Part shown: piece by piece, positions 1 to 64,000 of the stretch
Layout of the letters: every line of letters begins with the position of its first letter
Position numbering within the stretch: the first letter of the stretch is position 1
From: Thioclava sediminum
GTDB taxonomy: Bacteria; Pseudomonadota; Alphaproteobacteria; Rhodobacterales; Rhodobacteraceae
NCBI RefSeq assembly: GCF_002020355.1
Contig: NZ_MPZV01000005.1
Coordinates: forward strand, 186,001-250,000
DNA length: 64,000 bases
Direction of reading: 5' to 3'
The notes under the pieces: generated by a model
The model's input: the letters and a program-made list of their open reading frames with translations, nothing else
Databases searched by the model: none
What the model was told of the DNA's origin: nothing
Position numbers and translations under genes: made by a program

Positions 1-1
1 C

Positions 2-1039
2 CGCGAGGCGCTCAACGAAGACCTGCGCGCGACGGGGCTGTTCTTCCCGGTCGATCCGGGCGCGAATGCTTCGCTTGGCGGGATGGCGGCGACCCGGGCG
101 AGCGGGACGACGACGGTGGGCTATGGCTCGATGCGCGACAATGTGGCGGCGCTGGAAGTGGTGCTGGCCGACGGTCGCATCATCCGCACCGGCAGCCGCG
201 CGAAGAAATCCTCGGCAGGCTACGATCTGACCGCGCTGATGGTGGGCTCGGAAGGCACGCTCGGGATCATCACCGAGCTGACGCTGCGCCTGCATGGCCA
301 GCCCGAGGCGATCTCGTCTGCGGTCTGTGCCTTCGACACGCTGGAAGCGGCGGTCGAGACGGTGCAGATGACGATCCAGATGGGCATCCCGACGGCGCGG
401 ATCGAATTCGTCGACGACCTGACCGCGCAGATTTTCAACGAGGCGAACGGCACGCATTTCCCCGCCAAGCCGCATCTGATGATCGAGTTTCACGGCTCGG
501 AAACCGGCGTGGCCGAGGCCTCGGAACGCTTCGGCGAAGTGGTGGCAGAGATGGGCGGGGCCGATTTCCAATGGGCCACCACCACCGAGGATCGCAACCG
601 CCTGTGGAAGATGCGCCACGGCGCCTACCCCGCCACGATCGCGCATCGCCCCGGCTGCATGGGGCTGGTGACCGATATCTGCGTCCCGATCTCGCGACTG
701 GCCGAGGCCGTGGCCGCGACCAAGCATGACATCCTCGAAGCCGGGCTGATCGGCCCCGTGGTGGGCCATGTCGGCGACGGGAATTTCCACTCGGTCCTGC
801 TGCTCGATCCCGAGGATAAGGACGAGTTCAAACGCGCCAAGCAAGTGGCCGCGAAGATGGCCGAACGTGCGCTGGAGATGCAGGGCACCGTCACCGGCGA
901 GCACGGTATCGGCATGGGCAAGATGGGCTATATGCGCGGCGAGCATGGCGCCGGCTGGGACGTGATGGGCCAGATCAAGCGCGCGCTCGACCCGCAGAAC
1001 ATTCTCAATCCCGGCAAACTGGTGGAGCAGGACGAATGA
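2..1039 (+). CDS. FAD-linked oxidase, D-lactate/glycolate dehydrogenase family (5' truncated by window)
   Basis: The frame is already open at base 2, so the N-terminal part of the FAD-binding PCMH domain lies outside the window. The visible part begins with the glycine/alanine-rich stretch PGANASLGGMAATRASG, typical of the FAD-binding half of D-lactate dehydrogenase (cytochrome) and GlcD. Later come GHVGDGNFH and GEHGIGMGK, the conserved His-containing motifs of the FAD-oxidase C-terminal domain. The enzyme would oxidise a 2-hydroxy acid, probably D-lactate, and pass electrons to the respiratory chain; the exact substrate cannot be read from sequence. The stop overlaps the next start by four bases (ATGA). 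Confidence 0.88.
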   Translation, partial: REALNEDLRATGLFFPVDPGANASLGGMAATRASGTTTVGYGSMRDNVAALEVVLADGRIIRTGSRAKKSSAGYDLTALMVGSEGTLGIITELTLRLHGQPEAISSAVCAFDTLEAAVETVQMTIQMGIPTARIEFVDDLTAQIFNEANGTHFPAKPHLMIEFHGSETGVAEASERFGEVVAEMGGADFQWATTTEDRNRLWKMRHGAYPATIAHRPGCMGLVTDICVPISRLAEAVAATKHDILEAGLIGPVVGHVGDGNFHSVLLLDPEDKDEFKRAKQVAAKMAERALEMQGTVTGEHGIGMGKMGYMRGEHGAGWDVMGQIKRALDPQNILNPGKLVEQDE

Positions 1040-1428
1040 GCTTCGAAACCCCGGACGCGCTGCCGCGCGCCTTTGCGAAAGCCTGGGGCGCGCGCGATGC
1101 GCAGGCGCTTGCGGGCTTCTTCGCGGAAGATGCCGATTTCATCTCGCTCACCGGCGGGATCGCCTCGGGCCGCACCCAGATCGCGGAACTGTTCGCAGGC
1201 GAACTCGCCGGCGCCTTCTCGCGCGCGCGGCTGGTGACCGGCAAGGCCAAATCGCGCGCCGTCGGCGCCGAGGCCGCAGTCGTCCTCCAACGCTTCGTCC
1301 TGACCGGGATCATCACCGAAAACGGCGCGGATGCGGGGCGGATCGGCTGCACGCTGGCCGCAACGCTTGGGCTGACGCCAGCGGGCTGGGAAATCGTCGC
1401 CGCGCAATTCGTGGTGGAGGCGGGGTAA
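1036..1428 (+). CDS. SgcJ/EcaC-like (SnoaL/DUF4440 fold) small protein
   Basis: A 130-residue protein beginning with a helix (AFAKAWGARDAQALAGFFAEDADFISL) broken here by the usual FAEDADF signature of SnoaL/NTF2-like proteins. No catalytic residues can be assigned, and members of this family range from isomerases to pure binding proteins. It overlaps the preceding dehydrogenase by four bases, so the two are translationally coupled. The fold assignment is fairly safe; the function is unknown. Confidence 0.7.
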   Translation: MSFETPDALPRAFAKAWGARDAQALAGFFAEDADFISLTGGIASGRTQIAELFAGELAGAFSRARLVTGKAKSRAVGAEAAVVLQRFVLTGIITENGADAGRIGCTLAATLGLTPAGWEIVAAQFVVEAG

Positions 1429-1472
1429 GACGCCGTATGGCGGCTCCCAGCCGCTTAACCTATGGTTGCGAC

Positions 1473-2453
1473 ATGGGAGAAATAAGACCAAGAATCGTCT
1501 TCGTTTGCAGCGACCGGCACCTCTCGCTGGGCAGCACCTTCATGCGCGCCCATCAGCTGATTGAACTGATTTCGCCCGAGCTTGGCGACGAGATCGATCT
1601 CTCCATTTCCCTCGCGCCACGCAAGTCGAAGCTTTGGGGCAAGATCGCGCGCCGTCTCTGGGCCGCACGCCAACCCGAAGACGCGATCTTCTTCGTCACG
1701 AAAAGCGCCCTGCCCGTGCTGCGCCCCGAGGTCGCCGCGATCTTGAAAAAACGCGGCGGGACAATTTGCGCCGACTATGTCGATGGCGATCTCGACCGGC
1801 TTTTGTCGCCCGCCGCCGATCTGCACATCGCAAGCGCGTACCAATCCGAGCGTCAGCTGGTCGACCTTATCGCTGAGCGGAACGCCGGCGGTCCCCGCTT
1901 TTCGTCCAAAGTCCACACAATCCTGCACGGCCCCGATATTCGCCTCGCCAATCAGGCTGTACGCGCGCAGCAGGACACATTCCGCATGGTCTATTTCGGC
2001 GACCCGCTGAACTGCCAAATGAGCGAGGCACTGCGAGACAAGATCGACGTGCTCAACGCGGCCCATGCCGAAGATTTCGAGGCCACATTCGAGGCGCTCG
2101 GAGACTACAGCGCGCATTACTGCGTCCGCCCCGACGCGCAAGGCAGCCGCGTGACGAAACCATTCACCAAGGGGATGATCGCCGCCGCCTGCGGAGCCGT
2201 TCCGCTGGTGAACCGCTCGGTGCCCGATGCCGAAGCGCTGCTTGGCGCGGACTATCCCTATTTCACCGAAGACGACAGCGACACGGCGGTAGAAGCGGCA
2301 TTCCAGAAGATGGCCGCCGAGTTCGGCCGGCCAAACTGGACACAGGCCCTGAGCGCGACACAGGGGATGGCTGCGCGTGTTTCCGCCCCCGCCATTGCTG
2401 AAAGATTCAGAGAACTCGTGAAAATCGCGCGCGGGAGCGTGTTTTCACTTTGA
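1473..2453 (+). CDS. Putative GT-B-like glycosyltransferase, unrecognised family
   Basis: 326 residues from the ATG at 1473; an in-frame ATG at 1437 would add 12 residues (MAAPSRLTYGCD) that do not look like part of the fold. It opens with RPRIVFVCSDR, a Rossmann first strand. Near residues 245-270 it has KPFTKGMIAAACGAVPLVN, which resembles the donor-binding segment of GT4-type glycosyltransferases, including the small-residue run preceding a retained acidic region. No signal peptide or membrane segment is visible. The next gene, another glycosyltransferase-like protein, follows 34 bases later, so the two probably act on the same surface glycan. The assignment rests on pattern only. Confidence 0.45.
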   Translation: MGEIRPRIVFVCSDRHLSLGSTFMRAHQLIELISPELGDEIDLSISLAPRKSKLWGKIARRLWAARQPEDAIFFVTKSALPVLRPEVAAILKKRGGTICADYVDGDLDRLLSPAADLHIASAYQSERQLVDLIAERNAGGPRFSSKVHTILHGPDIRLANQAVRAQQDTFRMVYFGDPLNCQMSEALRDKIDVLNAAHAEDFEATFEALGDYSAHYCVRPDAQGSRVTKPFTKGMIAAACGAVPLVNRSVPDAEALLGADYPYFTEDDSDTAVEAAFQKMAAEFGRPNWTQALSATQGMAARVSAPAIAERFRELVKIARGSVFSL

Positions 2454-2487
2454 GCCGAGTGGTGCTTTGGATAAGGGGAATGACATC

Positions 2488-3276
2488 ATGACCCCCAGTT
2501 CATCCTCTTCAGATCGGCCAAGGGTTGTCGTCTATACGGCCATAATCGACGATTACGACCTACCCCTGCCTCCGCGCCAGTCCGATCCGGACGTCGACTA
2601 TATTCTACTGTCCAACACCCCCATGCCCAAGGCGCGTGGCTGGACCGTCCGGCCGCTTCCCGAACCGGCCCGTGACCTGCCCTCGGGCGATGCGAACCGG
2701 TGGTGCAAAATGTTCGCGCATGAGATTTTCCCTGAATACGGCTATTCGGTCTATCTCGACGGGAACATTCGGATCGTCAGCGACCTCAAGGCCTTGCGCG
2801 ATGAATTCATCGCCTCGCATGCCGCGATCGGGCTGTTCAAACACCCGACGCGGTCCACCATTGACGAGGAATGCACCGAACTGTGCGCCTCCCCCCGCTT
2901 CTCGCCCGAGGAAAAGGCTGCGATGCTTGCGCAGCTAAACCGGTATCGCGGGGATATGCCGACCGGGTGCGGCGTGCCGCTCTCCGAAAACAGCATCATC
3001 TTCCGCAACCATCGAGCCACCAATCTCGCGCCGGCGATGCAACTCTGGTGGGAGGAATATCGTCACAACTCGAAGCGCGATCAGCTGGCCTTGCCGTGGG
3101 TGCTGCAAAAGGTCGATCTATCGGTCCACCGGTGGGATTGGTCCTTCCGTCACCCGAACCCGCATTTCATCCGGATGCCGCATTTCAGCGGCCGCTCCGG
3201 CGGGGCGTTTTCGGTCGCGCGTTACTATCTCTCGATGCATCGCAAGACACTGCGCAACCGGCTGAAAGCCCGGTAG
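2488..3276 (+). CDS. DUF616 / TOD1-MUCI70-like glycosyltransferase-domain protein
   Basis: 262 residues. The start at 2488 has a clear ribosome site (AAGGGG, about 7 bases upstream), better than the in-frame TTG at 2467. The N-terminal strand VVVYTAIIDDYD, the motif CKMFAHEIFPEY with SVYLDGNI, and the late HRWDWSFRHPNPH are characteristic of DUF616 proteins, which are related to bacterial and plant glycosyltransferases. YLDGNI takes the place of the metal-binding D-x-D of GT-A enzymes. A cytoplasmic transferase that adds sugar to a polysaccharide or glycoprotein is likely; donor and acceptor are unknown. Confidence 0.65.
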   Translation: MTPSSSSSDRPRVVVYTAIIDDYDLPLPPRQSDPDVDYILLSNTPMPKARGWTVRPLPEPARDLPSGDANRWCKMFAHEIFPEYGYSVYLDGNIRIVSDLKALRDEFIASHAAIGLFKHPTRSTIDEECTELCASPRFSPEEKAAMLAQLNRYRGDMPTGCGVPLSENSIIFRNHRATNLAPAMQLWWEEYRHNSKRDQLALPWVLQKVDLSVHRWDWSFRHPNPHFIRMPHFSGRSGGAFSVARYYLSMHRKTLRNRLKAR

Positions 3277-3308
3277 GCGGACCACCACGAAACACGCGCG
3301 ACCGACGC

Positions 3309-4958
3309 TTAACCCTTCAGCAAATCCAGTGCCGCCGCCTTCGCGGCTTCGGTGACTTCGGCGCCTGCGATCATGCGGGCGATTTCGTCGGTGCGCTCGG
3401 CTGTGGCCAGTGCGCGGACTTCGGAGGTGGTCATGTCGTTGTTGACCGATTTCGCGACCCGGAAATGGGTCGCGCCGCGGGCGGCGACCTGCGGGGAATG
3501 GGTGACGACGAGGACCTGCGCGCCCTCAGCGAGCTTCGCGAGACGACGGCCCACGGCATCGGCGGTGGCTCCGCCCACGCCGCGGTCGATCTCGTCGAAG
3601 ATCAGGGTCAGCGTATCGGCACCGCGCGCGAGCACGACTTTGAGCGCAAGCAGGAAGCGTGACAGCTCGCCGCCCGACGCGATCTTGTTGAGCGGCCCTG
3701 CCGGTGCGCCGGGGTTGGTGGCGACGGTGAAGCGCACGGTATCGGTGCCCTCGGCACCGGGCTCGCCCTCCGACAGCCGCGTCTCGAACACGGCGCGATC
3801 CATCTTCAGCGGCGCCAATTCGCCCGCCATCGCGGCATCGAGCTGCCCTGCAGCCTCGGTACGCGCCTTCGACAATGCGGCGGCGGCTTTGTCATAGGTC
3901 GCGCCTGCTTTCGCGAGCTCAGCTTCCAGCGCGCCGATCCCTTCCTCGCCTGCATCCAAGGCAGCCAGCTTCTCGCGCAGGCCTTCGGCGAAATCGGCCA
4001 GTTCATCGGCGAGCACACCGTGTTTGCGCGCAAGACCTCGGATCGCGAACAGACGTTCCTCGCAGGCCTCCAAGGCATGGGGATCGAAATCGAGCGCATC
4101 CAGCGCGGTCTCCACGCCCTGCGCCGCCTCACCCAGCTCGAGGAAGGCGCGTTCCAAGGCCTCCAGCGGCGCGTCGAGACGCCCCTCGGCCCGGTCCGCA
4201 GCGCCCTGCAGCCAGCGATCGGCGTCGCGCATCATCCCCTCCGCCCCTTCCGGGCCGAGGGCGGCAAAGGCGCGCGCCACATCCTCGCGGATTTTCGCGG
4301 CGCCCTGCATCAGGCGGCGCTGGCTGTCGAGCTCGGCTTCCTCGCCGGGTTTCGGATCGAGCGTGTCGAATTCCTTCACCGCATAGCGCAGGAATTCTTC
4401 CTCCTCCTTCACCGCAGCGAGAGAACTCCGCGCCGCCTCCAGCTTGCGCGCAGCCGCCGCCCGCGCTTTCCACGCCGCGCGGGTGGCCTCCAGCAGATCG
4501 GAATGGCCCGCGAAGGCATCGAGCAGCGCCCGGTGGCCGCGTTCGTTGAGCAGGCCGCCATCGTCGGATTGGCCGTGCAGCTCCACCAGCGAGGCGGAGA
4601 CCTGCCGCAGCACGTCACCGGACGCCCGGCGATCGTTGATCCACGCGGTCTTGCGGCCGTCGCGCGCATTTACCCGGCGCAGGATCAATTCGTCCGAGAC
4701 GGGGATGCCCGCTTCGGCCAGCACTTCGCGTGCGGGGTGATCGGTGGGCAACTCGAACACAGCCGTCACCTCGCCCTGATCGGCGCCCTGACGCACGAGT
4801 TCGGCCCGGCCGCGCCAGCCCAGCACGAAGCCCAGACAATCAAGCAGAATCGATTTGCCCGCCCCGGTCTCACCGGTCAGCACATTGAGGCCGGGGCCGA
4901 AGTCCAGCTCCAGCCTCTCGATAATCAGAATGTCGCGGATATCCAGCGAATGTAGCAT
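3309..4958 (-). CDS. recN: DNA repair protein RecN
   Basis: 549 residues, the normal size for RecN, an SMC-like ATPase that holds DNA ends together during double-strand-break repair. The Walker A motif GETGAGKSILLD lies near residue 30, followed by long coiled-coil segments (about 160-380). The C-terminal lobe carries the signature ASGGELSRFLLALK and the Walker B LIFDEIDRGVGG. The gene lies 21 bases downstream of bamD, the arrangement usual in Rhodobacteraceae. Confidence 0.97.
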   Translation of the reverse strand: MLHSLDIRDILIIERLELDFGPGLNVLTGETGAGKSILLDCLGFVLGWRGRAELVRQGADQGEVTAVFELPTDHPAREVLAEAGIPVSDELILRRVNARDGRKTAWINDRRASGDVLRQVSASLVELHGQSDDGGLLNERGHRALLDAFAGHSDLLEATRAAWKARAAAARKLEAARSSLAAVKEEEEFLRYAVKEFDTLDPKPGEEAELDSQRRLMQGAAKIREDVARAFAALGPEGAEGMMRDADRWLQGAADRAEGRLDAPLEALERAFLELGEAAQGVETALDALDFDPHALEACEERLFAIRGLARKHGVLADELADFAEGLREKLAALDAGEEGIGALEAELAKAGATYDKAAAALSKARTEAAGQLDAAMAGELAPLKMDRAVFETRLSEGEPGAEGTDTVRFTVATNPGAPAGPLNKIASGGELSRFLLALKVVLARGADTLTLIFDEIDRGVGGATADAVGRRLAKLAEGAQVLVVTHSPQVAARGATHFRVAKSVNNDMTTSEVRALATAERTDEIARMIAGAEVTEAAKAAALDLLKG

Positions 4959-4979
4959 TTCAGACCATGAGGGCCCCGA

Positions 4980-5840
4980 TCAGAGCCACTTGCCCTGAAC
5001 CACCTGACGATACACGCTGGACAGCCATCCGTTGCCCTTCGCCTCGGGCTTCAACCCACGCTTTTGCAGCAGGTTGAAAGCGTCCTGATAGAAGGGCGAG
5101 GACTGGAAGTTGTGGCCGAGGATCGCGCCTGCGGTCTGGGCCTGATCGGTGATGCCGAGTGCCAGATAAGCCTCCACCAGACGTTCCAGCGCCTCGGGCG
5201 TGTGGCTCGTCGTTTGGAATTGCTCCACCACCACGCGGAAGCGGTTGATCGCCGCGGTGTAGTTGCCGCGCTTGAGGTAGTAACGCCCGATCTCCATCTC
5301 CTTGCCCGCGAGGTGGTCGAAGGCGAGGTCGAATTTCAGGATCGCCGACTGGGCATATTCCGAATCCGGGTATTTCTCGATCACGTCGCGCAGCGCCTGC
5401 AGCGCCTGGAAGGTCAGGCCCTGATCGCGGCCGACCTCGTCGATCTGATCGTAATAGCTGAGCGCCAGAAGATATTGCGCATAGGCCGCATCTTCGTCGC
5501 CGGGATAGGTGTCGAGGAATCGCTGCGCCGAAGCGCGGGCTTCTTCGTAATTCTTCGCCTTATGCTGGGCATAGGCTTCCATGATCAACGCGCGCTTGGC
5601 CCATTGCGAATAGGGGTAAAGCCGCTCGACCTCGGAGAAATACTTCAGCGCGGTATTGGGGCGGCGCGGATTGCCGACCTCCAGCTCGTATTCGCCACGC
5701 TCGTAGATTTGCTTGGCCGTGAAGTTTTCGAGGTTCGGTGCTTTGTTCGGGTCAGTACCGCAGGCGGAAAGCGCCATTACAAGACCAAGAGCCCCGAGTT
5801 TCGCTGCCGCCAGTTTGCCGCGCGCCATGCCCTGCCCCAT
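4980..5840 (-). CDS. bamD: Outer membrane protein assembly factor BamD
   Basis: A lipoprotein of the BAM complex that folds beta-barrel proteins into the outer membrane. The N-terminus has a signal peptide ending in the lipobox LSAC followed by GTDPNK. The rest is tetratricopeptide-like helices (for example ERGEYELEVGNPRRPNTALKY split over a TPR, and YAQYLLALSYY). I prefer the ATG at 5840 or 5828 over the upstream ATG at 5879, because the extra residues precede a complete signal peptide; 5840 and 5828 cannot be separated with certainty. It lies between lpxC and recN, all on one strand. Confidence 0.95.
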   Translation of the reverse strand: MGQGMARGKLAAAKLGALGLVMALSACGTDPNKAPNLENFTAKQIYERGEYELEVGNPRRPNTALKYFSEVERLYPYSQWAKRALIMEAYAQHKAKNYEEARASAQRFLDTYPGDEDAAYAQYLLALSYYDQIDEVGRDQGLTFQALQALRDVIEKYPDSEYAQSAILKFDLAFDHLAGKEMEIGRYYLKRGNYTAAINRFRVVVEQFQTTSHTPEALERLVEAYLALGITDQAQTAGAILGHNFQSSPFYQDAFNLLQKRGLKPEAKGNGWLSSVYRQVVQGKWL

Positions 5841-6007
5841 CCCTCTTTCGTTGCCGGAGAAAGGCCCCGGACCCGTCAATCACTACCCCGTTTCGGAGGC
5901 CGTTCGGCATGTCCTAGCATAGAAAAATCCGGGGCGCAAAATGCCTTTGCGGGTTTTGACGCCCCTTTTCCCGATGCCCGCGAACCCGTGACCGGGCCGC
6001 GATGCAT

Positions 6008-6928
6008 TCAGGCCGATGCCAGTGCCGCTGCCGAGCATACACCAGCGCCGGGCAAGCTGTAAGCCTGCGCGGGCGAACAGGTTTCCCAGCACCACGCATC
6101 GGGGCGCTCGAACAACGCCCGCAGAAGCTGGTTGGTCATCGCGTGACCCGCGCGGTTGCCACGATAGCGACCGAGGATCGGCGCGCCCGCAAGCGCGAGA
6201 TCGCCAAGCGCATCGAGCATCTTGTGGCGCACGGGTTCATCCGCGTGACGCAGACCGCCGGGGCTGAGCACCTTGTCGCCATCGACGACCACGGCATTCT
6301 CGAAAGTGCCGCCGAGGCTGAGCCCTTTCTCGCGCATCGCGTCGACATCGGCGAGACGGCAGAAGGTGCGGCTGTCCATCAACTCGCGCACGAAGGCGCC
6401 ATTGGCCATCTTGAGGCGCTTGCTCTGACGACCGATCGCGGCGTCGGTGAAGTCGATCGCAAAATCGATCTCGAGGCCCGCGGCAGGTTCGATGCGCGCC
6501 ACGGCCTGACCGTTGCGCACTTCGACCGGCTTGAGAATGCGGATCGCGCGCAGTTCAGCGGCAAGCTCACGCAAACCAGCCGCGCGGAACGCCGCGACGA
6601 ACTGGGCCGAAGACCCGTCGAGGATCGGCACTTCCGGCCCGTCCAGCGAGATCAGCGCATTGTGGATGCCCGAGCCCACGAGAGCCGCCATCAGGTGCTC
6701 GATCGTGGAGACCTGAACGCCGTCCTCGTTTTCGATCAGCGTGCAGAGCGTCGCGCTCGGCACGTTGCTCCACAAAGCGGGCACACGCGGGTTCACGCCG
6801 GACACATCGGTGCGACGGAACACGATCCCATGGCCCGCAGGCGCCGGATGCACATGCATCTCGACCGGGGCGCCCGAATGGAGCCCAACGCCGGAAAAGG
6901 CCACGGATTTGGCAAGCGTCGTCTGCAC
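6008..6928 (-). CDS. lpxC: UDP-3-O-acyl-N-acetylglucosamine deacetylase LpxC
   Basis: Catalyses the committed zinc-dependent deacetylation step of lipid A synthesis in the cytoplasm. About 306 residues from a GTG at 6928 with GAGG just upstream, giving the usual N-terminus VQTTLAKSV..FSGVGLHSG; an ATG at 6970 would add 14 atypical residues. Zinc ligands and catalytic residues are visible in STIEHLMAAL and in the HKMLDALGDLALAG block, and the last catalytic His lies in GNRAGHAMTNQ. Position next to ftsZ is the common proteobacterial arrangement. Confidence 0.95.
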   Translation of the reverse strand: MQTTLAKSVAFSGVGLHSGAPVEMHVHPAPAGHGIVFRRTDVSGVNPRVPALWSNVPSATLCTLIENEDGVQVSTIEHLMAALVGSGIHNALISLDGPEVPILDGSSAQFVAAFRAAGLRELAAELRAIRILKPVEVRNGQAVARIEPAAGLEIDFAIDFTDAAIGRQSKRLKMANGAFVRELMDSRTFCRLADVDAMREKGLSLGGTFENAVVVDGDKVLSPGGLRHADEPVRHKMLDALGDLALAGAPILGRYRGNRAGHAMTNQLLRALFERPDAWCWETCSPAQAYSLPGAGVCSAAALASA

Positions 6929-7104
6929 GATAACCTCACAACTTTTTTCTCTGGCGATCCACGAACACACGGGTCCGAGAGCCGCAGCATCAGTTAGTCA
7001 GAGAAGGCGGGGTTAACAATTCACTCTTTGTAACGGCCTGAAACATTGCGACCGTGATCTGGCGGAAGGCCGCGCAGAAGCACATAAAGCCCTGATATAG
7101 AATG

Positions 7105-7133
7105 AAAAAAGGCCCGCTCTCGCGGACCTTTTT
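7105..7133 (-). terminator. Intrinsic terminator downstream of ftsZ
   Basis: Read on the minus strand, a GC stem (AAGGTCCGC / GCGGGCCTT with a GAGA loop and one mismatch) runs into a T-tract, 29 bases after the ftsZ stop codon. It separates ftsZ from lpxC, so lpxC probably has its own promoter in the 230-base gap before 6928. Confidence 0.75.
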
Positions 7134-7161
7134 CGGCGTTTCGTGAAGCCTTTGTGACCGA

Positions 7162-8865
7162 TTAATTCGCCTGACGGCGCAGGAAGGCCGGGATCTCGAT
7201 GCGATCTTGATCCTCGGATTGCTCGTCATCATAGGCCTCGGCGCGCGGCTGAGCGGTCTGCGGACGCGGCTGTTGGGGCTGCGGCGCGGGCTGCTGCGGA
7301 GCGTGCTGCTGGGGCGCGTGGCCCTGCTCGGCATGGCCGTGGCCGGTCATGCGATTGATCAGCGAGTTGATGCCAAAGCGCGGACGCTCTGCCTGCGGCT
7401 GCGGTTGCGGCTGCTGCGGTGCGGCCGGGCGAGTCGCCGCCATCGGACGCTGCGCGGGCGCGCTCGACGGAGCCTTGTTCACCGCCGCCTCGAGACGACG
7501 CAGGGCTTCCGGCGACGGGGTGCCGGGCTGACGCGGACGCGGTGCGACATAGTCATGCGCGCCGTCTTCGACATGCAGATCCTGCGCGGGTGCAGGCTGC
7601 GGACGATAGGCCGGCGGCGGCAGGTCGTCAGCGGCTTCCTGAGCGCGCGGCTGCTCCATCGTGGCGCGAGCTGCGGGCGCGTCGAACAGGGTCCGCTCTT
7701 GTGCGGTCTGCTGCGGCTGCGGCGCGGGCTGCGGGGCTGCCTGAGCGGCCGGTGCCTGCTGCGGCGCGGGCTGCGGAGCCGGTGCGGGCTGCGGCGCCGG
7801 AGCAGGCGCATGCTCGATGGTGGCCTCGGCTGCGGTTTCCGCGGGCTTCAGCGGCTCGGCGAGCGAGCGGCGCGGCACCGGGACTTCCGCCGGGGTGGCC
7901 AGCGCATCTATACCGGTCGCGACCACGGAGACACGCATCGCGCCTTCCATGTCGGGGTCCAGCGTCGAGCCGACGATGATGTTGGCATCCGCATCGACCT
8001 CTTCGCGAATGCGGTTCGCCGCTTCGTCGAGTTCGAAAAGCGTCAGGTCGTAGCCGCCGGTGATGTTGATCAGCACGCCCTTGGCGCCTGCCAGCGAAAT
8101 CTCGTCGAGGAGCGGGTTCGCGATGGCCTTCTCGGCGGCCTGAACCGCGCGATCTTCGCCCGTCGCCTCGCCGGTGCCCATCATCGCCTTGCCCATCTCG
8201 TCCATCACCGCACGCACGTCGGCGAAGTCGAGATTGATCAGGCCCGGACGGACCATCAGGTCGGTCACGCCTTTGACGCCCTGATACAGAACGTCGTCCG
8301 CCATCGAGAAGGCCTCGGTGAAGGTGGTCTTCTCGTTGGCCAGACGGAACAGGTTCTGGTTCGGAATGATGATCAGCGTGTCGACGACCTTCTGGAGCTC
8401 TTCGAGGCCCTGCTCGGCCTGACGCATCCGCTTGGAGCCTTCGAACTGGAAGGGCTTGGTCACGACGCCGACGGTCAGCACGCCCAGCTCACGCGCGGCC
8501 TGCGCGATGATCGGGGCCGCGCCGGTGCCGGTGCCGCCGCCCATGCCGGCGGTGATGAAGCACATGTGCGCGCCAGCGAGGTGATCGACGATCGCCTCGA
8601 TGCTTTCTTCGGCCGCGGCCGCGCCCACCGTGGGACGTGCACCTGCGCCCAGACCCTCGGTGACCTTGGTGCCCATCTGGACCCGGGCCTGCGACTTGGA
8701 CTGCTGCAGCGCCTGAGCGTCGGTATTCGCGACCACGAATTCCACGCCCTCAAGCTGCTGCTCGATCATGTTGTTGACCGCGTTTCCGCCCGCGCCCCCG
8801 ACGCCGAATACGGTGATCCGGGGCTTCAGGTCCTCGTGCTCTGACATCATCAAATTCAACGCCAT
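7162..8865 (-). CDS. ftsZ: Cell division protein FtsZ
   Basis: Tubulin-like GTPase that forms the division ring. The GTP-binding signature GGGTGTG lies at about residue 108, after [12 protein letters not shown]; the T7 loop [11 protein letters not shown] is intact. At 567 residues it is longer than the E. coli protein because of an Ala/Pro/Gln-rich linker (about residues 320-540). It ends with the conserved peptide [14 protein letters not shown], which binds FtsA and other partners. Long disordered linkers are normal in Alphaproteobacteria. It is separated from ftsA by 269 bases, implying a dedicated promoter. Confidence 0.98.
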
Positions 8866-8942
8866 GTGGTATGTCCGCCTGTTGTTGCTGCCCGACCCTG
8901 TCCCAGGCCGATTTCAATGGAAATTAGACCGATTTTAGCGAT

Positions 8943-9003
8943 GAATCGCCGCAGCGTCACGTAAAAAACCGCTTCGGACCACAAAATCTGGAGCTCCAGA
9001 TTC
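8943..9003. promoter_or_regulatory. ftsA-ftsZ intergenic control region with 18-bp palindrome and two GANTC sites
   Basis: The gap 8866-9134 between ftsA and ftsZ holds a perfect 18-bp palindrome (AATCTGGAGCTCCAGATT, 8985-9002) and two GANTC sites, GAATC at 8943-8947 and GATTC at 8999-9003, the second overlapping the palindrome. GANTC is the CcrM methylation target in Alphaproteobacteria. No T-run follows the palindrome, so it is not a terminator. Role inferred as ftsZ promoter control; no -10/-35 pair could be chosen with confidence. Confidence 0.5.
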
Positions 9004-9134
9004 CGTGACCAGCGGTATTTCGCGCAGACGTCAGCATATTGTGTGGATGATGCGGTCAGACCGCCGCCGCTACGCGAACTTGAACTTCGCGCGACAGGCG
9101 TCTGAGATCAGTCAATTTTCACTTTTGCAACATT

Positions 9135-10460
9135 TCACCAATTATCGCGGAACCAGCGGATGGCCCGGCGCAGCGAGCGCCCGCCCAGCGTTTCGGGGGG
9201 CATCTCGAAATCCCACCACTCGTCTTGCGGGTGCGCCGCAAAAAGCGACAGACCCACCACGGAAGAGAAGCCCGAGCCGGTCGCGGCCTGCGGCAGACCC
9301 TGCACCCGCATGGGTCGTCCGAGCCGCACATTCTGGCCGAGGATTCGCGCGGCCAGCCCGTCGAGACCGGGGATCTGGCTCGCCCCGCCCGTCAGCACGA
9401 TCTGCTTCGAGGGCAGATGCTCGAACCCCGCAGCATCGAGGATCGCGCGCACGTCTTCGAGGATTTCCTCGACGCGCGGACGCATGATACCGATCAGTTC
9501 GGCGCGGCTCACCTGGCGGCGATCCTTTTCCCAGTCGCCGGAGTCGCCGCCCAGCTCGATCATCTCGCGATCGTCCATGCCGGTGGCGACGACGCCGCCG
9601 TGGAAGGTCTTGATCCGCTCGGCCACCGACATCGGCACCCGCAGCCCCGCCGCGATGTCGCGGGTGACATGCTCGCCGCCCAGCCGCACCGCGTCGGCAT
9701 AGATCATGTGTTTCTTCATGAAGATCGACACGCCGGTCGCGCCGCCGCCCATGTCAATGCAGGCCGCGCCCAGCTCTTGCTCGTCTTCGACGAGGCTGGA
9801 GACACCCGAGACATAGGCGGAGCTGGCGATACCCGCGAGTTCGAGATCGCAGCGCCGGATACAATAGATAAGGTTCTGGATCGCGGTGTCGGAGACGGTC
9901 AGCAGATGCATGTCGACCGCGAGCCGCTGGCCCGCATGGCCCCGCGGATCGGCCAGACCCGAGCGGTGATCGAGCGCGAAGTTCACCGGCTGCGCATGAA
10001 GCACCTCGCGCCCTGCCCCGAGCGGCGGGATATCGCAGGACGCCAGCACGCGGCTTACATCGACTTCGGTGACCTGATCGCCCTGAACTTCGATCTCGCC
10101 CGCCAGCCCGTAGGAGCGCGGCTCGGCGCCCGCGAAACAGGCGATGACGTGATCGACGCGGGTATTGGCCATCTTCTGCGCGGCCTGCACGGCGGTCCGG
10201 ATCGCGCGCTCGGTCTCTGCCATCGCGTCGATCTCGCCGAAGCGCACCCCGCGCGAACGCGTCGTCGCGGCCCCAATCACCCGCACCGAGGCGTGCCCGG
10301 CCAGCGAGTCCTCATCCTCGGACCCGTTCGGATTGTCGAATTTCAGAACGAGGCAGGCGATCTTGGAACTGCCGATATCGAGAAGCGCGATCACGCCCCG
10401 TTGCATCGCTGCCTTACGCATGTTGCGCATTGCGCGCTGGAACTCGTAGAGATCGGTCAT
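9135..10460 (-). CDS. ftsA: Cell division protein FtsA
   Basis: Actin-like ATPase that tethers FtsZ filaments to the inner membrane. 441 residues. The phosphate-1 motif LLDIGSSKIACLVL, the SHS2 region (VDHVIACFAGAEPRSYGL), the phosphate-2 motif CIDMGGGATGVSIF and the adenosine motif VLTGGASQIPGL are present. The C-terminus ends with basic and aromatic residues (RRAIRWFRDNW), as in the membrane-binding amphipathic helix. Its start overlaps the ftsQ stop by four bases. Confidence 0.97.
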   Translation of the reverse strand: MTDLYEFQRAMRNMRKAAMQRGVIALLDIGSSKIACLVLKFDNPNGSEDEDSLAGHASVRVIGAATTRSRGVRFGEIDAMAETERAIRTAVQAAQKMANTRVDHVIACFAGAEPRSYGLAGEIEVQGDQVTEVDVSRVLASCDIPPLGAGREVLHAQPVNFALDHRSGLADPRGHAGQRLAVDMHLLTVSDTAIQNLIYCIRRCDLELAGIASSAYVSGVSSLVEDEQELGAACIDMGGGATGVSIFMKKHMIYADAVRLGGEHVTRDIAAGLRVPMSVAERIKTFHGGVVATGMDDREMIELGGDSGDWEKDRRQVSRAELIGIMRPRVEEILEDVRAILDAAGFEHLPSKQIVLTGGASQIPGLDGLAARILGQNVRLGRPMRVQGLPQAATGSGFSSVVGLSLFAAHPQDEWWDFEMPPETLGGRSLRRAIRWFRDNW

Positions 10461-11422
10461 TGCGTGGCCCTCGCTTTGAGAATGTCAGACTGCACCCGGC
10501 GGAATTCGGCGAGCGCGTTATCGCTGAGCCGGATCGTCGGACGGTCCTTGTTTCGAAAATCAATCACGGTGAAATCGCGGGCGAGCAGATCCTCGGCGGT
10601 GTTGAGCGCGAGGATGCGGTCGAGTGCGGCGACGGGATCTGTCTCGGGAAGCATGATGCGCTGATCGTGATCCAGCACGAGATCCCAGCGCCGCTCGCCC
10701 AGCCGCTCCAGCCCGCGCAGACGCGGCAGAAGCGGACCGGCATCGGCAATGATTTCCAGCGCCTCGGGCACCGCCTTATCCGCGCCCATGCCGGAAATCA
10801 CCGGCAGATCGGGGCGCGCTTCGCGCGAAATCAGCGTGGCGACCCGGTGGCCCGACGCGTCGAGCATCTCGAGACCCGCAGGCTGGCGCCAGAGGATCGC
10901 GGGCACGCGCTCGGTCACGTCGGCCTCGAGCACCCCGCCCGGGCGGATCACGAGGCGCGCATCGGCCACCGCATCGAGGCGGCGGATCGTGTCGCGATAG
11001 GCGTCGAGGTCGATATCGAAGCTGGAAGCAGGCAGCCCCATCGGCAGCATCGCGCGCACGGCGTGGGCAACCTCGGGGCTCGCGCCTTCGATCTTGAGCA
11101 GCTTGACCATGAATTCGGGGCGATGCTCGATCGCGTCCTTCACGTCCTGCACCTGCGCGACGAGATCGGCGCGGCGGCCCGGATCGCCCAGCCAAAGACC
11201 GAGGCCCGCGACGATCAGAACAATCGGCACACCGATCCGGGTGAAGGCACGCACCGCAGGCGTGAGCCACAGCCGCTCGAGTTTGAAAGCGAGCCGCGAG
11301 GGCGCGGGATCGCGGCGGGCGGGACGTTTGGAGCGTTGGTAAACGCGGGGGGCCATGCCACCCGAAGGGCCTTGGCGATGCCCGGGGGCTTCGCGCGGCG
11401 GGGCACCGTTCAGCGGCCGCAT
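10457..11422 (-). CDS. ftsQ: Cell division protein FtsQ
   Basis: Bitopic inner-membrane protein of the divisome, about 321 residues. A basic cytoplasmic N-terminus is followed by one membrane segment ([17 protein letters not shown]), then a POTRA domain beginning near [13 protein letters not shown] and the beta domain. The start at 11422 ([11 protein letters not shown]) overlaps the end of ddl by 13 bases; an upstream in-frame start at 11473 would add an unlikely basic extension. The ATGA overlap with ftsA points to coupled translation. Confidence 0.93.
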
Positions 11423-12324
11423 GAGGCGTCCTCCACCAACCACGCGCACAATTCGGGGAAGTCGATGCCGCAATGCGCGGCCTGTTCGGGCGAAAGCGAG
11501 GTGGGCGTCATGCCCGGCTGGGTGTTGGTCTCCAGCAGCACGAGACCGGCGAGCCCCCTGCCCTCGTCCCAGCGGAAATCGGTGCGCGAGAGGCCCCGGC
11601 AGCCCAGAACCTGATGCGCGCGGACCGCGTAATCGAGGCAGGCTTCGGTGATCTCGACGGGGATTTCGGCGGGCAGAACGTGGCGCGAGCCGCCGGGGCG
11701 GTATTTCGCGTCATAGTCGTACCAGCCCTCGGTGATGATCTCGGTCACGCAAAGCGCGCGATCGCCCATCACGGAAACGGTCAGCTCGCGGCCCGGGGCG
11801 TAGGTCTCGACCATCACCTCTTCGGGCATCTCGGCCGACAGCTGCGGCGGGGAGTTCGCGCCGTCCATCACCAGATAGACGCCGACAGACGAACCCTCGT
11901 TATTCGGCTTCACGACATAAGGCGCCGGCAGCACGTGCCGCGCCATCACGTCATCCTTGGTCGCGATCACGGATTGCACGATCGGCAGGTTCGCGGCGGC
12001 ATAGGCTTGCTTGGCGCGCGCCTTGTCCATCGCCAGCGCCGAGGCCAGCACACCGGAGTGCGTGTAAGGAATGCGGAGCCATTCGAGCATGCCCTGAACG
12101 CAGCCATCCTCGCCCCAGCGACCATGCAAAGCATTGAAAACGCAATCAGGCGCGGCATCGCTCAGCCGTTGCGGAAGATCCTCTCCCGCGTCGATCTCGA
12201 TCACTTCGAAACCCGCCGTGCGCAACGCCTTGGCGCATTCGCGCCCCGAGGACAGAGACACCTCCCGCTCAGCAGAAGGGCCGCCCAGAAGAACCGCCAC
12301 ACGGTGGGATGCCCTGCTCGACAT
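11410..12324 (-). CDS. ddl: D-alanine--D-alanine ligase
   Basis: ATP-grasp ligase that makes the D-Ala-D-Ala dipeptide for peptidoglycan. 304 residues, normal for Ddl[17 protein letters not shown] is the N-terminal signature, [13 protein letters not shown] the substrate-loop region, [15 protein letters not shown] the ATP-binding part, and [17 protein letters not shown] the C-terminal D-Ala-D-Ala ligase signature. Lies between murB and ftsQ in the expected order. Confidence 0.97.
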
Positions 12325-12390
12325 ACCCGCTACTTTCGCCTCATGCGGGGGTTGACCCCCGTCCGGTAATTGCGTTGCAGGGTGGAGGTC

Positions 12391-13323
12391 TTACGCCTCG
12401 AATTCTCCTACACGCATGATTTCCCACTCTAGCGAAATTCCGCTCGATTGCACAACCTTTTTGCGCACCTCTTCCCCGAGATTTTCGAGATCGGCCGCGG
12501 TCGCCCCGCCAGTGTTGATCATAAAGTTGCTGTGTTTTTCCGACATTTGCGCGCCACCGATGCGCGCGCCGCGCATTCCGGCGTCGTCGATGACCTTCCA
12601 CGCCTTCAGCTCATGCGTGTCATCGGCCCGGCCCGTCGAGGAAAAGCCCGCCGGGTTGCGGAAGGTCGATCCGGCGGTGCGGTCCTTCGTCGGTTGGGTC
12701 GCATCGCGCTTGGCCAGTTGCTCGGCCATATGCGTCTCGAGCGCCTCCGGGTCGCCGGGTTGCGCCCGGAAGGTGGCGCCGGTCAGCACCCAGCCTTCGG
12801 GCAAATCGCTCTGACGGTAGGCGAAGTTCAGATCCCCGGGCGTGAGCGTGACCCGCTCCCCTGCCCGCGTGATCACGCGCGCTTCGATCAGGTGATCGGC
12901 GACGTAAGAGCCGTAGCAGCCCGCATTCATCCGCACCGCCCCGCCGATCGCGCCGGGAATGGTGCGCAGGAAAGTCAGGTCCAGCCCCGCCTGCGCCGCC
13001 TTGCGCGCGACATGGGCGTCGAGCGCCGCGGCGCCCGCGGTGACCGTGTCGCCCTCGCAGGCGATGCCGTTGAAGCCCCGCCCCATGCGGATCACCACCG
13101 CCCGCAGTCCCCCATCGCGCACGATCAGGTTCGAGCCTACGCCCATCGGAAAGACCGCGATCTCCTCGGGCAGCCCTTTGAGGAACTCTGCAAGGTCCTC
13201 CTCGTCGGCAGGCTGGAACAGCCAATCCGCCGGGCCGCCCACGCGCAGCCAGGTCAGCGAGTCGAGCGGACGGTTCGGCGTCAGCGCGCCGCGCGGGGTA
13301 TAGGTCGAAGGACAATCAGTCAT
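12391..13323 (-). CDS. murB: UDP-N-acetylenolpyruvoylglucosamine reductase MurB
   Basis: FAD enzyme that reduces UDP-GlcNAc-enolpyruvate to UDP-MurNAc. 310 residues from the ATG at 13323 ([12 protein letters not shown]); an ATG at 13359 would add 12 residues outside the family alignment. Visible motifs: [29 protein letters not shown] (FAD pyrophosphate binding), [18 protein letters not shown], and GSTFRNP with the catalytic Ser. The late [20 protein letters not shown] segment places it in the loop-lacking class common in Alphaproteobacteria. Confidence 0.96.
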
Positions 13324-13371
13324 GGCGCATTTCGTAGCCCCGCGCGCAGGGCGAGGCAAGCGATCCCGATC

Positions 13372-13623
13372 TCATTCAGCGGGGTCACGCGTACCCCGCA
13401 GCGCACGGACAAGGAAAATGACCGGCCAGCGCAGCACAGACATGCCGCCCGCCAGCACCAGCAGCCCCATGATCGGGCCGTTCTGATAGGTGACCCAGCC
13501 CACCAGCGGCACGCCGACCGCGATCAGCCCCCACGCGCCCGGCCAGTGGAACCGCCTCGGTCCCATCGCGATCAGCGTGGCAATGAGCGCCCAGACACAG
13601 GCAAGAACGAGCGAGACGGTCAT
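13372..13623 (-). CDS. DUF2484 family small membrane protein
   Basis: 83 residues with two to three hydrophobic helices (VSLVLACVWALIATLIAMG, AWGLIAVGVPLVGWV, and GLLVLAGGMSVLRWPVIFLV). Members of DUF2484 are found between murC and murB in Rhodobacteraceae, suggesting a role in wall synthesis or division, but no function is established to my knowledge. Its start overlaps the permease stop by four bases (ATGA), so it is translated together with the upstream gene. Confidence 0.8.
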   Translation of the reverse strand: MTVSLVLACVWALIATLIAMGPRRFHWPGAWGLIAVGVPLVGWVTYQNGPIMGLLVLAGGMSVLRWPVIFLVRALRGTRDPAE

Positions 13624-14810
13624 GAGAAACCTCCCAGGGCTGCGATCAGGGCCGCTCCGGCGACCAATGCGCCCACGACCGGAACGGCCATAGGCACCTT
13701 GAACGGCGCATAGTCGGACCGGCTTTTCAGCGCGACGAGCGACAGGTTAACGAGAAGGAAGACGCCCAGGAGCACCTTCGAAGTGATACCGGCCAATTGC
13801 TCGACCGGGGCAGCGAGCGCAAGCGCAATCATCGCCATACCGCAAAGAAGAGTCGCGAGGACCGGCGTGCCAAAGCGCGGATGCGCCTGATGAAAAACGG
13901 ACAGCGCGGGACTGCGGCGACCCAGACCGAACAGCACGCGCGCCGCCATCACCACCTGCGCAAGCACTCCGTTGAGCGCCGCCGCCACCGCGATCGCGGC
14001 GAGGATGCCGGGCCCGTGCCCCGCCGATTGCCAGACCAGCGCCAGCGGCTGCTCGGAGCGGGCGAGATCGGCCAGCGGCACCGCCCGCACGGCAGCGTAG
14101 CTTACGGTCAGATAGAGGATGGCGGTGATCGCGAGCGCGGCGAGGATCGCGCGCGGCATGTCGCGGATCGGGTCGCGCATCTCCTCGGACATGTTCACCA
14201 TGTCCTCGAAACCGATGAAGGCGAAGAAAGCGAGCGACGCGGCGGCCGCGATCCCGGCCCAATGCGGCGCGGGCAGCGGCGTGAGATCGGGGCTCGGATC
14301 GGCAGAGACCCCCGCCCAGATCACCAGCGCGAGCCCGACCACCTCGACCAGCGTCAGCGCCACGGCGAGCCCCACGGATTCCAGCACACCTAAACAGGCG
14401 ACGCCGATCAGCACCAGCCCGAAGGCGATCATCACGCCCTCGACCGGCAGCGGCACCAGCAGTGTCAGATAGCCCGCCCCGCCGCGCAGCACCGCCGCCG
14501 CCGACACCGTGCCCGCGACCACGATACCCAGCCCCACGATCAGCGCCAGCGCATGGCTGCGTAGGCCTTCCTCGACAAAGGCGGCTTCTCCGGCAGCTTC
14601 GGGGATGCGTGAGGACAATTCGGCATAGGACAGCGCCGACGGCGCCGCGATCAGCCCCGCCAGCACGAAGGCCAGCGGCGCCCAGATCCCGGCCTGCGCC
14701 GCAACCGCGCCGACCAGCACATAGATACCCGCGCCCACCATGACGCCGACCCCGTAGCCGGTCATCAGCCACGGACCCAATCGGCGTTTCAGATGCGTCT
14801 CGTCACGCAT
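13620..14810 (-). CDS. APC-superfamily amino acid permease
   Basis: About 396 residues with roughly 12 predicted membrane helices. The first helix GYGVGVMVGAGIYVLVGAVA carries the G-A-G-I-Y unwound segment typical of APC transporters; IGFEDMVNMSEEMRDP is the conserved region of the amino-acid/polyamine/organocation family before helix 6. Substrate unknown; a cation symporter for an amino acid is the safest call. It sits between murC and DUF2484-murB and overlaps DUF2484 by four bases, an unusual insertion in this cluster. The start at 14810 (MRDETHLKRR) is preferred; 14831 is also in frame. Confidence 0.87.
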   Translation of the reverse strand: MRDETHLKRRLGPWLMTGYGVGVMVGAGIYVLVGAVAAQAGIWAPLAFVLAGLIAAPSALSYAELSSRIPEAAGEAAFVEEGLRSHALALIVGLGIVVAGTVSAAAVLRGGAGYLTLLVPLPVEGVMIAFGLVLIGVACLGVLESVGLAVALTLVEVVGLALVIWAGVSADPSPDLTPLPAPHWAGIAAAASLAFFAFIGFEDMVNMSEEMRDPIRDMPRAILAALAITAILYLTVSYAAVRAVPLADLARSEQPLALVWQSAGHGPGILAAIAVAAALNGVLAQVVMAARVLFGLGRRSPALSVFHQAHPRFGTPVLATLLCGMAMIALALAAPVEQLAGITSKVLLGVFLLVNLSLVALKSRSDYAPFKVPMAVPVVGALVAGAALIAALGGFS

Positions 14811-14894
14811 GACGCGGCCCTTCTTGCCCACATGAGACGACGTGGCAGCGCCGCAAGTCTTTTCGATGTCGTGCCGGGTCGCCCCGGCGCCTGC

Positions 14895-16304
14895 TCAGCC
14901 CCCCAGCTTCGCAGGCAGGTTGTTCGCCCAGGTCGATATCGTCCCCGCCCCGAGGCAGACGACGATATCGCCGGGACGCGCCTGTTCACGCACCAGCCGA
15001 GCCAGATCATCTTCCGACAAAATGGCACGAGCATGACGGTGACCATGCGCGATCAGCCCGGCGACCAGATCGTCGCGCGTCGCCCCCTCGATCGGCTCCT
15101 CGCCTGCCGAGAAGACCTCGGCGATGGCGACCACATCGGCCTCGTTGAAACAGGTGCAGAAATCGTCGAACAGCGAATGCAGACGCGAATAGCGGTGCGG
15201 CTGGTGGACCGCGATCACCCGCGCTCCGGGCTTCACCGCCTGACGCGCCGCTTTCAGCACGGCGGCGATCTCGACCGGGTGGTGGCCGTAATCGTCGATG
15301 ATCGTGACCCCGCCCAGCACGTCGCCGACCTTGGTGAAGCGCCGGTTGACGCCGCCAAAGCTCGCCAGAGCTTCCTTGATCTCGCCCATTTTCATCCCGA
15401 GATGGCGCGCCACCGCGACGGCGGCCAGCGCGTTCGAGACGTTATGATCGCCCGGCATCGGCAGCGTGCAGCCCTCGATCACCGGCTTGCCCTCTTCGCC
15501 CTGCAGGGCGATGTCGAAATGCGCGACGCCGGCATCATAATGCAGGTTGATCGCGCGGATATCGGCCTGCGCGTTAAAGCCGAAAGTCACGACGCGGCGG
15601 TCGTTGAGCTTGCCGACCAGCGTCTGCACTTCCGGGTGATCGGTGCAGCAGACAGCCAACCCGTAGAACGGGATGTTCGAGACGAAATCGTAAAACCCTT
15701 TGCGCAGCGCGTCGAACGAGCCCCAGTGCTCCATATGCTCGGGGTCGATATTGGTCACGATGGCGATCGTCGCGGGCAGACGGTTGAACGAGCCATCGCT
15801 CTCGTCGGCCTCCACCACCATCCACTCGCCCGCGCCTGCGCGCGCGTTCGAGCCATAGGCGTGGATGATCCCGCCATTGATCACGGTCGGGTCGAAATTG
15901 CCCTTGTCGAGCAGCGTCGCGACCATCGTCGTGGTCGTCGTCTTGCCGTGGGTGCCGCCGATCGCGATGTTTGACTTCAGGCGCATCAGCTCGGCCAGCA
16001 TCTCGGCGCGGCGCACGACCGGAAGACCGCGGCGGCGCGCCTCTTCCAGCTCGGGATTGCCCGGCTTGATCGCGGTGGAGATCACCACGACGCCCGCCTC
16101 ACCGATATTCTCGGCGCGCTGGCCCTCGAAAATGGTCGCGCCCAGTTTCGCCAGACGATCGGTGATCTTGGAGGATTTCGCATCCGAGCCCTGAACCGTG
16201 AACCCTTGGGTCATCAGCACTTCTGCAATGCCGGACATACCGATCCCGCCGATACCGACGAAATGAATGGGGCCGAGTTCTCCGGGCAGTTTGGTCGCGT
16301 TCAT
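14895..16304 (-). CDS. murC: UDP-N-acetylmuramate--L-alanine ligase MurC
   Basis: Cytoplasmic Mur ligase adding L-Ala to UDP-MurNAc. 469 residues. The N-terminal domain starts with [18 protein letters not shown] (UDP-MurNAc binding); the central ATPase loop is [16 protein letters not shown]; the family residues VNRRFTKVG and DYGHHPVEI follow, then the C-terminal HQPHRYSR. The start overlaps the murG stop by four bases. Confidence 0.98.
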
Positions 16305-17404
16305 TGAGTCTTTCCTGCTAGGTCTTCGACGAGGGCGACGAGCCGCTCGGTGGCGTCCGGCACCCCGTAGGAGAGGGCCGCGCGCGACATCTGCAGCGCG
16401 CCCTCAGGGTTGTCCAGCACCAGTGAAATTTGATCCGCGAGGCTCTCTGCCGAGAGCTGGCTTTCGGGGATGGTGATCGCGCCACCGGTCTTCGCGAGAC
16501 CGCGCGCATTGGCCGCTTGGTGATCGCCCGCGGCGGCGGCATAGGGGATCAGGATCGCGGGCCGTCCGATGACGGAGATATCCGCGACCGAGGACGCACC
16601 GGCGCGCGAGATCACCAGCTGGCATTCGCTGAGACGACGCGGCACGTCATTGAAGAAAGGTTCGACCTCGGCGCTGATGCCGGCCGCGTCATAGGCGGCC
16701 ACGACCCGGTCGAGGTCTTCGGGGCGCGCCTGATGGGAGACGCGCAGATTGGCGCGGGCGGCTTCCGGAAGGCTCGCCATCGCCGCCGGCACCGTGTCCG
16801 ACAGGATGCGCGCGCCCTGCGAGCCGCCGATCACGAGGACCGACATCGGGTAATCGCCCGGCGGGATATAGGCCGCGCCCGCCCGCTCCAGCACGGCAGC
16901 TCGCACCGGATTGCCCGTATGCTCGCCCTGCACGCCCTCGGGCAGATCGGTCGGCCAGGTGCCGCAGGCGAAGCGGTTCACCTTCTTGGCGAAGACCCGG
17001 TTCACCTTGCCCATGATGCCGTTCTGTTCGTGGATCGCGCGGGGAATGCCCAGGAACACCGCCGAAGACAGCGCCGGGATCGTCGGATAACCGCCGAAGC
17101 CCACCACAACCGTCGGCTTGTCCGACAGGTTCTTGCGGATGGCCGAGGCCACGCCGCCCGCGATCTTGAAGGGCACGCCCAACTTGCCGAGCGCGCCACC
17201 GCGCGCAAATGTCGCCGAGGCGATCTGCTCCACCGTCACCGTATGGGGAAAGCCGCCCGCGTAGCGCGCCCCGCGCGCATCCGTGGACAGCTTCACGCGC
17301 CAGCCCCGGCGCACCATCGCCTCGGCCAGCGCCTGTGCGGGGAACATATGCCCGCCGGTGCCGCCAGCGGCGATCAGCAGTAGCGGGGTCGTGTCCTTGG
17401 CCAT
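16301..17404 (-). CDS. murG: Lipid II synthase MurG (UDP-GlcNAc transferase)
   Basis: Peripheral inner-membrane glycosyltransferase that adds GlcNAc to lipid I. 367 residues, GT-B fold. The first glycine loop [12 protein letters not shown] is present near residue 15, and the second loop [15 protein letters not shown] near 190. The donor-site segment [22 protein letters not shown] follows, interrupted only by normal family variation. Lies between ftsW and murC in one operon. Confidence 0.97.
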
Positions 17405-17422
17405 GTCCCCCTCCTGAGGGTT

Positions 17423-18589
17423 TTAGCGACCGCGCCGGGCGAGAATATCCGAAATCTGTCCCTGCGGCCGGGTCCGAGTCAGCGCGAGCAACATACCCAC
17501 CGCAATCCCCGAAGCAATGACCGAAGAGCCCCCGTAGCTGACGAACGGCAAAGTCATGCCTTTCGCGGGCAGAAGGCGCACCGCGACGCCCATATTGATG
17601 ATCGCCTGAACGCCGAAGGCGCAGGCCAGACCGGAGCCCGCAAGCCGGGTGAAGGGATCGCGCTCGCGCATCAGGCGCAGCAGCGACCGGATCACGACCG
17701 TCGCGTAGAGCGCGATTATCACGAGGACGAGGATCAGCCCGTATTCCTCAGCCGCGACCGCGATGATGAAGTCGGTATGCGCATCGGGCAGCGACCATTT
17801 CACCGAACCCTGCCCCACACCGACGCCAAAGAACCCGCCCTCTTGGATCGCGTTCGTCGCGTAGCCGATCTGCGTGCGCGGATCGACATCCGTCGACAGG
17901 AAGCCGTTGATCCGGCGCGCGAAGTGTTCCGAGAAATTATAGGCGAAGAAGCCGCCCGCCACGGTCAGCGCCCCGATCCCTGTCAGCAGCGCAATCGGCG
18001 CGCCCGAAATGAAATACATCACCGACCATGCGAACAGCACCAGCGACGCCTGCCCGAAATCGGGTTGAAGCGCGAGCGCCACCACGATGATGACCATCAG
18101 CAGGAAGGAATAGAGCCGCCCCTTGGGGCCCCCGACGTCATGGGCTGCGGCCATGAACCAGCCGGAGATGATGACGAAACCGGGTTTGAGGAATTCGGAC
18201 GGCTGGATCGACGCGAAGCCGAAGGAATACCACCGCACCGCGCCCTTGCCGAAATCGGTGCCCAGCACCGGCAGCAGCATCACCGCGACGAAGGCGCCGA
18301 CGAAGCCGATCACGCCCAGCCTGCGCACCTGTTTGGGGTCGAGCATCGAGATGCCCAGCATCACGCCCAGCGCCACCACCCCGAAGAAGGCCTGTCGCTT
18401 GACGTAATAGAAAGGCTCAAGACCGTTGCGCTCTGCCAGCGGCACCGAGGCTGCGAGCCCCAGCAACATGCCAAGGCCGAACAACGCCAAAACGGCGCCG
18501 AGCGCCCATTTGTCGATCGTGCGCCACCATTTCGGTAAGACGGGTTCACCGGCCCGCACGGGGACGGTGCCGAATGCCATTTCTGTCAT
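17423..18589 (-). CDS. ftsW: Lipid II polymerase / division protein FtsW (SEDS family)
   Basis: 388 residues with about ten membrane helices. SEDS features include the ARRINGFLSTDVDPRTQIGYATN loop region (split: FARRINGFLS then QIGYATNAIQEGGFFGVG) and the late VRLLPAKGMTLPFVSYGGSS signature. It polymerises lipid II at the septum with FtsI. In related genomes murD is the next upstream gene; here the neighbour is a photolyase-like gene, so the 150-base gap before 18740 probably holds the ftsW promoter. Confidence 0.96.
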   Translation of the reverse strand: MTEMAFGTVPVRAGEPVLPKWWRTIDKWALGAVLALFGLGMLLGLAASVPLAERNGLEPFYYVKRQAFFGVVALGVMLGISMLDPKQVRRLGVIGFVGAFVAVMLLPVLGTDFGKGAVRWYSFGFASIQPSEFLKPGFVIISGWFMAAAHDVGGPKGRLYSFLLMVIIVVALALQPDFGQASLVLFAWSVMYFISGAPIALLTGIGALTVAGGFFAYNFSEHFARRINGFLSTDVDPRTQIGYATNAIQEGGFFGVGVGQGSVKWSLPDAHTDFIIAVAAEEYGLILVLVIIALYATVVIRSLLRLMRERDPFTRLAGSGLACAFGVQAIINMGVAVRLLPAKGMTLPFVSYGGSSVIASGIAVGMLLALTRTRPQGQISDILARRGR

Positions 18590-18739
18590 GGGCTATACTG
18601 CCGTTACTGCCTCGAATACGCCCGTTTTCCGGGTCTGATCGGAATCGTAGCCCAAAAGCTTTGAGATGACTAGGAAAATTCCGAAGCGGCGCGATCACTC
18701 GGCGATGATCGGCAAGGGCGCGCGCAATTCACCCTGCCC

Positions 18740-19978
18740 TCAGGCCAAGCCAAGCTCTGCAAGGATTTGGGGGAGCTTCTTTTTGACCTTGAAGAACCCG
18801 GCCGTGGCATGGGGCCAGATCACGCGATCCCACTCCCGAGTCAGCTCGCACAGCGCGATGCCATGCGCGCCCAGCGCCGCCTCCGCGCTCTCGCGCCAAT
18901 CGCCGAGCGGCCCGACCGGAATGTAAGGCGTGACGATCTGCCGAACGCCGAGGCTTTGCGCCCAATCGACCAGCGCGGACGGGCCACCGGCCTTCAGGCG
19001 TTGCACGTCCGGCACCCCGGCGCGCTCAGCGGCATCGGCGAGTGCGTCGCGCTCGAACCGCGCGACATGCGGCGCCACCTCGCGCGTCGAGCGCAGGTGG
19101 CTGGCGCTGAGGGTCGCGGCTCCACGCAGATCGAACGCGCTCAGATCGAAATCCTCGACGCGGCAATCTTCCTCGGTGATCAGGAGCGCCGTGGGCAGCC
19201 CCGGCTGCGGGGGGCGCGGCGCGCGCAATGACGCAACCGGGGGCAGCCCCTCGGGCTCGTTCGCCTCCAACCCCTCGCTGACTTCCGCCAACTCCGCGGG
19301 ATCGGGCGCGAACCTGCCGCCTGTGTAGCGCGTGATATTGGCAGCCTCAGCGGCATAGAACTTGCCCCGCGTATGCAGGCCCGCCACCCAGCGCCAGCTG
19401 AGCGTGTTCGAGGCCGGATCGCCGTCGAGCAGATGGCGATAGAAGAAATCCGCCCCGATCCGCCACGGCAGCCGAAGCGTGAAGATCCAGATCGAGGCGA
19501 ACCACATCCGCGCGTGATTGTGCAGATAGCCGGTCTCGCGCAACTCACGCGCCCACGCGTCGAAACAGGCGATCCCGCTGCGGCCCGCCTCGGCCTCGGC
19601 CACGCGCGCGGCCAGACCGGGGGCGTCGTCGAGCGCGGCAAGGTCTTGCGCCAATCCGTCCCGATAGCGCGCCCAGACCTCAGGGCGATGCTCCAACCAG
19701 CCCTTGAAATAGCCCCGCCAGAGCACCTCCTGCACGAATTTCTCCGCAGCCTCTGCACCATGCGCCTCATACGCCCGCGTCACCGCCTCACGCTCGAGCA
19801 CAAGACGCCGGCGCAGATAGGGCGACAGTTGCGAGACGTCCCTATGCCGCCCCGCCCCGTGATCGAAATTGCGCCCCCGCGCGTAATCCGCGCCCATCTT
19901 GGGGGCGAACCGCGTCAGGCGGTCCTCGCCCGCAGCGCGGGTGGCGGCAGGCAATGGCAAAGGTGCGGCAGCGGTCAC
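18740..19978 (-). CDS. Photolyase/cryptochrome-like FAD protein with permuted domain order
   Basis: 412 residues. The N-terminal two thirds match the helical FAD-binding domain that is normally C-terminal in photolyases: LSPYLRRRLV, FVQEVLWRGYFKGWLEHRP, then HNHARMWFASIWIFTLR and LLDGDPASNTLSWRWVAGL, which hold the Asn/Arg/Asp and Trp residues around FAD. From about residue 270 comes an alpha/beta segment (ALLITEEDC, PYIPVGPLGDWRESAEAAL, GFFKVKKKLPQIL) resembling the photolyase Rossmann domain that normally comes first. Either a permuted photolyase or a photolyase-like protein with an unrelated C-terminal domain. Flavin binding is likely; DNA repair is not proven. Confidence 0.8.
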   Translation of the reverse strand: MTAAAPLPLPAATRAAGEDRLTRFAPKMGADYARGRNFDHGAGRHRDVSQLSPYLRRRLVLEREAVTRAYEAHGAEAAEKFVQEVLWRGYFKGWLEHRPEVWARYRDGLAQDLAALDDAPGLAARVAEAEAGRSGIACFDAWARELRETGYLHNHARMWFASIWIFTLRLPWRIGADFFYRHLLDGDPASNTLSWRWVAGLHTRGKFYAAEAANITRYTGGRFAPDPAELAEVSEGLEANEPEGLPPVASLRAPRPPQPGLPTALLITEEDCRVEDFDLSAFDLRGAATLSASHLRSTREVAPHVARFERDALADAAERAGVPDVQRLKAGGPSALVDWAQSLGVRQIVTPYIPVGPLGDWRESAEAALGAHGIALCELTREWDRVIWPHATAGFFKVKKKLPQILAELGLA

Positions 19979-20031
19979 GGCATCTCCTTCCGGGTCAGGC
20001 TACCGATCTACGCCGTCGAGGGGATATGCGA

Positions 20032-20466
20032 TCACTCGGCCCGCTCGAACCGAACCGTCGGGTTGCTCATCAGCGCCTCGAGCGACCCGTCGAACGCGCC
20101 CAGCCGCACGAGGTCCGGCGAGTTGGCAAAGGGTTTGTAGAAGATCGCGAGATTGCCCCAAGGCGCATAAAGCGTGATGTCGCCCGTCTTCGGCTCGTAG
20201 CTGCGCGGCGCGCCGGTGGTGTCGAGCTTGCGCGGCAGATCGGCGATCTTCTCGATGCCGTGGTAGTCGCGCAGGGTCAGCTCCAGCGGCATGAGCGCCG
20301 CGAAATCGCGCCCTGCAGGGGTGTCGTCGAGCGTGGCGGTCAGAACCGTCTCGCCTGCGGTCACGGTGATCGGGATCATACTGTCTCCTTTCGTCTCCTG
20401 AGCGCAGGCCATGCTGGCGGCGACGCACAGCGCCGCGACGGGTGTCAGAAACTTCGTGAAGCTCAT
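20032..20466 (-). CDS. Exported cyclophilin-like fold protein
   Basis: 144 residues with an N-terminal signal peptide (FLTPVAALCVAASMACAQ). The mature part (ITVTAGETVLTATLDDTPAGRDFAALMP.. with LTLRDYHGIEKIADLP and GDITLYAPWGNLAIFY) matches the cyclophilin-like family often found beside aldo/keto reductases and cupins in oxidative or electrophile-stress loci. Isomerase activity is not assured. It is preceded at 20518-20561 by the composite LysR-type promoter element shared with its neighbours. Confidence 0.75.
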   Translation of the reverse strand: MSFTKFLTPVAALCVAASMACAQETKGDSMIPITVTAGETVLTATLDDTPAGRDFAALMPLELTLRDYHGIEKIADLPRKLDTTGAPRSYEPKTGDITLYAPWGNLAIFYKPFANSPDLVRLGAFDGSLEALMSNPTVRFERAE

Positions 20467-20517
20467 GGCCGATGCCCTCCTGCTGCTGGAGACAAATCTA
20501 TGCGCGATTGCGCGGGA

Positions 20518-20561
20518 GGATTACCCCCCGCGCAATACTGCCACAGATGAGCGGCACTCAT
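20518..20561 (-). promoter_or_regulatory. LysR-type box plus -10-like element upstream of the cyclophilin-like gene
   Basis: On the minus strand the box ATGAGTGCCGCTCAT (20561-20547) is a perfect ATGA-N7-TCAT inverted repeat with the T-N11-A core of LysR regulators. Exactly 37 bases from its first base lies GTAATCC (20524-20518), matching the spacing of the ATTAWCC element at four other promoters of this locus. The gene start is 52 bases further on. Confidence 0.7.
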
Positions 20562-20572
20562 CAGTCGCCGTT

Positions 20573-21772
20573 TCAGGCCTGGGTCATGTCGATCACATAG
20601 CGATAGCGCGCCTGCTTGTTCACGACCTTCTCGCAGGCTTCGCCGATCTGCTCGGGGGTGATCATCTCATAGGTGGCCGCGACCCCGTGATGTGCGGCGA
20701 AGTCGATCACCCGCTGGGTCTCGGCAATGCCGCCCGTCATCGAGCCCGCGAGGCTCTGACGCCCGAAGCCCATCATCATCCCATGCGCCCCCTCGATCGG
20801 GAACAGCGCGCCAACATTGACCAGCGTCTTGTCGAGCTTGAGCAGGTTCAGGAATTGCTGCATCGGATAGGCCACCGGAACGGTCGAGAGCATCAGATCG
20901 AAGCTGCCCATCTGGCTCCGCATCGCGGCCTCGTCGGACCAGAGATAGGCCTCGGCGGCGCCGAAAGCCTTGGCATCGGCGATTTTGTCCTCGGAAGTGG
21001 TGAAGACGACGACCTCGGCCCCTTTCGCCGCCGCCAGCTTCACCGCGAGATGGCCCAGACCGCCCATTCCGATCACGCCGTAACGTTGGCCGGGCTGCAG
21101 ATCCCAGTGATTGATCGGCGAGAAGGTGGTGATCCCGGCGCAAAGAAGCGGCGCGAACCCGGCCAGATCGACCCCAGGCGGGATGCGCAGCGCGAAGTCT
21201 TCCTTCACGACGATCTTCTTGGAATAGCCGCCATAGGTCACCCCGCCCGAGATCTTGTCCTCGGAATTATAGGTGAAGGTCGTGCCGTTGAGGCAGTTCT
21301 GCTCGCGGTCGGCCAGGCAATTGGCGCAGGTGCCGCAGCTGTCGACCATCGTGCCGACCCCGGCGACATCGCCCTCGCGGAACTTGGTGACTTCCGCGCC
21401 GATGCCGACGACCCGGCCGACCATCTCGTGACCGGGAACAAGCGGGAACTGCGGCATCCCCCAGTCGCCCTTGTAGGTGTGAATGTCCGAGTGGCAGATC
21501 GAGCTATACATGATCTCGACCACGACATCCTTCGGGCCAGCCGCACGGCGCGGGATCGTATGCGGCGCGAAACTGCCATCCGTGTCGAAGGCCGCCCAAG
21601 CCTGCACTTCGGAAGCTTCGAGCGATGCGCCGCCCTCTTGCGCGGCCGCTTGCGTGGCGACGCTCGCCGCCAAGGGGGCCGCGGCCAGCGCGGCACCGCT
21701 GCGCAGGAAATTGCGGCGGCTTTCGCCATCGCGGGTCAAGGTTTGGAACGTGTCATTGCAGGACTGGCACAT
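20573..21772 (-). CDS. Tat-exported zinc alcohol dehydrogenase (CAD/YahK-like MDR family)
   Basis: 399 residues. It begins with a twin-arginine signal (SRRNFLRSGAALAAAPLAAS) ending near AAAQEGG. The mature part is a complete medium-chain zinc dehydrogenase: SSICHSDIH and PGHEMVGRV supply catalytic zinc ligands, CGTCANCLADREQNC the structural zinc site, and GMGGLGHLAVKLA the Rossmann nucleotide loop, followed by FTTSEDK, which suits NADP. Relatives are cytosolic aldehyde reductases; export of one is unusual. It shares a palindromic promoter region with the divergent cupin gene at 22016. Confidence 0.87.
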   Translation of the reverse strand: MCQSCNDTFQTLTRDGESRRNFLRSGAALAAAPLAASVATQAAAQEGGASLEASEVQAWAAFDTDGSFAPHTIPRRAAGPKDVVVEIMYSSICHSDIHTYKGDWGMPQFPLVPGHEMVGRVVGIGAEVTKFREGDVAGVGTMVDSCGTCANCLADREQNCLNGTTFTYNSEDKISGGVTYGGYSKKIVVKEDFALRIPPGVDLAGFAPLLCAGITTFSPINHWDLQPGQRYGVIGMGGLGHLAVKLAAAKGAEVVVFTTSEDKIADAKAFGAAEAYLWSDEAAMRSQMGSFDLMLSTVPVAYPMQQFLNLLKLDKTLVNVGALFPIEGAHGMMMGFGRQSLAGSMTGGIAETQRVIDFAAHHGVAATYEMITPEQIGEACEKVVNKQARYRYVIDMTQA

Positions 21773-21856
21773 CTCGGGCCTCCTTTTTCGGGAACTGACG
21801 AAGAGCGCCGGAACAAGGGTGGCGCCTGCCTTTCAACATGCCGCGAAACGCGCCGC

Positions 21857-21929
21857 AGATAATCACCGCTTTGCGCACAGCATCCATGAATCCTGCTCAT
21901 GAGGCTTTCCGGCTTTTGCGGCATTAACC
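21857..21929. promoter_or_regulatory. Bidirectional LysR-type operator/promoter between the exported dehydrogenase and cupin genes
   Basis: The box ATGAATCCTGCTCAT (21886-21900) is ATGA-N7-TCAT on either strand. Reading rightward, ATTAACC lies at 21923-21929, 37 bases from the box start, 87 bases before the cupin gene. Reading leftward, ATTATCT lies at 21863-21857, again 37 bases from the box start, 85 bases before the dehydrogenase gene. One palindrome therefore appears to serve two divergent promoters with identical geometry. Confidence 0.75.
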
Positions 21930-22015
21930 CCGCGTCTGCGGTCCTTACCTCAATGAAAGCGAGGCCAGGGAGATCACGGCCTTGCCATTGAAACGCAATC
22001 CAAGGGAGACCCCTG

Positions 22016-22471
22016 ATGATCCGCACCTTCACGACGCTCGCCGTCCTTCTCGCCGCCCCCGCCGCCGTTGCGCAGTCGATGGAACTGACCCCGGCGGAGA
22101 GCCGCGCGGCCACGATCGGCAGCTCTGAGACCTTCACCGGCACCGCCCTCGTCGCCCCCGTCTTCGGCCCTGACATGGGCGATGTGAGCGCGGGCGAAGT
22201 GACCTTCCTTCCCGGCGCGCGCTCGGCCTGGCACACCCATCCGGCGGGTCAGAAGCTCGTTGTGACGGCAGGCTCCGGCTGGGTACAGGAACGCGGCCAG
22301 CCCAAACAGCTGATGCAGGCGGGCGACGTCATCTGGTGCCCGCCCGGCATCGAGCATTGGCATGGCGCGACCGACACGACCCATGTGACGCATTTCGCGA
22401 TTCAGCAGGTGGTAGATGGCTCCGCCGTGACTTGGGGCGAGAAGGTGACCGACGCGGATTATCTGGAGTGA
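22016..22471 (+). CDS. Exported cupin-domain protein
   Basis: 151 residues with a signal peptide (TFTTLAVLLAAPAAVAQ). The cupin core shows both metal-binding motifs: [16 protein letters not shown] with the two His, and CPPGIEHWHGA with the third His. It is a paralogue of the cytosolic cupin at 26123, matching over nearly its whole mature length, for example VDGSAVTWGEKV against [12 protein letters not shown]. Members are sometimes annotated as mandelonitrile lyase-like or quercetinase-like; the substrate here is unknown. Confidence 0.83.
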   Translation: MIRTFTTLAVLLAAPAAVAQSMELTPAESRAATIGSSETFTGTALVAPVFGPDMGDVSAGEVTFLPGARSAWHTHPAGQKLVVTAGSGWVQERGQPKQLMQAGDVIWCPPGIEHWHGATDTTHVTHFAIQQVVDGSAVTWGEKVTDADYLE

Positions 22472-22508
22472 CGTCGCCTGATCCACGGCTGAATAATCCG
22501 TGGACGTC

Positions 22509-22523
22509 ATGAACCACGCGCAT
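22509..22523 (+). promoter_or_regulatory. Probable LysR autoregulatory box
   Basis: ATGAACCACGCGCAT has the same AT-N11-AT layout and the same ATGAA left half as the boxes upstream of the neighbouring genes, and lies 24 bases before the LysR start at 22547. No ATTAWCC element sits 37 bases on, so it may mediate repression only. Confidence 0.5.
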
Positions 22524-22546
22524 ATATCGTGAGGGAGACCCGCCCG

Positions 22547-23476
22547 ATGGCGACACCAACATTCAGCGAGGCCTCCCTCATGCTCCGCGAGAATATCAAC
22601 GATCTGATCGCCCTGGCCGCCGTCGCCGAAGAGCGCAGCTTCACCAAGGCCGCGGCGCGGCTCAACGTGTCGCAATCCGCGCTGAGCCATACGATCAAGG
22701 CGCTGGAGCAACGGCTGGGGCTGCGGCTGCTGACGCGTACCACGCGATCCGTTGCGCCGACGCTCGAGGGCGAGGATCTTCTGGCCACGCTCAACCCCTG
22801 TTTCGAGATGATCGAGGCGCGGTTGCGCGCGCTCGACGACGCGCAGGACCAGCCCACGGGCACCGTGCGCATCGTCTCCACCGATTACGCGATCGAGACC
22901 GTGCTTTGGCCAAAGCTCTCGCCGCTGCTCAAGCAATACCCCTCTATCAATGTCGAGCTGGTGATGGATTACGGCTTCACCGATCTGGCCTCGGCGCAAT
23001 GCGATGCCGGGGTGCGCTATGGCGACAGCGTGAGCGAAGGGATGATCGCCACAAGGATCGGCCCGGACGAGCGGATGCTCTGCGTCGGCGCGCCGTCCTA
23101 TTTCGAAACGGCTGGCGTGCCGCAGACCCCGCATGATCTGAGCGAACATAATTGCATCAACCTGCGGCTGGCGACGCATGGCGCACTCTATGCCTGGGAA
23201 TTCGAGGATGCCGACGGGCACGAGATCCGGGTGAAAGTCTCCGGTCAGGCCTGCTTCAACACGATCGGGTTGGTGCAGCACGCGGCGCTCGACGGGCACG
23301 GGCTGGCGCTGGTGCCGGACCGGCTCGCCGCGCCCCATCTGGAAAGCGGCGCCCTGCAAGCCTGCCTCGAGGAATATTGCCCCTATTTCCCGGGATTTCA
23401 CCTTTATTACCCCAGCCGCCAACGCCCTTCTTCGGCCTTCGGCGCCGTGCTGGAAGCGCTGCGCGAGCGGGGCTGA
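22547..23476 (+). CDS. LysR-family transcriptional regulator
   Basis: About 309 residues. The winged-helix domain is typical: LIALAAVAEERSFTKAAARL, then NVSQSALSHTIKALEQRLG and LLTRTTRSVAPT. The effector domain follows (GTVRIVSTDYAIETVLWPKL onward, ending with a Pro/Tyr-rich tail). The start at 22547 has GGGAG eight bases upstream; a GTG at 22529 and an ATG at 22580 are alternatives. Placed inside the cluster whose promoters share one LysR-type box, it is the obvious regulator of those genes. Effector unknown. Confidence 0.9.
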   Translation: MATPTFSEASLMLRENINDLIALAAVAEERSFTKAAARLNVSQSALSHTIKALEQRLGLRLLTRTTRSVAPTLEGEDLLATLNPCFEMIEARLRALDDAQDQPTGTVRIVSTDYAIETVLWPKLSPLLKQYPSINVELVMDYGFTDLASAQCDAGVRYGDSVSEGMIATRIGPDERMLCVGAPSYFETAGVPQTPHDLSEHNCINLRLATHGALYAWEFEDADGHEIRVKVSGQACFNTIGLVQHAALDGHGLALVPDRLAAPHLESGALQACLEEYCPYFPGFHLYYPSRQRPSSAFGAVLEALRERG

Positions 23477-23520
23477 TCGGTCCCCTATTATCACGCTCGG
23501 GTGAATGAACGTGCGCATTC

Positions 23521-23564
23521 ATGCTTGTCACTCATGAGTGCTATAAAAATTCCGCCGATTATCC
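23521..23564 (+). promoter_or_regulatory. LysR-type box plus -10-like element upstream of the aldo/keto reductase
   Basis: ATGCTTGTCACTCAT (23521-23535) keeps the AT-N11-AT core and the TCAT right half; it runs into the perfect palindrome CACTCATGAGTG (23529-23540). ATTATCC lies at 23558-23564, 37 bases from the box start as in the other four promoters. The gene starts 94 bases further on. Confidence 0.7.
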
Positions 23565-23657
23565 TGAGGCGCATCTCGCACTAGATTGCAGGACATGAAC
23601 CGAAGCCGTGCTCTTGAAAATGAGGGGCGCGGCGCACTCCAATGCAAGGAGCCAGAC

Positions 23658-24521
23658 ATGATCCTGAACGAAACCCTTACCCTCCCCAATGGCGTCGAGA
23701 TCCCGAAACTGGGCCTTGGCACATGGATGATCGACGATGACAAGGTGGCCGATGCGGTGAAGGCCGCCGTCGAGATGGGCTATCACCATATCGATACCGC
23801 GCAGGCCTATGGAAACGAACGTGGCGTCGGCGAAGGCATCCGCAATTGCGGCGTTCCGCGCGACGAGATTTTCCTGACCACGAAGCTCGACGCGGGCATC
23901 AAGAACTATGCCGATGCGAAAGCCGCCATCGACGGCTCGCTCGAGACGCTCGGGCTCGACAAGATCGACCTGATGATCATCCACAGCCCGAAGCCCTGGA
24001 CCGAGTTCCACGGCGACGATGGCTACTTCGAGGGCAACCTCGAAGCGTGGCGCGCGCTGGAAGAAGCCTATGAGGCGGGCAAGCTGGGCGCGATCGGCGT
24101 GTCGAACTTCGAGAAGGCGGATCTCGACAACCTGCTCGACAACGCAAAGGTCAAGCCGATGATCGACCAGATCCTCGCGCATGTGTCGAACACGCCCTTC
24201 GAACTGATCGACTACATCCAGAGCAACGGCATGGTCGCCGAGGCCTATTCGCCGATCGGCCACGGCCAGATCCTCGACAATGCCGAGATCAAGGCGATGG
24301 CAGAGAAATACAGCGTCAGCGTCCCGCAGCTCTCGATCCGCTACGTGCTGCAACTGGGCATGGTCGCGCTGCCGAAGACCGCCAATCCCGATCACATGCG
24401 CTCCAATGCGGCGCTCGATTTCGAAATTTCCGAAGCCGATATGGAGGCACTGAAATCGGTCGAGGAGATCAAGGATTACGGCGAGGCGAGCATGTTCCCC
24501 GTCTATGGCGGGCAGCTTTAA
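23658..24521 (+). CDS. Aldo/keto reductase
   Basis: 287 residues from the ATG at 23658, which has AAGGAG seven bases upstream. It is a standard AKR barrel: LGLGTWMIDDD, then YHHIDTAQAYGNERGVGEG (Asp and Tyr of the catalytic tetrad), TTKLDAG (Lys) and MIIHSPKPW (His), and the cofactor region ending SIRYVLQLGMVALPKT. It would reduce aldehydes or ketones with NADPH in the cytosol, like the DkgA group. It lies between the LysR gene and the exported CMD-family gene and has its own LysR-type promoter element. Confidence 0.93.
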   Translation: MILNETLTLPNGVEIPKLGLGTWMIDDDKVADAVKAAVEMGYHHIDTAQAYGNERGVGEGIRNCGVPRDEIFLTTKLDAGIKNYADAKAAIDGSLETLGLDKIDLMIIHSPKPWTEFHGDDGYFEGNLEAWRALEEAYEAGKLGAIGVSNFEKADLDNLLDNAKVKPMIDQILAHVSNTPFELIDYIQSNGMVAEAYSPIGHGQILDNAEIKAMAEKYSVSVPQLSIRYVLQLGMVALPKTANPDHMRSNAALDFEISEADMEALKSVEEIKDYGEASMFPVYGGQL

Positions 24522-24532
24522 GCCAGACCATC

Positions 24533-24563
24533 GCACTGCCGGGCCTGTCCCGGCGGTGCCTTT
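24533..24563 (+). terminator. Possible terminator after the aldo/keto reductase gene
   Basis: GCACTGCCGGG and CCCGGCGGTGC form an 11-bp stem with one mismatch around a 5-base loop, followed by TTTC, 11 bases after the stop. The T-run is short. Confidence 0.5.
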
Positions 24564-24574
24564 CAGGCCTTTCG

Positions 24575-24618
24575 ATGAATCTCGCTCATGAGTGACTTGG
24601 CTTGATACGGCATTAACC
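24575..24618 (+). promoter_or_regulatory. LysR-type box plus -10-like element upstream of the CMD-reductase-cupin operon
   Basis: ATGAATCTCGCTCAT (24575-24589) is ATGA-N7-TCAT, and GGCATTAACC ends at 24618. Both blocks, and the CTCATGAG between them, are identical in sequence and spacing to the copy at 21886-21929. The first gene starts 57 bases on. Confidence 0.72.
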
Positions 24619-24674
24619 TGAGTGCCGCCTCCCCCATCTCTGAAGGACAAGATCAACCCGACAGGAGAGATGAT

Positions 24675-25436
24675 ATGAAAACCCGTTTTGCAGCTTCTGC
24701 TTTCGCCCTGATTGCGTCCTCGGCCTCCGGCGAGGCGCTCGATCGCACCATCCCCGACGCCGTTGGCCGCGCGGCCCCCGCGCTCGAGGCCTATTCCAGC
24801 AATGATCTTCTCGGCTCGGTCTGGACCGGCGAACAGCTGTCCATGCGGGACCGCTCGCTCGTGACCTTCGCGGCGCTGATGACCCGCCACGAGACAGGAA
24901 ACCTCGAGCGTTTCGTCGAACTCGCGCTCGATAGCGGCGTGACGCCTGCCGAACTGTCGGAAACCGTCACCCATCTCGCCTTCTACACCGGCTGGGGCAA
25001 CGCCACCGCCGCGGCCGAGGCGATGGCGCCGGTCTACGAGGCGCGCGGAATCGCCGCCGACAGCCTTCCCGGCGCAGAGGTCAATCTGCTGCCGCTCGAT
25101 GAGGAGGCCGAGGAATCGCGCGAGAGTTTCGTGCGCGGCACCTATGGCGACGTCTCGATGGGCGTGGTCGACAACACGCGCGAGCTTCTGTTCCGCGACC
25201 TCTGGCTGCGTCCCGACCTCGCGCCGCGCGACCGCTCGATGGTCACCGTCGCGGCCCTGATCGCGGCGGGCCAGCCCGAGCAGATGACCTTCCACCTCAA
25301 CCGCGCGATGGATAACGGGCTGACGCAGGAGGAAGCGGGCGCGATGCTCTCGCATCTGGCCTTCTACGCGGGCTGGCCCAAGGTCTTCTCCGCCCTGCCG
25401 GTGGCCAAGGACGTCTTCGAGAACCGCGCCGAATAA
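24675..25436 (+). CDS. Exported carboxymuconolactone decarboxylase-like protein with two CMD domains
   Basis: 253 residues with a signal-like N-terminus (TRFAASAFALIASSASG). Two similar helical domains follow, around residues 50-120 (RDRSLVTFAALMTR.. to HLAFYTGWGNATAA) and 170-245 (RDRSMVTVAALIAAG.. to HLAFYAGWPKVFSA). The protein has no cysteine, so it cannot be an AhpD-type thiol peroxidase and is closer to the decarboxylase branch. First gene of an operon with the reductase at 25448 (11 bases on) and the cupin at 26123. Confidence 0.8.
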   Translation: MKTRFAASAFALIASSASGEALDRTIPDAVGRAAPALEAYSSNDLLGSVWTGEQLSMRDRSLVTFAALMTRHETGNLERFVELALDSGVTPAELSETVTHLAFYTGWGNATAAAEAMAPVYEARGIAADSLPGAEVNLLPLDEEAEESRESFVRGTYGDVSMGVVDNTRELLFRDLWLRPDLAPRDRSMVTVAALIAAGQPEQMTFHLNRAMDNGLTQEEAGAMLSHLAFYAGWPKVFSALPVAKDVFENRAE

Positions 25437-25447
25437 AGGACCCTGCC

Positions 25448-26086
25448 ATGAAGATCGCCATTCTCGGATCTGGACTGATGGGCGCCAAGCTCGGACGGAT
25501 CTGGGCGCAATGCGGCCACGATCTGCGCTTCGCCTATTCGCGCAGTCAGGCCAAGCTGGACCGGCTCGCCGCCGAGACCGGCGGGCGGGCGACCAGCGTC
25601 TCCGAGGCGGTCGCGGATGCGGATGCGATCCTGCTCGCCGTGCATTGGAGCCGCATCGACGATGTGCTGGCTCAGGCCTGCGACATGGCAGGCCAGGTGG
25701 TGCTCAACTGCTGCGTTCCGCTCGATACGAGCAATAGCGATCTCGTGCTCGGCCCCAAGACCTCCGGGGCCGAGCAACTCGCCACCATGCGCCCCGATGC
25801 GCGCTGGGTGGCCACATTCAACACCTCTCCCTCCGAGAGCTTCGCACCGGTCTTTGCCCGCAAGGGACAGGCCGACCCGCCGCAGCTTTTGATCTACGGC
25901 GATGACGACGGTGCGAAGGCCGTCGCGCGCGGGCTGATCGAAGATATCGGCTTTACGCCGGTTGATGCGGGCGGATTGCGCACCGGGCGTTTCGTCGAGC
26001 CCTTTGCAATGGTCACCGCCGAGCTAGCCTATGGGCAACCCGGCGGTCCCGCCCTGACCTACCGTTTCGAAAAACTGCGCGGCTAA
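25448..26086 (+). CDS. NAD(P)-binding F420-reductase-like oxidoreductase
   Basis: 212 residues. It starts with the Rossmann motif IAILGSGLMGAKLGRIWAQ, followed by YSRSQAKL at the end of strand 2, which would favour NADPH over NADH. VVLNCCVPLDT and the VATFNTSPSESFAP segment are typical of the F420-oxidoreductase/ProC-like fold. Substrate unknown. Eleven bases separate it from the upstream gene, so it belongs to the same operon. Confidence 0.8.
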   Translation: MKIAILGSGLMGAKLGRIWAQCGHDLRFAYSRSQAKLDRLAAETGGRATSVSEAVADADAILLAVHWSRIDDVLAQACDMAGQVVLNCCVPLDTSNSDLVLGPKTSGAEQLATMRPDARWVATFNTSPSESFAPVFARKGQADPPQLLIYGDDDGAKAVARGLIEDIGFTPVDAGGLRTGRFVEPFAMVTAELAYGQPGGPALTYRFEKLRG

Positions 26087-26122
26087 GCCCGCGCTCCCCT
26101 ACCCCAAGAAAGGAGTTTTCAC

Positions 26123-26518
26123 ATGAAAATCATTCGTTCCGGCGCCAACGCCTCAATGCAGGGCCCCGAAGACTGGTTCACCGGCACCGTCCGCGTCGAT
26201 CCGCTGTTTCAGGCCGAAGAGCCCGGCCGCACCTCGGGCAGCCATGTCACGTTCGAGCCCGGCGCGCGCACCGCATGGCACACCCACCCTGCGGGCCAGA
26301 CCCTGATCGTCACCTTTGGGCGCGGCCGCGTCCAGCGCGAAGGCGGCCCTGTCGAAGAGATCAGCCAGGGCGATGTCGTGTGGTTCCCGGCAGGCGAAAA
26401 GCACTGGCACGGCGCCTCGTCCGAGACCGCGATGAGCCATATCGCGGTGCAGGAAAGCATCGACGGCTCGCCGGTCACCTGGCTCGAGAAAGTCGCCGAC
26501 GAAGACTATAACGGCTGA
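26123..26518 (+). CDS. Cytosolic cupin-domain protein
   Basis: 131 residues and no signal peptide. Cupin motif 1 is [16 protein letters not shown], motif 2 is [13 protein letters not shown]; all metal-binding His residues are kept. It is a close paralogue of the exported cupin at 22016 but without the leader, so the same activity appears to be placed on both sides of the membrane. The ribosome site AAGGAG lies eight bases before the ATG. Confidence 0.85.
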
Positions 26519-26523
26519 CCTTG

Positions 26524-26560
26524 AGGGCCGGGCCCGCGCGGCTCGGCCTTCTCTTTCTTC
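26524..26560 (+). terminator. Probable terminator after the CMD-reductase-cupin operon
   Basis: A stem formed by AGGGCCG and CGGCCTT around a 12-base GC-rich loop is followed by a pyrimidine stretch rich in T (CTCTTTCTTCTT), just after the cupin stop codon. Confidence 0.5.
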
Positions 26561-26593
26561 TTCCCAATAATTTTCAAAGCACGAGGCCCCGCA

Positions 26594-27274
26594 ATGCCCC
26601 GGCCGCATATCACTTGCCATATGATCACCACGCTCGACGGACGATTGAAGACCGAAGGGTGGCCCTATTCCGAAGACGAATTGCTGACGATCTACGATGC
26701 GGTCGGTTCGCGTCTGGAGGGGCAAGGCTGGATCATCGGTCGCGCCTCGCTCGAAGGCTGGGTGCCGCATGTCGAACCGATGCTCGACCCCGCGCCGAGC
26801 CCGCGCCCCGATCGACTGGCGGATCTGGCGGGACGCACCCTCGGCGTCGTATTCGACCGCAAGGGGCGGCTCTTGCCGGATACGGACGAACTCGAGGGCG
26901 ACCATCTGGCGATCGTGCTCTCCGAGCGCGTCGCGCAGGCCCATGTCGAGCGGCTAACAGAGCGCGGCATCTCGGTCGTGTTCAGCGGTCCCGAGGGAGA
27001 CGACATCGAAGGCGCGCTGAGCCGCATCGCCGAGGGGTTCGGGATCGACCGGCTGTTGCTTGAAGGCGGCGGCACCTTGAACGGCACCTTCCTCGCCAAG
27101 GGGCTGATCGACGCGACCAGCACCCTGATCCTGCCGGTGATCGACGGCAATAGCGGCGCACCCGCGATCTACGAACAAGGCACCGGCCCCGCGCAATCGC
27201 TGGAGCTGGTGCAGGCCGAGACGCTGGAGAATGGGATCGTCTGGCTCCGCCACCGCGTGAGCAGGGAAAGCTGA
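26594..27274 (+). CDS. RibD C-terminal / dihydrofolate reductase-like family protein
   Basis: 226 residues. PHITCHMITTLDGRLK at the start and the late RLLLEGGGTLNGTFLAKGLID are the two signatures of the RibD C-terminal (DHFR-like) reductase family. Such proteins reduce small heterocycles or carbonyls with NADPH; true RibD activity is unlikely because no deaminase domain is present. It follows a probable terminator and has no LysR-type box, so membership in the neighbouring regulon is uncertain. Confidence 0.8.
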   Translation: MPRPHITCHMITTLDGRLKTEGWPYSEDELLTIYDAVGSRLEGQGWIIGRASLEGWVPHVEPMLDPAPSPRPDRLADLAGRTLGVVFDRKGRLLPDTDELEGDHLAIVLSERVAQAHVERLTERGISVVFSGPEGDDIEGALSRIAEGFGIDRLLLEGGGTLNGTFLAKGLIDATSTLILPVIDGNSGAPAIYEQGTGPAQSLELVQAETLENGIVWLRHRVSRES

Positions 27275-27488
27275 GACAGGCTTGCCCCAAAGCCCCGCGC
27301 GGCATCGTGGCGCTCGAGCTCGGGGCGGCGCAACGCTCAGCGAAGCATGGCGCAACGGTGCCTCCTCGCCTTGAGCGATTTTTCCCTCAACTTCCGCGAA
27401 AGACCAACGGCGTCGGGCCTACCCCCCCTCGCCTTTTTCCTGAAGTTGTCGGAAGACATACGGCACTGAGTCAATATTCTTGCTACTG

Positions 27489-27502
27489 ACTGACCGGTCA
27501 GT
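27489..27502. promoter_or_regulatory. TetR operator upstream of the exporter operon
   Basis: ACTGACCGGTCAGT is a perfect 14-bp palindrome ending 13 bases before the TetR start codon. The TGACCGGTCA core is a common operator type for TetR/AcrR repressors of efflux genes, so autorepression of the four-gene operon is likely. The gap 27275-27488 shows nothing else recognisable. Confidence 0.75.
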
Positions 27503-27514
27503 TATTTTCTCCCC

Positions 27515-28171
27515 ATGACAGATCCCGACTCGCCCGAGCCCAAATTTCGACGTCGCGCGGAGGCGCGGCCTGACGAGGTGCTCGACGCGGCGCTCTCGCT
27601 CTTCGATGAAAAGGGTTACGCCCATACGTCGGTGGCGCAGATCGCCAAGACGGCGGGTCTCTCGAAGGGGGCCGTCTATCTCTATTTCCCGTCGAAGCAG
27701 GCGATCCTCGAAGGCTTGGTGCGCAGGGCCGTTTCCCCGATCGCCACACGGGCGCAAGCGCTTGTCGATCTGACGTCCGACGACGCGCGCGCCACGCTGC
27801 GCGCGCTGTTCTCGCTCATCGCGACCTCGCTTGGGGATCCGAAAGTTCTGGCGGTGCCCAAGGTCGTGATCCGCGAGGCCGTCGTCGCCCCCGAAATCGC
27901 CGCGATGTATCGGCGCGAGGTGTTCGACCACGTCCTTCCCGCCGCCACCGAAATCATCCGACAGGGCATCGCGTCGGGCCAGTTGCGCCCGGTCGATCCC
28001 GAACTGACCCTGCGCTCGATCATCGGCCCGATCGTCGTGCATCTCCTGCTTGCGGAGATCTTCGACATCGTGCCGGAGAACGGGCTGTCGCTCGATCAGT
28101 TGATCGAGAACCACCTCGACATTCTATTCCACGGCGTTTTCCTGTCCCCGGAGGGTTCGACCGATGCTTGA
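27515..28171 (+). CDS. TetR/AcrR-family repressor
   Basis: 218 residues. The N-terminal helix-turn-helix is typical: VLDAALSLFDEKGYAHTSV, then IAKTAGLSKGAVYLYFPSK. The C-terminal ligand domain has the LREAVVAPEIAAMY-like helix seen in AcrR-type repressors (here IREAVVAPEIAAMYRRE). It is the first gene of an operon and overlaps the next gene by eight bases. Confidence 0.93.
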   Translation: MTDPDSPEPKFRRRAEARPDEVLDAALSLFDEKGYAHTSVAQIAKTAGLSKGAVYLYFPSKQAILEGLVRRAVSPIATRAQALVDLTSDDARATLRALFSLIATSLGDPKVLAVPKVVIREAVVAPEIAAMYRREVFDHVLPAATEIIRQGIASGQLRPVDPELTLRSIIGPIVVHLLLAEIFDIVPENGLSLDQLIENHLDILFHGVFLSPEGSTDA

Positions 28172-29117
28172 TACCATTGTTGCGTGGATCAGCGCCCTGC
28201 TCACCGCGATCATTCCCGGCTATGGGGACGCCCCGGTGCCGCATTACTCCGGCTATGTGGAGGGCGAATACGTCTATGTCGCCCCTTCGGTCACCGGACG
28301 CATCAAGACGCTGGCGGCGATCGAAGGCGACAGCGTGAAGGCCGATCAGTTCCTCTTCGACATGGATTCGACCAAGCAGCAGGCTGCGGTCCGCGCCGCC
28401 GAGGCCAAGATCGGGACCGCGAGCGCCAATCTGAACAACCTCGAAACCGGCTCGCGCGACCCCGAGATCGAGGTGATCAAGGCCTCGCTGGAGCAAGCCA
28501 TCGCGCATCGCAACCTCGCGGAATCCGCGCTCAAGCGCACCGAGGATCTGTTCGCCCGAGAAATCGTCGCTCAGGCCAAGGTTGATGTCGACCGCGCCGC
28601 TCTGGAAGAAGCCGAGGCGCAGGTGGCCCAGCTCAAGGCTCAGCTCGAAGTGGCGGCCCTGCCCGCGCGCAGCGCGCAGGTCCTCGCAGCCCAGAAAACG
28701 CTCGAGGCAGCACAGGCCGATGCCGATCTCGCCCGCTCACAGCTGGATGACATGACGGTCACCGCGCCCGTGGCCGGTCGGATCGAGACGGTCTATTACA
28801 AGGCCGGGGAAGTGGCCGCAGCCGGGGCGCCCGTGCTGTCGATCCTGCCGCCGAACGCGCTCAAGGTCCTGTTCTTCCTGCCCGAGGCCGAGCGCGCGGA
28901 TTTCGCCATTGGCGATCAGCTGGAGATGGAATGCGACGGCTGTGACCCCGACATCAAGGTGACGATCAGCAAGATGGCTTCCGAGCCGCAATACACGCCC
29001 CCGATCATCTACTCGCGCGAAGAACGCTCGCGGCTCGTGTTCCGGGCCGAGGCGCGAATCCCGGCGGGCGTGTCGCTCCTGCCGGGCCAGCCGGTCAGCC
29101 TGAGGCGGCTGCAATGA
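28164..29117 (+). CDS. HlyD/YbhG-type membrane fusion protein
   Basis: 317 residues. One N-terminal membrane helix (IVAWISALLTAIIPG) is followed by a lipoyl-like half (YVAPSVTGRIKTLAAIEGD), a long alpha-hairpin (about residues 75-195, rich in Ala, Glu and Gln), the second lipoyl half (MTVTAPVAGRIETVYYKAGE) and a beta-barrel. It links an inner-membrane ABC exporter to the periplasm and possibly the outer membrane. It overlaps the ATPase gene by four bases. Confidence 0.9.
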   Translation: MLDTIVAWISALLTAIIPGYGDAPVPHYSGYVEGEYVYVAPSVTGRIKTLAAIEGDSVKADQFLFDMDSTKQQAAVRAAEAKIGTASANLNNLETGSRDPEIEVIKASLEQAIAHRNLAESALKRTEDLFAREIVAQAKVDVDRAALEEAEAQVAQLKAQLEVAALPARSAQVLAAQKTLEAAQADADLARSQLDDMTVTAPVAGRIETVYYKAGEVAAAGAPVLSILPPNALKVLFFLPEAERADFAIGDQLEMECDGCDPDIKVTISKMASEPQYTPPIIYSREERSRLVFRAEARIPAGVSLLPGQPVSLRRLQ

Positions 29118-30094
29118 GCACGACACCCGCCGACAGCGTGAGCGACCGGAGCGAGCCCGCGATCGTCGTGAAGGGGCTCACGAAGATCTACAACGGCAAG
29201 AAGGTGGTGAACGAGGTCGATATGTCGGTGCCCAAAGGGGCGATCTACGGCTTCATCGGGCCCAACGGTTCGGGCAAGACCACAACGATCCGGATGATGT
29301 GCGCGCTGCTCACCCCCGATGGCGGCGAAGGTCACACCCTTGGTTACGACATCCACAAGGACGCGCGCGCGATCAAGGAAAACGTCGGCTACATGACGCA
29401 GAAGTTCTCGCTCTATGGCGATCTGACGATCCGCGAGAACCTCGACTTCATGGCGCGGATGTATCGGGTGAAGAACCGCAAGAAGGTGGTGGACGAGACC
29501 CTGCGAACCCTAGGCCTCGAAGGGCGCGGCAAGCAGTTGGCGGGCACTTTGTCGGGGGGCTGGAAACAGCGTCTGGCACTGGCCGCCTGCATGCAGCACA
29601 AGCCCGCGCTCCTGCTTCTCGACGAACCCACCGCCGGGGTCGACCCGAAGGCGCGGCGCGACTTCTGGGACGAGATCCGCCAGCTCAGCAAACAGGGCGT
29701 CACGGTGCTTGTCTCGACGCATTACATGGATGAGGCGGTGCAATGCGATTACATCGCGTATATCGCCTATGGGAAGAAGCTGATCGACGGCCCGGCGACC
29801 GAGATCCCGCATCAGGTCGGCCTGACGACATGGCGGGTCTCCGGCCCCGACTTGGTCCAGCTCGAGGAAGAGCTGCGCGCCGATCCGCGGGTCGAGCAGG
29901 TCGCGCGCTTCGGCGCCCAGCTTCATGTGTCCTCGACCGACAGCGCCGGGCTCGACGCGGTCGTCGCTGAAAAGAGCGGGGAGAACGACGCGCGCAAATG
30001 GGAGAAGAAAGAGGCCGAGCTTGAAGAGGTCTTCATCTACCTGATGGCAACCGCGGCCGACAATTTCGGCGTCAACGGAGGCCCCTCCGCATGA
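29114..30094 (+). CDS. ABC exporter ATP-binding protein
   Basis: 326 residues, one nucleotide-binding domain plus an 80-residue C-terminal extension. Walker A is GPNGSGKTTT, the Q-loop lies in YMTQKFSLYGDL, the signature is LSGGWKQRLALA, and Walker B is LLLLDEPTAGVDPKA with the H-loop in STHYMDEA. Resembles YbhF/DrrA-type drug exporters. It overlaps the permease gene by four bases. Confidence 0.95.
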   Translation: MSTTPADSVSDRSEPAIVVKGLTKIYNGKKVVNEVDMSVPKGAIYGFIGPNGSGKTTTIRMMCALLTPDGGEGHTLGYDIHKDARAIKENVGYMTQKFSLYGDLTIRENLDFMARMYRVKNRKKVVDETLRTLGLEGRGKQLAGTLSGGWKQRLALAACMQHKPALLLLDEPTAGVDPKARRDFWDEIRQLSKQGVTVLVSTHYMDEAVQCDYIAYIAYGKKLIDGPATEIPHQVGLTTWRVSGPDLVQLEEELRADPRVEQVARFGAQLHVSSTDSAGLDAVVAEKSGENDARKWEKKEAELEEVFIYLMATAADNFGVNGGPSA

Positions 30095-31224
30095 GTTGGT
30101 TCTCGGTCTCGCGTTTCGGAGCAGTGCTCTACAAGGAATTCATCCAGATGCGGCGCGACCGGATGACCTTCGCGATGATGATCGGCATCCCGATCCTGCA
30201 GCTGGTCATGTTCGGCTACATCATCAATTCCGACCCGCACCACCTGCCCACCCTGATCGAGATGGCCGATGAAAGCCCGGTGGCGCGCGCGGTGCTGTCG
30301 GGCATGGAGACCTCGGATTACTTCAAATTCGAGGGCATCGTGACCAGCGCCGAGGAAGGCGATCAGGCGCTCCGCGACGGCACCGCGAATTTCGTCGTGG
30401 TCATTCCGCCCAATTTCGAGCGCGACATCGTGCGGGGCCTGTCGCCGAAGCTGCTCGTCAGCGCCGACGCGTCCGATCCGACGGCCGTGGGCACCGCTGT
30501 CGGCGCGCTGTCGGGGATCATCGACACTGCGGTGAAGCAGACCTTCCAGGGCCCCCTCGCTCCGGTCGCAGGGCAACCGCCGCCCTTCTCGGTCGTGGTG
30601 CACAAGCAATTCAACCCGGCGAGCAAAACCTCGCTGAACATCGTGCCCGGCCTGATCGCCGTGATCCTCGCGATGACGATGGTGTTGATCACCGCGATCG
30701 CGATCGTACGCGAGACAGAACGCGGCACAATGGAAACCCTGATCGCCACACCGGTCCGGCCGCTCGAGGTGATGCTGGGCAAGATCCTGCCCTATGTCGT
30801 GATCGGCTACATCCAGACCGTCGTGTTCCTGATTGCCGGGAAGCTTCTGTTCGGGGTGCCGTTCCTCGGATCGGGGCTGGCCTTCTTCATCGGCTTCAAC
30901 CTCTATATAGTGGTGAACCTCGCCCTCGGCTTCCTGATCTCGACCCTCGTGCGCACCCAGATGCAGGCGATGCAGGCGAGCTTCATGACGATCCTGCCCA
31001 CCATCCTGCTCTCGGGTTTCATGTTCCCCTACGCAGGCATGCCCGGCTGGGCGCAGGTGATCGGCTCGGCGATCCCCGCCACGCATTTCCTGCGGATCGT
31101 GCGCAAGGTGATGCTCAAAGGTGCCCATCTGGCCGACATCACCGGCGACTTGCGGGCGATCGCCATCATCGGCGTGGTGATCATGCTGATCTCGATGCTG
31201 CGCTATCGACAGACGCTGGATTGA
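30091..31224 (+). CDS. ABC-2 type transporter permease
   Basis: 377 residues. The first membrane helix (FAMMIGIPILQLVMFGYII) is followed by an extracytoplasmic domain of about 140 residues, then five more helices from VPGLIAVILAMTMVLI onward. The ETERGTMETLIATPVRPLEVMLGK stretch, split by helix boundaries, is the cytoplasmic coupling loop of YbhR/YbhS permeases. E. coli-type systems use two permeases; only one is present here, so a homodimer is likely. Confidence 0.92.
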   Translation: MSWFSVSRFGAVLYKEFIQMRRDRMTFAMMIGIPILQLVMFGYIINSDPHHLPTLIEMADESPVARAVLSGMETSDYFKFEGIVTSAEEGDQALRDGTANFVVVIPPNFERDIVRGLSPKLLVSADASDPTAVGTAVGALSGIIDTAVKQTFQGPLAPVAGQPPPFSVVVHKQFNPASKTSLNIVPGLIAVILAMTMVLITAIAIVRETERGTMETLIATPVRPLEVMLGKILPYVVIGYIQTVVFLIAGKLLFGVPFLGSGLAFFIGFNLYIVVNLALGFLISTLVRTQMQAMQASFMTILPTILLSGFMFPYAGMPGWAQVIGSAIPATHFLRIVRKVMLKGAHLADITGDLRAIAIIGVVIMLISMLRYRQTLD

Positions 31225-31294
31225 GCCCACTCGGCACGGCTTTCGGATCAAGTCGGAGAGCGTCACGATCTCTCACGGCAGCTCATCCCACGAA

Positions 31295-31326
31295 AAAGGG
31301 GCGCGCCGCGCTGCGACCGCCCCTTT
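31295..31326. terminator. Bidirectional terminator between the ABC exporter and the tail-collar operon
   Basis: AAAGGGGCG and CGCCCCTTT form a stem around a GC-rich 14-base loop. On the minus strand it is followed by five T, 40 bases after the last tail-collar stop; on the plus strand it follows the permease by 70 bases with three T. It sits between convergent operons. Confidence 0.7.
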
Positions 31327-31365
31327 GAATTGCAGGTCGCGCGCCTCGCGGGGCGCGCGGGTTTT

Positions 31366-31908
31366 TCAGTCGAAGCTCGGGTAGATACCCTGCATGGCGA
31401 TGCAATAGACGAGCCCTAGCGTCGGCTGATCGTTCTCATGCGGCTGGCTGCTTCCGGCCGGCAAGATCGCGCCGGGCGCAAAGCTGGTCGCCTCCTGAAC
31501 CGGCGTGCCGGTATAGCCATTGGCCCCCGTCGAGATCCAGGTATCGCCTGCAGTCGGCGCGGCACTCGCATCCGTGCCTTCAGGAAACACCGAAAGCGAA
31601 TGCGAATGCGGCGGCAGATCGGCCTCGGTAAGCGTCACCGTATCGCTGCCCACCCGCTGGCCGAGCGCGCGAGGGGTAAGCCCCGGCCCTACGCCCTGCC
31701 CGGCAACGACGCTCAACGGCGAACCGCTGCCCCCGTTGAGATTGGGCAGCCCGAAGGTCGTGCGCCCGTCCCCGCCATAGGTCGTCCCGATCAACGAGTA
31801 GACCGCCGAGTATTGTGACATCGGCAAGACCTGCCCGTCACAAGGCATCCAACCCTTGGGGATGAAATTGTAGGGAAATGGCATGACCGTGCAAAGAATG
31901 GGGTCCAT
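31366..31908 (-). CDS. Tail-collar (microcystin-dependent-protein-like) domain protein, copy 3
   Basis: 180 residues from the ATG at 31908. It opens MDPILCTVMPFPYNFIPKGW, then QYSAVYSLIGTTYGGDGR and TFGLPNLNGG, the signature of the phage tail-collar domain (PF07484 type), with the late HSHSL-like histidine motif (LPPHSHSLSVF). The last 40 residues end in YCIAMQGIYPSFD. It is the third of three tandem paralogues without other phage genes nearby. AGGA lies six bases before the start. Confidence 0.85.
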   Translation of the reverse strand: MDPILCTVMPFPYNFIPKGWMPCDGQVLPMSQYSAVYSLIGTTYGGDGRTTFGLPNLNGGSGSPLSVVAGQGVGPGLTPRALGQRVGSDTVTLTEADLPPHSHSLSVFPEGTDASAAPTAGDTWISTGANGYTGTPVQEATSFAPGAILPAGSSQPHENDQPTLGLVYCIAMQGIYPSFD

Positions 31909-31939
31909 ATCCTGTCCTTTCCGAAAAGACCGGGCGCGC

Positions 31940-32479
31940 TTACGAGCGCGGCGGGTAAATACCGTCATAGGCGATGCAGTAGTTCATCACCGTGGTCGGC
32001 ATCATGTTCTGGTGCGGGCGGGACGCACCGCTCGATCCGATCGAGGCCGGATTCAGCGTCGCGGACGCGCCACCGGGCTGGGCCGCGTAGCGCGTGACAC
32101 CCGTGCCATCTGCGGTCGCGAACTCGACCTCCGGGCCGGGCACGGCGGTCGCGTTGGCCGCCGGGCTCTGGCTCGACGCCTGGATCGCGTGGGAATGCGA
32201 CGGCATCTCCGCGACGCTCAGCGTGACCGTCTCCTCCCCGACCTTGTCGCCGACCTTGTAGACCGACAGCCCCGGCGCATGTCCCATGCCGAGCGGAATG
32301 CGCCCGCGCAGATCCGGCACGCCGAAAGTCGTGACGGCGTCGCCGCCATATTGGGTTCCGATAAGCGAGAACAGCGCCTGATATTGGTTGATGGGCAACA
32401 ACTGCCCCTGACAGCTGAGCCAGCCGCGCGGCGTGCGCGGGAAGGCAAACAGCGTGATTTGTCCGACAATGGGGTCCAT
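31940..32479 (-). CDS. Tail-collar domain protein, copy 2
   Basis: 179 residues. MDPIVGQITLFAFPRTPRGW is followed by CQGQLLPINQYQALFSLIGT, QYGGD and TFGVPDLRGRIPLG, then MPSHSHAIQ and the C-terminal YCIAYDGIYPPRS. No signal peptide is visible. It is the middle gene of a three-gene run, with short gaps of 31 and 39 bases, so the genes are probably co-transcribed from the 33032-33407 region. Confidence 0.86.
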   Translation of the reverse strand: MDPIVGQITLFAFPRTPRGWLSCQGQLLPINQYQALFSLIGTQYGGDAVTTFGVPDLRGRIPLGMGHAPGLSVYKVGDKVGEETVTLSVAEMPSHSHAIQASSQSPAANATAVPGPEVEFATADGTGVTRYAAQPGGASATLNPASIGSSGASRPHQNMMPTTVMNYCIAYDGIYPPRS

Positions 32480-32518
32480 GAATATATCCTCTCCGTTCCG
32501 GCGGATCCGTTGCGCGCT

Positions 32519-33031
32519 TTACGCGCGCTGCGGGAAGATGCCCTGGAGGGCGATGACGTAATTGACGCAAAGCGAGGGCTGCATGTTGGGATGCGCAATG
32601 CCGCCGCCGGTGTGACCGATATTGGTCTGCGCCAGCGCGACCGGCGCCTCGGCGCTGCCATAGAGATTGCCAGCGGGAATATTGCCCGAAGCGATCACCA
32701 TGTCGTCGGGCGCAATCGGCGCACGTCCCGCGATCGCCAGCTGCGAGGCCACGAAAGGGTGGCTGTGGCTGGGCATCGTGGCGTCCGTGAGCGTGACCGC
32801 CTCGCTCCCCGGTTTTTGCCCGCGCGCCTGCATGGTGGCACCGCGCGGGCTGCGCCCACGAAGATCGGGGAGGCCGAACGTCGTCCGCCCGTCCCCGCCG
32901 AACTCGGTCCCGAGAAGCGAGAAAAGCGCCGAATACTGCGCGATGCTCATCAACTGTCCATTACACAACGCCCAGCCCTGCGGCGCGAAATCGAAGGCTA
33001 CGGGCATGATCATGCCCAGAAATGGTTCCAT
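32519..33031 (-). CDS. Tail-collar domain protein, copy 1
   Basis: 170 residues. MEPFLGMIMPVAFDFAPQGW, CNGQLMSIAQYSALFSLLGT, EFGGDGRTTFGLPDLRGRSPRG and MPSHSHPFVA give the complete tail-collar pattern. The C-terminus VNYVIALQGIFPQRA matches the other two copies. First gene of the run, divergent from the large autotransporter gene at 33408. Confidence 0.87.
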   Translation of the reverse strand: MEPFLGMIMPVAFDFAPQGWALCNGQLMSIAQYSALFSLLGTEFGGDGRTTFGLPDLRGRSPRGATMQARGQKPGSEAVTLTDATMPSHSHPFVASQLAIAGRAPIAPDDMVIASGNIPAGNLYGSAEAPVALAQTNIGHTGGGIAHPNMQPSLCVNYVIALQGIFPQRA

Positions 33032-33407
33032 CGAACTGTTCCCTTGAATTCTCCTCTAAGGCGAGGCTACGGGCGAACATGTCCTGCGACAACTTACAAC
33101 TATGTGTTGTGTCGCTATATTGACAAATCACCCAAACGGGAGCTCGCGATGCGCGCGCGAGAGCGCTGCAGATGGCGCCCCCTGGCCACCCGGCGACTGC
33201 GCTCTTCGCGCCACAGCCCTGTCGGCACATTTCGGCAAGATCCCGGCAATACGCGCTAAAGATTGACGAAAATTAATACGCGACATAGCGTCAACATCAG
33301 GGAGCAGAGACTCGCGCATTATTTTACCAATTGCCCCACGGGGATTTTCAGACGATTTTCTTTGATGCGTCCGAGCCACGCTGCAATTTCAGTGGGGACA
33401 ACAAGAT
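33032..33407. promoter_or_regulatory. Divergent intergenic region between tail-collar operon and autotransporter
   Basis: 376 bases without a convincing gene and visibly richer in A and T than its surroundings. A plausible rightward promoter is TTGACG at 33263-33268 and TAGCGT at 33286-33291 (17-base spacer), about 120 bases before the autotransporter start. A TTGACA at 33120 has no good partner. For the leftward operon no promoter could be chosen. Confidence 0.4.
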
Positions 33408-36400
33408 ATGTTCAGGGCATTGACGCTGAGCGGTCGCATTGCATGCGCCGTCAATCAGGCATCCAACCGGTTTTCTCGCATAACGCGAATTTCGACCCTC
33501 CGAATTTTCATTTTGCGACTTCTGGCGGGTGTGCTTCTGACAACCGCCGGGGCGAGCGCCTCTCTGGCCGCCTGCGGCACCGGCACGACGCTGTTATTGG
33601 ATGGCGGGCAGGGGTCGACAAAGACGCTCAACGTGAGTGCGGAATGTCTCGATGTCCAATATGGCCTCTATGACGCGACGGGGGTCAACGCGAACGCCTA
33701 TTGGCCGATCCAGGGCGACACGGTTAATAATCAGATCACGAGCCAGACCTTCACGGATCCGAATTCAGGCGCGGTGATCACGGTATCCCCGAATCTCGAC
33801 ACAAGCACCGGCACCTATATTTTCCCGACTTACACGGTCACTCTGGACACCGCTCCGACGACCTATCCGGCCAGCGGAGTTCCGGTCACGCTCTATTACG
33901 CATCGGGCATCTCCTCGGGCGGAAATACCACAACCAATACCACCTACACCGTCACATTCACCTTCCCGGCCCCCGCGACCGCGCCGGATGCGCCGACGAA
34001 TGTCTCGGCCTCGGCCGGCGATAGCAGCGCGCAGGTCAGCTTCTCCGCCCCGGCCTCGAATGGCGGCGACCCGATCACCGGCTATACCGCGACCTCCTCG
34101 CCGGGCGGGTTCACCGGAACCGGGACCACTTCTCCGATCGCGGTGAACGGCCTCACGAACGGCACCAGCTATACTTTCACCGTCACCGCGACGAATAACT
34201 TCGGGACGAGCTCGGCCTCCAGCCCCTCGAACGCGGTTACGCCGAAGGCTGCACAGACGATCACCTTCGCCAATCCGGGCGCGCAGAATTACGGCACCTC
34301 GCCGACGCTGAGCGCAACCGCCTCGTCCGGCCTGACGGTCAGCTTCTCGTCGACCACCACCGGTGTCTGCACGATCACCTCGGGCGGTGCACTGACATTC
34401 GTCTCGGCGGGCACCTGCTCGGTCGATGCAGATCAGGCGGGCAATAACGCCTATAACGCCGCCCCGACCGTCACGCAGAGCTTCGCCGTGAACGCGGCCG
34501 CGCCGGGCGCACCCACGATCGGCACCGCGACGGCAGGCGATAGCCAAGCCGAAGTCAGCTTCACCGCGCCCGCCTCCGACGGCGGCGCGACGATCACCGG
34601 ATACACCGTGACCTCCACGCAGGGCGGGCTCACCGGAACCGGGGCCAGCTCGCCGATCACGGTGAACGGCCTCACGAACGGCACCAGCTATACCTTCACC
34701 GTCACCGCGACGAATAACTTCGGGACAAGCCCGGCTTCCAGCGCCTCGAACGCGGTGACCCCGAAGGCGGCTCAGACGATCACCTTCACCAACCCGGGTG
34801 CGCAAACCTACGGCACCTCGCCGACGCTGAGCGCAACCGCTTCGTCCGGCCTGACGGTCAGCTTCTCTTCGACCACCACCGGTGTCTGCACGATCACCTC
34901 GGGCGGTGCACTGACATTCGTCTCGGCGGGCACCTGCTCGATCGATGCCGATCAGGGGGGCAATGGCAGCTATCTTGCGGCGCAAACCGTCACGCAGAGC
35001 TTCACGGTCAACCCGACCACGGCCCCGCCGCCCACCAATGTCACAGCCGTCGCCGGCGTCGAGAGCGCCACCGTGAGCTTCACCCCACCCACCGACAGCG
35101 GGGGCGCGCCGATCCAGGATTACACAGTGGTGTCTTCACCTGGAAACAAAACCGCGAATGGCACCGGCACGTCGATCACCGTCAACGGATTGACCGCCGG
35201 TACGGCTTATACGTTCACGGTCAGCGCCGATAACGGCTACGGATCGGCCGGGTTCTCAGCGCCCTCGAACAGCGTCACGCCGACGGCGGGCCAAACCATC
35301 AGTTTCGCCAATCCGGGCGCGCAGGATTACGGCACCTCGCCGACGCTGAACGCAACCGCGTCCTCCGGCCTGCCGGTCAGCTTCTCGTCGACCACAACCG
35401 GGGTCTGCACCATCACCGCAGGTGGCGCGCTGACCTTCGCCTCGACCGGCACCTGCTCGATCGACGCCGATCAGGCGGGCGACAGCACCTATAACCCCGC
35501 CCCGACCGTCACGCAGAGCTTCGCCGTGAACGCGGTCGTGCCGGGCGCGCCGACGATCGGCACCGCGACGGCGGGAGATGGACAGGCCGAGATCAGCTTC
35601 ACCCCGCCCGGTTCCGATGGCGGCGCGACGATCACCGGATACACCGTGACCTCCACACCGGGCGGGTTCACCGGAACTGGGACCAGTTCACCGATCACGG
35701 TGAACGGCCTCACGAACGGAACCAGCTACAACTTCACCGTCACCGCGACCAACTCTGCGGGCACCGGCCCGGCCTCGGCCGCGTCGAACAGCGTCTCGCC
35801 GCTGGCGGCGCCGACCGCGAATGCCGTGAGCCTCACCGCAGGATATGGCTCGACCGACAACGCGGTGCCGCTGAACTTCTCCGGCGGCGCGGCGACATCG
35901 GTCACGGTCGCCTCCGGGCCCAGCCACGGCTCGACCAAGGTGAGCGGCACCACGATCAGCTATACGCCCACGGCGGGCTATCACGGCGCGGACAGCTTCA
36001 CCTATACCGGCACGAACGCGACGGGCACATCCGCCCCCGCGACGGTCACGATCACCGTCTCGGCTCCCACTTTCACCGTGACCTCGGGCGCGCTGTCGGA
36101 TGGGCAGGTCGGCACGAGCTACTCGGCCACGCTGAGCGTCTCGGGCGGCACCGGGCCCTACACGTTCGACACAGCCGCGAAGACCGGCTCGTTCCCGCCG
36201 GGGCTGTCGCTCTCATCCACCGGGACTCTCAGCGGCACGCCCAGCGCCAATGGCAGCTACAGCTTCACCGTAAGCGGCCATGATGCCAGCACACCGAATG
36301 CGAGCTTCCAAAGCGCCACGATCACCATCGCGATCCAGCGCGCCGCCCCCACGATCACCGCGATCAGCCCGGCACAGGGGTCGGCCAGCGGCGGCACCTC

Positions 36401-38282
36401 CGTCACGCTGACGGGGAGCGATTTCAACGGCGCGACGGCGGTCAGCTTCGGGGGGGCACCTGCGAGCGGCTTCACCGTCAATTCCGACAGCCAGATCACC
36501 GCGACCGCGCCTTCGGGCACGGGCACGGTGCATGTAAGCGTGACCGCACCGGGCGGCACCTCGAGCGCCACCAGCGCGGATCAGTTCGCCTATCTGTCGA
36601 ATGTCGCGACGCTCTCGGCGCTGAGCGTGAGCCAGGGCACGTTGAGCCCCGTGTTCAGTTCGGGCACGAGCGGCTATTCGGTGGACCTGCCCTATGGCAC
36701 GGGCTCGATAACCGTCACGCCGACGGCCACGGATAGCGGCGCGAGCCTCACCGTGAACGGCAATGCGACCGCCTCGGGCAGCGCCTCGGCGCCAGTCTCG
36801 CTGGCGACGGGCGCGAACACGATCAGCGTGGCCGCCACCGCAGCCGATGGGATCGCGACGCAGAGCTACACGATCACCGCCACCGTGGCGCGCCAGACCG
36901 ATACGATCACCTTCGCGCCGGTCAGTTCTCCGGTGCGGATCGGCAGTGCGCCTTTCGCAGCAACCGCGACGGCGAGCTCTGGCCTGACGGTGACGCTGAG
37001 CAACGCGACGCCGTCGGTCTGCACGCTCAGCGGCGCTGTGGTCACGCCGGTCGCGGCGGGTAGCTGCCAGATCACCGGCACGACCGCCGGCAATGCGAGC
37101 TACGCGCCGGGCAGCGCGACGCTGACGGTTCTGGTCGAGGTGGCCCCCGATCCGACACAGGATCCGGATGTGATCGGGATCGTGACCGCGCAGAACACGA
37201 TGGCGATGCAATTCGCCCGCACGCAGATCGGGAACTTCTCCTCGCATCTCGAAGCGCTGCGCGACGGCAATGGCCTGCGCGACAGTTTCGGCGCGCGTCT
37301 CGGCATTCCCAGCGTGACCCGCGCGCGCGGTTTTGCCGACCCGGTCGATCCGTTCGAGAACCAGACCGGTCGCACGCCCGCGCCGAGCCGAGGGGCTACG
37401 CGTGGCGCAGCTCCCACGCCGACCCCATCCGTCTCGACCAGCGGCGCCTCCGAAAACCTGTTCGGCCCGCAAACCGCGATCTGGACGGCGGGCACGCTGA
37501 ACCTGACGAAGGACGGCGCGATCGACCTCCATAGCAACGGGCTCAGCGCGGGTCTCGACTACCAACCCAGCGCGGACGCGATCCTCGGGCTCGGGCTTGG
37601 CTATGGCAACGGGCACTCGGATATCGGCAGCGATGGTTCGAAGACCAGTGGGCATAGCGTGAACGCGGTGGTCTACGGGACCTTCCGCACCGGCGAACGC
37701 GGCTTTGTCGATGTGCTGGCGGGCTATGGCACGCTGGGCTTCGACAGTCGCCGCGCGATCTCGGGCGGGCCGGATATGGCCTATGGTTCGCGCGATGGCT
37801 CTCAGGTCTTCGCACAGGTCCGCACCGGGATGGAGTTCCGGCAGGATAACTGGATGCTCTCGCCCTATGCGGGGATGCAGGTGATCTCGGGGCATCTGAA
37901 TGCCTTTACCGAGCGCACTGCGGACCCGGCCGATGCGCTGAGCTTCGACCGTCAAAGCTTCGGCTCGACCCAGTTCGACTTTGGCCTGCGCGGTGGCTTC
38001 ACCCAAAAAACGAGCTTCGGGACGGTCTCGCCGAACTTCCGGCTGGAATATAACCGGGTGCTGAACCGCGATATCGCCGCGGGGATGAGCTATGCGGATC
38101 TGGTGAACGGCTCGCAATATGTGCTGAACCTGCCGCAATCCGATCAGAACCTGCTGACGATCGGGCTGGGCACGAGTATCGCCTTCGAGGGCGGCACGCA
38201 GCTCAGCATCGACCTGCGCAATACCTCGGGGTCGAACAGCCACAGCAACAGCATCTCGCTGAGACTGTCCAAGCAGTTCTGA
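33408..38282 (+). CDS. Large autotransporter adhesin with fibronectin-type and Ig-like repeats
   Basis: 1624 residues. An extended leader ends in a hydrophobic stretch (FILRLLAGVLLTTAGASA); the LAAC that follows could also be read as a lipobox. From residue 192 come repeats of exactly 173 residues, each a fibronectin type III domain (YTFTVTATN) plus a second beta domain (VCTITSGGALTF): units at 192, 365 and 538, then a fourth fibronectin domain at 711. Next are a cadherin/Ig-like domain, a putative Ig domain (about 890-985), an IPT/TIG domain (SPAQGSASGGTSVTLTG), a cadherin-like sandwich, and an autotransporter barrel from about 1350 ending in SLRLSKQF with terminal Phe. Probably a surface adhesin. 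Confidence 0.9.
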   Translation: MFRALTLSGRIACAVNQASNRFSRITRISTLRIFILRLLAGVLLTTAGASASLAACGTGTTLLLDGGQGSTKTLNVSAECLDVQYGLYDATGVNANAYWPIQGDTVNNQITSQTFTDPNSGAVITVSPNLDTSTGTYIFPTYTVTLDTAPTTYPASGVPVTLYYASGISSGGNTTTNTTYTVTFTFPAPATAPDAPTNVSASAGDSSAQVSFSAPASNGGDPITGYTATSSPGGFTGTGTTSPIAVNGLTNGTSYTFTVTATNNFGTSSASSPSNAVTPKAAQTITFANPGAQNYGTSPTLSATASSGLTVSFSSTTTGVCTITSGGALTFVSAGTCSVDADQAGNNAYNAAPTVTQSFAVNAAAPGAPTIGTATAGDSQAEVSFTAPASDGGATITGYTVTSTQGGLTGTGASSPITVNGLTNGTSYTFTVTATNNFGTSPASSASNAVTPKAAQTITFTNPGAQTYGTSPTLSATASSGLTVSFSSTTTGVCTITSGGALTFVSAGTCSIDADQGGNGSYLAAQTVTQSFTVNPTTAPPPTNVTAVAGVESATVSFTPPTDSGGAPIQDYTVVSSPGNKTANGTGTSITVNGLTAGTAYTFTVSADNGYGSAGFSAPSNSVTPTAGQTISFANPGAQDYGTSPTLNATASSGLPVSFSSTTTGVCTITAGGALTFASTGTCSIDADQAGDSTYNPAPTVTQSFAVNAVVPGAPTIGTATAGDGQAEISFTPPGSDGGATITGYTVTSTPGGFTGTGTSSPITVNGLTNGTSYNFTVTATNSAGTGPASAASNSVSPLAAPTANAVSLTAGYGSTDNAVPLNFSGGAATSVTVASGPSHGSTKVSGTTISYTPTAGYHGADSFTYTGTNATGTSAPATVTITVSAPTFTVTSGALSDGQVGTSYSATLSVSGGTGPYTFDTAAKTGSFPPGLSLSSTGTLSGTPSANGSYSFTVSGHDASTPNASFQSATITIAIQRAAPTITAISPAQGSASGGTSVTLTGSDFNGATAVSFGGAPASGFTVNSDSQITATAPSGTGTVHVSVTAPGGTSSATSADQFAYLSNVATLSALSVSQGTLSPVFSSGTSGYSVDLPYGTGSITVTPTATDSGASLTVNGNATASGSASAPVSLATGANTISVAATAADGIATQSYTITATVARQTDTITFAPVSSPVRIGSAPFAATATASSGLTVTLSNATPSVCTLSGAVVTPVAAGSCQITGTTAGNASYAPGSATLTVLVEVAPDPTQDPDVIGIVTAQNTMAMQFARTQIGNFSSHLEALRDGNGLRDSFGARLGIPSVTRARGFADPVDPFENQTGRTPAPSRGATRGAAPTPTPSVSTSGASENLFGPQTAIWTAGTLNLTKDGAIDLHSNGLSAGLDYQPSADAILGLGLGYGNGHSDIGSDGSKTSGHSVNAVVYGTFRTGERGFVDVLAGYGTLGFDSRRAISGGPDMAYGSRDGSQVFAQVRTGMEFRQDNWMLSPYAGMQVISGHLNAFTERTADPADALSFDRQSFGSTQFDFGLRGGFTQKTSFGTVSPNFRLEYNRVLNRDIAAGMSYADLVNGSQYVLNLPQSDQNLLTIGLGTSIAFEGGTQLSIDLRNTSGSNSHSNSISLRLSKQF
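33982..35795 (+). repeat. In-frame tandem repeat of 519 bp within the autotransporter gene
   Basis: Three full units start near 33982, 34501 and 35020, and a partial fourth (fibronectin half only) near 35539. The block beginning CGGCACCTCGCCGACGCTGA occurs at 34292, 34811 and 35330, exactly 519 bases apart. Units 1 and 2 are nearly identical over more than 100 bases in this block; unit 3 has diverged more in its fibronectin half, while partial unit 4 is again close to unit 2. Confidence 0.85.
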
Positions 38283-38304
38283 AGCGGGAGACAGCCGAAA
38301 ACCA

Positions 38305-38336
38305 AACGGGGCGAGGATATGTATCCTCGCCCCGTT
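38305..38336 (+). terminator. Terminator after the autotransporter gene
   Basis: AACGGGGCGAGGATA and TATCCTCGCCCCGTT form a perfect 15-bp stem with a 2-base loop, 22 bases after the stop codon. The T-run after it is weak (CCTGTTTC), but stem strength and position support termination. Confidence 0.75.
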
Positions 38337-38451
38337 CCTGTTTCAGCCTGACGCCCTGGGATCAACGATAGACCAGCTGGGGCAGCCCGTGGGCAGGCTT
38401 ATGCTTTCGCCTGCGCAGTCATTTGCTTTTTTTGGCTTCAACTCACCCGGC

Positions 38452-40716
38452 TCAGCCGCATTTGGAGTGGCCGCAATCGGCGCAGGTCATGCAGCCTTCG
38501 ACCATCCGCAGAGCGTAGGAGCCACAGGACGGACAGGCTTTGCCGCGGGGGGCTTCGCCGATGGCCATGCGGTCGGCCTCGGGGTCGGATTTCAGGCCCA
38601 GCCCTTCGCCTTCGAGGAAGCCGATCGAGATCATGTGACGCTCGATCACGCCGCCGATCGCCGCGAGGATGGAGGGGATATATTTGCCCTGCATCCAGGC
38701 CCCGCCGCGCGGATCGAATACGGCTTTGAGCTCCTCGACCACGAAGGAGACATCGCCGCCGCGCCGGAACACCGCCGAGATCATCCGGGTCAGCGCCACG
38801 GTCCAGGCGAAATGCTCCATGTTCTTCGAGTTGATGAAGACCTCGAAGGGGCGGCGGTGTCCGCCCTGGACGATGTCGTTGATCGTGATGTAGATCGCGT
38901 GTTCCGAACCCGGCCACTTGATCTTGTAGGTCGAGCCTTCGAGTGCTGCCGGACGGTCCAGCGGCTCGGTCAGGTAGACCACATCGGCGCCCTCATCGAC
39001 TTCCGGCGCATCTTCGGACTTCTCGGAAACGCTGAGAACCGAACCGGTCACGTCGTTCGGACGGTAGGTGGTGCAGCCTTTGCAGCCGGTGTCCCACGCT
39101 TCCATATAGACCGATTTGAACGCCTCGAAGGGGATATCCTCGGGGCAGTTGATGGTCTTGGAGATCGAGCTGTCGATCCATTTCTGCGCTGCCGCCTGCA
39201 TCCGGACGTGATCCATCGGGGCAAGCGTCTGGGCATTGACGAAATAGTCGGGCAGCGGTTTGTCCCCGAACTTGTCGCGCCACATCTGCACCGCGTAATC
39301 GACAACCTCTTCCTCGGTGCGCGAGCCGTCGGGCTGCAGCACCTTGCGCTTGTAGGCATAGGCGAAGACCGGCTCGATACCGCTGGAGACGTTGCCCGCA
39401 TAAAGCGAAATGGTTCCCGTGGGTGCGATCGAGGTCAGCAGCGCGTTGCGGATGCCGTGCTCGCGGATCGCCTCGCGGACGTCGTCATCCATCTGCATCA
39501 TGTTGCCCGAGGCAAGGTATTTCTCGGCATCGAACAGCGGGAACGCACCTTTTTCCTTCGCAAGATCGACCGAGGCGAGATAGCTCGCCCGCGCGATCTG
39601 CTTCATCCAGGCTTCGGTCTGCGCCGCCGCTTCTTCCGAGCCATAGCGCAGGCCCAGCATCAGGAGCGCGTCGGCGAGACCGGTCACGCCCAGACCGATG
39701 CGGCGCTTGTTCTGCGCCTCTTCGCGCTGCTGCTCCAGCGGGAAGCGCGAGGCGTCGACCACATTGTCCATCATGCGGATCGCAAGACGCACCATCTCGT
39801 CGAGCTGCTCCGGGTCCAGACCTGCATCGGCCTCGAACGGGTTCGTCACCAGCCGCGCAAGGTTGATCGAGCCCAGCAGACACGCGCCATAGGGCGGCAG
39901 GGGCTGCTCGCCGCAGGGATTGGTCGCGGCGATCTGCTCGACATAGTTGAGGTTGTTCATCTTGTTGATGCGGTCGATGAAGATTACGCCCGGCTCGGCA
40001 TAGTCATAGGTCGCACGCATGATCTTGTTCCACAAATCGCGGGCGTTCAGCGTGTGATAGACCTTGTCGCCGTATTTCAGATCCCACGGGCCATCGGCCT
40101 TCACGGCCTCCATGAAGGCGTCGGTCACCAGCACGGACAGGTTGAACATCCGCAGCCGCGCCGAATCCTGCTTGGCGGTGATGAAGCTCTCGATATCGGG
40201 GTGATCGCAGCGCATCGTCGCCATCATCGCGCCGCGACGCGAGCCTGCCGACATGATCGTGCGGCACATCGCATCCCAGACGTCCATGAAGCTCAGCGGC
40301 CCCGACGCATCGGCAGCGACGCCCTTCACCTCGGCGCCACGCGGGCGGATGGTCGAGAAATCGTAGCCGATTCCCCCGCCCTGCTGCATCGTCAGCGCGG
40401 CTTCCTTGAGCATGTCGAAGATGCCGCCCATGTTGTCAGGGATCGTTCCCATGACGAAGCAGTTGAACAGCGTCACGGCGCGGCCCGTGCCGGCACCGGC
40501 AGCGATCCGGCCTGCGGGGAGATATTTGAAATCTTCCAGCGCGCCGTAGAATTTCTCTTCCCATTTCGCGGGCTTATCCTCGACCTCGGCCAAGGCGCGC
40601 GCGATCCGACGCCAGCTATCCTCAACGGTCGCGTCGATCGGGGTCCCGTCCTGTTCCTTCAGACGGTATTTCATGTCCCAGATCTGTTCGGCAATCGGGG
40701 CGGCAAAACGGCTCAT
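38452..40716 (-). CDS. nrdJ: Adenosylcobalamin-dependent (class II) ribonucleotide reductase
   Basis: 754 residues. It reduces ribonucleotides to deoxyribonucleotides using a B12-derived thiyl radical, independent of oxygen. The redox Cys lies in LFNCFVMG, the radical Cys in ATNPCGEQPLPPYG, and the family block TSIAPTGTISLYAG is present. The C-terminal TSCPD-type region ends with a Cys-rich ribbon (CPSCGSY.. and CMTCADCGHSKCG) for re-reduction. No class Ia genes are visible in the window. Confidence 0.96.
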   Translation of the reverse strand: MSRFAAPIAEQIWDMKYRLKEQDGTPIDATVEDSWRRIARALAEVEDKPAKWEEKFYGALEDFKYLPAGRIAAGAGTGRAVTLFNCFVMGTIPDNMGGIFDMLKEAALTMQQGGGIGYDFSTIRPRGAEVKGVAADASGPLSFMDVWDAMCRTIMSAGSRRGAMMATMRCDHPDIESFITAKQDSARLRMFNLSVLVTDAFMEAVKADGPWDLKYGDKVYHTLNARDLWNKIMRATYDYAEPGVIFIDRINKMNNLNYVEQIAATNPCGEQPLPPYGACLLGSINLARLVTNPFEADAGLDPEQLDEMVRLAIRMMDNVVDASRFPLEQQREEAQNKRRIGLGVTGLADALLMLGLRYGSEEAAAQTEAWMKQIARASYLASVDLAKEKGAFPLFDAEKYLASGNMMQMDDDVREAIREHGIRNALLTSIAPTGTISLYAGNVSSGIEPVFAYAYKRKVLQPDGSRTEEEVVDYAVQMWRDKFGDKPLPDYFVNAQTLAPMDHVRMQAAAQKWIDSSISKTINCPEDIPFEAFKSVYMEAWDTGCKGCTTYRPNDVTGSVLSVSEKSEDAPEVDEGADVVYLTEPLDRPAALEGSTYKIKWPGSEHAIYITINDIVQGGHRRPFEVFINSKNMEHFAWTVALTRMISAVFRRGGDVSFVVEELKAVFDPRGGAWMQGKYIPSILAAIGGVIERHMISIGFLEGEGLGLKSDPEADRMAIGEAPRGKACPSCGSYALRMVEGCMTCADCGHSKCG

Positions 40717-40759
40717 GAGGTCCTCGCTGGCAGCAGTTCGAGTGAGGTAAAAATCGAAA

Positions 40760-40802
40760 GCCCCCTCCGCATATCGTGCGTCGGGGGCGGGCTGACACTA
40801 TA
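40760..40802 (-). promoter_or_regulatory. nrdJ promoter with hairpin at the predicted 5' end of the mRNA
   Basis: On the minus strand a -10 box TATAGT (40802-40797) is followed within about 10 bases by a stem-loop, GCCCCCGACGC / GCGGAGGGGGC with one internal mismatch region (40788-40760), then TTTCGATTTTTA. This looks like an intrinsic terminator placed inside the nrdJ leader rather than after a gene, since the upstream gene is divergent. It may attenuate nrdJ or protect the 5' end. No B12 riboswitch could be recognised. Confidence 0.5.
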
Positions 40803-40875
40803 CCTAAGGCCTCTTCGCATGACCAGACGCAAATCGGACATTGCCGTCGCGGGAGCGAAAACCTAATTAAGAGGC

Positions 40876-41301
40876 ATGGGTGACAAAGTGGTGAATCTGA
40901 TCAAACTGTGCGTCGGCGCCGAGAAGGTCGAGGACCTGATCGCGTGGCAGGCCAGCCGCTATGGCAAAGGCCCGGCTATGCATGTGACGCGCATGTGGCC
41001 GAAGCGCGCGGACGAGATCCTGAGTGGCGGGTCGCTATACTGGGTCTTCAAGGGCGCGGTGCTGGCACGTCAACGCATTCTGGAACTGTCCGAAGTGATG
41101 GGCGCGGACGGGATCGCGCGCTGCGCGATCGTGCTTGACCGCGAGGTTGTCCGCACGGAGGCCCTGTCGCGCCGCCCCTTCCAGGGCTGGCGCTACCTGA
41201 GCCCCGAGGATGCGCCCCGCGATCTGCCGAAAGGTCGCGACCGCGAAGAGGCCCTGCCCCGCGAGCTTGCCGTGGCGCTGTCGGAAATCGGCCTGCGTTA
41301 A
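40876..41301 (+). CDS. DUF1489 family protein
   Basis: 141 residues, conserved and widespread in Alphaproteobacteria, function unknown to me. Recognisable by NLIKLCVGAEKVEDLIAWQ, TRMWPKRADEIL and SLYWVFKGAVLARQRIL, and by RPFQGWRYLSPEDAP. The last resembles the RNA- or nucleotide-binding PUA-like folds, but this is a guess. It is divergent from nrdJ, and its stop overlaps the convergent gene at 41298 by four bases. Confidence 0.85.
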   Translation: MGDKVVNLIKLCVGAEKVEDLIAWQASRYGKGPAMHVTRMWPKRADEILSGGSLYWVFKGAVLARQRILELSEVMGADGIARCAIVLDREVVRTEALSRRPFQGWRYLSPEDAPRDLPKGRDREEALPRELAVALSEIGLR

Positions 41302-41618
41302 GAGGCGAGCCAGCTTTCCGCCTCTCCTTGCGCGGTGAAGATGCGAAATGCGCCGCCCTCGCCCTGCATGCTCGCCTCGGAGCGCATATCCTCCGGCACG
41401 ACCAGCGCACAGCGCCCAGCCTGACCGTCTTCGCAGCTTTGACGCAGCCCGCCGATCAGTTCCGCCATGTAGCCATCGAAGCGCGGCGCGACGACCACCA
41501 TCATCCGATCCGCGGCCCCGACGAGGCGCATCGCCTCGGTCACATCATGTTTAAGAACAGTGCCGGAGGCGATCAGACCGACCACACCTGCGGGGCTTTT
41601 CTCCATCGACTCGATCAT
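41298..41618 (-). CDS. SpoIIAA/STAS-like small protein (tentative)
   Basis: 106 residues from the ATG at 41618 (MIESMEKSPAG), which has AGGA upstream; an ATG at 41645 is an alternative. VVGLIASGTVLKHDVTEAM followed by RMMVVVAPRFDGYMAEL, and the ending FRIFTAQGEAESWLAS, fit the strand-helix layout of the SpoIIAA-like family of lipid- or partner-binding proteins. Similarity is weak, so function is left open. The 128-base gap to pgi contains a short direct repeat CCGTTACCAC only. Confidence 0.5.
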   Translation of the reverse strand: MIESMEKSPAGVVGLIASGTVLKHDVTEAMRLVGAADRMMVVVAPRFDGYMAELIGGLRQSCEDGQAGRCALVVPEDMRSEASMQGEGGAFRIFTAQGEAESWLAS

Positions 41619-41746
41619 CGTGGAATTCCTTTGTTCGAACACCAAAAGGCGAGGCGCTGCGCCCGCCTATAAGCTGAACGGAAGGATGATCGGCGCGGTT
41701 CCGGCCACAGGCGCGACCGTTACCACACCGTTACCACGTGGCAAGC

Positions 41747-43354
41747 TCAGCCGCGCAGCGATTGCACCCGCGCGACAAGCTGCCGGGTGGAGCCGTCCTT
41801 GCCCTCGCCCGCATCCTCGCCCTTCAGCACCGGCGCCAGCGCCAGCGCCAGCTCCTTGCCCAGTTCCACGCCCCATTGGTCGAAGCTGTTGATACCGAGG
41901 ATCACGCCCTCGACGAACACGCGGTGCTCATAAAGCGCGACGATCCCGCCGAAGACCTCGGGGGTCAGTTTCGGATAAAGCAGCGTGGTCGACGGGCGCG
42001 AGCCCGGGAAGACGCGGTGCCGCGCCTGACGGTCCAGCTCGTCTCCCTCGAAGCCCTTCTTGCGCATGATCTCGGTCGCCTCGGCCAGCGAGCGCCCGCG
42101 CATCAGCGCCTCGGATTGCGCCAGACAGTTGGCCACGAGCAGCGTATGCTGATGCGCCAGATCGGGCTCATGCCCCTCGGCGGCGACCATGAATTCGCAC
42201 GGAATGACCCGCGTGCCTTGATGGATCAGCTGGTAGAACGCGTGCTGTCCGTTGGTGCCCGGTTCGCCCCAGACGACCGGCCCGGAATTGTAAGGCAGGT
42301 CCTTGCCATCCATGCTGACGCGCTTGCCGTTGCTCTCCATCTCCAACTGCTGGAGATAGGCCGGCAGCCGTGCAAGCCGTTGATCATAGGGCAGAACCGC
42401 GCGCGTGGCGTAGTCGCAGAACTGGTTGTGCCAGATACCGACCAGCGCCAGCAGCACCGGCAGGTTGTCCTTGAACTCAGCGTCGCGGAAATGCGCATCC
42501 ATCGTGGCGGCGCCCTTGAGGAACCCCGCGAAACCCTCCGACCCGATCGCGATCATCAGCGACAGCCCGATCGGCCCCCACATCGAATAACGCCCGCCGA
42601 CCCAATCGGCGAAGCCGAAGACGCGGGCCTGATCGATCCCGAAGGCGGCGGTCTTCTCAGCAGAGGTCGAGAGCGCCGCGAATTGCTGGGCCGGGTCCGA
42701 GACCTTCTCGGCCATCCACCGCTTCGCGGTCTCGGCATTGGTCATCGTCTCGATCGTGGTGAAGGTCTTGGAGGCGACGATCACCAGCGTCGTCTCCGGG
42801 TTCAGACCGGCCAGCGTGTCATGGATATGCGCCCCGTCCACGTTGGAGACGAAATGGCAGCGCGGCCCGTCGTGATAGGGCGCGAGCGCGAGCGTCGCCA
42901 TCGCCGGGCCCAGATCTGAGCCGCCGATGCCGATATTCACCACATCGCTGATTTTGCCGCCCTGCCCCGTGAACTTGCCCTCGCGGACATCGCGCGCAAA
43001 CGCTTCCATCCGGGCATAGGTCGCGCGGACCTCGGGCATGACGTTCTCGCCATCGACGAACACATCCGTGTCGAGATTGCGCAGCGCGGTATGCAGCACC
43101 GCGCGACCCTCGGTGTCGTTGATCTTCTCACCGGTGAACATCGCCTCGGCGCGGGCCGCGACATCCTTCACCTCGGCCAGTTTCACCAGCAGATCGAGCG
43201 TCTCCGCATCGATATTGGTCTTGGAGAAATCGAACAAAAACGGCCCGGTTTCGCGGCTGAATCCGCCTGCGCGATTGTCCTTTTCGAACAATTCTCCGAT
43301 TCTGCGGGATTGTACGGATTGCGCCTTGTCGAGGAGGTCTTGCCAGATGGTCAT
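41747..43354 (-). CDS. pgi: Glucose-6-phosphate isomerase
   Basis: 535 residues, standard length. Interconverts glucose- and fructose-6-phosphate in the cytosol. The two family signatures are visible, [16 protein letters not shown] and [18 protein letters not shown], and the phosphate-binding loop [12 protein letters not shown]. It is the last gene of the zwf-pgl-pgi operon, 16 bases after pgl, so it feeds fructose-6-phosphate back into the Entner-Doudoroff route. Confidence 0.98.
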
Positions 43355-43370
43355 CGCTTGCTCTGCCCAG

Positions 43371-44042
43371 TTATTCAGCCCAGTGAACGGTCGCGTCCTT
43401 GAGAACGGCGCGCACCGGCGCCTGTTCCACAGGGAGCCTTTCGGCTTTTTCGATCGCCTCGCGCTTCTCCGCGCCGGTGATCAGGATATGCGTATACATC
43501 GCGTCGCGCAGCACGGGCGCGGACAGGGTGATACGCGGCTCGCCCGCAGCTTCGGCCCGCATCGGCAGCAATATCGGCGCATCATTCGACAGCGCCTCTT
43601 TCAGCCGGTCGGCGCCCGGAAACAGGCTCGCGGTGTGCATATCCGCGCCCATGCCCAAAAGGAGGACGGAGATCGGCAGATGCGGCGCGATGCCTTCGGC
43701 CAGTTCTTCCATCTTGTCCTCGGGACGTTCCGCCTCGGCATAGAGCGGCACCAGTGTCGCCGCTGCCGCCCGCCCCTTCAGGAGCCGCGCACGGATCAGG
43801 CGCGTGTTCGACCGCTCCGAGGTCTCGGGCACCCAACGCTCGTCATTGAGGAGCACCGCGACCTTCGACCAGTCCAGATCAATGTCGGAAAGGATGTCGA
43901 AGATCGGACCGGGCGTCGATCCGCCGGGCACCGACAAGGTCGCCCGGCCCTCGTTGTTGATCGACGCACGCAACTGGCTTGCGATGCGATCCGCAAGCCC
44001 CATCATCAGCATCTCGCGATCGGGATAACTCTCAAAATTCAT
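43371..44042 (-). CDS. pgl: 6-phosphogluconolactonase
   Basis: 223 residues. Hydrolyses 6-phosphogluconolactone to 6-phosphogluconate. [14 protein letters not shown] and [19 protein letters not shown] are the two family motifs, and [16 protein letters not shown] holds the catalytic His. It overlaps zwf by four bases. Confidence 0.96.
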
Positions 44043-45493
44043 TCACGAATCTCCCGCCAGCGGCGTCCGTCGCGATGCATCAGCATCAGCGCGTCATCCG
44101 GCCCCGACGCGCCGCTGTCATAGGTTTGAGGTTTGTCGCCACGCGCCTCCCAACCCTCGATGATCGGGTCGGTCCAGGCCCAGGCCGCCTCGACCTCGTC
44201 GCCGCGCATGAACAGCGTCTGGTTGCCCCGGATCACGTCCATGATCAGGCGTTCATAGGCGTCGGTGATGTCGGCCTCGTCGCCCAGAGCTTCCGCGAAG
44301 GACATGTCGAGCGGCACCTGCACGAGGCGCATCCCGCCCGGCCCCGGCTCCTTGATCATCATCTTCAGGTTCATGCCCTCATTGGGCTGCAGCCGGATCA
44401 CCAGCACGTTCTCGCGCCACTCGCCTTCGGCTTCGTCGAAGATCTGGTGCGGCGGCTCTTTGAAGGTGATCGCGATCTCGGAGGTGCGGGCACGCAGCCG
44501 CTTGCCGGTGCGCAGATAGAAGGGCGTATTCACCCAGCGCCAGTTCGCGACATGGCATTTCATCGCGATATAGCTCTCGGTCGTCGACTCCGGATCCTCG
44601 GCATCTTCGAGATAGCCGGGCGCATCCTTGCTGGCCGCGTATTGGCCACGCACGATATCGGCGGGCTGGACGGGCTGGAGTGCGCGGATCACCTTGAGCT
44701 TTTCGTCGCGCACCGCATCGGGATCGAAGTGGTAGGGCGGCTCCATCGCGATCAGGCACAGAAGCTGCATCATGTGGTTCTGCACCATGTCGCGCATCGC
44801 GCCCGACTTGTCATAATACGACCCACGACCGCCCACACCGACCGTTTCAGCCACGGTAATTTGCACATGATCAACGAATTGGCTGTTCCAGAGCGGCTCG
44901 AACAGGATGTTGGCGAAGCGCACCGCCATCAGGTTCTGCACGGTCTCTTTGCCGAGGTAATGGTCGATCCGGTAGATCTGCGTCTCGTCGAAATACTCCG
45001 CCAGCGCCGCGTTGAGCGCCTTGGCCGAGGCGAGGTCGCGCCCGAACGGTTTCTCGACCACGATCCGCGCCTCCGGACCCGCGATACCGCGCGTGTGGAG
45101 GCGCTCGGCCAGATCTCCGAATAGCGCTGGTGCCACCGAGAAGTAGAACGCATTGACGGTATCGTCGCGGACTTTCGACTTCAGATCGTCCCAGCCGCCA
45201 TCGCCTTTCGCGTCGATCGCGACATAGTCGAGCATCGGCAGGAAGCCGTCCAGCGCGCCTTCGTCGTCGCATTTATTGCCGCCGAATTCGGCGATCGCGG
45301 CGCGGGTCTGGTCGCGGAACTCCTCGGGGGTCATCTCCGAGCGCGCAGCCCCGATAATGGTGGATCCTTCGGGGATTTGACCGGCGCAATAGCGACGAAA
45401 CAGGCCGGGGAGAATTTTGCGATTGGCGAGGTCGCCAGTGGCGCCGAAAATCACCAGATCGAAACGATCGACGGGAATGACGCGCGAAACCAT
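44039..45493 (-). CDS. zwf: Glucose-6-phosphate 1-dehydrogenase
   Basis: 484 residues. Oxidises glucose-6-phosphate, the entry step to the Entner-Doudoroff and pentose-phosphate routes. The nucleotide loop is FGATGDLANRKILP, the catalytic signature is YRIDHYLGKETVQN, and the substrate Lys lies in VVEKPFGRDL. First gene of the operon zwf-pgl-pgi; a 12-bp palindrome sits 24 bases upstream of its start. Confidence 0.98.
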   Translation of the reverse strand: MVSRVIPVDRFDLVIFGATGDLANRKILPGLFRRYCAGQIPEGSTIIGAARSEMTPEEFRDQTRAAIAEFGGNKCDDEGALDGFLPMLDYVAIDAKGDGGWDDLKSKVRDDTVNAFYFSVAPALFGDLAERLHTRGIAGPEARIVVEKPFGRDLASAKALNAALAEYFDETQIYRIDHYLGKETVQNLMAVRFANILFEPLWNSQFVDHVQITVAETVGVGGRGSYYDKSGAMRDMVQNHMMQLLCLIAMEPPYHFDPDAVRDEKLKVIRALQPVQPADIVRGQYAASKDAPGYLEDAEDPESTTESYIAMKCHVANWRWVNTPFYLRTGKRLRARTSEIAITFKEPPHQIFDEAEGEWRENVLVIRLQPNEGMNLKMMIKEPGPGGMRLVQVPLDMSFAEALGDEADITDAYERLIMDVIRGNQTLFMRGDEVEAAWAWTDPIIEGWEARGDKPQTYDSGASGPDDALMLMHRDGRRWREIRE

Positions 45494-45516
45494 GGGCTGC
45501 TCCGTGTTTGGGGTCC

Positions 45517-45528
45517 GTTAGCGCTAAC
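45517..45528. promoter_or_regulatory. LacI-type operator upstream of zwf (CceR-like)
   Basis: GTTAGCGCTAAC, a perfect palindrome, is identical to the site before edd at 48044. LacI-family regulators bind such even palindromes with a central CG, and CceR of Rhodobacter sphaeroides, a regulator of Entner-Doudoroff and gluconeogenic genes, is the likely counterpart. Location so close to the zwf start suggests repression. The cceR gene itself is not in the window. Confidence 0.75.
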
Positions 45529-45599
45529 GACCCCCTTTTACTCACCTTACCTGAACAAGTCTAGCATGGGAGCGACACGAGACAACGCGAGGGCGCAGA

Positions 45600-46100
45600 T
45601 TAAGCGCTCTCACGCGAAAGAAACGCCTCAAGCGCCTGAATTTCCGGCACGATTTCTTCGGCCATACCATCTGCGAAAGTCGCGAAATCGGCGCGCGTTT
45701 CGGGCGGAACGGACAGAAGGACCGGAAAATCGGAGGCCATCGCTTGCGCGATCAGGTCACGACACCCGCGCCCTGCGGCCTCCTGTTTGCCGAATTTGTT
45801 GAGGATCACGATGGCGCCCGGTGGCGCCGTTTCGAGCGCATGACCGACCTGGGCGACGACCTCTTCGAGCGCGCCCGCATCGAGCGAACAGGCCCCCGCG
45901 CCCTGCCCCAGATCCTGCGAGATCGTGCGGGTTTCTCCCTCGGGCAAGAGGCGCAGATGCATCTCGCATTCGAACCGCTGCGGCACCTCGGCGCGCACCA
46001 TGCCGATCACGTCGCGCCCTTGCGACAGCAGCCTTTCGGCGAGCTGGGCAAGGAGCTTGTCGGCCGCGCCGCGCTCTTGGCATGTGATGAACCCGATCAT
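45600..46100 (-). CDS. DUF2478 family protein
   Basis: 166 residues from the ATG at 46100 (MIGFITCQERGAADKLL). The layout, a first strand, a helix, then EVPQRFECEMHLRLLPEGE and the strand AIVILNKFGKQEAAGRG, matches DUF2478, an NTPase-like family often linked to molybdate or nucleotide metabolism. The usual P-loop Gly-Lys-Ser/Thr is not seen in the first loop. No operon partner is obvious. Confidence 0.75.
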   Translation of the reverse strand: MIGFITCQERGAADKLLAQLAERLLSQGRDVIGMVRAEVPQRFECEMHLRLLPEGETRTISQDLGQGAGACSLDAGALEEVVAQVGHALETAPPGAIVILNKFGKQEAAGRGCRDLIAQAMASDFPVLLSVPPETRADFATFADGMAEEIVPEIQALEAFLSRESA

Positions 46101-46164
46101 TGCGCCTGTTTGGCGAGGCTTTCGCGGGCGGTCAAGGGGCGACACCCGGACAGGCAGCGCGAGA

Positions 46165-46707
46165 TCACGCCGCCAGTGCCTTGCCGAAGCGCGGCAGACG
46201 CGCGCGTTTCATCAGCGCCCGGATCGGCTGCGGCTCGCCCGAGAGGCGCTCGGCCTCGGCGCGCACGGCCTCGGTGATGGCGCGCATCTGCTCGGGATGT
46301 TCGGACAGAAGCTGCCAGAGGAAGCCGTCCGGATCGCGCCGTTCCAGCCCCTCGCCCGCCAAGGTCCCGCGCGGAAAATCCTGCGCGTTGAAGGTCAGGA
46401 TCGCATCGGCACTACCCGCGATCGCCACGGCCAGCACATGAAGGTCATTCTCGTCGGGCAGCACCAGCCGCGCCTCGATCCCCGGCTGGGCGGAAATCTC
46501 GGCCTTCGGGAACCCCGCCCGCAAGAGCGCGATCTCGCCCCGCGCGATGGCCTCGTCGGCAGGCGCGCGGCGCGCAGCCGCACGCGCCCATTCCTCGAGG
46601 ATGCGCGCCGACCAGAGCGGACGGTAGAGCTCCGCCTTCGCCGCCCCGATCAAGATCTCGCGCAGCACCGTCGGGTAGAGCACGCAGGCATCGAGCACGA
46701 CCCGCAT
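46165..46707 (-). CDS. PIN-domain protein (Rhodobacter RSP_2648-type)
   Basis: 180 residues from the ATG at 46707. The acidic residues of PIN nucleases are present: Asp in VVLDACVLYP, Glu in RILEEWARAA, Asp in LPDENDLHVLAVAI, and Asp in TFNAQDFP. It overlaps the RNA methyltransferase stop by two to four bases (ATGA), so it is translated with it. No antitoxin gene is adjacent, so a housekeeping RNA-processing role is as likely as a toxin. An earlier in-frame start would only read back through the methyltransferase gene. Confidence 0.82.
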   Translation of the reverse strand: MRVVLDACVLYPTVLREILIGAAKAELYRPLWSARILEEWARAAARRAPADEAIARGEIALLRAGFPKAEISAQPGIEARLVLPDENDLHVLAVAIAGSADAILTFNAQDFPRGTLAGEGLERRDPDGFLWQLLSEHPEQMRAITEAVRAEAERLSGEPQPIRALMKRARLPRFGKALAA

Positions 46708-47915
46708 CAGTCGAGCCGGAAGAACAGGGATTTCAGATAGCCCGATTCCGCCAGCTGCGGCAGCATCGGGTGATCGGGCCCGGCATAACCGGTGTGAATG
46801 AGCTGCGCCGACCGCCCTGCCTTGCCGATGCCGCGCGTGCAGGCCGCGCGGAATTGCAACAGATCGGCGGCATGCGAGCAGGAGCACAGCACCAGATAGC
46901 CGCCCGGCTCGACCAGCGGCGCGGCCATGCGCGCGATCCGCTCATACGCGCGCAGCCCTGCCTGCAGCGCGGGCTTGGCGGGTGCGAAGGCGGGCGGATC
47001 GCAGATCACCAGATCAAAGCGCTCCCCTTCCCGGTCCAAAGCATCGAGCGTGTCGAACGCATCGCCCTGGCGCGTGGCGAACCGGTCCGCCATGCCCATC
47101 GCGGCCGCGCCCTTGGTCGCAAGATCCAGCGCCGGGGCCGAGGCATCGACCGACAGCGCCGACGTCGCACCTCCTGCCAGCGCGGCCAGCGCGAAGCCGC
47201 CCACATGGGAGAAGACGTCGAGGACTCGCGCGCCCTCCGCCAGCCTTGCGGCGAAAGCATGGTTCGGGCGCTGGTCATAGAACAGGCCCGTCTTCTGCCC
47301 GCCCATCAGATCGGCAAGATAGATCGCGCCATTCATCGGCACCTCGACCGGCGCCTCGATCCCACCGCGCAGGGTGAGCATTTCCTCGTCCAGCCCTTCG
47401 AGCGTGCGCGCCCGCCCCGCCGCGTTCTTGATGATCGTCGTGACGCCCGTCACCTCGGCCAGCGCGGCCTCGAGATCGGCGATCATGACCTCCGACCATG
47501 CCGCATTCGGCTGGATCACCGCCGCATCGCCGAAGCGGTCGATGATGACGCCGGGCAGCCCGTCCGCCTCGGCATGGACCAAACGATAGAACGGCGCATC
47601 GAACAGCCGCGCCCGCATCTCCAGCGCACGGGTGAGCTTCCCGGCGATCCAGTCGCGGTCGATCACCGCCTCGGCGTCGCGGCTCATCACCCGGCCGATG
47701 ATCTTCGAGTTCGGGTTGACCGTCACCGTCGCGAGCGGACGGCGCTCGCCATCCTCCAGCGTCGCGATCGTGCCGGGCGCCAGCGCCTTGGTGCGCCGGT
47801 CCGTCACCAGCTCATCGGCATAAACCCAAGGAAAACCGTGGCGGATCGCGCGGGCCTCGGCCTTCGGGCGCAGCCGAACGGTCGGGCGGGTGGCGGTGTC
47901 TTCGGACTGGCTCAT
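46707..47915 (-). CDS. Class I SAM-dependent RNA methyltransferase, RlmI-like (RSP_2647-type)
   Basis: 402 residues. An N-terminal PUA-like domain (VRLRPKAEARAIRHGFPWVYADE) is followed by GVIIDRFGDAAVIQ and the SAM-binding motif VLDVFSHVGGFALAAL. The catalytic region is LVICDPPAFAPAKPAL, with Cys in VLCSCSHAAD. RlmI methylates 23S rRNA cytosine 1962 in E. coli; the exact target here is inferred. Coupled to the PIN-domain gene. Confidence 0.9.
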   Translation of the reverse strand: MSQSEDTATRPTVRLRPKAEARAIRHGFPWVYADELVTDRRTKALAPGTIATLEDGERRPLATVTVNPNSKIIGRVMSRDAEAVIDRDWIAGKLTRALEMRARLFDAPFYRLVHAEADGLPGVIIDRFGDAAVIQPNAAWSEVMIADLEAALAEVTGVTTIIKNAAGRARTLEGLDEEMLTLRGGIEAPVEVPMNGAIYLADLMGGQKTGLFYDQRPNHAFAARLAEGARVLDVFSHVGGFALAALAGGATSALSVDASAPALDLATKGAAAMGMADRFATRQGDAFDTLDALDREGERFDLVICDPPAFAPAKPALQAGLRAYERIARMAAPLVEPGGYLVLCSCSHAADLLQFRAACTRGIGKAGRSAQLIHTGYAGPDHPMLPQLAESGYLKSLFFRLD

Positions 47916-48036
47916 CGGATGCTCCTTGCGCGCGCTGTCTCAAGCGCCGCCTTCCTAGCGCCAAGCGACGGGGCGCGAAAGCCCTCGCGCTTGCCGCATC
48001 CCCGCTCTGCCCCAGATAATCGACAAAGGGAACGGG

Positions 48037-48065
48037 TTGCGGCGTTAGCGCTAACATGATAGCGA
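48037..48065 (+). promoter_or_regulatory. edd promoter with LacI-type operator in the spacer
   Basis: A -35-like TTGCGG (48037-48042) and a -10-like TAGCGA (48060-48065) are 17 bases apart. The palindrome GTTAGCGCTAAC (48044-48055) fills the spacer, so binding would block RNA polymerase. The same 12 bases occur before zwf. The rest of the 240-base gap to rlmI shows no gene. Confidence 0.7.
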
Positions 48066-48155
48066 AGAAGCGACCGCGATCCGCGCCCGCTGCGCGAGCG
48101 GCCCGCAAGGGCTGCATGTTCCGCATCAGATGCATAGCAAGGAAAGGCCCCGCCG

Positions 48156-49961
48156 ATGACCCTCGATGCCACAATCGCCCGTGTGACCGACCGAATCCGC
48201 GCCCGCTCCGAAGGCCCGCGCGGCGACTATCTTGCCCGGATGCAGGCGGCTGCCGATGCAGGCCCCGCCCGCGCGCATCTCAGCTGCGGCAATCAGGCCC
48301 ACGCCTATGCGGCCATGGGCGAGGACAAGGACACGTTGGCAGGTGATCGCGCCCCCAATGTAGGCATCGTGACGGCCTATAACGACATGCTCTCGGCGCA
48401 TCAGCCGTTCGAGACCTTCCCGCAGACGATCAAGGCCGCGCTGCGCGAGATCGGCGCCACCGCACAGGTCGCAGGCGGCGTGCCCGCGATGTGCGACGGG
48501 GTCACGCAGGGCCAGCCGGGGATGGACCTGTCACTCTTCTCGCGCGACGTGATCGCAATGGCTGCGGCGGTTTCTCTGAGCCACAACACCTTCGACGCGG
48601 CGCTCTACATGGGCGTTTGCGACAAGATCGTGCCCGGCCTGATCATGGCGGCGGCGACCTTCGGGCATATCCCGGCGATCTTCATCCCCGCGGGGCCGAT
48701 GACCACCGGGCTGCCCAATGACGAGAAAGCCAAGGTGCGCCAGCAATTCGCAGCCGGCGAAGTCGGTCGCGATGCGCTCATGGCAGCCGAGATGGCCTCC
48801 TATCACGGCCCGGGCACCTGCACCTTCTACGGCACTGCGAACACCAACCAGATGCTGATGGAGTTCATGGGTCTGCACCTTCCGGGCGCATCCTTCGTGA
48901 ACCCGAACACGCCGCTGCGCGAGGCACTGACGGTCGCAGGCGCGAAGCGCGCCGCCGAGATCACCGCGCTTGGCAACGACTACCGCCCGGCCTCGGAAGT
49001 GCTCGACGAGAAAGCCTTCGTGAACGGCATGGTCGGTCTGATGGCGACGGGTGGTTCGACCAACCACGTCCTGCACCTGCCCGCGATGGCGCGCGCCGCC
49101 GGGATCGTGCTCGATCTGGAAGATTTCGACGAGATTTCCTCGGTCGTGCCGCTGATGGCGAAGGTCTATCCGAACGGCCTCGCCGACGTGAACCACTTCC
49201 ACGCGGCGGGCGGCCTGCAATTCATGATCCGCCACCTGCTGGAGGCAGGCCTGCTGCACGAGGACGCGAAGACCGTCGCGGGCGACGGCCTCACCCGCTA
49301 CACCCAGGAGCCGAAGATCACCGAGGGCGGTCTGATCTGGGAAGAGTCCGATCCCGAGAGCCAGAACGAGAAAATCCTGCGCAAGCCCGCCGATCCGTTC
49401 CAGAAAACCGGCGGCCTCAAGCAGCTCGAAGGCAATCTCGGGCGCGGCGTGATCAAGGTCTCCGCCGTCAAGCCCGAGCGCCATGTGATCGAAGCGCCGG
49501 TCCGCGTCTTCAAGGAACAGCACGAGGTGAAGGACGCCTTCAAGAACGGTGAGTTCATCTCCGACACGATCGTCGTCGTGCGCTTCCAGGGGCCGAAAGC
49601 GAACGGGATGCCGGAGCTGCACTCGCTGACCCCGACCCTCGCCGTTCTGCAGGATCGCGGGCTGAAAGTGGCGCTGGTCACCGATGGCCGGATGTCGGGC
49701 GCCTCGGGCAAGGTCCCGGCGGCGATCCATGTCTCGCCGGAGGCCGCCGATGGCGGACCGCTTGCGAAGCTGCAGGACGGCGATATGGTGCGGCTCGACG
49801 CGACGACGGGCGAGCTGACCTGCCTGACCGAAGGTTTCGAGAGCCGCACGCCGGTCGTGCCCGACCTCAGCGGCAACCAGTTCGGCCTCGGCCGCGAGCT
49901 GTTCGGCGCCTTCCGCACCCATGTCGGCCCGTCCACCAAAGGCGCCTCCGTGGTGCTTTGA
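48156..49961 (+). CDS. edd: 6-phosphogluconate dehydratase
   Basis: 601 residues. Iron-sulfur enzyme making 2-keto-3-deoxy-6-phosphogluconate. [13 protein letters not shown] and [15 protein letters not shown] carry the cluster Cys residues, and [18 protein letters not shown] is the C-terminal IlvD/Edd signature. The start at 48156 has AAGGAAAGG upstream. Followed by eda after a repeat-filled 133-base gap. Confidence 0.98.
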
Positions 49962-49972
49962 GTTTTCTTGCC

Positions 49973-50046
49973 TCCGGCGGGGATATTTGTACCAAGGCGA
50001 AGACAGGGTTCTGCTTTCGGCTTGGCGATAAATATCCCCCGCGGAG
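49973..50046. repeat. Inverted pair of a Rhodobacteraceae extragenic repeat between edd and eda
   Basis: CTCCGGCGGGGATATTT at 49973-49989 and AAATATCCCCGCGGAG at 50031-50046 are inverted arms with one base difference in length. Inside, CCAAGGCGAAGA and, in reverse, CCAAGCCGAAAG also match. The whole is two head-to-head copies of a repeat (GGGATATTT, 4-5 bases, CCAAGSCGAAGA) whose single copy occurs at 63925. It would form a long hairpin in the edd-eda transcript. Confidence 0.7.
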
Positions 50047-50094
50047 CGTCCTGCCCTCTCCGCCCGCGCGGGCGGCCCAGACTGGAGTGATCCG

Positions 50095-50736
50095 ATGACC
50101 CCTAGCGAACAATCCGCATCCGCCCGCAAGATCTGCGAACTGGCCCCGATCGTGCCGGTGATCGTGGTGAAGGATGTGGCCCATGCCGCCCCTCTGGCCA
50201 AGGCGCTCGTCGCGGGCGGCCTGCCTGCGCTGGAAGTGACGCTGCGCACGCCCTGCGCGCTCGACGCGATCCGCGCGATGGCCGATGTCGAAGGCGGCGT
50301 GGTCGGCGCGGGCACGCTGCTGACCCCGGCCGATGTGAAAGCCGCGAAAGCCGCGGGCGCGAAATTCGGCGTCTCGCCCGGCGCGACCGAAACGCTGGTG
50401 AAAGCCTGCGAGGACGAGGGCCTGCCGCTTCTGCCCGGTGCCGCCACCGCGTCGGAAGTGATGAAGCTTCTCGAGATGGGTTACGACGTGCTGAAGTTTT
50501 TCCCGGCGGAAGCTTCGGGCGGCGCGCCTGCGCTGAAGGCCATCGGAGCGCCGATCCCGCAGGTCAGCTTCTGCCCGACGGGCGGCGTCAGCATTAAAAA
50601 CGCCAACGATTACCTGAGCCTGCCGAACGTACTTTGCGCGGGCGGCTCCTGGGTCGCACCCGATGCGATGGTGCAATCGGGCGACTGGGCCGGGATCGAA
50701 GCGCTTGCGCGCGAGGCGGCGGCGCTGCCGCGCTAA
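50095..50736 (+). CDS. eda: 2-keto-3-deoxy-6-phosphogluconate aldolase
   Basis: 213 residues, class I aldolase splitting KDPG to pyruvate and glyceraldehyde-3-phosphate. The catalytic Glu lies in LPALEVTLRTP, the Schiff-base Lys in YDVLKFFPAE, and the phosphate loop near FCPTGGVSIKN. The second half of the Entner-Doudoroff pathway, downstream of edd. Its stop is eight bases from the convergent gene at 50745. Confidence 0.97.
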   Translation: MTPSEQSASARKICELAPIVPVIVVKDVAHAAPLAKALVAGGLPALEVTLRTPCALDAIRAMADVEGGVVGAGTLLTPADVKAAKAAGAKFGVSPGATETLVKACEDEGLPLLPGAATASEVMKLLEMGYDVLKFFPAEASGGAPALKAIGAPIPQVSFCPTGGVSIKNANDYLSLPNVLCAGGSWVAPDAMVQSGDWAGIEALAREAAALPR

Positions 50737-50744
50737 CCACCCTG

Positions 50745-51026
50745 CTAGGGACGACGCGCCCGCCAGCCGCCGCGCCGCATCGGCGGGCCGCTTTCGCGGG
50801 TCAGACCTTCTTCGAGCACCCGGGTCATCGGGTGCTCGGGCGGCGCTTCATACGCCGCGAGCACGGTGCGCATCGCTTCACTCGCGTCCATCCCCGGCCC
50901 GAGGCTCAACGCCCAATCCATGAAGATCGAGCGGCACTCTTCCGTGCTGATCCCGTCGATCTTGAAGCTCTCGCGGATCAATCCTTTCGGGTCCGCCTCG
51001 CTCAATTCCATCAGTTTGCGCGCCAT
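50745..51026 (-). CDS. Conserved hypothetical protein downstream of glnE
   Basis: 93 residues, soluble and acidic at the N-terminus (LMELSEADPKGLIRESF), with KIDGISTEECRSIFMDW and PMTRVLEEGLTRE, and an Arg-rich tail. Not recognised as a named family. It starts immediately after glnE ends, no base in between, so the two form one operon. The coding assignment is supported by the tight coupling and a clean start (MARKLMEL). Confidence 0.7.
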   Translation of the reverse strand: MARKLMELSEADPKGLIRESFKIDGISTEECRSIFMDWALSLGPGMDASEAMRTVLAAYEAPPEHPMTRVLEEGLTRESGPPMRRGGWRARRP

Positions 51027-53801
51027 TCAGCCCTCCAGAGCCCTGTCCACGATGGCGGCCGTCTCGGTCGTGACCTCGTTCAGACGCGCCGCCAGAGCAT
51101 CGAGATCATCCAGCCCCGTCTCGCGCAACAGGAAAGCGCGACCGCCCTCTCCGATCGCCGCCATATCCAGACGTTTTTCGTTCAGCAAGCGCCCGCCTGC
51201 CTGCAGTCGCCAAAGGAAGCGATAGGCGGTGGCGAGCTGCTCGCCCTCCTCGCGCGTCACGAACCCGCCACGCGGTCCTGCGCGTAGCTGCGCCTCGACC
51301 TTGCGCGCCGGAACGCCTGCACGAAGCGCGAAGCTTTGCGCCAGAAGCTCGATATCCTGCAGCCGGCCGGGGCCGACCTTCGCCTCCCAATCGCCATCGG
51401 GGGCCTTGGCCGCGAAGATCCGGGTGCGCATTTGCGCCAGCTCGTGGAGCACCGCGTCTCCGCCGCCTTTCGCCTCCAGAACCTTCAGGCGGATCGCCTC
51501 GACCCGGTCGGCCAGATCGGCACATCCCGCGACGGGCCGCGCCCGGGTCAGCGCCAGATGCTCCCAGGTCCAGGCCTCTTCCATCTGGTAGCTCTCGAAG
51601 CTTTGCACGGAGGTCGCGACGGGCCCTTGTCGCCCCGAAGGCCGCAACCGCATATCGACCTCGTAAAGCATCCCCTCCGGCATCGGCGCGCTGAGCGCGG
51701 TGATCAGGGCCTGCGTGAGCTTCGCGTAGTAAGCCCTTGAGGCGATGGGCTTCTTGCCTTCGGAAAACTCCTGCCCGTCCGCATCGTAGATCACGATCAG
51801 ATCGAGATCGGACTGCGCGTTCAGGCGCTCTGCGCCGAGGCTGCCCATTCCCAGAACCACCGCGCCCTTGCCGGGGCACGGCCCGTAGCGGCGCGCGAAT
51901 TCGCCCTGCACGATCGGCCAGAGCGCGCCGAGAACCGCGCCCGCCACATCGGCATATTGGCCCGCGGCCTCTGACGCATCAACGAGGCCGCGCAGATGAT
52001 GCACGCCGACGCGGAACTTCCATTCCTTGGCCCAACGCCGCGCCGCGATCAACGCGGCCTCGTAGTCGCCCGCCCGCTCCAGCAGCCGCGCAAGATCGGC
52101 CTCAAGGGCTGGCTTGCCCGGCCATGGCGCGAAGAACGAGCCACCCAGAACCGCGTCCAGCACCCCGGCATTGCGCGACAGGTAGCTCGCCAGCCCCGGC
52201 GCCGTAGCGCAGATATCGACGATCAGATCGACGAGTTGCGGATTGGCCTCGAAGAGAGAGAACAACTGCACCCCGGCGGGCAGCCCCTTGAGGAAGCCGT
52301 CGAACTGCGTCAGCGCCTCCTCCATATTCGCCGCGCGGCGCATCCGGTCGAGAAGTTCCGGCTCCAGCCGCTTGAAGATCGCGCGCGCCCGTTCGGATCG
52401 CAGCGCCGGATAGCCCGTCCAGCCCTCGACGATCTCGCGCGCGGCTTCGCTCAGGTCGGGGCGCTCGGCGGCGGCATCGGGGGCGAAGAAATCATTCGTC
52501 AGCCCTTCGACCCGCTCCAGCCGGTCGCGCAGCCGGTCGCGCCAGCGCGCCACGTCCCCCTCGCCCATCATCGCGGCGATCCGCGCGAGCCCCTCTTCGT
52601 TGCCGGGCAGAATCTGGGTCTGGGCGTCGCCCACCATCTGCAGACGGTGCTCGATCTCGCGATGCTCGCGGTAGTGATCGATCAACTCCTCCGCCACATC
52701 CTCGGGCACCCAAGTCTTCGCCGCGAGCGCGCGCAGCCCGCCCACGGTGGTCCGGTCGCGTAGGCTCTCGTCGCGCCCGCCTGCGATCAATTGCCGGGTC
52801 TGGGTGAAGAACTCGATCTCGCGGATGCCGCCCTGGCCGAGCTTGATATTGTGACCCGCCACTTCGATCGGGCCATGCAGCCCCTTATGCTCGCGGATGC
52901 GCAGGCGCATGTCGTGGGCGTCCTGAATCGCCGCGAAATCGAGGTGCTTGCGCCAGACGAAAGGCCGCAGCCGTTCGAGGAATTGCTCGCCCGCGGCGAT
53001 ATCTCCTGCACAGGGACGCGCCTTGATATAGGCCGCGCGCTCCCATGTCCGGCCCTCGGCCTCGTAATAAAGCTCGGCCGCGCCCATTGAGATACAGACC
53101 GGCGTGACGGCGGCATCGGGGCGCAGCCGCAGATCGGTGCGGAACACATAGCCCTCGGCGGTGCGGTCGTTGAGCATCGCCGCCATCTTGCGCGTGGCCC
53201 GGATCAGCGCGCTGCGCGCCTCCATCGCATCGTCTGGATCGTAGCGGCTTTCATCGAAGAGGCAGATCAGGTCGATATCGGAGGAGTAGTTCAGCTCCCG
53301 CGCGCCCATCTTGCCCATCGCGAGCGCGACCATCCCGGCGGCACTATCTATATCATCGTTGGTCGCCCCGGGGATTTTGCCGCGGCGGATTTCCTCGGCC
53401 ACCAGCCGCTTCATCGCCAGATCGACCGCAATATCGGCAAGCCGGGTCAAGGCGCCGGTCACTTCTTCGAGACACCAGACACCGCCCAGATCGGCAAGCC
53501 CGGCCAACAACGCGACGCGACGCTTCGCCCGACGCAGCTCTGACGGCAGATCGGCGAGGCTGACGGGTGTGATCCGCGCGAACTCTTCGGCCAGTGCGGC
53601 TTCGGGATTGCCCGAAATCGCGGGACGCAGCCACTCGGCCTCTTTCTCCATCAGGCCCTTGAGATAAGGGCTGCACCCTGCCGTCCCCCCGAGCAACTCG
53701 CGCAACTCCGGCGCGAGATCGGAGAACAGCTCTTCGGCTTCGGCGGCGCGGTCGCGCTCGAAAGGCAGGGGAGAACGGGTGAGACGCGAGGCAAACGGCA
53801 T
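51027..53801 (-). CDS. glnE: Bifunctional glutamine synthetase adenylyltransferase/deadenylase
   Basis: About 924 residues from the ATG at 53801 (MPFASRLTR). GlnE controls glutamine synthetase by adding or removing AMP in response to nitrogen via PII. Both nucleotidyltransferase domains show the paired Asp motif, SSDIDLICLFD near residue 178 and QSDLDLIVIYDAD near 685, with the deadenylase motif region LRLRPDAAVTP and, in the second domain, MRLRPSGRQGP. An in-frame start at 53879 is possible but the added basic residues are atypical. Confidence 0.96.
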   Translation of the reverse strand: MPFASRLTRSPLPFERDRAAEAEELFSDLAPELRELLGGTAGCSPYLKGLMEKEAEWLRPAISGNPEAALAEEFARITPVSLADLPSELRRAKRRVALLAGLADLGGVWCLEEVTGALTRLADIAVDLAMKRLVAEEIRRGKIPGATNDDIDSAAGMVALAMGKMGARELNYSSDIDLICLFDESRYDPDDAMEARSALIRATRKMAAMLNDRTAEGYVFRTDLRLRPDAAVTPVCISMGAAELYYEAEGRTWERAAYIKARPCAGDIAAGEQFLERLRPFVWRKHLDFAAIQDAHDMRLRIREHKGLHGPIEVAGHNIKLGQGGIREIEFFTQTRQLIAGGRDESLRDRTTVGGLRALAAKTWVPEDVAEELIDHYREHREIEHRLQMVGDAQTQILPGNEEGLARIAAMMGEGDVARWRDRLRDRLERVEGLTNDFFAPDAAAERPDLSEAAREIVEGWTGYPALRSERARAIFKRLEPELLDRMRRAANMEEALTQFDGFLKGLPAGVQLFSLFEANPQLVDLIVDICATAPGLASYLSRNAGVLDAVLGGSFFAPWPGKPALEADLARLLERAGDYEAALIAARRWAKEWKFRVGVHHLRGLVDASEAAGQYADVAGAVLGALWPIVQGEFARRYGPCPGKGAVVLGMGSLGAERLNAQSDLDLIVIYDADGQEFSEGKKPIASRAYYAKLTQALITALSAPMPEGMLYEVDMRLRPSGRQGPVATSVQSFESYQMEEAWTWEHLALTRARPVAGCADLADRVEAIRLKVLEAKGGGDAVLHELAQMRTRIFAAKAPDGDWEAKVGPGRLQDIELLAQSFALRAGVPARKVEAQLRAGPRGGFVTREEGEQLATAYRFLWRLQAGGRLLNEKRLDMAAIGEGGRAFLLRETGLDDLDALAARLNEVTTETAAIVDRALEG

Positions 53802-53922
53802 GGCGCCATGCTTACGCCGCCGAGCGAGCCGGTCAATGGGGATTGCTGTCGCGCGACATCTGGCCATAACTACACCCACCCGGCGTGCCAGCGCCCGACT
53901 TCAGATCCTCCGGAGCCTCGCC

Positions 53923-54390
53923 ATGAGCAAATCCCTCAAACGCGTCCGTGCCGCCCTCGAAGCCGCAGATGCGAAATTCGAGATCACCGAGCCGGGCGAG
54001 GCCCGCACCGCCGAGATGGCCGCAGAGGCGGTAGGCTGCGAGGTCGACCAGATTGCCAAATCTATCATCTTTCGCGGCGAAGACAGCGGCCATGTCGTGC
54101 TGTTCATCACCGCAGGCGGCAACCGGGTGAGCGCGGAGAAGGCAAACGCCGTCGCGGGCCAGCCCTTGGGCAAGGCCGATGCGGCGCTGATCCGGGCGGA
54201 GACGGGCTTCGCGATCGGTGGCGTCGCGCCCCTTGGCCATGTCGGCCCGGTGACGGCCTTCCTCGATCCGCGGCTGTTAGATTTCGACACCGTTTGGGCT
54301 GCGGCAGGCACGCCACGCCATGTTTTCGCTATCGCCCCGGCCGATCTGGAGCGGATCAGCGGTGCGAAACAAGCCGATTTCACCGAATAA
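53923..54390 (+). CDS. YbaK/EbsC-family aminoacyl-tRNA deacylase
   Basis: 155 residues from the ATG at 53923 (GGAG seven bases upstream). The fold signature is intact: AKSIIFRGEDSG, GGNRVSAEKANAVAGQPL with the catalytic-site Lys, and AIGGVAPLGH. These proteins hydrolyse mischarged tRNAs such as Cys- or Ala-tRNA(Pro). It stands alone and is divergent from glnE. Confidence 0.92.
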   Translation: MSKSLKRVRAALEAADAKFEITEPGEARTAEMAAEAVGCEVDQIAKSIIFRGEDSGHVVLFITAGGNRVSAEKANAVAGQPLGKADAALIRAETGFAIGGVAPLGHVGPVTAFLDPRLLDFDTVWAAAGTPRHVFAIAPADLERISGAKQADFTE

Positions 54391-54421
54391 AACCACGCGA
54401 ATCCGGTGATTTGCGAGAAAA

Positions 54422-54498
54422 ATGTAAAAATCATTTACATACCCCCTTGCGAGAACCGCCCTGACTTCCGATCTTGGGTATGTGAAAGGAATTCACAT
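54422..54498. promoter_or_regulatory. Twin operator-like palindromes upstream of the DUF2852 gene
   Basis: ATGTAAA-N5-TTTACAT (54422-54440) and ATGTGAA-N5-TTCACAT (54480-54498) are two perfect inverted repeats with the same arm length and spacer, differing by one symmetric base pair. Their centres are 58 bases apart. The second ends on an ATG that could start translation at 54497. N5 spacing excludes the usual CRP/FNR sites. The regulator is unknown. Confidence 0.65.
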
Positions 54499-54517
54499 GC
54501 TCAACCCGGAGGTTCAA

Positions 54518-54973
54518 ATGTCCGCCTATTCCACCAACTCCATGCCCGTCGCGGTTGGTAACTGGTTTACCCGCGCCGTTAACTGGATGGATGGGAACGG
54601 CCCCGGCGCCTGGATCGCGCTGATGGTGGCCGGTTTCATTTTCGCAGGCCCCCTCGGCCTCGTCATTCTCGCTTTCATCCTGTTCACCGGCCGCTTCGGG
54701 CGTCGCTGGCGCACGGGTCAGGCGGTTCAAAAACGCAGCTTCGGTTGCTCCGGCGTCGGAGGCGTCCATGTCTCGCGTTCGACCGGCAACGCGGCGTTCG
54801 ACGCCTACAAGGCCGACACGCTCGACCGACTGCAGCGCGAACAGCAGGAATTCGAAGAGTTCCTCGGTCGTCTGCGCGAAGCCCGCGACAAGGCAGAGTT
54901 CGACCAGTACATGGAAGAGCGCGCCAAGGAAGCGGCTCAGTCGGAGGACACCTCCGAGGACGCGAAAGCCTAA
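54518..54973 (+). CDS. DUF2852 family membrane protein
   Basis: 151 residues from the ATG at 54518 with GGAGG six bases before it; an alternative ATG at 54497 also has an upstream AAAGGA and lies in an operator-like palindrome. One strong membrane helix (ALMVAGFIFAGPLGLVILAFILF) is followed by a basic loop and a charged helix (ADTLDRLQREQQEFEEFLGRL), the layout of DUF2852. Function unknown. Followed by a good terminator, so it is a single-gene unit. Confidence 0.85.
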   Translation: MSAYSTNSMPVAVGNWFTRAVNWMDGNGPGAWIALMVAGFIFAGPLGLVILAFILFTGRFGRRWRTGQAVQKRSFGCSGVGGVHVSRSTGNAAFDAYKADTLDRLQREQQEFEEFLGRLREARDKAEFDQYMEERAKEAAQSEDTSEDAKA

Positions 54974-55002
54974 CCATATAGACAGGTCGCAATGCGATTT
55001 CG

Positions 55003-55034
55003 GCGCCCCGGTTGACGTAACCGGGGCGCTTTCT
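55003..55034 (+). terminator. Terminator after the DUF2852 gene
   Basis: GCGCCCCGGTT and AACCGGGGCGC form a perfect 11-bp stem with loop GACGT, followed by TTTCT, 30 bases after the stop codon. Confidence 0.85.
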
Positions 55035-55112
55035 ATGTCATCAACATGAAACACTTGGCGGGTGCGCGCTCCTTTGCTAGCCTGCCGCGACCCCTCCCCG
55101 ACGAGGCTACTA

Positions 55113-55943
55113 ATGCGCCATTCGCTTCCGCTTGCACCGCAGTTCTACGTAACCGCGCCGCAGCCCTGCCCCTATCTGGACGGCAGGTCGGAGCGGAAAT
55201 TGTTCACCGCACTGCAGGGGGAGTCGGCCGAGAAGCTGAACAATGCGCTGTCGCGGCAAGGCTTCCGGCGCTCGCAGAATGTGCTCTATCGGCCCTCCTG
55301 CGCAGATTGCACCGCCTGCCTGTCGGCCCGCATCCGGGTCGCCGATTTCAAACTGTCGAAATCGCAGCGCCGGGTTCTGAAGAAGAACGGCGACCTTAAG
55401 CGTACCGCGACTTCGCCCTGGGCGACGGAAGAGCAATTCGCACTGTTCCGCCGCTATCTCGATGCGCGCCACGCCGATGGCGGCATGGCTGACATGGACA
55501 TCTTCGAATTCGCCGCGATGATCGAGGAGACGCCCGTGAAGTCGCGCGTGATCGAATATCGCGAGACCGCCGCCACGCCAGACAGCATGCGCGCCCTGAT
55601 CGCGACCTGCCTGACCGATGTGCTCGATGACGGGCTGTCGATGGTCTATTCCTTCTACGAGCCCGAGCGGATCCGCGACTCCCTCGGCACCTACCTGATC
55701 CTCGACCATGTCGAGATCGCGCAACGCGTGGGCCTGCCCTACGTCTATCTGGGCTATTGGGTGCCCGGCTCGCCGAAGATGAACTACAAAGCGAACTTCT
55801 CCGCTCTCGAGATCTACAAGGGCGGGCAATGGACCGACCTCGGCGATCCGGCCACGCACGAGACCGAGACTCATCCGCTTTCCGTGCCGCCCATCGCGGA
55901 ACAGGTCGCCCGGATTCAACTCCCCGACACACGCAATAGTTGA
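55113..55943 (+). CDS. bpt: Aspartate/glutamate leucyl- or arginyl-tRNA-protein transferase (Bpt/ATE family)
   Basis: 276 residues from the ATG at 55113; an in-frame start at 55062 adds 17 atypical residues. It marks proteins with N-terminal Asp or Glu by adding an amino acid from tRNA, feeding the ClpS/ClpAP N-end rule. The N-terminal domain has [15 protein letters not shown] and the Cys-rich [13 protein letters not shown]. The C-terminal GNAT-like part holds [10 protein letters not shown] and [18 protein letters not shown]. Bacterial family members mostly transfer leucine. Confidence 0.92.
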
Positions 55944-56177
55944 GCAACACCCAGCTACGGACGTCACTCTCGCAGGCAATTGCTCAACCGTTCGGCAGAC
56001 ACCATCTGTCAACTCATTTTTTCAAAACTATTCCGTGACTTCCGACGATTACGGGCCCGTGAACTCTGGACACTCCCGGCCCGTGGTGAAACGGTCCCGA
56101 CAGACCCGCCGCGGAGGACACGAGGCGGGCGGCGAGGACCGGCCTCGCACAACGGAGCAATAATGGGAGGATCCTAA

Positions 56178-57275
<1,098 letters not shown>

Positions 57276-57306
57276 GCCGCCCAAACTGGTCAAGCCAGAT
57301 AACCGA

Positions 57307-57338
57307 AGCCCCGGCGCCCTGCGCGTCGGGGCTTTTTC
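57307..57338 (+). terminator. Terminator between the two TRAP binding-protein genes
   Basis: AGCCCCG and CGGGGCT form a stem with a 13-base GC-rich loop, followed by TTTTTCT, 31 bases after the first stop codon. The second gene is therefore transcribed separately. Confidence 0.8.
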
Positions 57339-57432
57339 TATGCCCTGACGACCGAAGATACCCAACGGATATTCTGCGCCTGCATTGCCACACTGCAGCA
57401 AGCTTTCGAAACTGTGACCATATGCGACATAA

Positions 57433-58680
<1,248 letters not shown>

Positions 58681-58702
58681 GCTGCGTCTCGTATGAATTG
58701 AG

Positions 58703-58735
58703 AAGGCCCCGGGGTTCGCGCCCCGGGGCCTTTTC
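58703..58735 (+). terminator. Terminator after the second TRAP binding-protein gene
   Basis: AAGGCCCCGGGG and CCCCGGGGCCTT form a perfect 12-bp stem with a 6-base loop and run into TTTTCTCTT, 22 bases after the stop. Confidence 0.88.
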
Positions 58736-58755
58736 TCTTGGTCTGGTCACAAAAC

Positions 58756-58923
58756 TCACTTCGTCGTGGCCGCGCCAACCGTGGCACCGGCCACCGCACC
58801 AACCGGACCTGCAACCACGAGGCCGCCGACACCGCCGGTGGCTGCACGTTCGGTCGCGTTGTCACCACATGCCGCGAGCGAAACCAGCAGGCCGCCCGCC
58901 ATCAAGATCGTCGCAATTCGCAT
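58756..58923 (-). CDS. Tiny lipoprotein with glycine-zipper tail, copy 1
   Basis: 55 residues. Start ATG at 58923 with AAGGA about eight bases upstream. MRIATILMAGGLLVSLAAC is a complete lipoprotein signal with lipobox LAAC. After DNATE comes RAATGGVGGLVVAGPVGAV, a glycine-zipper-like hydrophobic segment, then a short TTK end. A paralogue of the next gene. Not identified with a named family. The signal, ribosome site and duplicate make it a convincing gene despite its size. Confidence 0.8.
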   Translation of the reverse strand: MRIATILMAGGLLVSLAACGDNATERAATGGVGGLVVAGPVGAVAGATVGAATTK

Positions 58924-59022
58924 CTTCTCGTCCTTTCGATAGCAGCCGCAATGCGCGGCTTCCTCAAGGACAAGACGCCGAAACGCCCGCTGCGGTTCCC
59001 AAGTACCGCGAATAGCTGGTCG

Positions 59023-59193
59023 TCAATTCTTGCGGGTCACTACGCCGAGCCCGGCTCCGACAACCGCTCCGACAGGTCCCGCCACCACGAGACCGGCCAC
59101 GCCGCCCGTCGCCGCGCGCTGCTCCTTGGTCTCGCCGCAGCCCGCCAGCGCAAGCAACGAAACCCCGACAATAACGAAAAGAGGATACCGCAT
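59023..59193 (-). CDS. Tiny lipoprotein with glycine-zipper tail, copy 2
   Basis: 56 residues, MRYPLFVIVGVSLLALAGC with lipobox LAGC, then ETKEQ and RAATGGVAGLVVAGPVGAV, differing from copy 1 by one residue in that block, ending VTRKN. GGCGAGGG precedes the ATG. It lies between copy 1 and the end of the TRAP permease operon; a terminator at 59219 separates it from the latter. Probably envelope-located; function unknown. Confidence 0.8.
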   Translation of the reverse strand: MRYPLFVIVGVSLLALAGCGETKEQRAATGGVAGLVVAGPVGAVVGAGLGVVTRKN

Positions 59194-59218
59194 CCCTCGC
59201 CCTCCACTCTCTCTCTAT

Positions 59219-59249
59219 AAAAAAGGGGCGGCCCCTGAAGGCCGCCCCG
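59219..59249 (-). terminator. Terminator after the TRAP permease operon
   Basis: On the minus strand GGGGCGGCC and GGCCGCCCC form a 9-bp stem around a 6-base loop, followed by TTTTTTATAG, just after the large-permease stop codon at 59270. Confidence 0.88.
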
Positions 59250-59269
59250 ATCTTTCATTTTCCGGTCGT

Positions 59270-61027
59270 TCAGTTGCTGCCCGGTGTGGGAAGCGGAGGC
59301 AGCCCGCCCGGAGCCGCGCTTCCCGAGCTCGAGCCCGACCCGCCAGAGGTCGAGCCCCCCAGAGGCGCCAGCGACGGCAGGCCACCGAGGCCGCCCCCAT
59401 CGCCCATGCCCGGCATCTGCGGCAGCTTGATCTCGACATCCTTCAGATCCACCTGCGGCCCCTTGTAGTGCATCACCATGGCCGGGAAGGCGATCACGAT
59501 GGCAATCATCGCAACCTGGATGAACACGAAGGGAATGGCGCCCCAGTAGATCTGCGAGGTCTTCACCGGCTCCATCTTCTTGCCGGTGACCTTGTCGATA
59601 TAGGGCACCTTGGCCGCGACCGAGCGCAGGTAGAACAACGCGAAGCCGAATGGCGGGTGCATGAACGAGGTCTGCATGTTCACGCCCAGGATCACCCCGA
59701 ACCAGATCAGGTCGATCCCCAGCGCCTGCGCGGCAGGCGCCAGAAGCGGCACGATGATGAAGGCCAGCTCGAAGAAATCGAGGAAGAAGGCGAGGAAGAA
59801 CACCAGGAACGACACCACGATCAGGAAGCCCAATTGGCCACCCGGAAGCGAGGTCAGCAGATGCTCGACCCAGACCTGCCCGTTCACCCCGTAGAAGGTG
59901 AGCGAGAAGACCCGCGCGCCCAGCAGGATGAACAGCACGAAGGCCGACAGGCGCGTCGTCGCCGCCAGCGCGTCACGCACGACGGGGAAGGTCAGACGCT
60001 TCTTCACCGCCGACAGCACCAGCGCGCCGACCGCGCCCATTGCGCCGCCTTCGGTGGGCGTCGCGACGCCGAGGAAGATCGTGCCCAGCACGAGGAAGAT
60101 CAGCGCCAGCGGCGGGATCAGCACGATCACCACCTGCTGGGCCAGACGGCTCATCAGGTTGGTTTTCAGCGCCTTGTCCAGCAACGCCACGATATAGATC
60201 GCGATCACGGCCACACCGGCTGCGAGGATCTCGGAGTTGTTGACGCTCGACCCGCTCGCCTCGAAATACTTCTCGGCGAAGATGAAGATCGCGACGGCAC
60301 CGGCCAGCGCCACCAAAAGCGACATCACGCCAGAGCCCAGCGTGCGCGCCTCTTTCGGCAGAGCGGGCATCGACTTCGGCTTGATGATCGACATCACGAG
60401 CACATAGCCGAGGTAGATGCCGGTCAGCACCATACCGGGGATCAGCGCGCCCTTGTACATGTCGCCCACCGAAACGCCCAGCTGGTCAGCCAGAACGATC
60501 AGCACGAGCGACGGCGGGATGATCTGCGCCAGTGTCCCTGACGCCGCAATGACACCTGTGGCCACCTTCCGATCATAGCCATAGCGCAACATGATCGGCA
60601 GCGAGATCAGGCCCATCGCGATCACCGAGGCCGCAACGACGCCTGTGGTCGCCGCCAGAAGCGCGCCCACGATGATCACCGCATAGGCGAGACCGCCGCG
60701 CACCGGGCCGAACAGCTGACCGATCGTGTCGAGGAGATCTTCGGCCATGCCCGATTTTTCGAGCACGATGCCCATGAATGTGAAGAATGGAATCGCAAGT
60801 AAGGTCTCGTTCGACAAGACCCCGTAGAACCGTTGCGGCATCGCATTCAACAACGGCCAGTCAAGATTGATCGTCCCGCCGGAGTAACCCGACAGTTCAA
60901 CGCCGATGACGAAGAACAAAAGACCGTTGGCCGCAAGCGCGAAGGCCGCGGGATAGCCGATCAGCAGGAAGATGATCAGCGAGACGAACATGATCGGGGC
61001 CATGTTCTGAGCGATAAGCTCGAGCAT
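59270..61027 (-). CDS. TRAP transporter large permease (DctM type) with low-complexity tail
   Basis: 585 residues with about 13 membrane helices; most DctM proteins have 425-450. Core features include FTFMGIVLEKSGMAEDLLDT, the hairpin and binding-site region GALLAATTGVVAASVIAMG with the IAASGTLAQIIPPSLVL stretch, and the second hairpin FLGVATPTEGGAMGAVGALV. After the last helix a Gly/Ser/Pro-rich tail of about 50 residues follows (GLGGLPSLAPLGG.. ending PTPGSN). The insert near residues 225-310 with two extra helices accounts for the remaining size. Confidence 0.93.
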   Translation of the reverse strand: MLELIAQNMAPIMFVSLIIFLLIGYPAAFALAANGLLFFVIGVELSGYSGGTINLDWPLLNAMPQRFYGVLSNETLLAIPFFTFMGIVLEKSGMAEDLLDTIGQLFGPVRGGLAYAVIIVGALLAATTGVVAASVIAMGLISLPIMLRYGYDRKVATGVIAASGTLAQIIPPSLVLIVLADQLGVSVGDMYKGALIPGMVLTGIYLGYVLVMSIIKPKSMPALPKEARTLGSGVMSLLVALAGAVAIFIFAEKYFEASGSSVNNSEILAAGVAVIAIYIVALLDKALKTNLMSRLAQQVVIVLIPPLALIFLVLGTIFLGVATPTEGGAMGAVGALVLSAVKKRLTFPVVRDALAATTRLSAFVLFILLGARVFSLTFYGVNGQVWVEHLLTSLPGGQLGFLIVVSFLVFFLAFFLDFFELAFIIVPLLAPAAQALGIDLIWFGVILGVNMQTSFMHPPFGFALFYLRSVAAKVPYIDKVTGKKMEPVKTSQIYWGAIPFVFIQVAMIAIVIAFPAMVMHYKGPQVDLKDVEIKLPQMPGMGDGGGLGGLPSLAPLGGSTSGGSGSSSGSAAPGGLPPLPTPGSN

Positions 61028-61599
61028 TACAGACCCTCCTCTTCGGCGATGGGATCATGGCCGTGATGGCCCGCGCTGTCGGCATGGGGATCCTCGATCA
61101 ACCCACGCATCACGCCGATCTTCTTGATGATCTCGGACACGCCTTGGAAGAACAGCTGCCAGAAGCCGATCAGCAGCAGAAGCTTGGCCGGCCACAGGAT
61201 CAGACCGCCCGAGTTCGTCGACATCTCGCCCGAGCGGATCGAGATCATCACGAAGGGCGTCAGCTTGAACAGCATCAGCAGAACGAACGGCATCAGGAAG
61301 AAGATATGCCCGAGCAGATCGATCCAGTGCTGCACCTTCCGCGAGAACGCACCATAGATGATGTCGATGCGGATATGCTCGTTTTGCTTGAGCGTGTAAG
61401 CGGCAGCGCCCAGAAACGCCGCGCCGAAAAGATACCATTGCAGTTCCAGCCAAGCGTTCGACGACATGTCGAAGGCTTTGCGTACAATGGCGTTGGTCGC
61501 ACTCACGAGGACCGACACCAGAATAAGCCACGACACCGCCTTGCCGATGGTCTCGTTTATCCGGTCGATCGCGCGTGAAAGGGCCAGCAAAGCGCCCAT
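61027..61599 (-). CDS. TRAP transporter small permease (DctQ type)
   Basis: 190 residues with four membrane helices: AVSWLILVSVLVSATNAIV, WYLFGAAFLGAAAYTLK, IFFLMPFVLLMLFKLTPFV and LILWPAKLLLLIGFWQLFF. ELQWYLFGAAFLGAAAYTL is the family signature. The stop overlaps the large-permease start by one base (sharing base 61027). First gene of the permease operon; it would pair with the TakP-like binding proteins at 56178 and 57568. Confidence 0.93.
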   Translation of the reverse strand: MGALLALSRAIDRINETIGKAVSWLILVSVLVSATNAIVRKAFDMSSNAWLELQWYLFGAAFLGAAAYTLKQNEHIRIDIIYGAFSRKVQHWIDLLGHIFFLMPFVLLMLFKLTPFVMISIRSGEMSTNSGGLILWPAKLLLLIGFWQLFFQGVSEIIKKIGVMRGLIEDPHADSAGHHGHDPIAEEEGL

Positions 61600-61682
61600 C
61601 TCACTTCCTCCCTAAATTTGTCCCGAAAGCCTGCGCGAGGCTTTGCCCGTGATTGGCCGAGTGGGGGAGAAAGGTCAAGCAA

Positions 61683-61726
61683 TTAAGGCTCCATCTGGTC
61701 TGTTCACTTGACCAGATCGGCCTTAA
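61683..61726. promoter_or_regulatory. Nested inverted repeat upstream of the TRAP permease operon
   Basis: TTAAGGC, 3 bases, ATCTGGTC, 9 bases, GACCAGAT, 2 bases, GCCTTAA: a symmetrical 44-base structure lying 84 bases before the small-permease start. The inner TGGTC-N9-GACCA resembles the site at 57465 upstream of a TRAP binding protein, suggesting one regulator for both. Could be a GntR-type operator; not a terminator since no T-run follows. The rest of 61727-61900 shows no recognisable feature. Confidence 0.5.
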
Positions 61727-61914
61727 AGCCCCGCCTCTGAGCCCGATATCGCGACTGACCAAGCGTCAACGAGATCAATTCACCGCGACTGCCCCCGCGG
61801 CACCCGGCTCGGGAGCCCCTTCCGGTTTCTCAAAGTTGCGACTCGCAGGTCGCGGCGCGCAATAATCGGGAAGGAAATTCCGCCGCCCGCGACATTTTAT
61901 TCAGCGTTTGGGCA

Positions 61915-61943
61915 TTGACGCCCCCAACGCCCGATCCTAATGT
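61915..61943 (+). promoter_or_regulatory. ilv operon promoter
   Basis: TTGACG (61915-61920) and TAATGT (61938-61943) are separated by exactly 17 bases, close to the housekeeping consensus. Transcription would begin near 61950, about 25 bases before the leader-peptide start codon. Confidence 0.75.
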
Positions 61944-61973
61944 CCGCGCAAAGCAGTCCGAAAGGGATCCGCA

Positions 61974-62024
61974 ATGGATGCGATTCTTCTTGTCGTCGTA
62001 GGAGCCAAGCGCATGGGCCGGTAA
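61974..62024 (+). CDS. ilvL: ilv leader peptide
   Basis: A 16-codon frame, MDAILLVVVGAKRMGR and stop, with AAGGGA seven bases before the ATG. Six consecutive codons for Ile, Leu, Leu, Val, Val, Val make it a sensor of branched-chain aminoacyl-tRNA supply. It is followed by mutually overlapping stems and a terminator, the arrangement of a classical attenuator, and lies between the ilv promoter and ilvI. Confidence 0.85.
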   Translation: MDAILLVVVGAKRMGR

Positions 62025-62080
62025 CGGTACAACCATGAAGGTTCCCATGCGCCCCCGCCTCAAAGCCGGGGGCTTTTTCT
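62009..62080 (+). promoter_or_regulatory. Transcription attenuator upstream of ilvI
   Basis: GCGCATGGG (62009-62017, inside the leader frame) can pair with CCCATGCGC (62044-62052). The terminator stem GCCCCCG (62051-62057) with CGGGGGC (62067-62073), followed by TTTTTCTT, shares two bases with that pairing. A ribosome that finishes the leader would cover the first arm and permit the terminator; stalling at Ile/Leu/Val codons would leave it free. The overlap is small, so additional pairing may contribute. Confidence 0.75.
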
Positions 62081-62147
62081 TGGACAGGTGGATGCTTGAG
62101 AGTTAGCGGTGGGCGGCGTGGCCCTCGCGCAAGGATGGAGTGAGCAT

Positions 62148-63893
62148 ATGGCACGGCAGATGACCGGCGCGAAGATGGTGGTTCAGGCGCTGAAGGATCA
62201 CGGGGTCGAAGTAATTTTCGGCTATCCGGGCGGCGCGGTCCTTCCGATCTATGACGAGATTTTCCAGCAAAACGACATCCGTCACATCCTCGTCCGCCAC
62301 GAGCAGGCCGCAATCCACATGGCCGAAGGCTATGCGCGCTCGACCGGCAAGCCGGGCGTGGCGCTTGTGACCTCGGGCCCGGGCGCGACCAATGCGGTGA
62401 CCGGGCTGACCGACGCGCTGATGGACTCGATCCCGCTGATCGTGCTGTCGGGACAGGTGCCGACCTTCCTCGTGGGCACCGATGGTTTCCAGGAGGCCGA
62501 CACGGTGGGCATCACCCGCCCCTGCACCAAGCATAACTGGCTGGTGAAGGACCCCGCGAAACTCTCCGAGACGATCCATCAGGCCTTCCACGTGGCGACC
62601 TCGGGCCGTCCCGGCCCGGTGCTGATCGACATGCCCAAGGACGTGCAATTCGCGGTGGCCACCTATACCGAGCCGAAAGCCGCGAAGGTCGACCATTACC
62701 AGCCGCAGGTGAAGGGCGATCTCGACGCGATCACCAAGCTGGTCGAGCTAATCGAGACCGCCGAGAAACCGGTCTTCTATACCGGCGGCGGCGTGATCAA
62801 CTCGGGCCCCGCCGCGAGCCAGCTGATGCGCGAACTGGTGGACGCGACCGGCTTCCCGATCACCTCGACCCTGATGGGTCTGGGCGCCTACCCCGCCTCG
62901 GGCAAGAATTGGCTCGGCATGCTCGGGATGCACGGTCTCTATGAAGCCAACCTCGCGATGCATGGCTGCGACCTGATGATCAACCTCGGCGCGCGCTTCG
63001 ACGACCGGATCACCGGCCGCGTGGCGGACTTCTCGCCGAAATCGACCAAGGTGCATGTCGATATCGACGCCTCCTCGATCAACAAGATCATCGCCGTCGA
63101 CCTGCCGATCCTCGGCGACATCGGCCATGTGCTCGAAGACGTGCTCAAGGTCTGGAAATCGCGCGGACGCAAAGTGAACAAGCCCGCGATCGAGAAATGG
63201 TGGAAGAAGATCGCCGAGTGGAAGAAGGTGAACTGCCTCGCCTACACCAACTCGGAAAAGACGATCAAACCGCAATATGCCCTGCAGCGGCTCGAAGAGC
63301 TGACCAAGGGCATGGATCGCTACATCACCACCGAGGTCGGCCAACATCAGATGTGGGCCGCGCAGTTCCTCGGCTTCGAGGACCCGAACCGCTGGATGAC
63401 CTCCGGGGGTCTGGGCACGATGGGTTACGGCTTCCCGGCTTCGATCGGCGTGCAGATCGCCCATCCCGAGAGCCTCGTGATCAACGTGGCGGGCGAGGCG
63501 AGCTGGCTGATGAACATGCAGGAGATGGGCACCGCGACCCAGTTCCGCGTGCCGGTCAAGCAGTTCATCCTCAACAACGAGCGTCTGGGCATGGTCCGCC
63601 AGTGGCAGGAACTGCTGCATGGCGAGCGCTACTCGCATAGCTGGTCGGAAAGCCTGCCCGATTTCGTGAAGCTCGCCGAGAGCTTCGGCTGGAAGGGGAT
63701 GCAGGTCTCCGACCCCGCCGATCTCGACGATGCGATCATGGAGATGATCAAGCATGACGGCCCGGTGCTGTTCGACTGCCTCGTGGAGAAGCACGAGAAC
63801 TGCTTCCCGATGATCCCGTCCGGCAAGCCGCATAACGAGATGCTGCTGGCGGCCGATGCCGATGTCTTCAAGGAAGGCGCGGCGCTGGTGTGA
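62148..63893 (+). CDS. ilvI: Acetolactate synthase, large (catalytic) subunit
   Basis: 581 residues from the ATG at 62148 (MARQMTGAKMVV), GGAG eight bases upstream; an in-frame start at 62109 is unlikely. Thiamine-diphosphate enzyme that starts valine, leucine and isoleucine synthesis. FGYPGGAVLPIYDE and RHEQAAIHMAEGYAR (catalytic Glu within HEQAA) are present, and FAD-site residues around GMLGMHG. The cofactor motif usually written GDGS or GDAS reads VAGEASWLMNMQE here, with Glu at the metal-binding position, then NNERLGMVRQWQ. Confidence 0.96.
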   Translation: MARQMTGAKMVVQALKDHGVEVIFGYPGGAVLPIYDEIFQQNDIRHILVRHEQAAIHMAEGYARSTGKPGVALVTSGPGATNAVTGLTDALMDSIPLIVLSGQVPTFLVGTDGFQEADTVGITRPCTKHNWLVKDPAKLSETIHQAFHVATSGRPGPVLIDMPKDVQFAVATYTEPKAAKVDHYQPQVKGDLDAITKLVELIETAEKPVFYTGGGVINSGPAASQLMRELVDATGFPITSTLMGLGAYPASGKNWLGMLGMHGLYEANLAMHGCDLMINLGARFDDRITGRVADFSPKSTKVHVDIDASSINKIIAVDLPILGDIGHVLEDVLKVWKSRGRKVNKPAIEKWWKKIAEWKKVNCLAYTNSEKTIKPQYALQRLEELTKGMDRYITTEVGQHQMWAAQFLGFEDPNRWMTSGGLGTMGYGFPASIGVQIAHPESLVINVAGEASWLMNMQEMGTATQFRVPVKQFILNNERLGMVRQWQELLHGERYSHSWSESLPDFVKLAESFGWKGMQVSDPADLDDAIMEMIKHDGPVLFDCLVEKHENCFPMIPSGKPHNEMLLAADADVFKEGAALV

Positions 63894-63899
63894 GCGACG

Positions 63900-63950
63900 C
63901 CGGGGGCGCTGCCCCCGGACCCCCGGGATATTTGGACCAAGCCGAAGATC
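63900..63950 (+). repeat. Extragenic hairpin plus GATATTT repeat between ilvI and ilvN
   Basis: CCGGGGGC and GCCCCCGG (63900-63918) form a hairpin with a 3-base loop. It is followed by GGGATATTTGGACCAAGCCGAAGATC (in two halves: GGGATATTTGGACC and AAGCCGAAGATC, 63925-63950), a single copy of the repeat present as an inverted pair between edd and eda. Confidence 0.65.
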
Positions 63951-63979
63951 GGGTCCGAACTAGGAAAAGGAGAGAGGCA

Positions 63980-64000
63980 ATGGCCGCTCTGAAGATCAAG
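63980..64000 (+). CDS. ilvN: Acetolactate synthase, small (regulatory) subunit, start only
   Basis: Only the first seven codons, MAALKIK, lie in the window. AAGGAGAGAGG upstream gives a strong ribosome site. The N-terminus and the position 86 bases after ilvI fit the small subunit, which gives valine feedback control. The rest is beyond the edge. Confidence 0.7.

Follow-up and report, generated by a model that had tools for sequence, protein, structure and literature searches.

A putative LysR-type regulon with a shared promoter element of fixed spacing in Thioclava sediminum

Gene content of the cluster and its LysR-type regulator

The window analysed here, a 64,000-nucleotide stretch of the Thioclava sediminum genome, carries a gene cluster that includes a LysR-type regulator. 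On the minus strand lie the genes of a cyclophilin-like protein (20032..20466; Pfam Cyclophil_like2, E = 6.4e-34) and of a zinc-dependent alcohol dehydrogenase (ADH; 20573..21772; Pfam ADH_N, 2.3e-25) with a twin-arginine signal, the TAT_signal match scoring 19.9 bits, under its cut-off of 22.7. The plus strand encodes cupin A (22016..22471), which is (R)-mandelonitrile-lyase-like (NF049940, 160.8 bits; cut-off 140) and has an N-terminal stretch that appears signal-like by eye, the LysR protein (22547..23476), and an aldo/keto reductase (AKR; 23658..24521) that is DkgA/DkgB-like by domain and family matches. These are followed by a presumed operon (24675..26518, plus), proposed from intergenic spacing, for a carboxymuconolactone-decarboxylase-family (CMD) protein, an F420_oxidored/NAD-binding protein, and cupin B, with a RibD_C reductase gene after it at 26594. 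Cupin A and cupin B are members of one family. The original prediction had named a cyclophilin-like protein, a Tat-exported dehydrogenase, cupins, and an aldo/keto reductase at this locus, in agreement with Pfam. Genes of this kind point to stress from carbonyls, quinones, or other electrophiles.

The protein at 22547..23476 is a LysR-type transcriptional regulator by both of its domains (Pfam HTH_1, 3e-22; LysR_substrate, 1e-31), with its fold matching full-length LTTR members. Its cysteines C85, C152, and C273, numbered from the ATG at 22547, are conserved in all 49 clade members compared and in none of the 18 homologues of 45–70% identity, in an alignment of the window with 76 of 88 LysR loci (three near-copies were skipped, and the other nine, by subtraction, have a stop in the translated match). 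These clade-specific cysteines hint at thiol or electrophile sensing. We offer only tentatively the idea that the clade may be a thiol-based electrophile sensor, arisen in Rhodobacterales and relatives, that drives interchangeable detoxification genes via one rigid promoter module. The LysR protein AphB, whose oxidised structures have been solved, was dropped as a precedent for such a sensor, with no cysteine of this LysR lying opposite an AphB cysteine in the alignment.

A composite element at five promoters

The pattern ATGM-N7-TCAT-N22-RTWAWCY has exactly five matches in the window, at the coordinates originally predicted: 20561-20518 and 21900-21857 on the minus strand, and 21886-21929, 23521-23564, and 24575-24618 on the plus strand. 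None of 100 dinucleotide shuffles of the window gave any match. A random frequency elsewhere had been named as grounds for doubt; the whole genome (4,128,131 bases) holds the same five matches only, all within the 4.1 kb cluster, and the pattern read backwards gives none. Allowing up to two mismatches yields five genomic matches with none, no match with one, and 26 with two, compared with five for the reversed control. When 25 of the 26 two-mismatch loci (3 kb each) were scored with a position matrix, one exceeded 11 bits (L132, 18.3), the five window sites scoring 28.9–41.3 bits.

The proposal of five promoters with one rigid element thus stands, with its count of boxes reduced to four because the divergent pair at 21900 (minus) and 21886 (plus) uses a single palindromic box (21886..21900; 35.9 bits on the minus strand, 34.3 on the plus). 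The remaining boxes are ATGAGTGCCGCTCAT of the cyclophilin-like gene (20547..20561, minus; 28.9 bits), ATGCTTGTCACTCAT of the aldo/keto reductase gene (23521..23535, plus; 34.9 bits), and ATGAATCTCGCTCAT of the CMD operon (24575..24589, plus; 41.3 bits). The original prediction also lacked a further box, ATGAACCACGCGCAT, which lies over lysR's own promoter (22509..22523, no strand assigned; 13.4 bits) and does not have the N22 spacing. An equivalent loose box is found at the lysR promoter of 40 of the 47 orthologues at least 70% identical, compared with 0.02 expected in each, and its position predicts autorepression.

In a profile of 134 non-redundant promoters the ATGA-N7-TCAT (T-N11-A) dyad is present with conserved flanks, roughly CATTS-ATGAG-N5-CTCAT-SARTG. 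The dyad alone has 15 genomic occurrences, three of them in the cluster. A regulon dispersed over the genome was rejected from pattern scans, with the 12 loci around the non-cluster boxes (3 kb each) giving a best matrix score of 16.3 bits, and the addition of NNNTG to the pattern leaving only three sites, all in the cluster.

Conservation with the LysR gene

A scan of relatives shows that the element co-occurs with the LysR gene, both in the genus and at orthologue loci. Among 16 genomes of the genus, the element is present in five, which are exactly those whose LysR is at least 84% identical. A genome with a LysR at 76% (G054) lacks the strict form. Across loci of LysR relatives, 44 strict sites lie in 33 of 66, and box-block pairs, counted at gaps of 0–79, have a gap of 22 in 44 of 61 cases. 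Matrix sites above 20 bits number 192 in loci with a LysR at least 70% identical (47 of 47 loci), 11 where identity is 45–70% (8 of 10 loci), and one across eight loci with a LysR below 45%; reversed and three simulated sequence controls gave none. Locus L090, with a split LysR match (best segment 76% identity), has no matrix site above 20 bits. For the homologues of 45–70% identity, the exact box adjoins lysR in 13 of 26 loci.

Outside the genus, nine strict matches occur in 8 of 85 genomes, with the reversed control matching once in all 101 genomes. The matrix scores of these nine, treated here as mostly background, range from -2.0 to 24.6, and three exceed 20 bits (L006, L008, and L013), so that either some genomes without the LysR carry the element too or scores above 20 bits can arise by chance. 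One genome (G085) has two of the outside-genus matches, on a contig where its LysR homologue (48%) lies far from them.

Sites also precede homologues of the target genes. Among homologues for which 260 bases of upstream sequence were available, at loci whose LysR is at least 70% identical, a site lies upstream of CMD homologues in 39 of 39 cases, ADH in 6 of 6, AKR in 17 of 19, and the cyclophilin-like protein in 27 of 38. Lower counts for homologues of either cupin (33 of 74) and of the F420_oxidored protein (5 of 40) may be explained by genes inside operons and by paralogues. Co-occurrence and the sites upstream of target homologues together support the original proposal that one LysR protein probably controls all five promoters.

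Promoter geometry, regulation, and known systems

The second block had been read as a -10 hexamer, which the relatives do not support. A third conserved, -10-like block lies at bases 61–66 after the box start, beginning 23–24 bases after the second block and outside the matrix by which the sites were picked. Its form, xAxxxT, begins at positions 61–63 in 63 of 134 sites, compared with 4–18 of 134 in 21 other bins, and it stands 16–17 bases past TTAWCC, which fits TTGACA (start 39). TATAAT is matched at four or more of its six positions, at starts 61–63, in only 32 of the 134 sites. Taken alone, the second block too has the score of a -10 hexamer (start 37), though site selection biases that score. 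From these alignments, the second block is likely to be the -35 region and the third block the -10. With the third block as the -10, ATTAWCC becomes the -35 region and the box centre would fall near -65, the classical LysR recognition position.

The proposed -35 regions in the window are GTAATCC for the cyclophilin-like promoter (20518..20524, minus), ATTATCT for ADH (21857..21863, minus), ATTAACC for the cupin promoter (21923..21929, plus), ATTATCC for the aldo/keto reductase (23558..23564, plus), and ATTAACC for the CMD operon (24612..24618, plus). The proposed -10 is TAGATT at both the cyclophilin-like (20495..20500, minus) and aldo/keto reductase (23582..23587, plus) promoters, with the same TAGATT at each JE_KL1 orthologue. 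It is weak at the other three of the five, with CATGTT proposed for ADH (21835..21840, minus; also CATGTT in the JE_KL1 orthologue), and candidates chosen by position only for the cupin promoter (TACCTC, 21946..21951, plus; a poor TATAAT match) and the CMD operon (CATCTC, 24635..24640, plus).

The genes downstream of 189 sites scoring 22 bits or more were also considered, with starts sought 55–330 bases after the box. Among 151 classified genes, no start codon was placed less than 84 bases from the box (sought from base 55 on), in line with a transcription start near base 73. Left out of the 151 are 27 unclassified genes (offsets 56–287), 21 of which were aligned and some of which may be spurious ORFs, six LysR genes (64–188), and five sites without an ORF.

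It is highly probable, judging from the sequence comparisons, that the LysR protein at 22547-23476 acts as an activator of the five units through a 15-bp dyad near -65, a -35 block, and a weak -10, with predicted repression of its own gene. The protein would bind ATGA-N7-TCAT, widened by the conserved flanks, at a recognition site centred near -65 in each target promoter, with a fixed distance from the dyad to the -35 region (TTAWCC) and the weak -10 a further 16–17 bases on. In the presence of an inducer, a LysR tetramer would touch the -35 region and recruit polymerase, turning on the five transcription units together, and the related box at the lysR promoter would serve in autorepression.

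Four other readings were weighed. It is possible, though we think it rather doubtful, that the second block serves chiefly as another point of LysR contact (the activation site) and merely overlaps the -35. PMC5002191 describes two LysR dimers binding, with the weaker site beside the target's -35, and at the lysR promoter an inverted block similar to the second one stands 11 bases away from the box. However, the letters of that block also read as a -10-like CATAAT, and the second block has no visible dyad partner. Repression of the target promoters by LysR, lifted by inducer, is unlikely; the box is palindromic and repression is known for some LysR proteins, but only lysR's own box is positioned to block transcription, and a box centre near -65 with weak -10 elements is typical of activated promoters. 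We regard as improbable the geometry originally predicted, with the second block as the -10, the box over the -35, and the regulator acting from about -42. GATTAT and CATTAA do score well as -10 hexamers at start 37, and just past the box comes a -35-like stretch containing TGA, but this geometry leaves the third block, unused in site choice, without explanation, and is further opposed by the second block's fit to TTGACA with a 16–17 base spacer and by the distance of the classified start codons. Recent promoter duplication, to which the shared family of the two cupins might point, was rejected as very improbable, with the N7 and spacer bases varying between sites whilst box, blocks, and distances stay constant, and the profile holding across 134 non-redundant promoters from many genera.

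The system is best viewed as a LysR activator regulon of the ordinary type, with details that are new, and widespread in Rhodobacterales. No description of the regulon or motif was found, judging by titles and the openings of abstracts, in a literature collection without most subscription journals. The locus offers a regulon that can be tested, in a LysR group that seems uncharacterised and is found in many genera of Rhodobacterales, with a corrected promoter reading and a promoter anatomy precise enough for target prediction from sequence. Were the clade-specific cysteines a sensor, the group would form a new thiol-sensing branch of LysR proteins, and a function would be likely for the poorly understood cyclophilin-like, cupin, and CMD families.

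The best NCBIfam match of the LysR protein is YafC (NF040888), at 143.9 bits and below the cut-off of 470 bits. In Escherichia coli dkgB adjoins yafC, and the reductase of the cluster is likewise DkgA/DkgB-like. The 4,001 bases surrounding yafC in E. coli K-12 contain no ATGA-N7-TCAT, even with one mismatch. By sequence and fold, the nearest solved structure is CrgA of Neisseria meningitidis (3hhg; 26% identity), a regulator of its own gene and of one for a quinone oxidoreductase. Sites at -65 and -35 are known at the LysR-type promoters of OxyR, IlvY, CynR, MetR, and GcvA. The layout given for LysR-type promoters in PMC5002191, where a site lies on or past the regulator's -10 and another, less conserved, lies immediately downstream of the target's -35, resembles that proposed here in the T-N11-A box, the second element beside the -35, and the site at the regulator's promoter. 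Unlike those systems, in which the target genes and box sequence differ from ours, the Thioclava cluster has one box type, at the same fixed spacing, at several separate and divergent target promoters.

The element and its association with LysR

A pattern search recovered the composite element ATGM-N7-TCAT-N22-RTWAWCY, in which a dyad (the box, ATGA-N7-TCAT) is followed by an ATTAWCC-like second block 37 bases after box start, at all five predicted sites (20561-20518 and 21900-21857 on the minus strand; 21886-21929, 23521-23564 and 24575-24618 on the plus strand), with none elsewhere in the 4.13 Mb genome. The search returned zero sites with exactly one mismatch and 26 with two, compared with 5 in the reversed control, and just one of the 25 two-mismatch sites for which loci were obtained exceeds 11 bits by position matrix. 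The five promoters of the original prediction stand, although the boxes number four, because the divergent pair at 21857-21929 has one palindromic box common to both. Downstream genes encode a cyclophilin-like protein, a zinc alcohol dehydrogenase bearing a twin-arginine signal, an (R)-mandelonitrile-lyase-family cupin, and an aldo/keto reductase resembling DkgA/B. The remaining promoter precedes a presumed operon for a carboxymuconolactone-decarboxylase (CMD) family protein, an F420_oxidored protein, and another cupin of the (R)-mandelonitrile-lyase family. A RibD_C-type reductase gene (26594-27274) comes after the second cupin, and 10 other loci have a RibD homologue with a separate copy of the element.

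Within the genus, the strict element is present in exactly those five of 16 genomes (G000, G006, G010, G012, and G014) with a LysR at least 84% identical to that of the window (22547-23476, plus strand); the LysR of Thioclava sp. JE_KL1 is 100% identical. The other 85 genomes hold nine scattered strict matches in eight, compared with one in the reversed control across all 101, with three of the nine exceeding 20 bits (loci L006, L008, and L013), and genome G054 encodes a LysR of 76% identity without a strict match. Among 66 fetched loci with LysR relatives, 44 strict sites are spread over 33, with a gap of 22 between box and RTWAWCY in 44 cases and every other gap from 0 to 79 in at most two.

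A matrix seeded from these 44 sites and grown in rounds gave 165 sites against 0 in its first round, from strict sites alone, and once grown it reached 252 sites scoring over 13 bits, compared with 1 in the reversed control. Above 20 bits, where the reversed control and three simulated controls yield 0 sites, all 47 loci whose LysR is 70% identical or more contain sites, 192 in total; 8 of the 10 loci at 45-70% contribute 11, the 8 loci below 45% contribute 1, and locus L090 has none; these matrix counts are not independent of training, since the matrix was trained on those very loci. The element is real, conserved and very probably regulatory.

Content of the probable regulon in relatives

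Sites scoring 22 bits or more number 189, spread over 54 loci. The genes that follow them encode CMD-family (41), cyclophilin-like (33), cupin A-like (32), aldo/keto reductase (17), RibD_C (10), cupin B-like (7), alcohol dehydrogenase (6), LysR (6), F420_oxidored (5), and other proteins (27), with five sites lacking a downstream ORF. The 21 others scanned together include six [2Fe-2S] proteins with Fer2 and Fer2_2 domains, four cytochromes P460, three alpha/beta hydrolases, and one each of MFS, GSDH, and lipocalin-like proteins. This gene mix suggests oxidative or carbonyl detoxification. The element precedes cytochrome P460 genes in three loci (L059, 9575-9684; L062, 9381-9480; L063, 6876-6968), assigned by Pfam in L059 and L063 and by 69% identity to L059 in L062, where a divergent MFS transporter gene is likewise preceded by the element.

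In Ensifer, Budvicia, other Enterobacterales, and Ancylobacter, the loci of LysR homologues sharing 51-60% identity still have ATGA-N7-TCAT close to lysR (L073, L075-L077, L079, and L081-L083), with differing flanks, often TCATAGGT or TCATAAGT. Since distant homologues keep the box with other flanks, the box core may predate the Rhodobacterales promoter module.

Promoter anatomy

Across 134 non-redundant sites, in which positions past 44 lie outside the site selection, conserved flanks lengthen the box dyad (ATT upstream, A-TG downstream), ATTAWCC follows at positions 38-44, and a third region at 61-66 prefers C/T, A and T. The second block had been predicted to be a -10 hexamer, and generic hexamer scoring gives a -10 score of z 26.8 at start 37. 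For the -35 hexamer the score peaks at start 39 (z 24.2); both values are biased, since these starts fall inside the selected region. We reassign the block as a probable -35 region, given that -10 scores also peak outside the selected region, at start 61 (z 16.2), that 63 of the 134 sites have xAxxxT at starts 61-63, compared with 4-18 in 21 other three-base bins, and that the earliest start codon placed, among 151 classified genes and with starts sought from base 55, lies 84 bases after the box. Third-region signal, hexamer peaks, and start-codon offsets together point to a transcription start near base 73, which would centre the box near -65 and set the second block at -35.

A looser box lies 10-60 bases before the LysR start in 40 of 47 orthologues (chance 0.02 each), with the surrounding consensus atAATc..TgGac.TcATGAgCc..gc.CATATATc. 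The lysR promoter of the window (22492-22528) carries the box and an inverted ATTAT-like block at 11 bases, not 22, kept in many orthologues, and this block may serve as a -10 or as another contact, nearer by one helical turn. With either CATAAT or TATATC as the lysR -10, we infer that protein bound at the box would block transcription.

The regulator

The AlphaFold2 model of LysR (mean pLDDT 86.0) has CrgA and AphB as its top fold matches among solved structures. Of its seven cysteines, three (C85, C152, and C273) occur in all 49 clade sequences and in none of the 18 homologues at 45-70% identity, with C179 found in 49 of 49 compared with 3 of 18. Clade proteins carry 5-8 cysteines, compared with 1-5 in these homologues, and 3 of 10 clade-specific invariant residues are cysteine, against a background of 7 cysteines in 303 scored residues. 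The clade-specific cysteines point to a possible thiol sensor, as a lead rather than proof. A description of this regulon was not found in the literature searched; it is best viewed as a LysR regulon of ordinary type.
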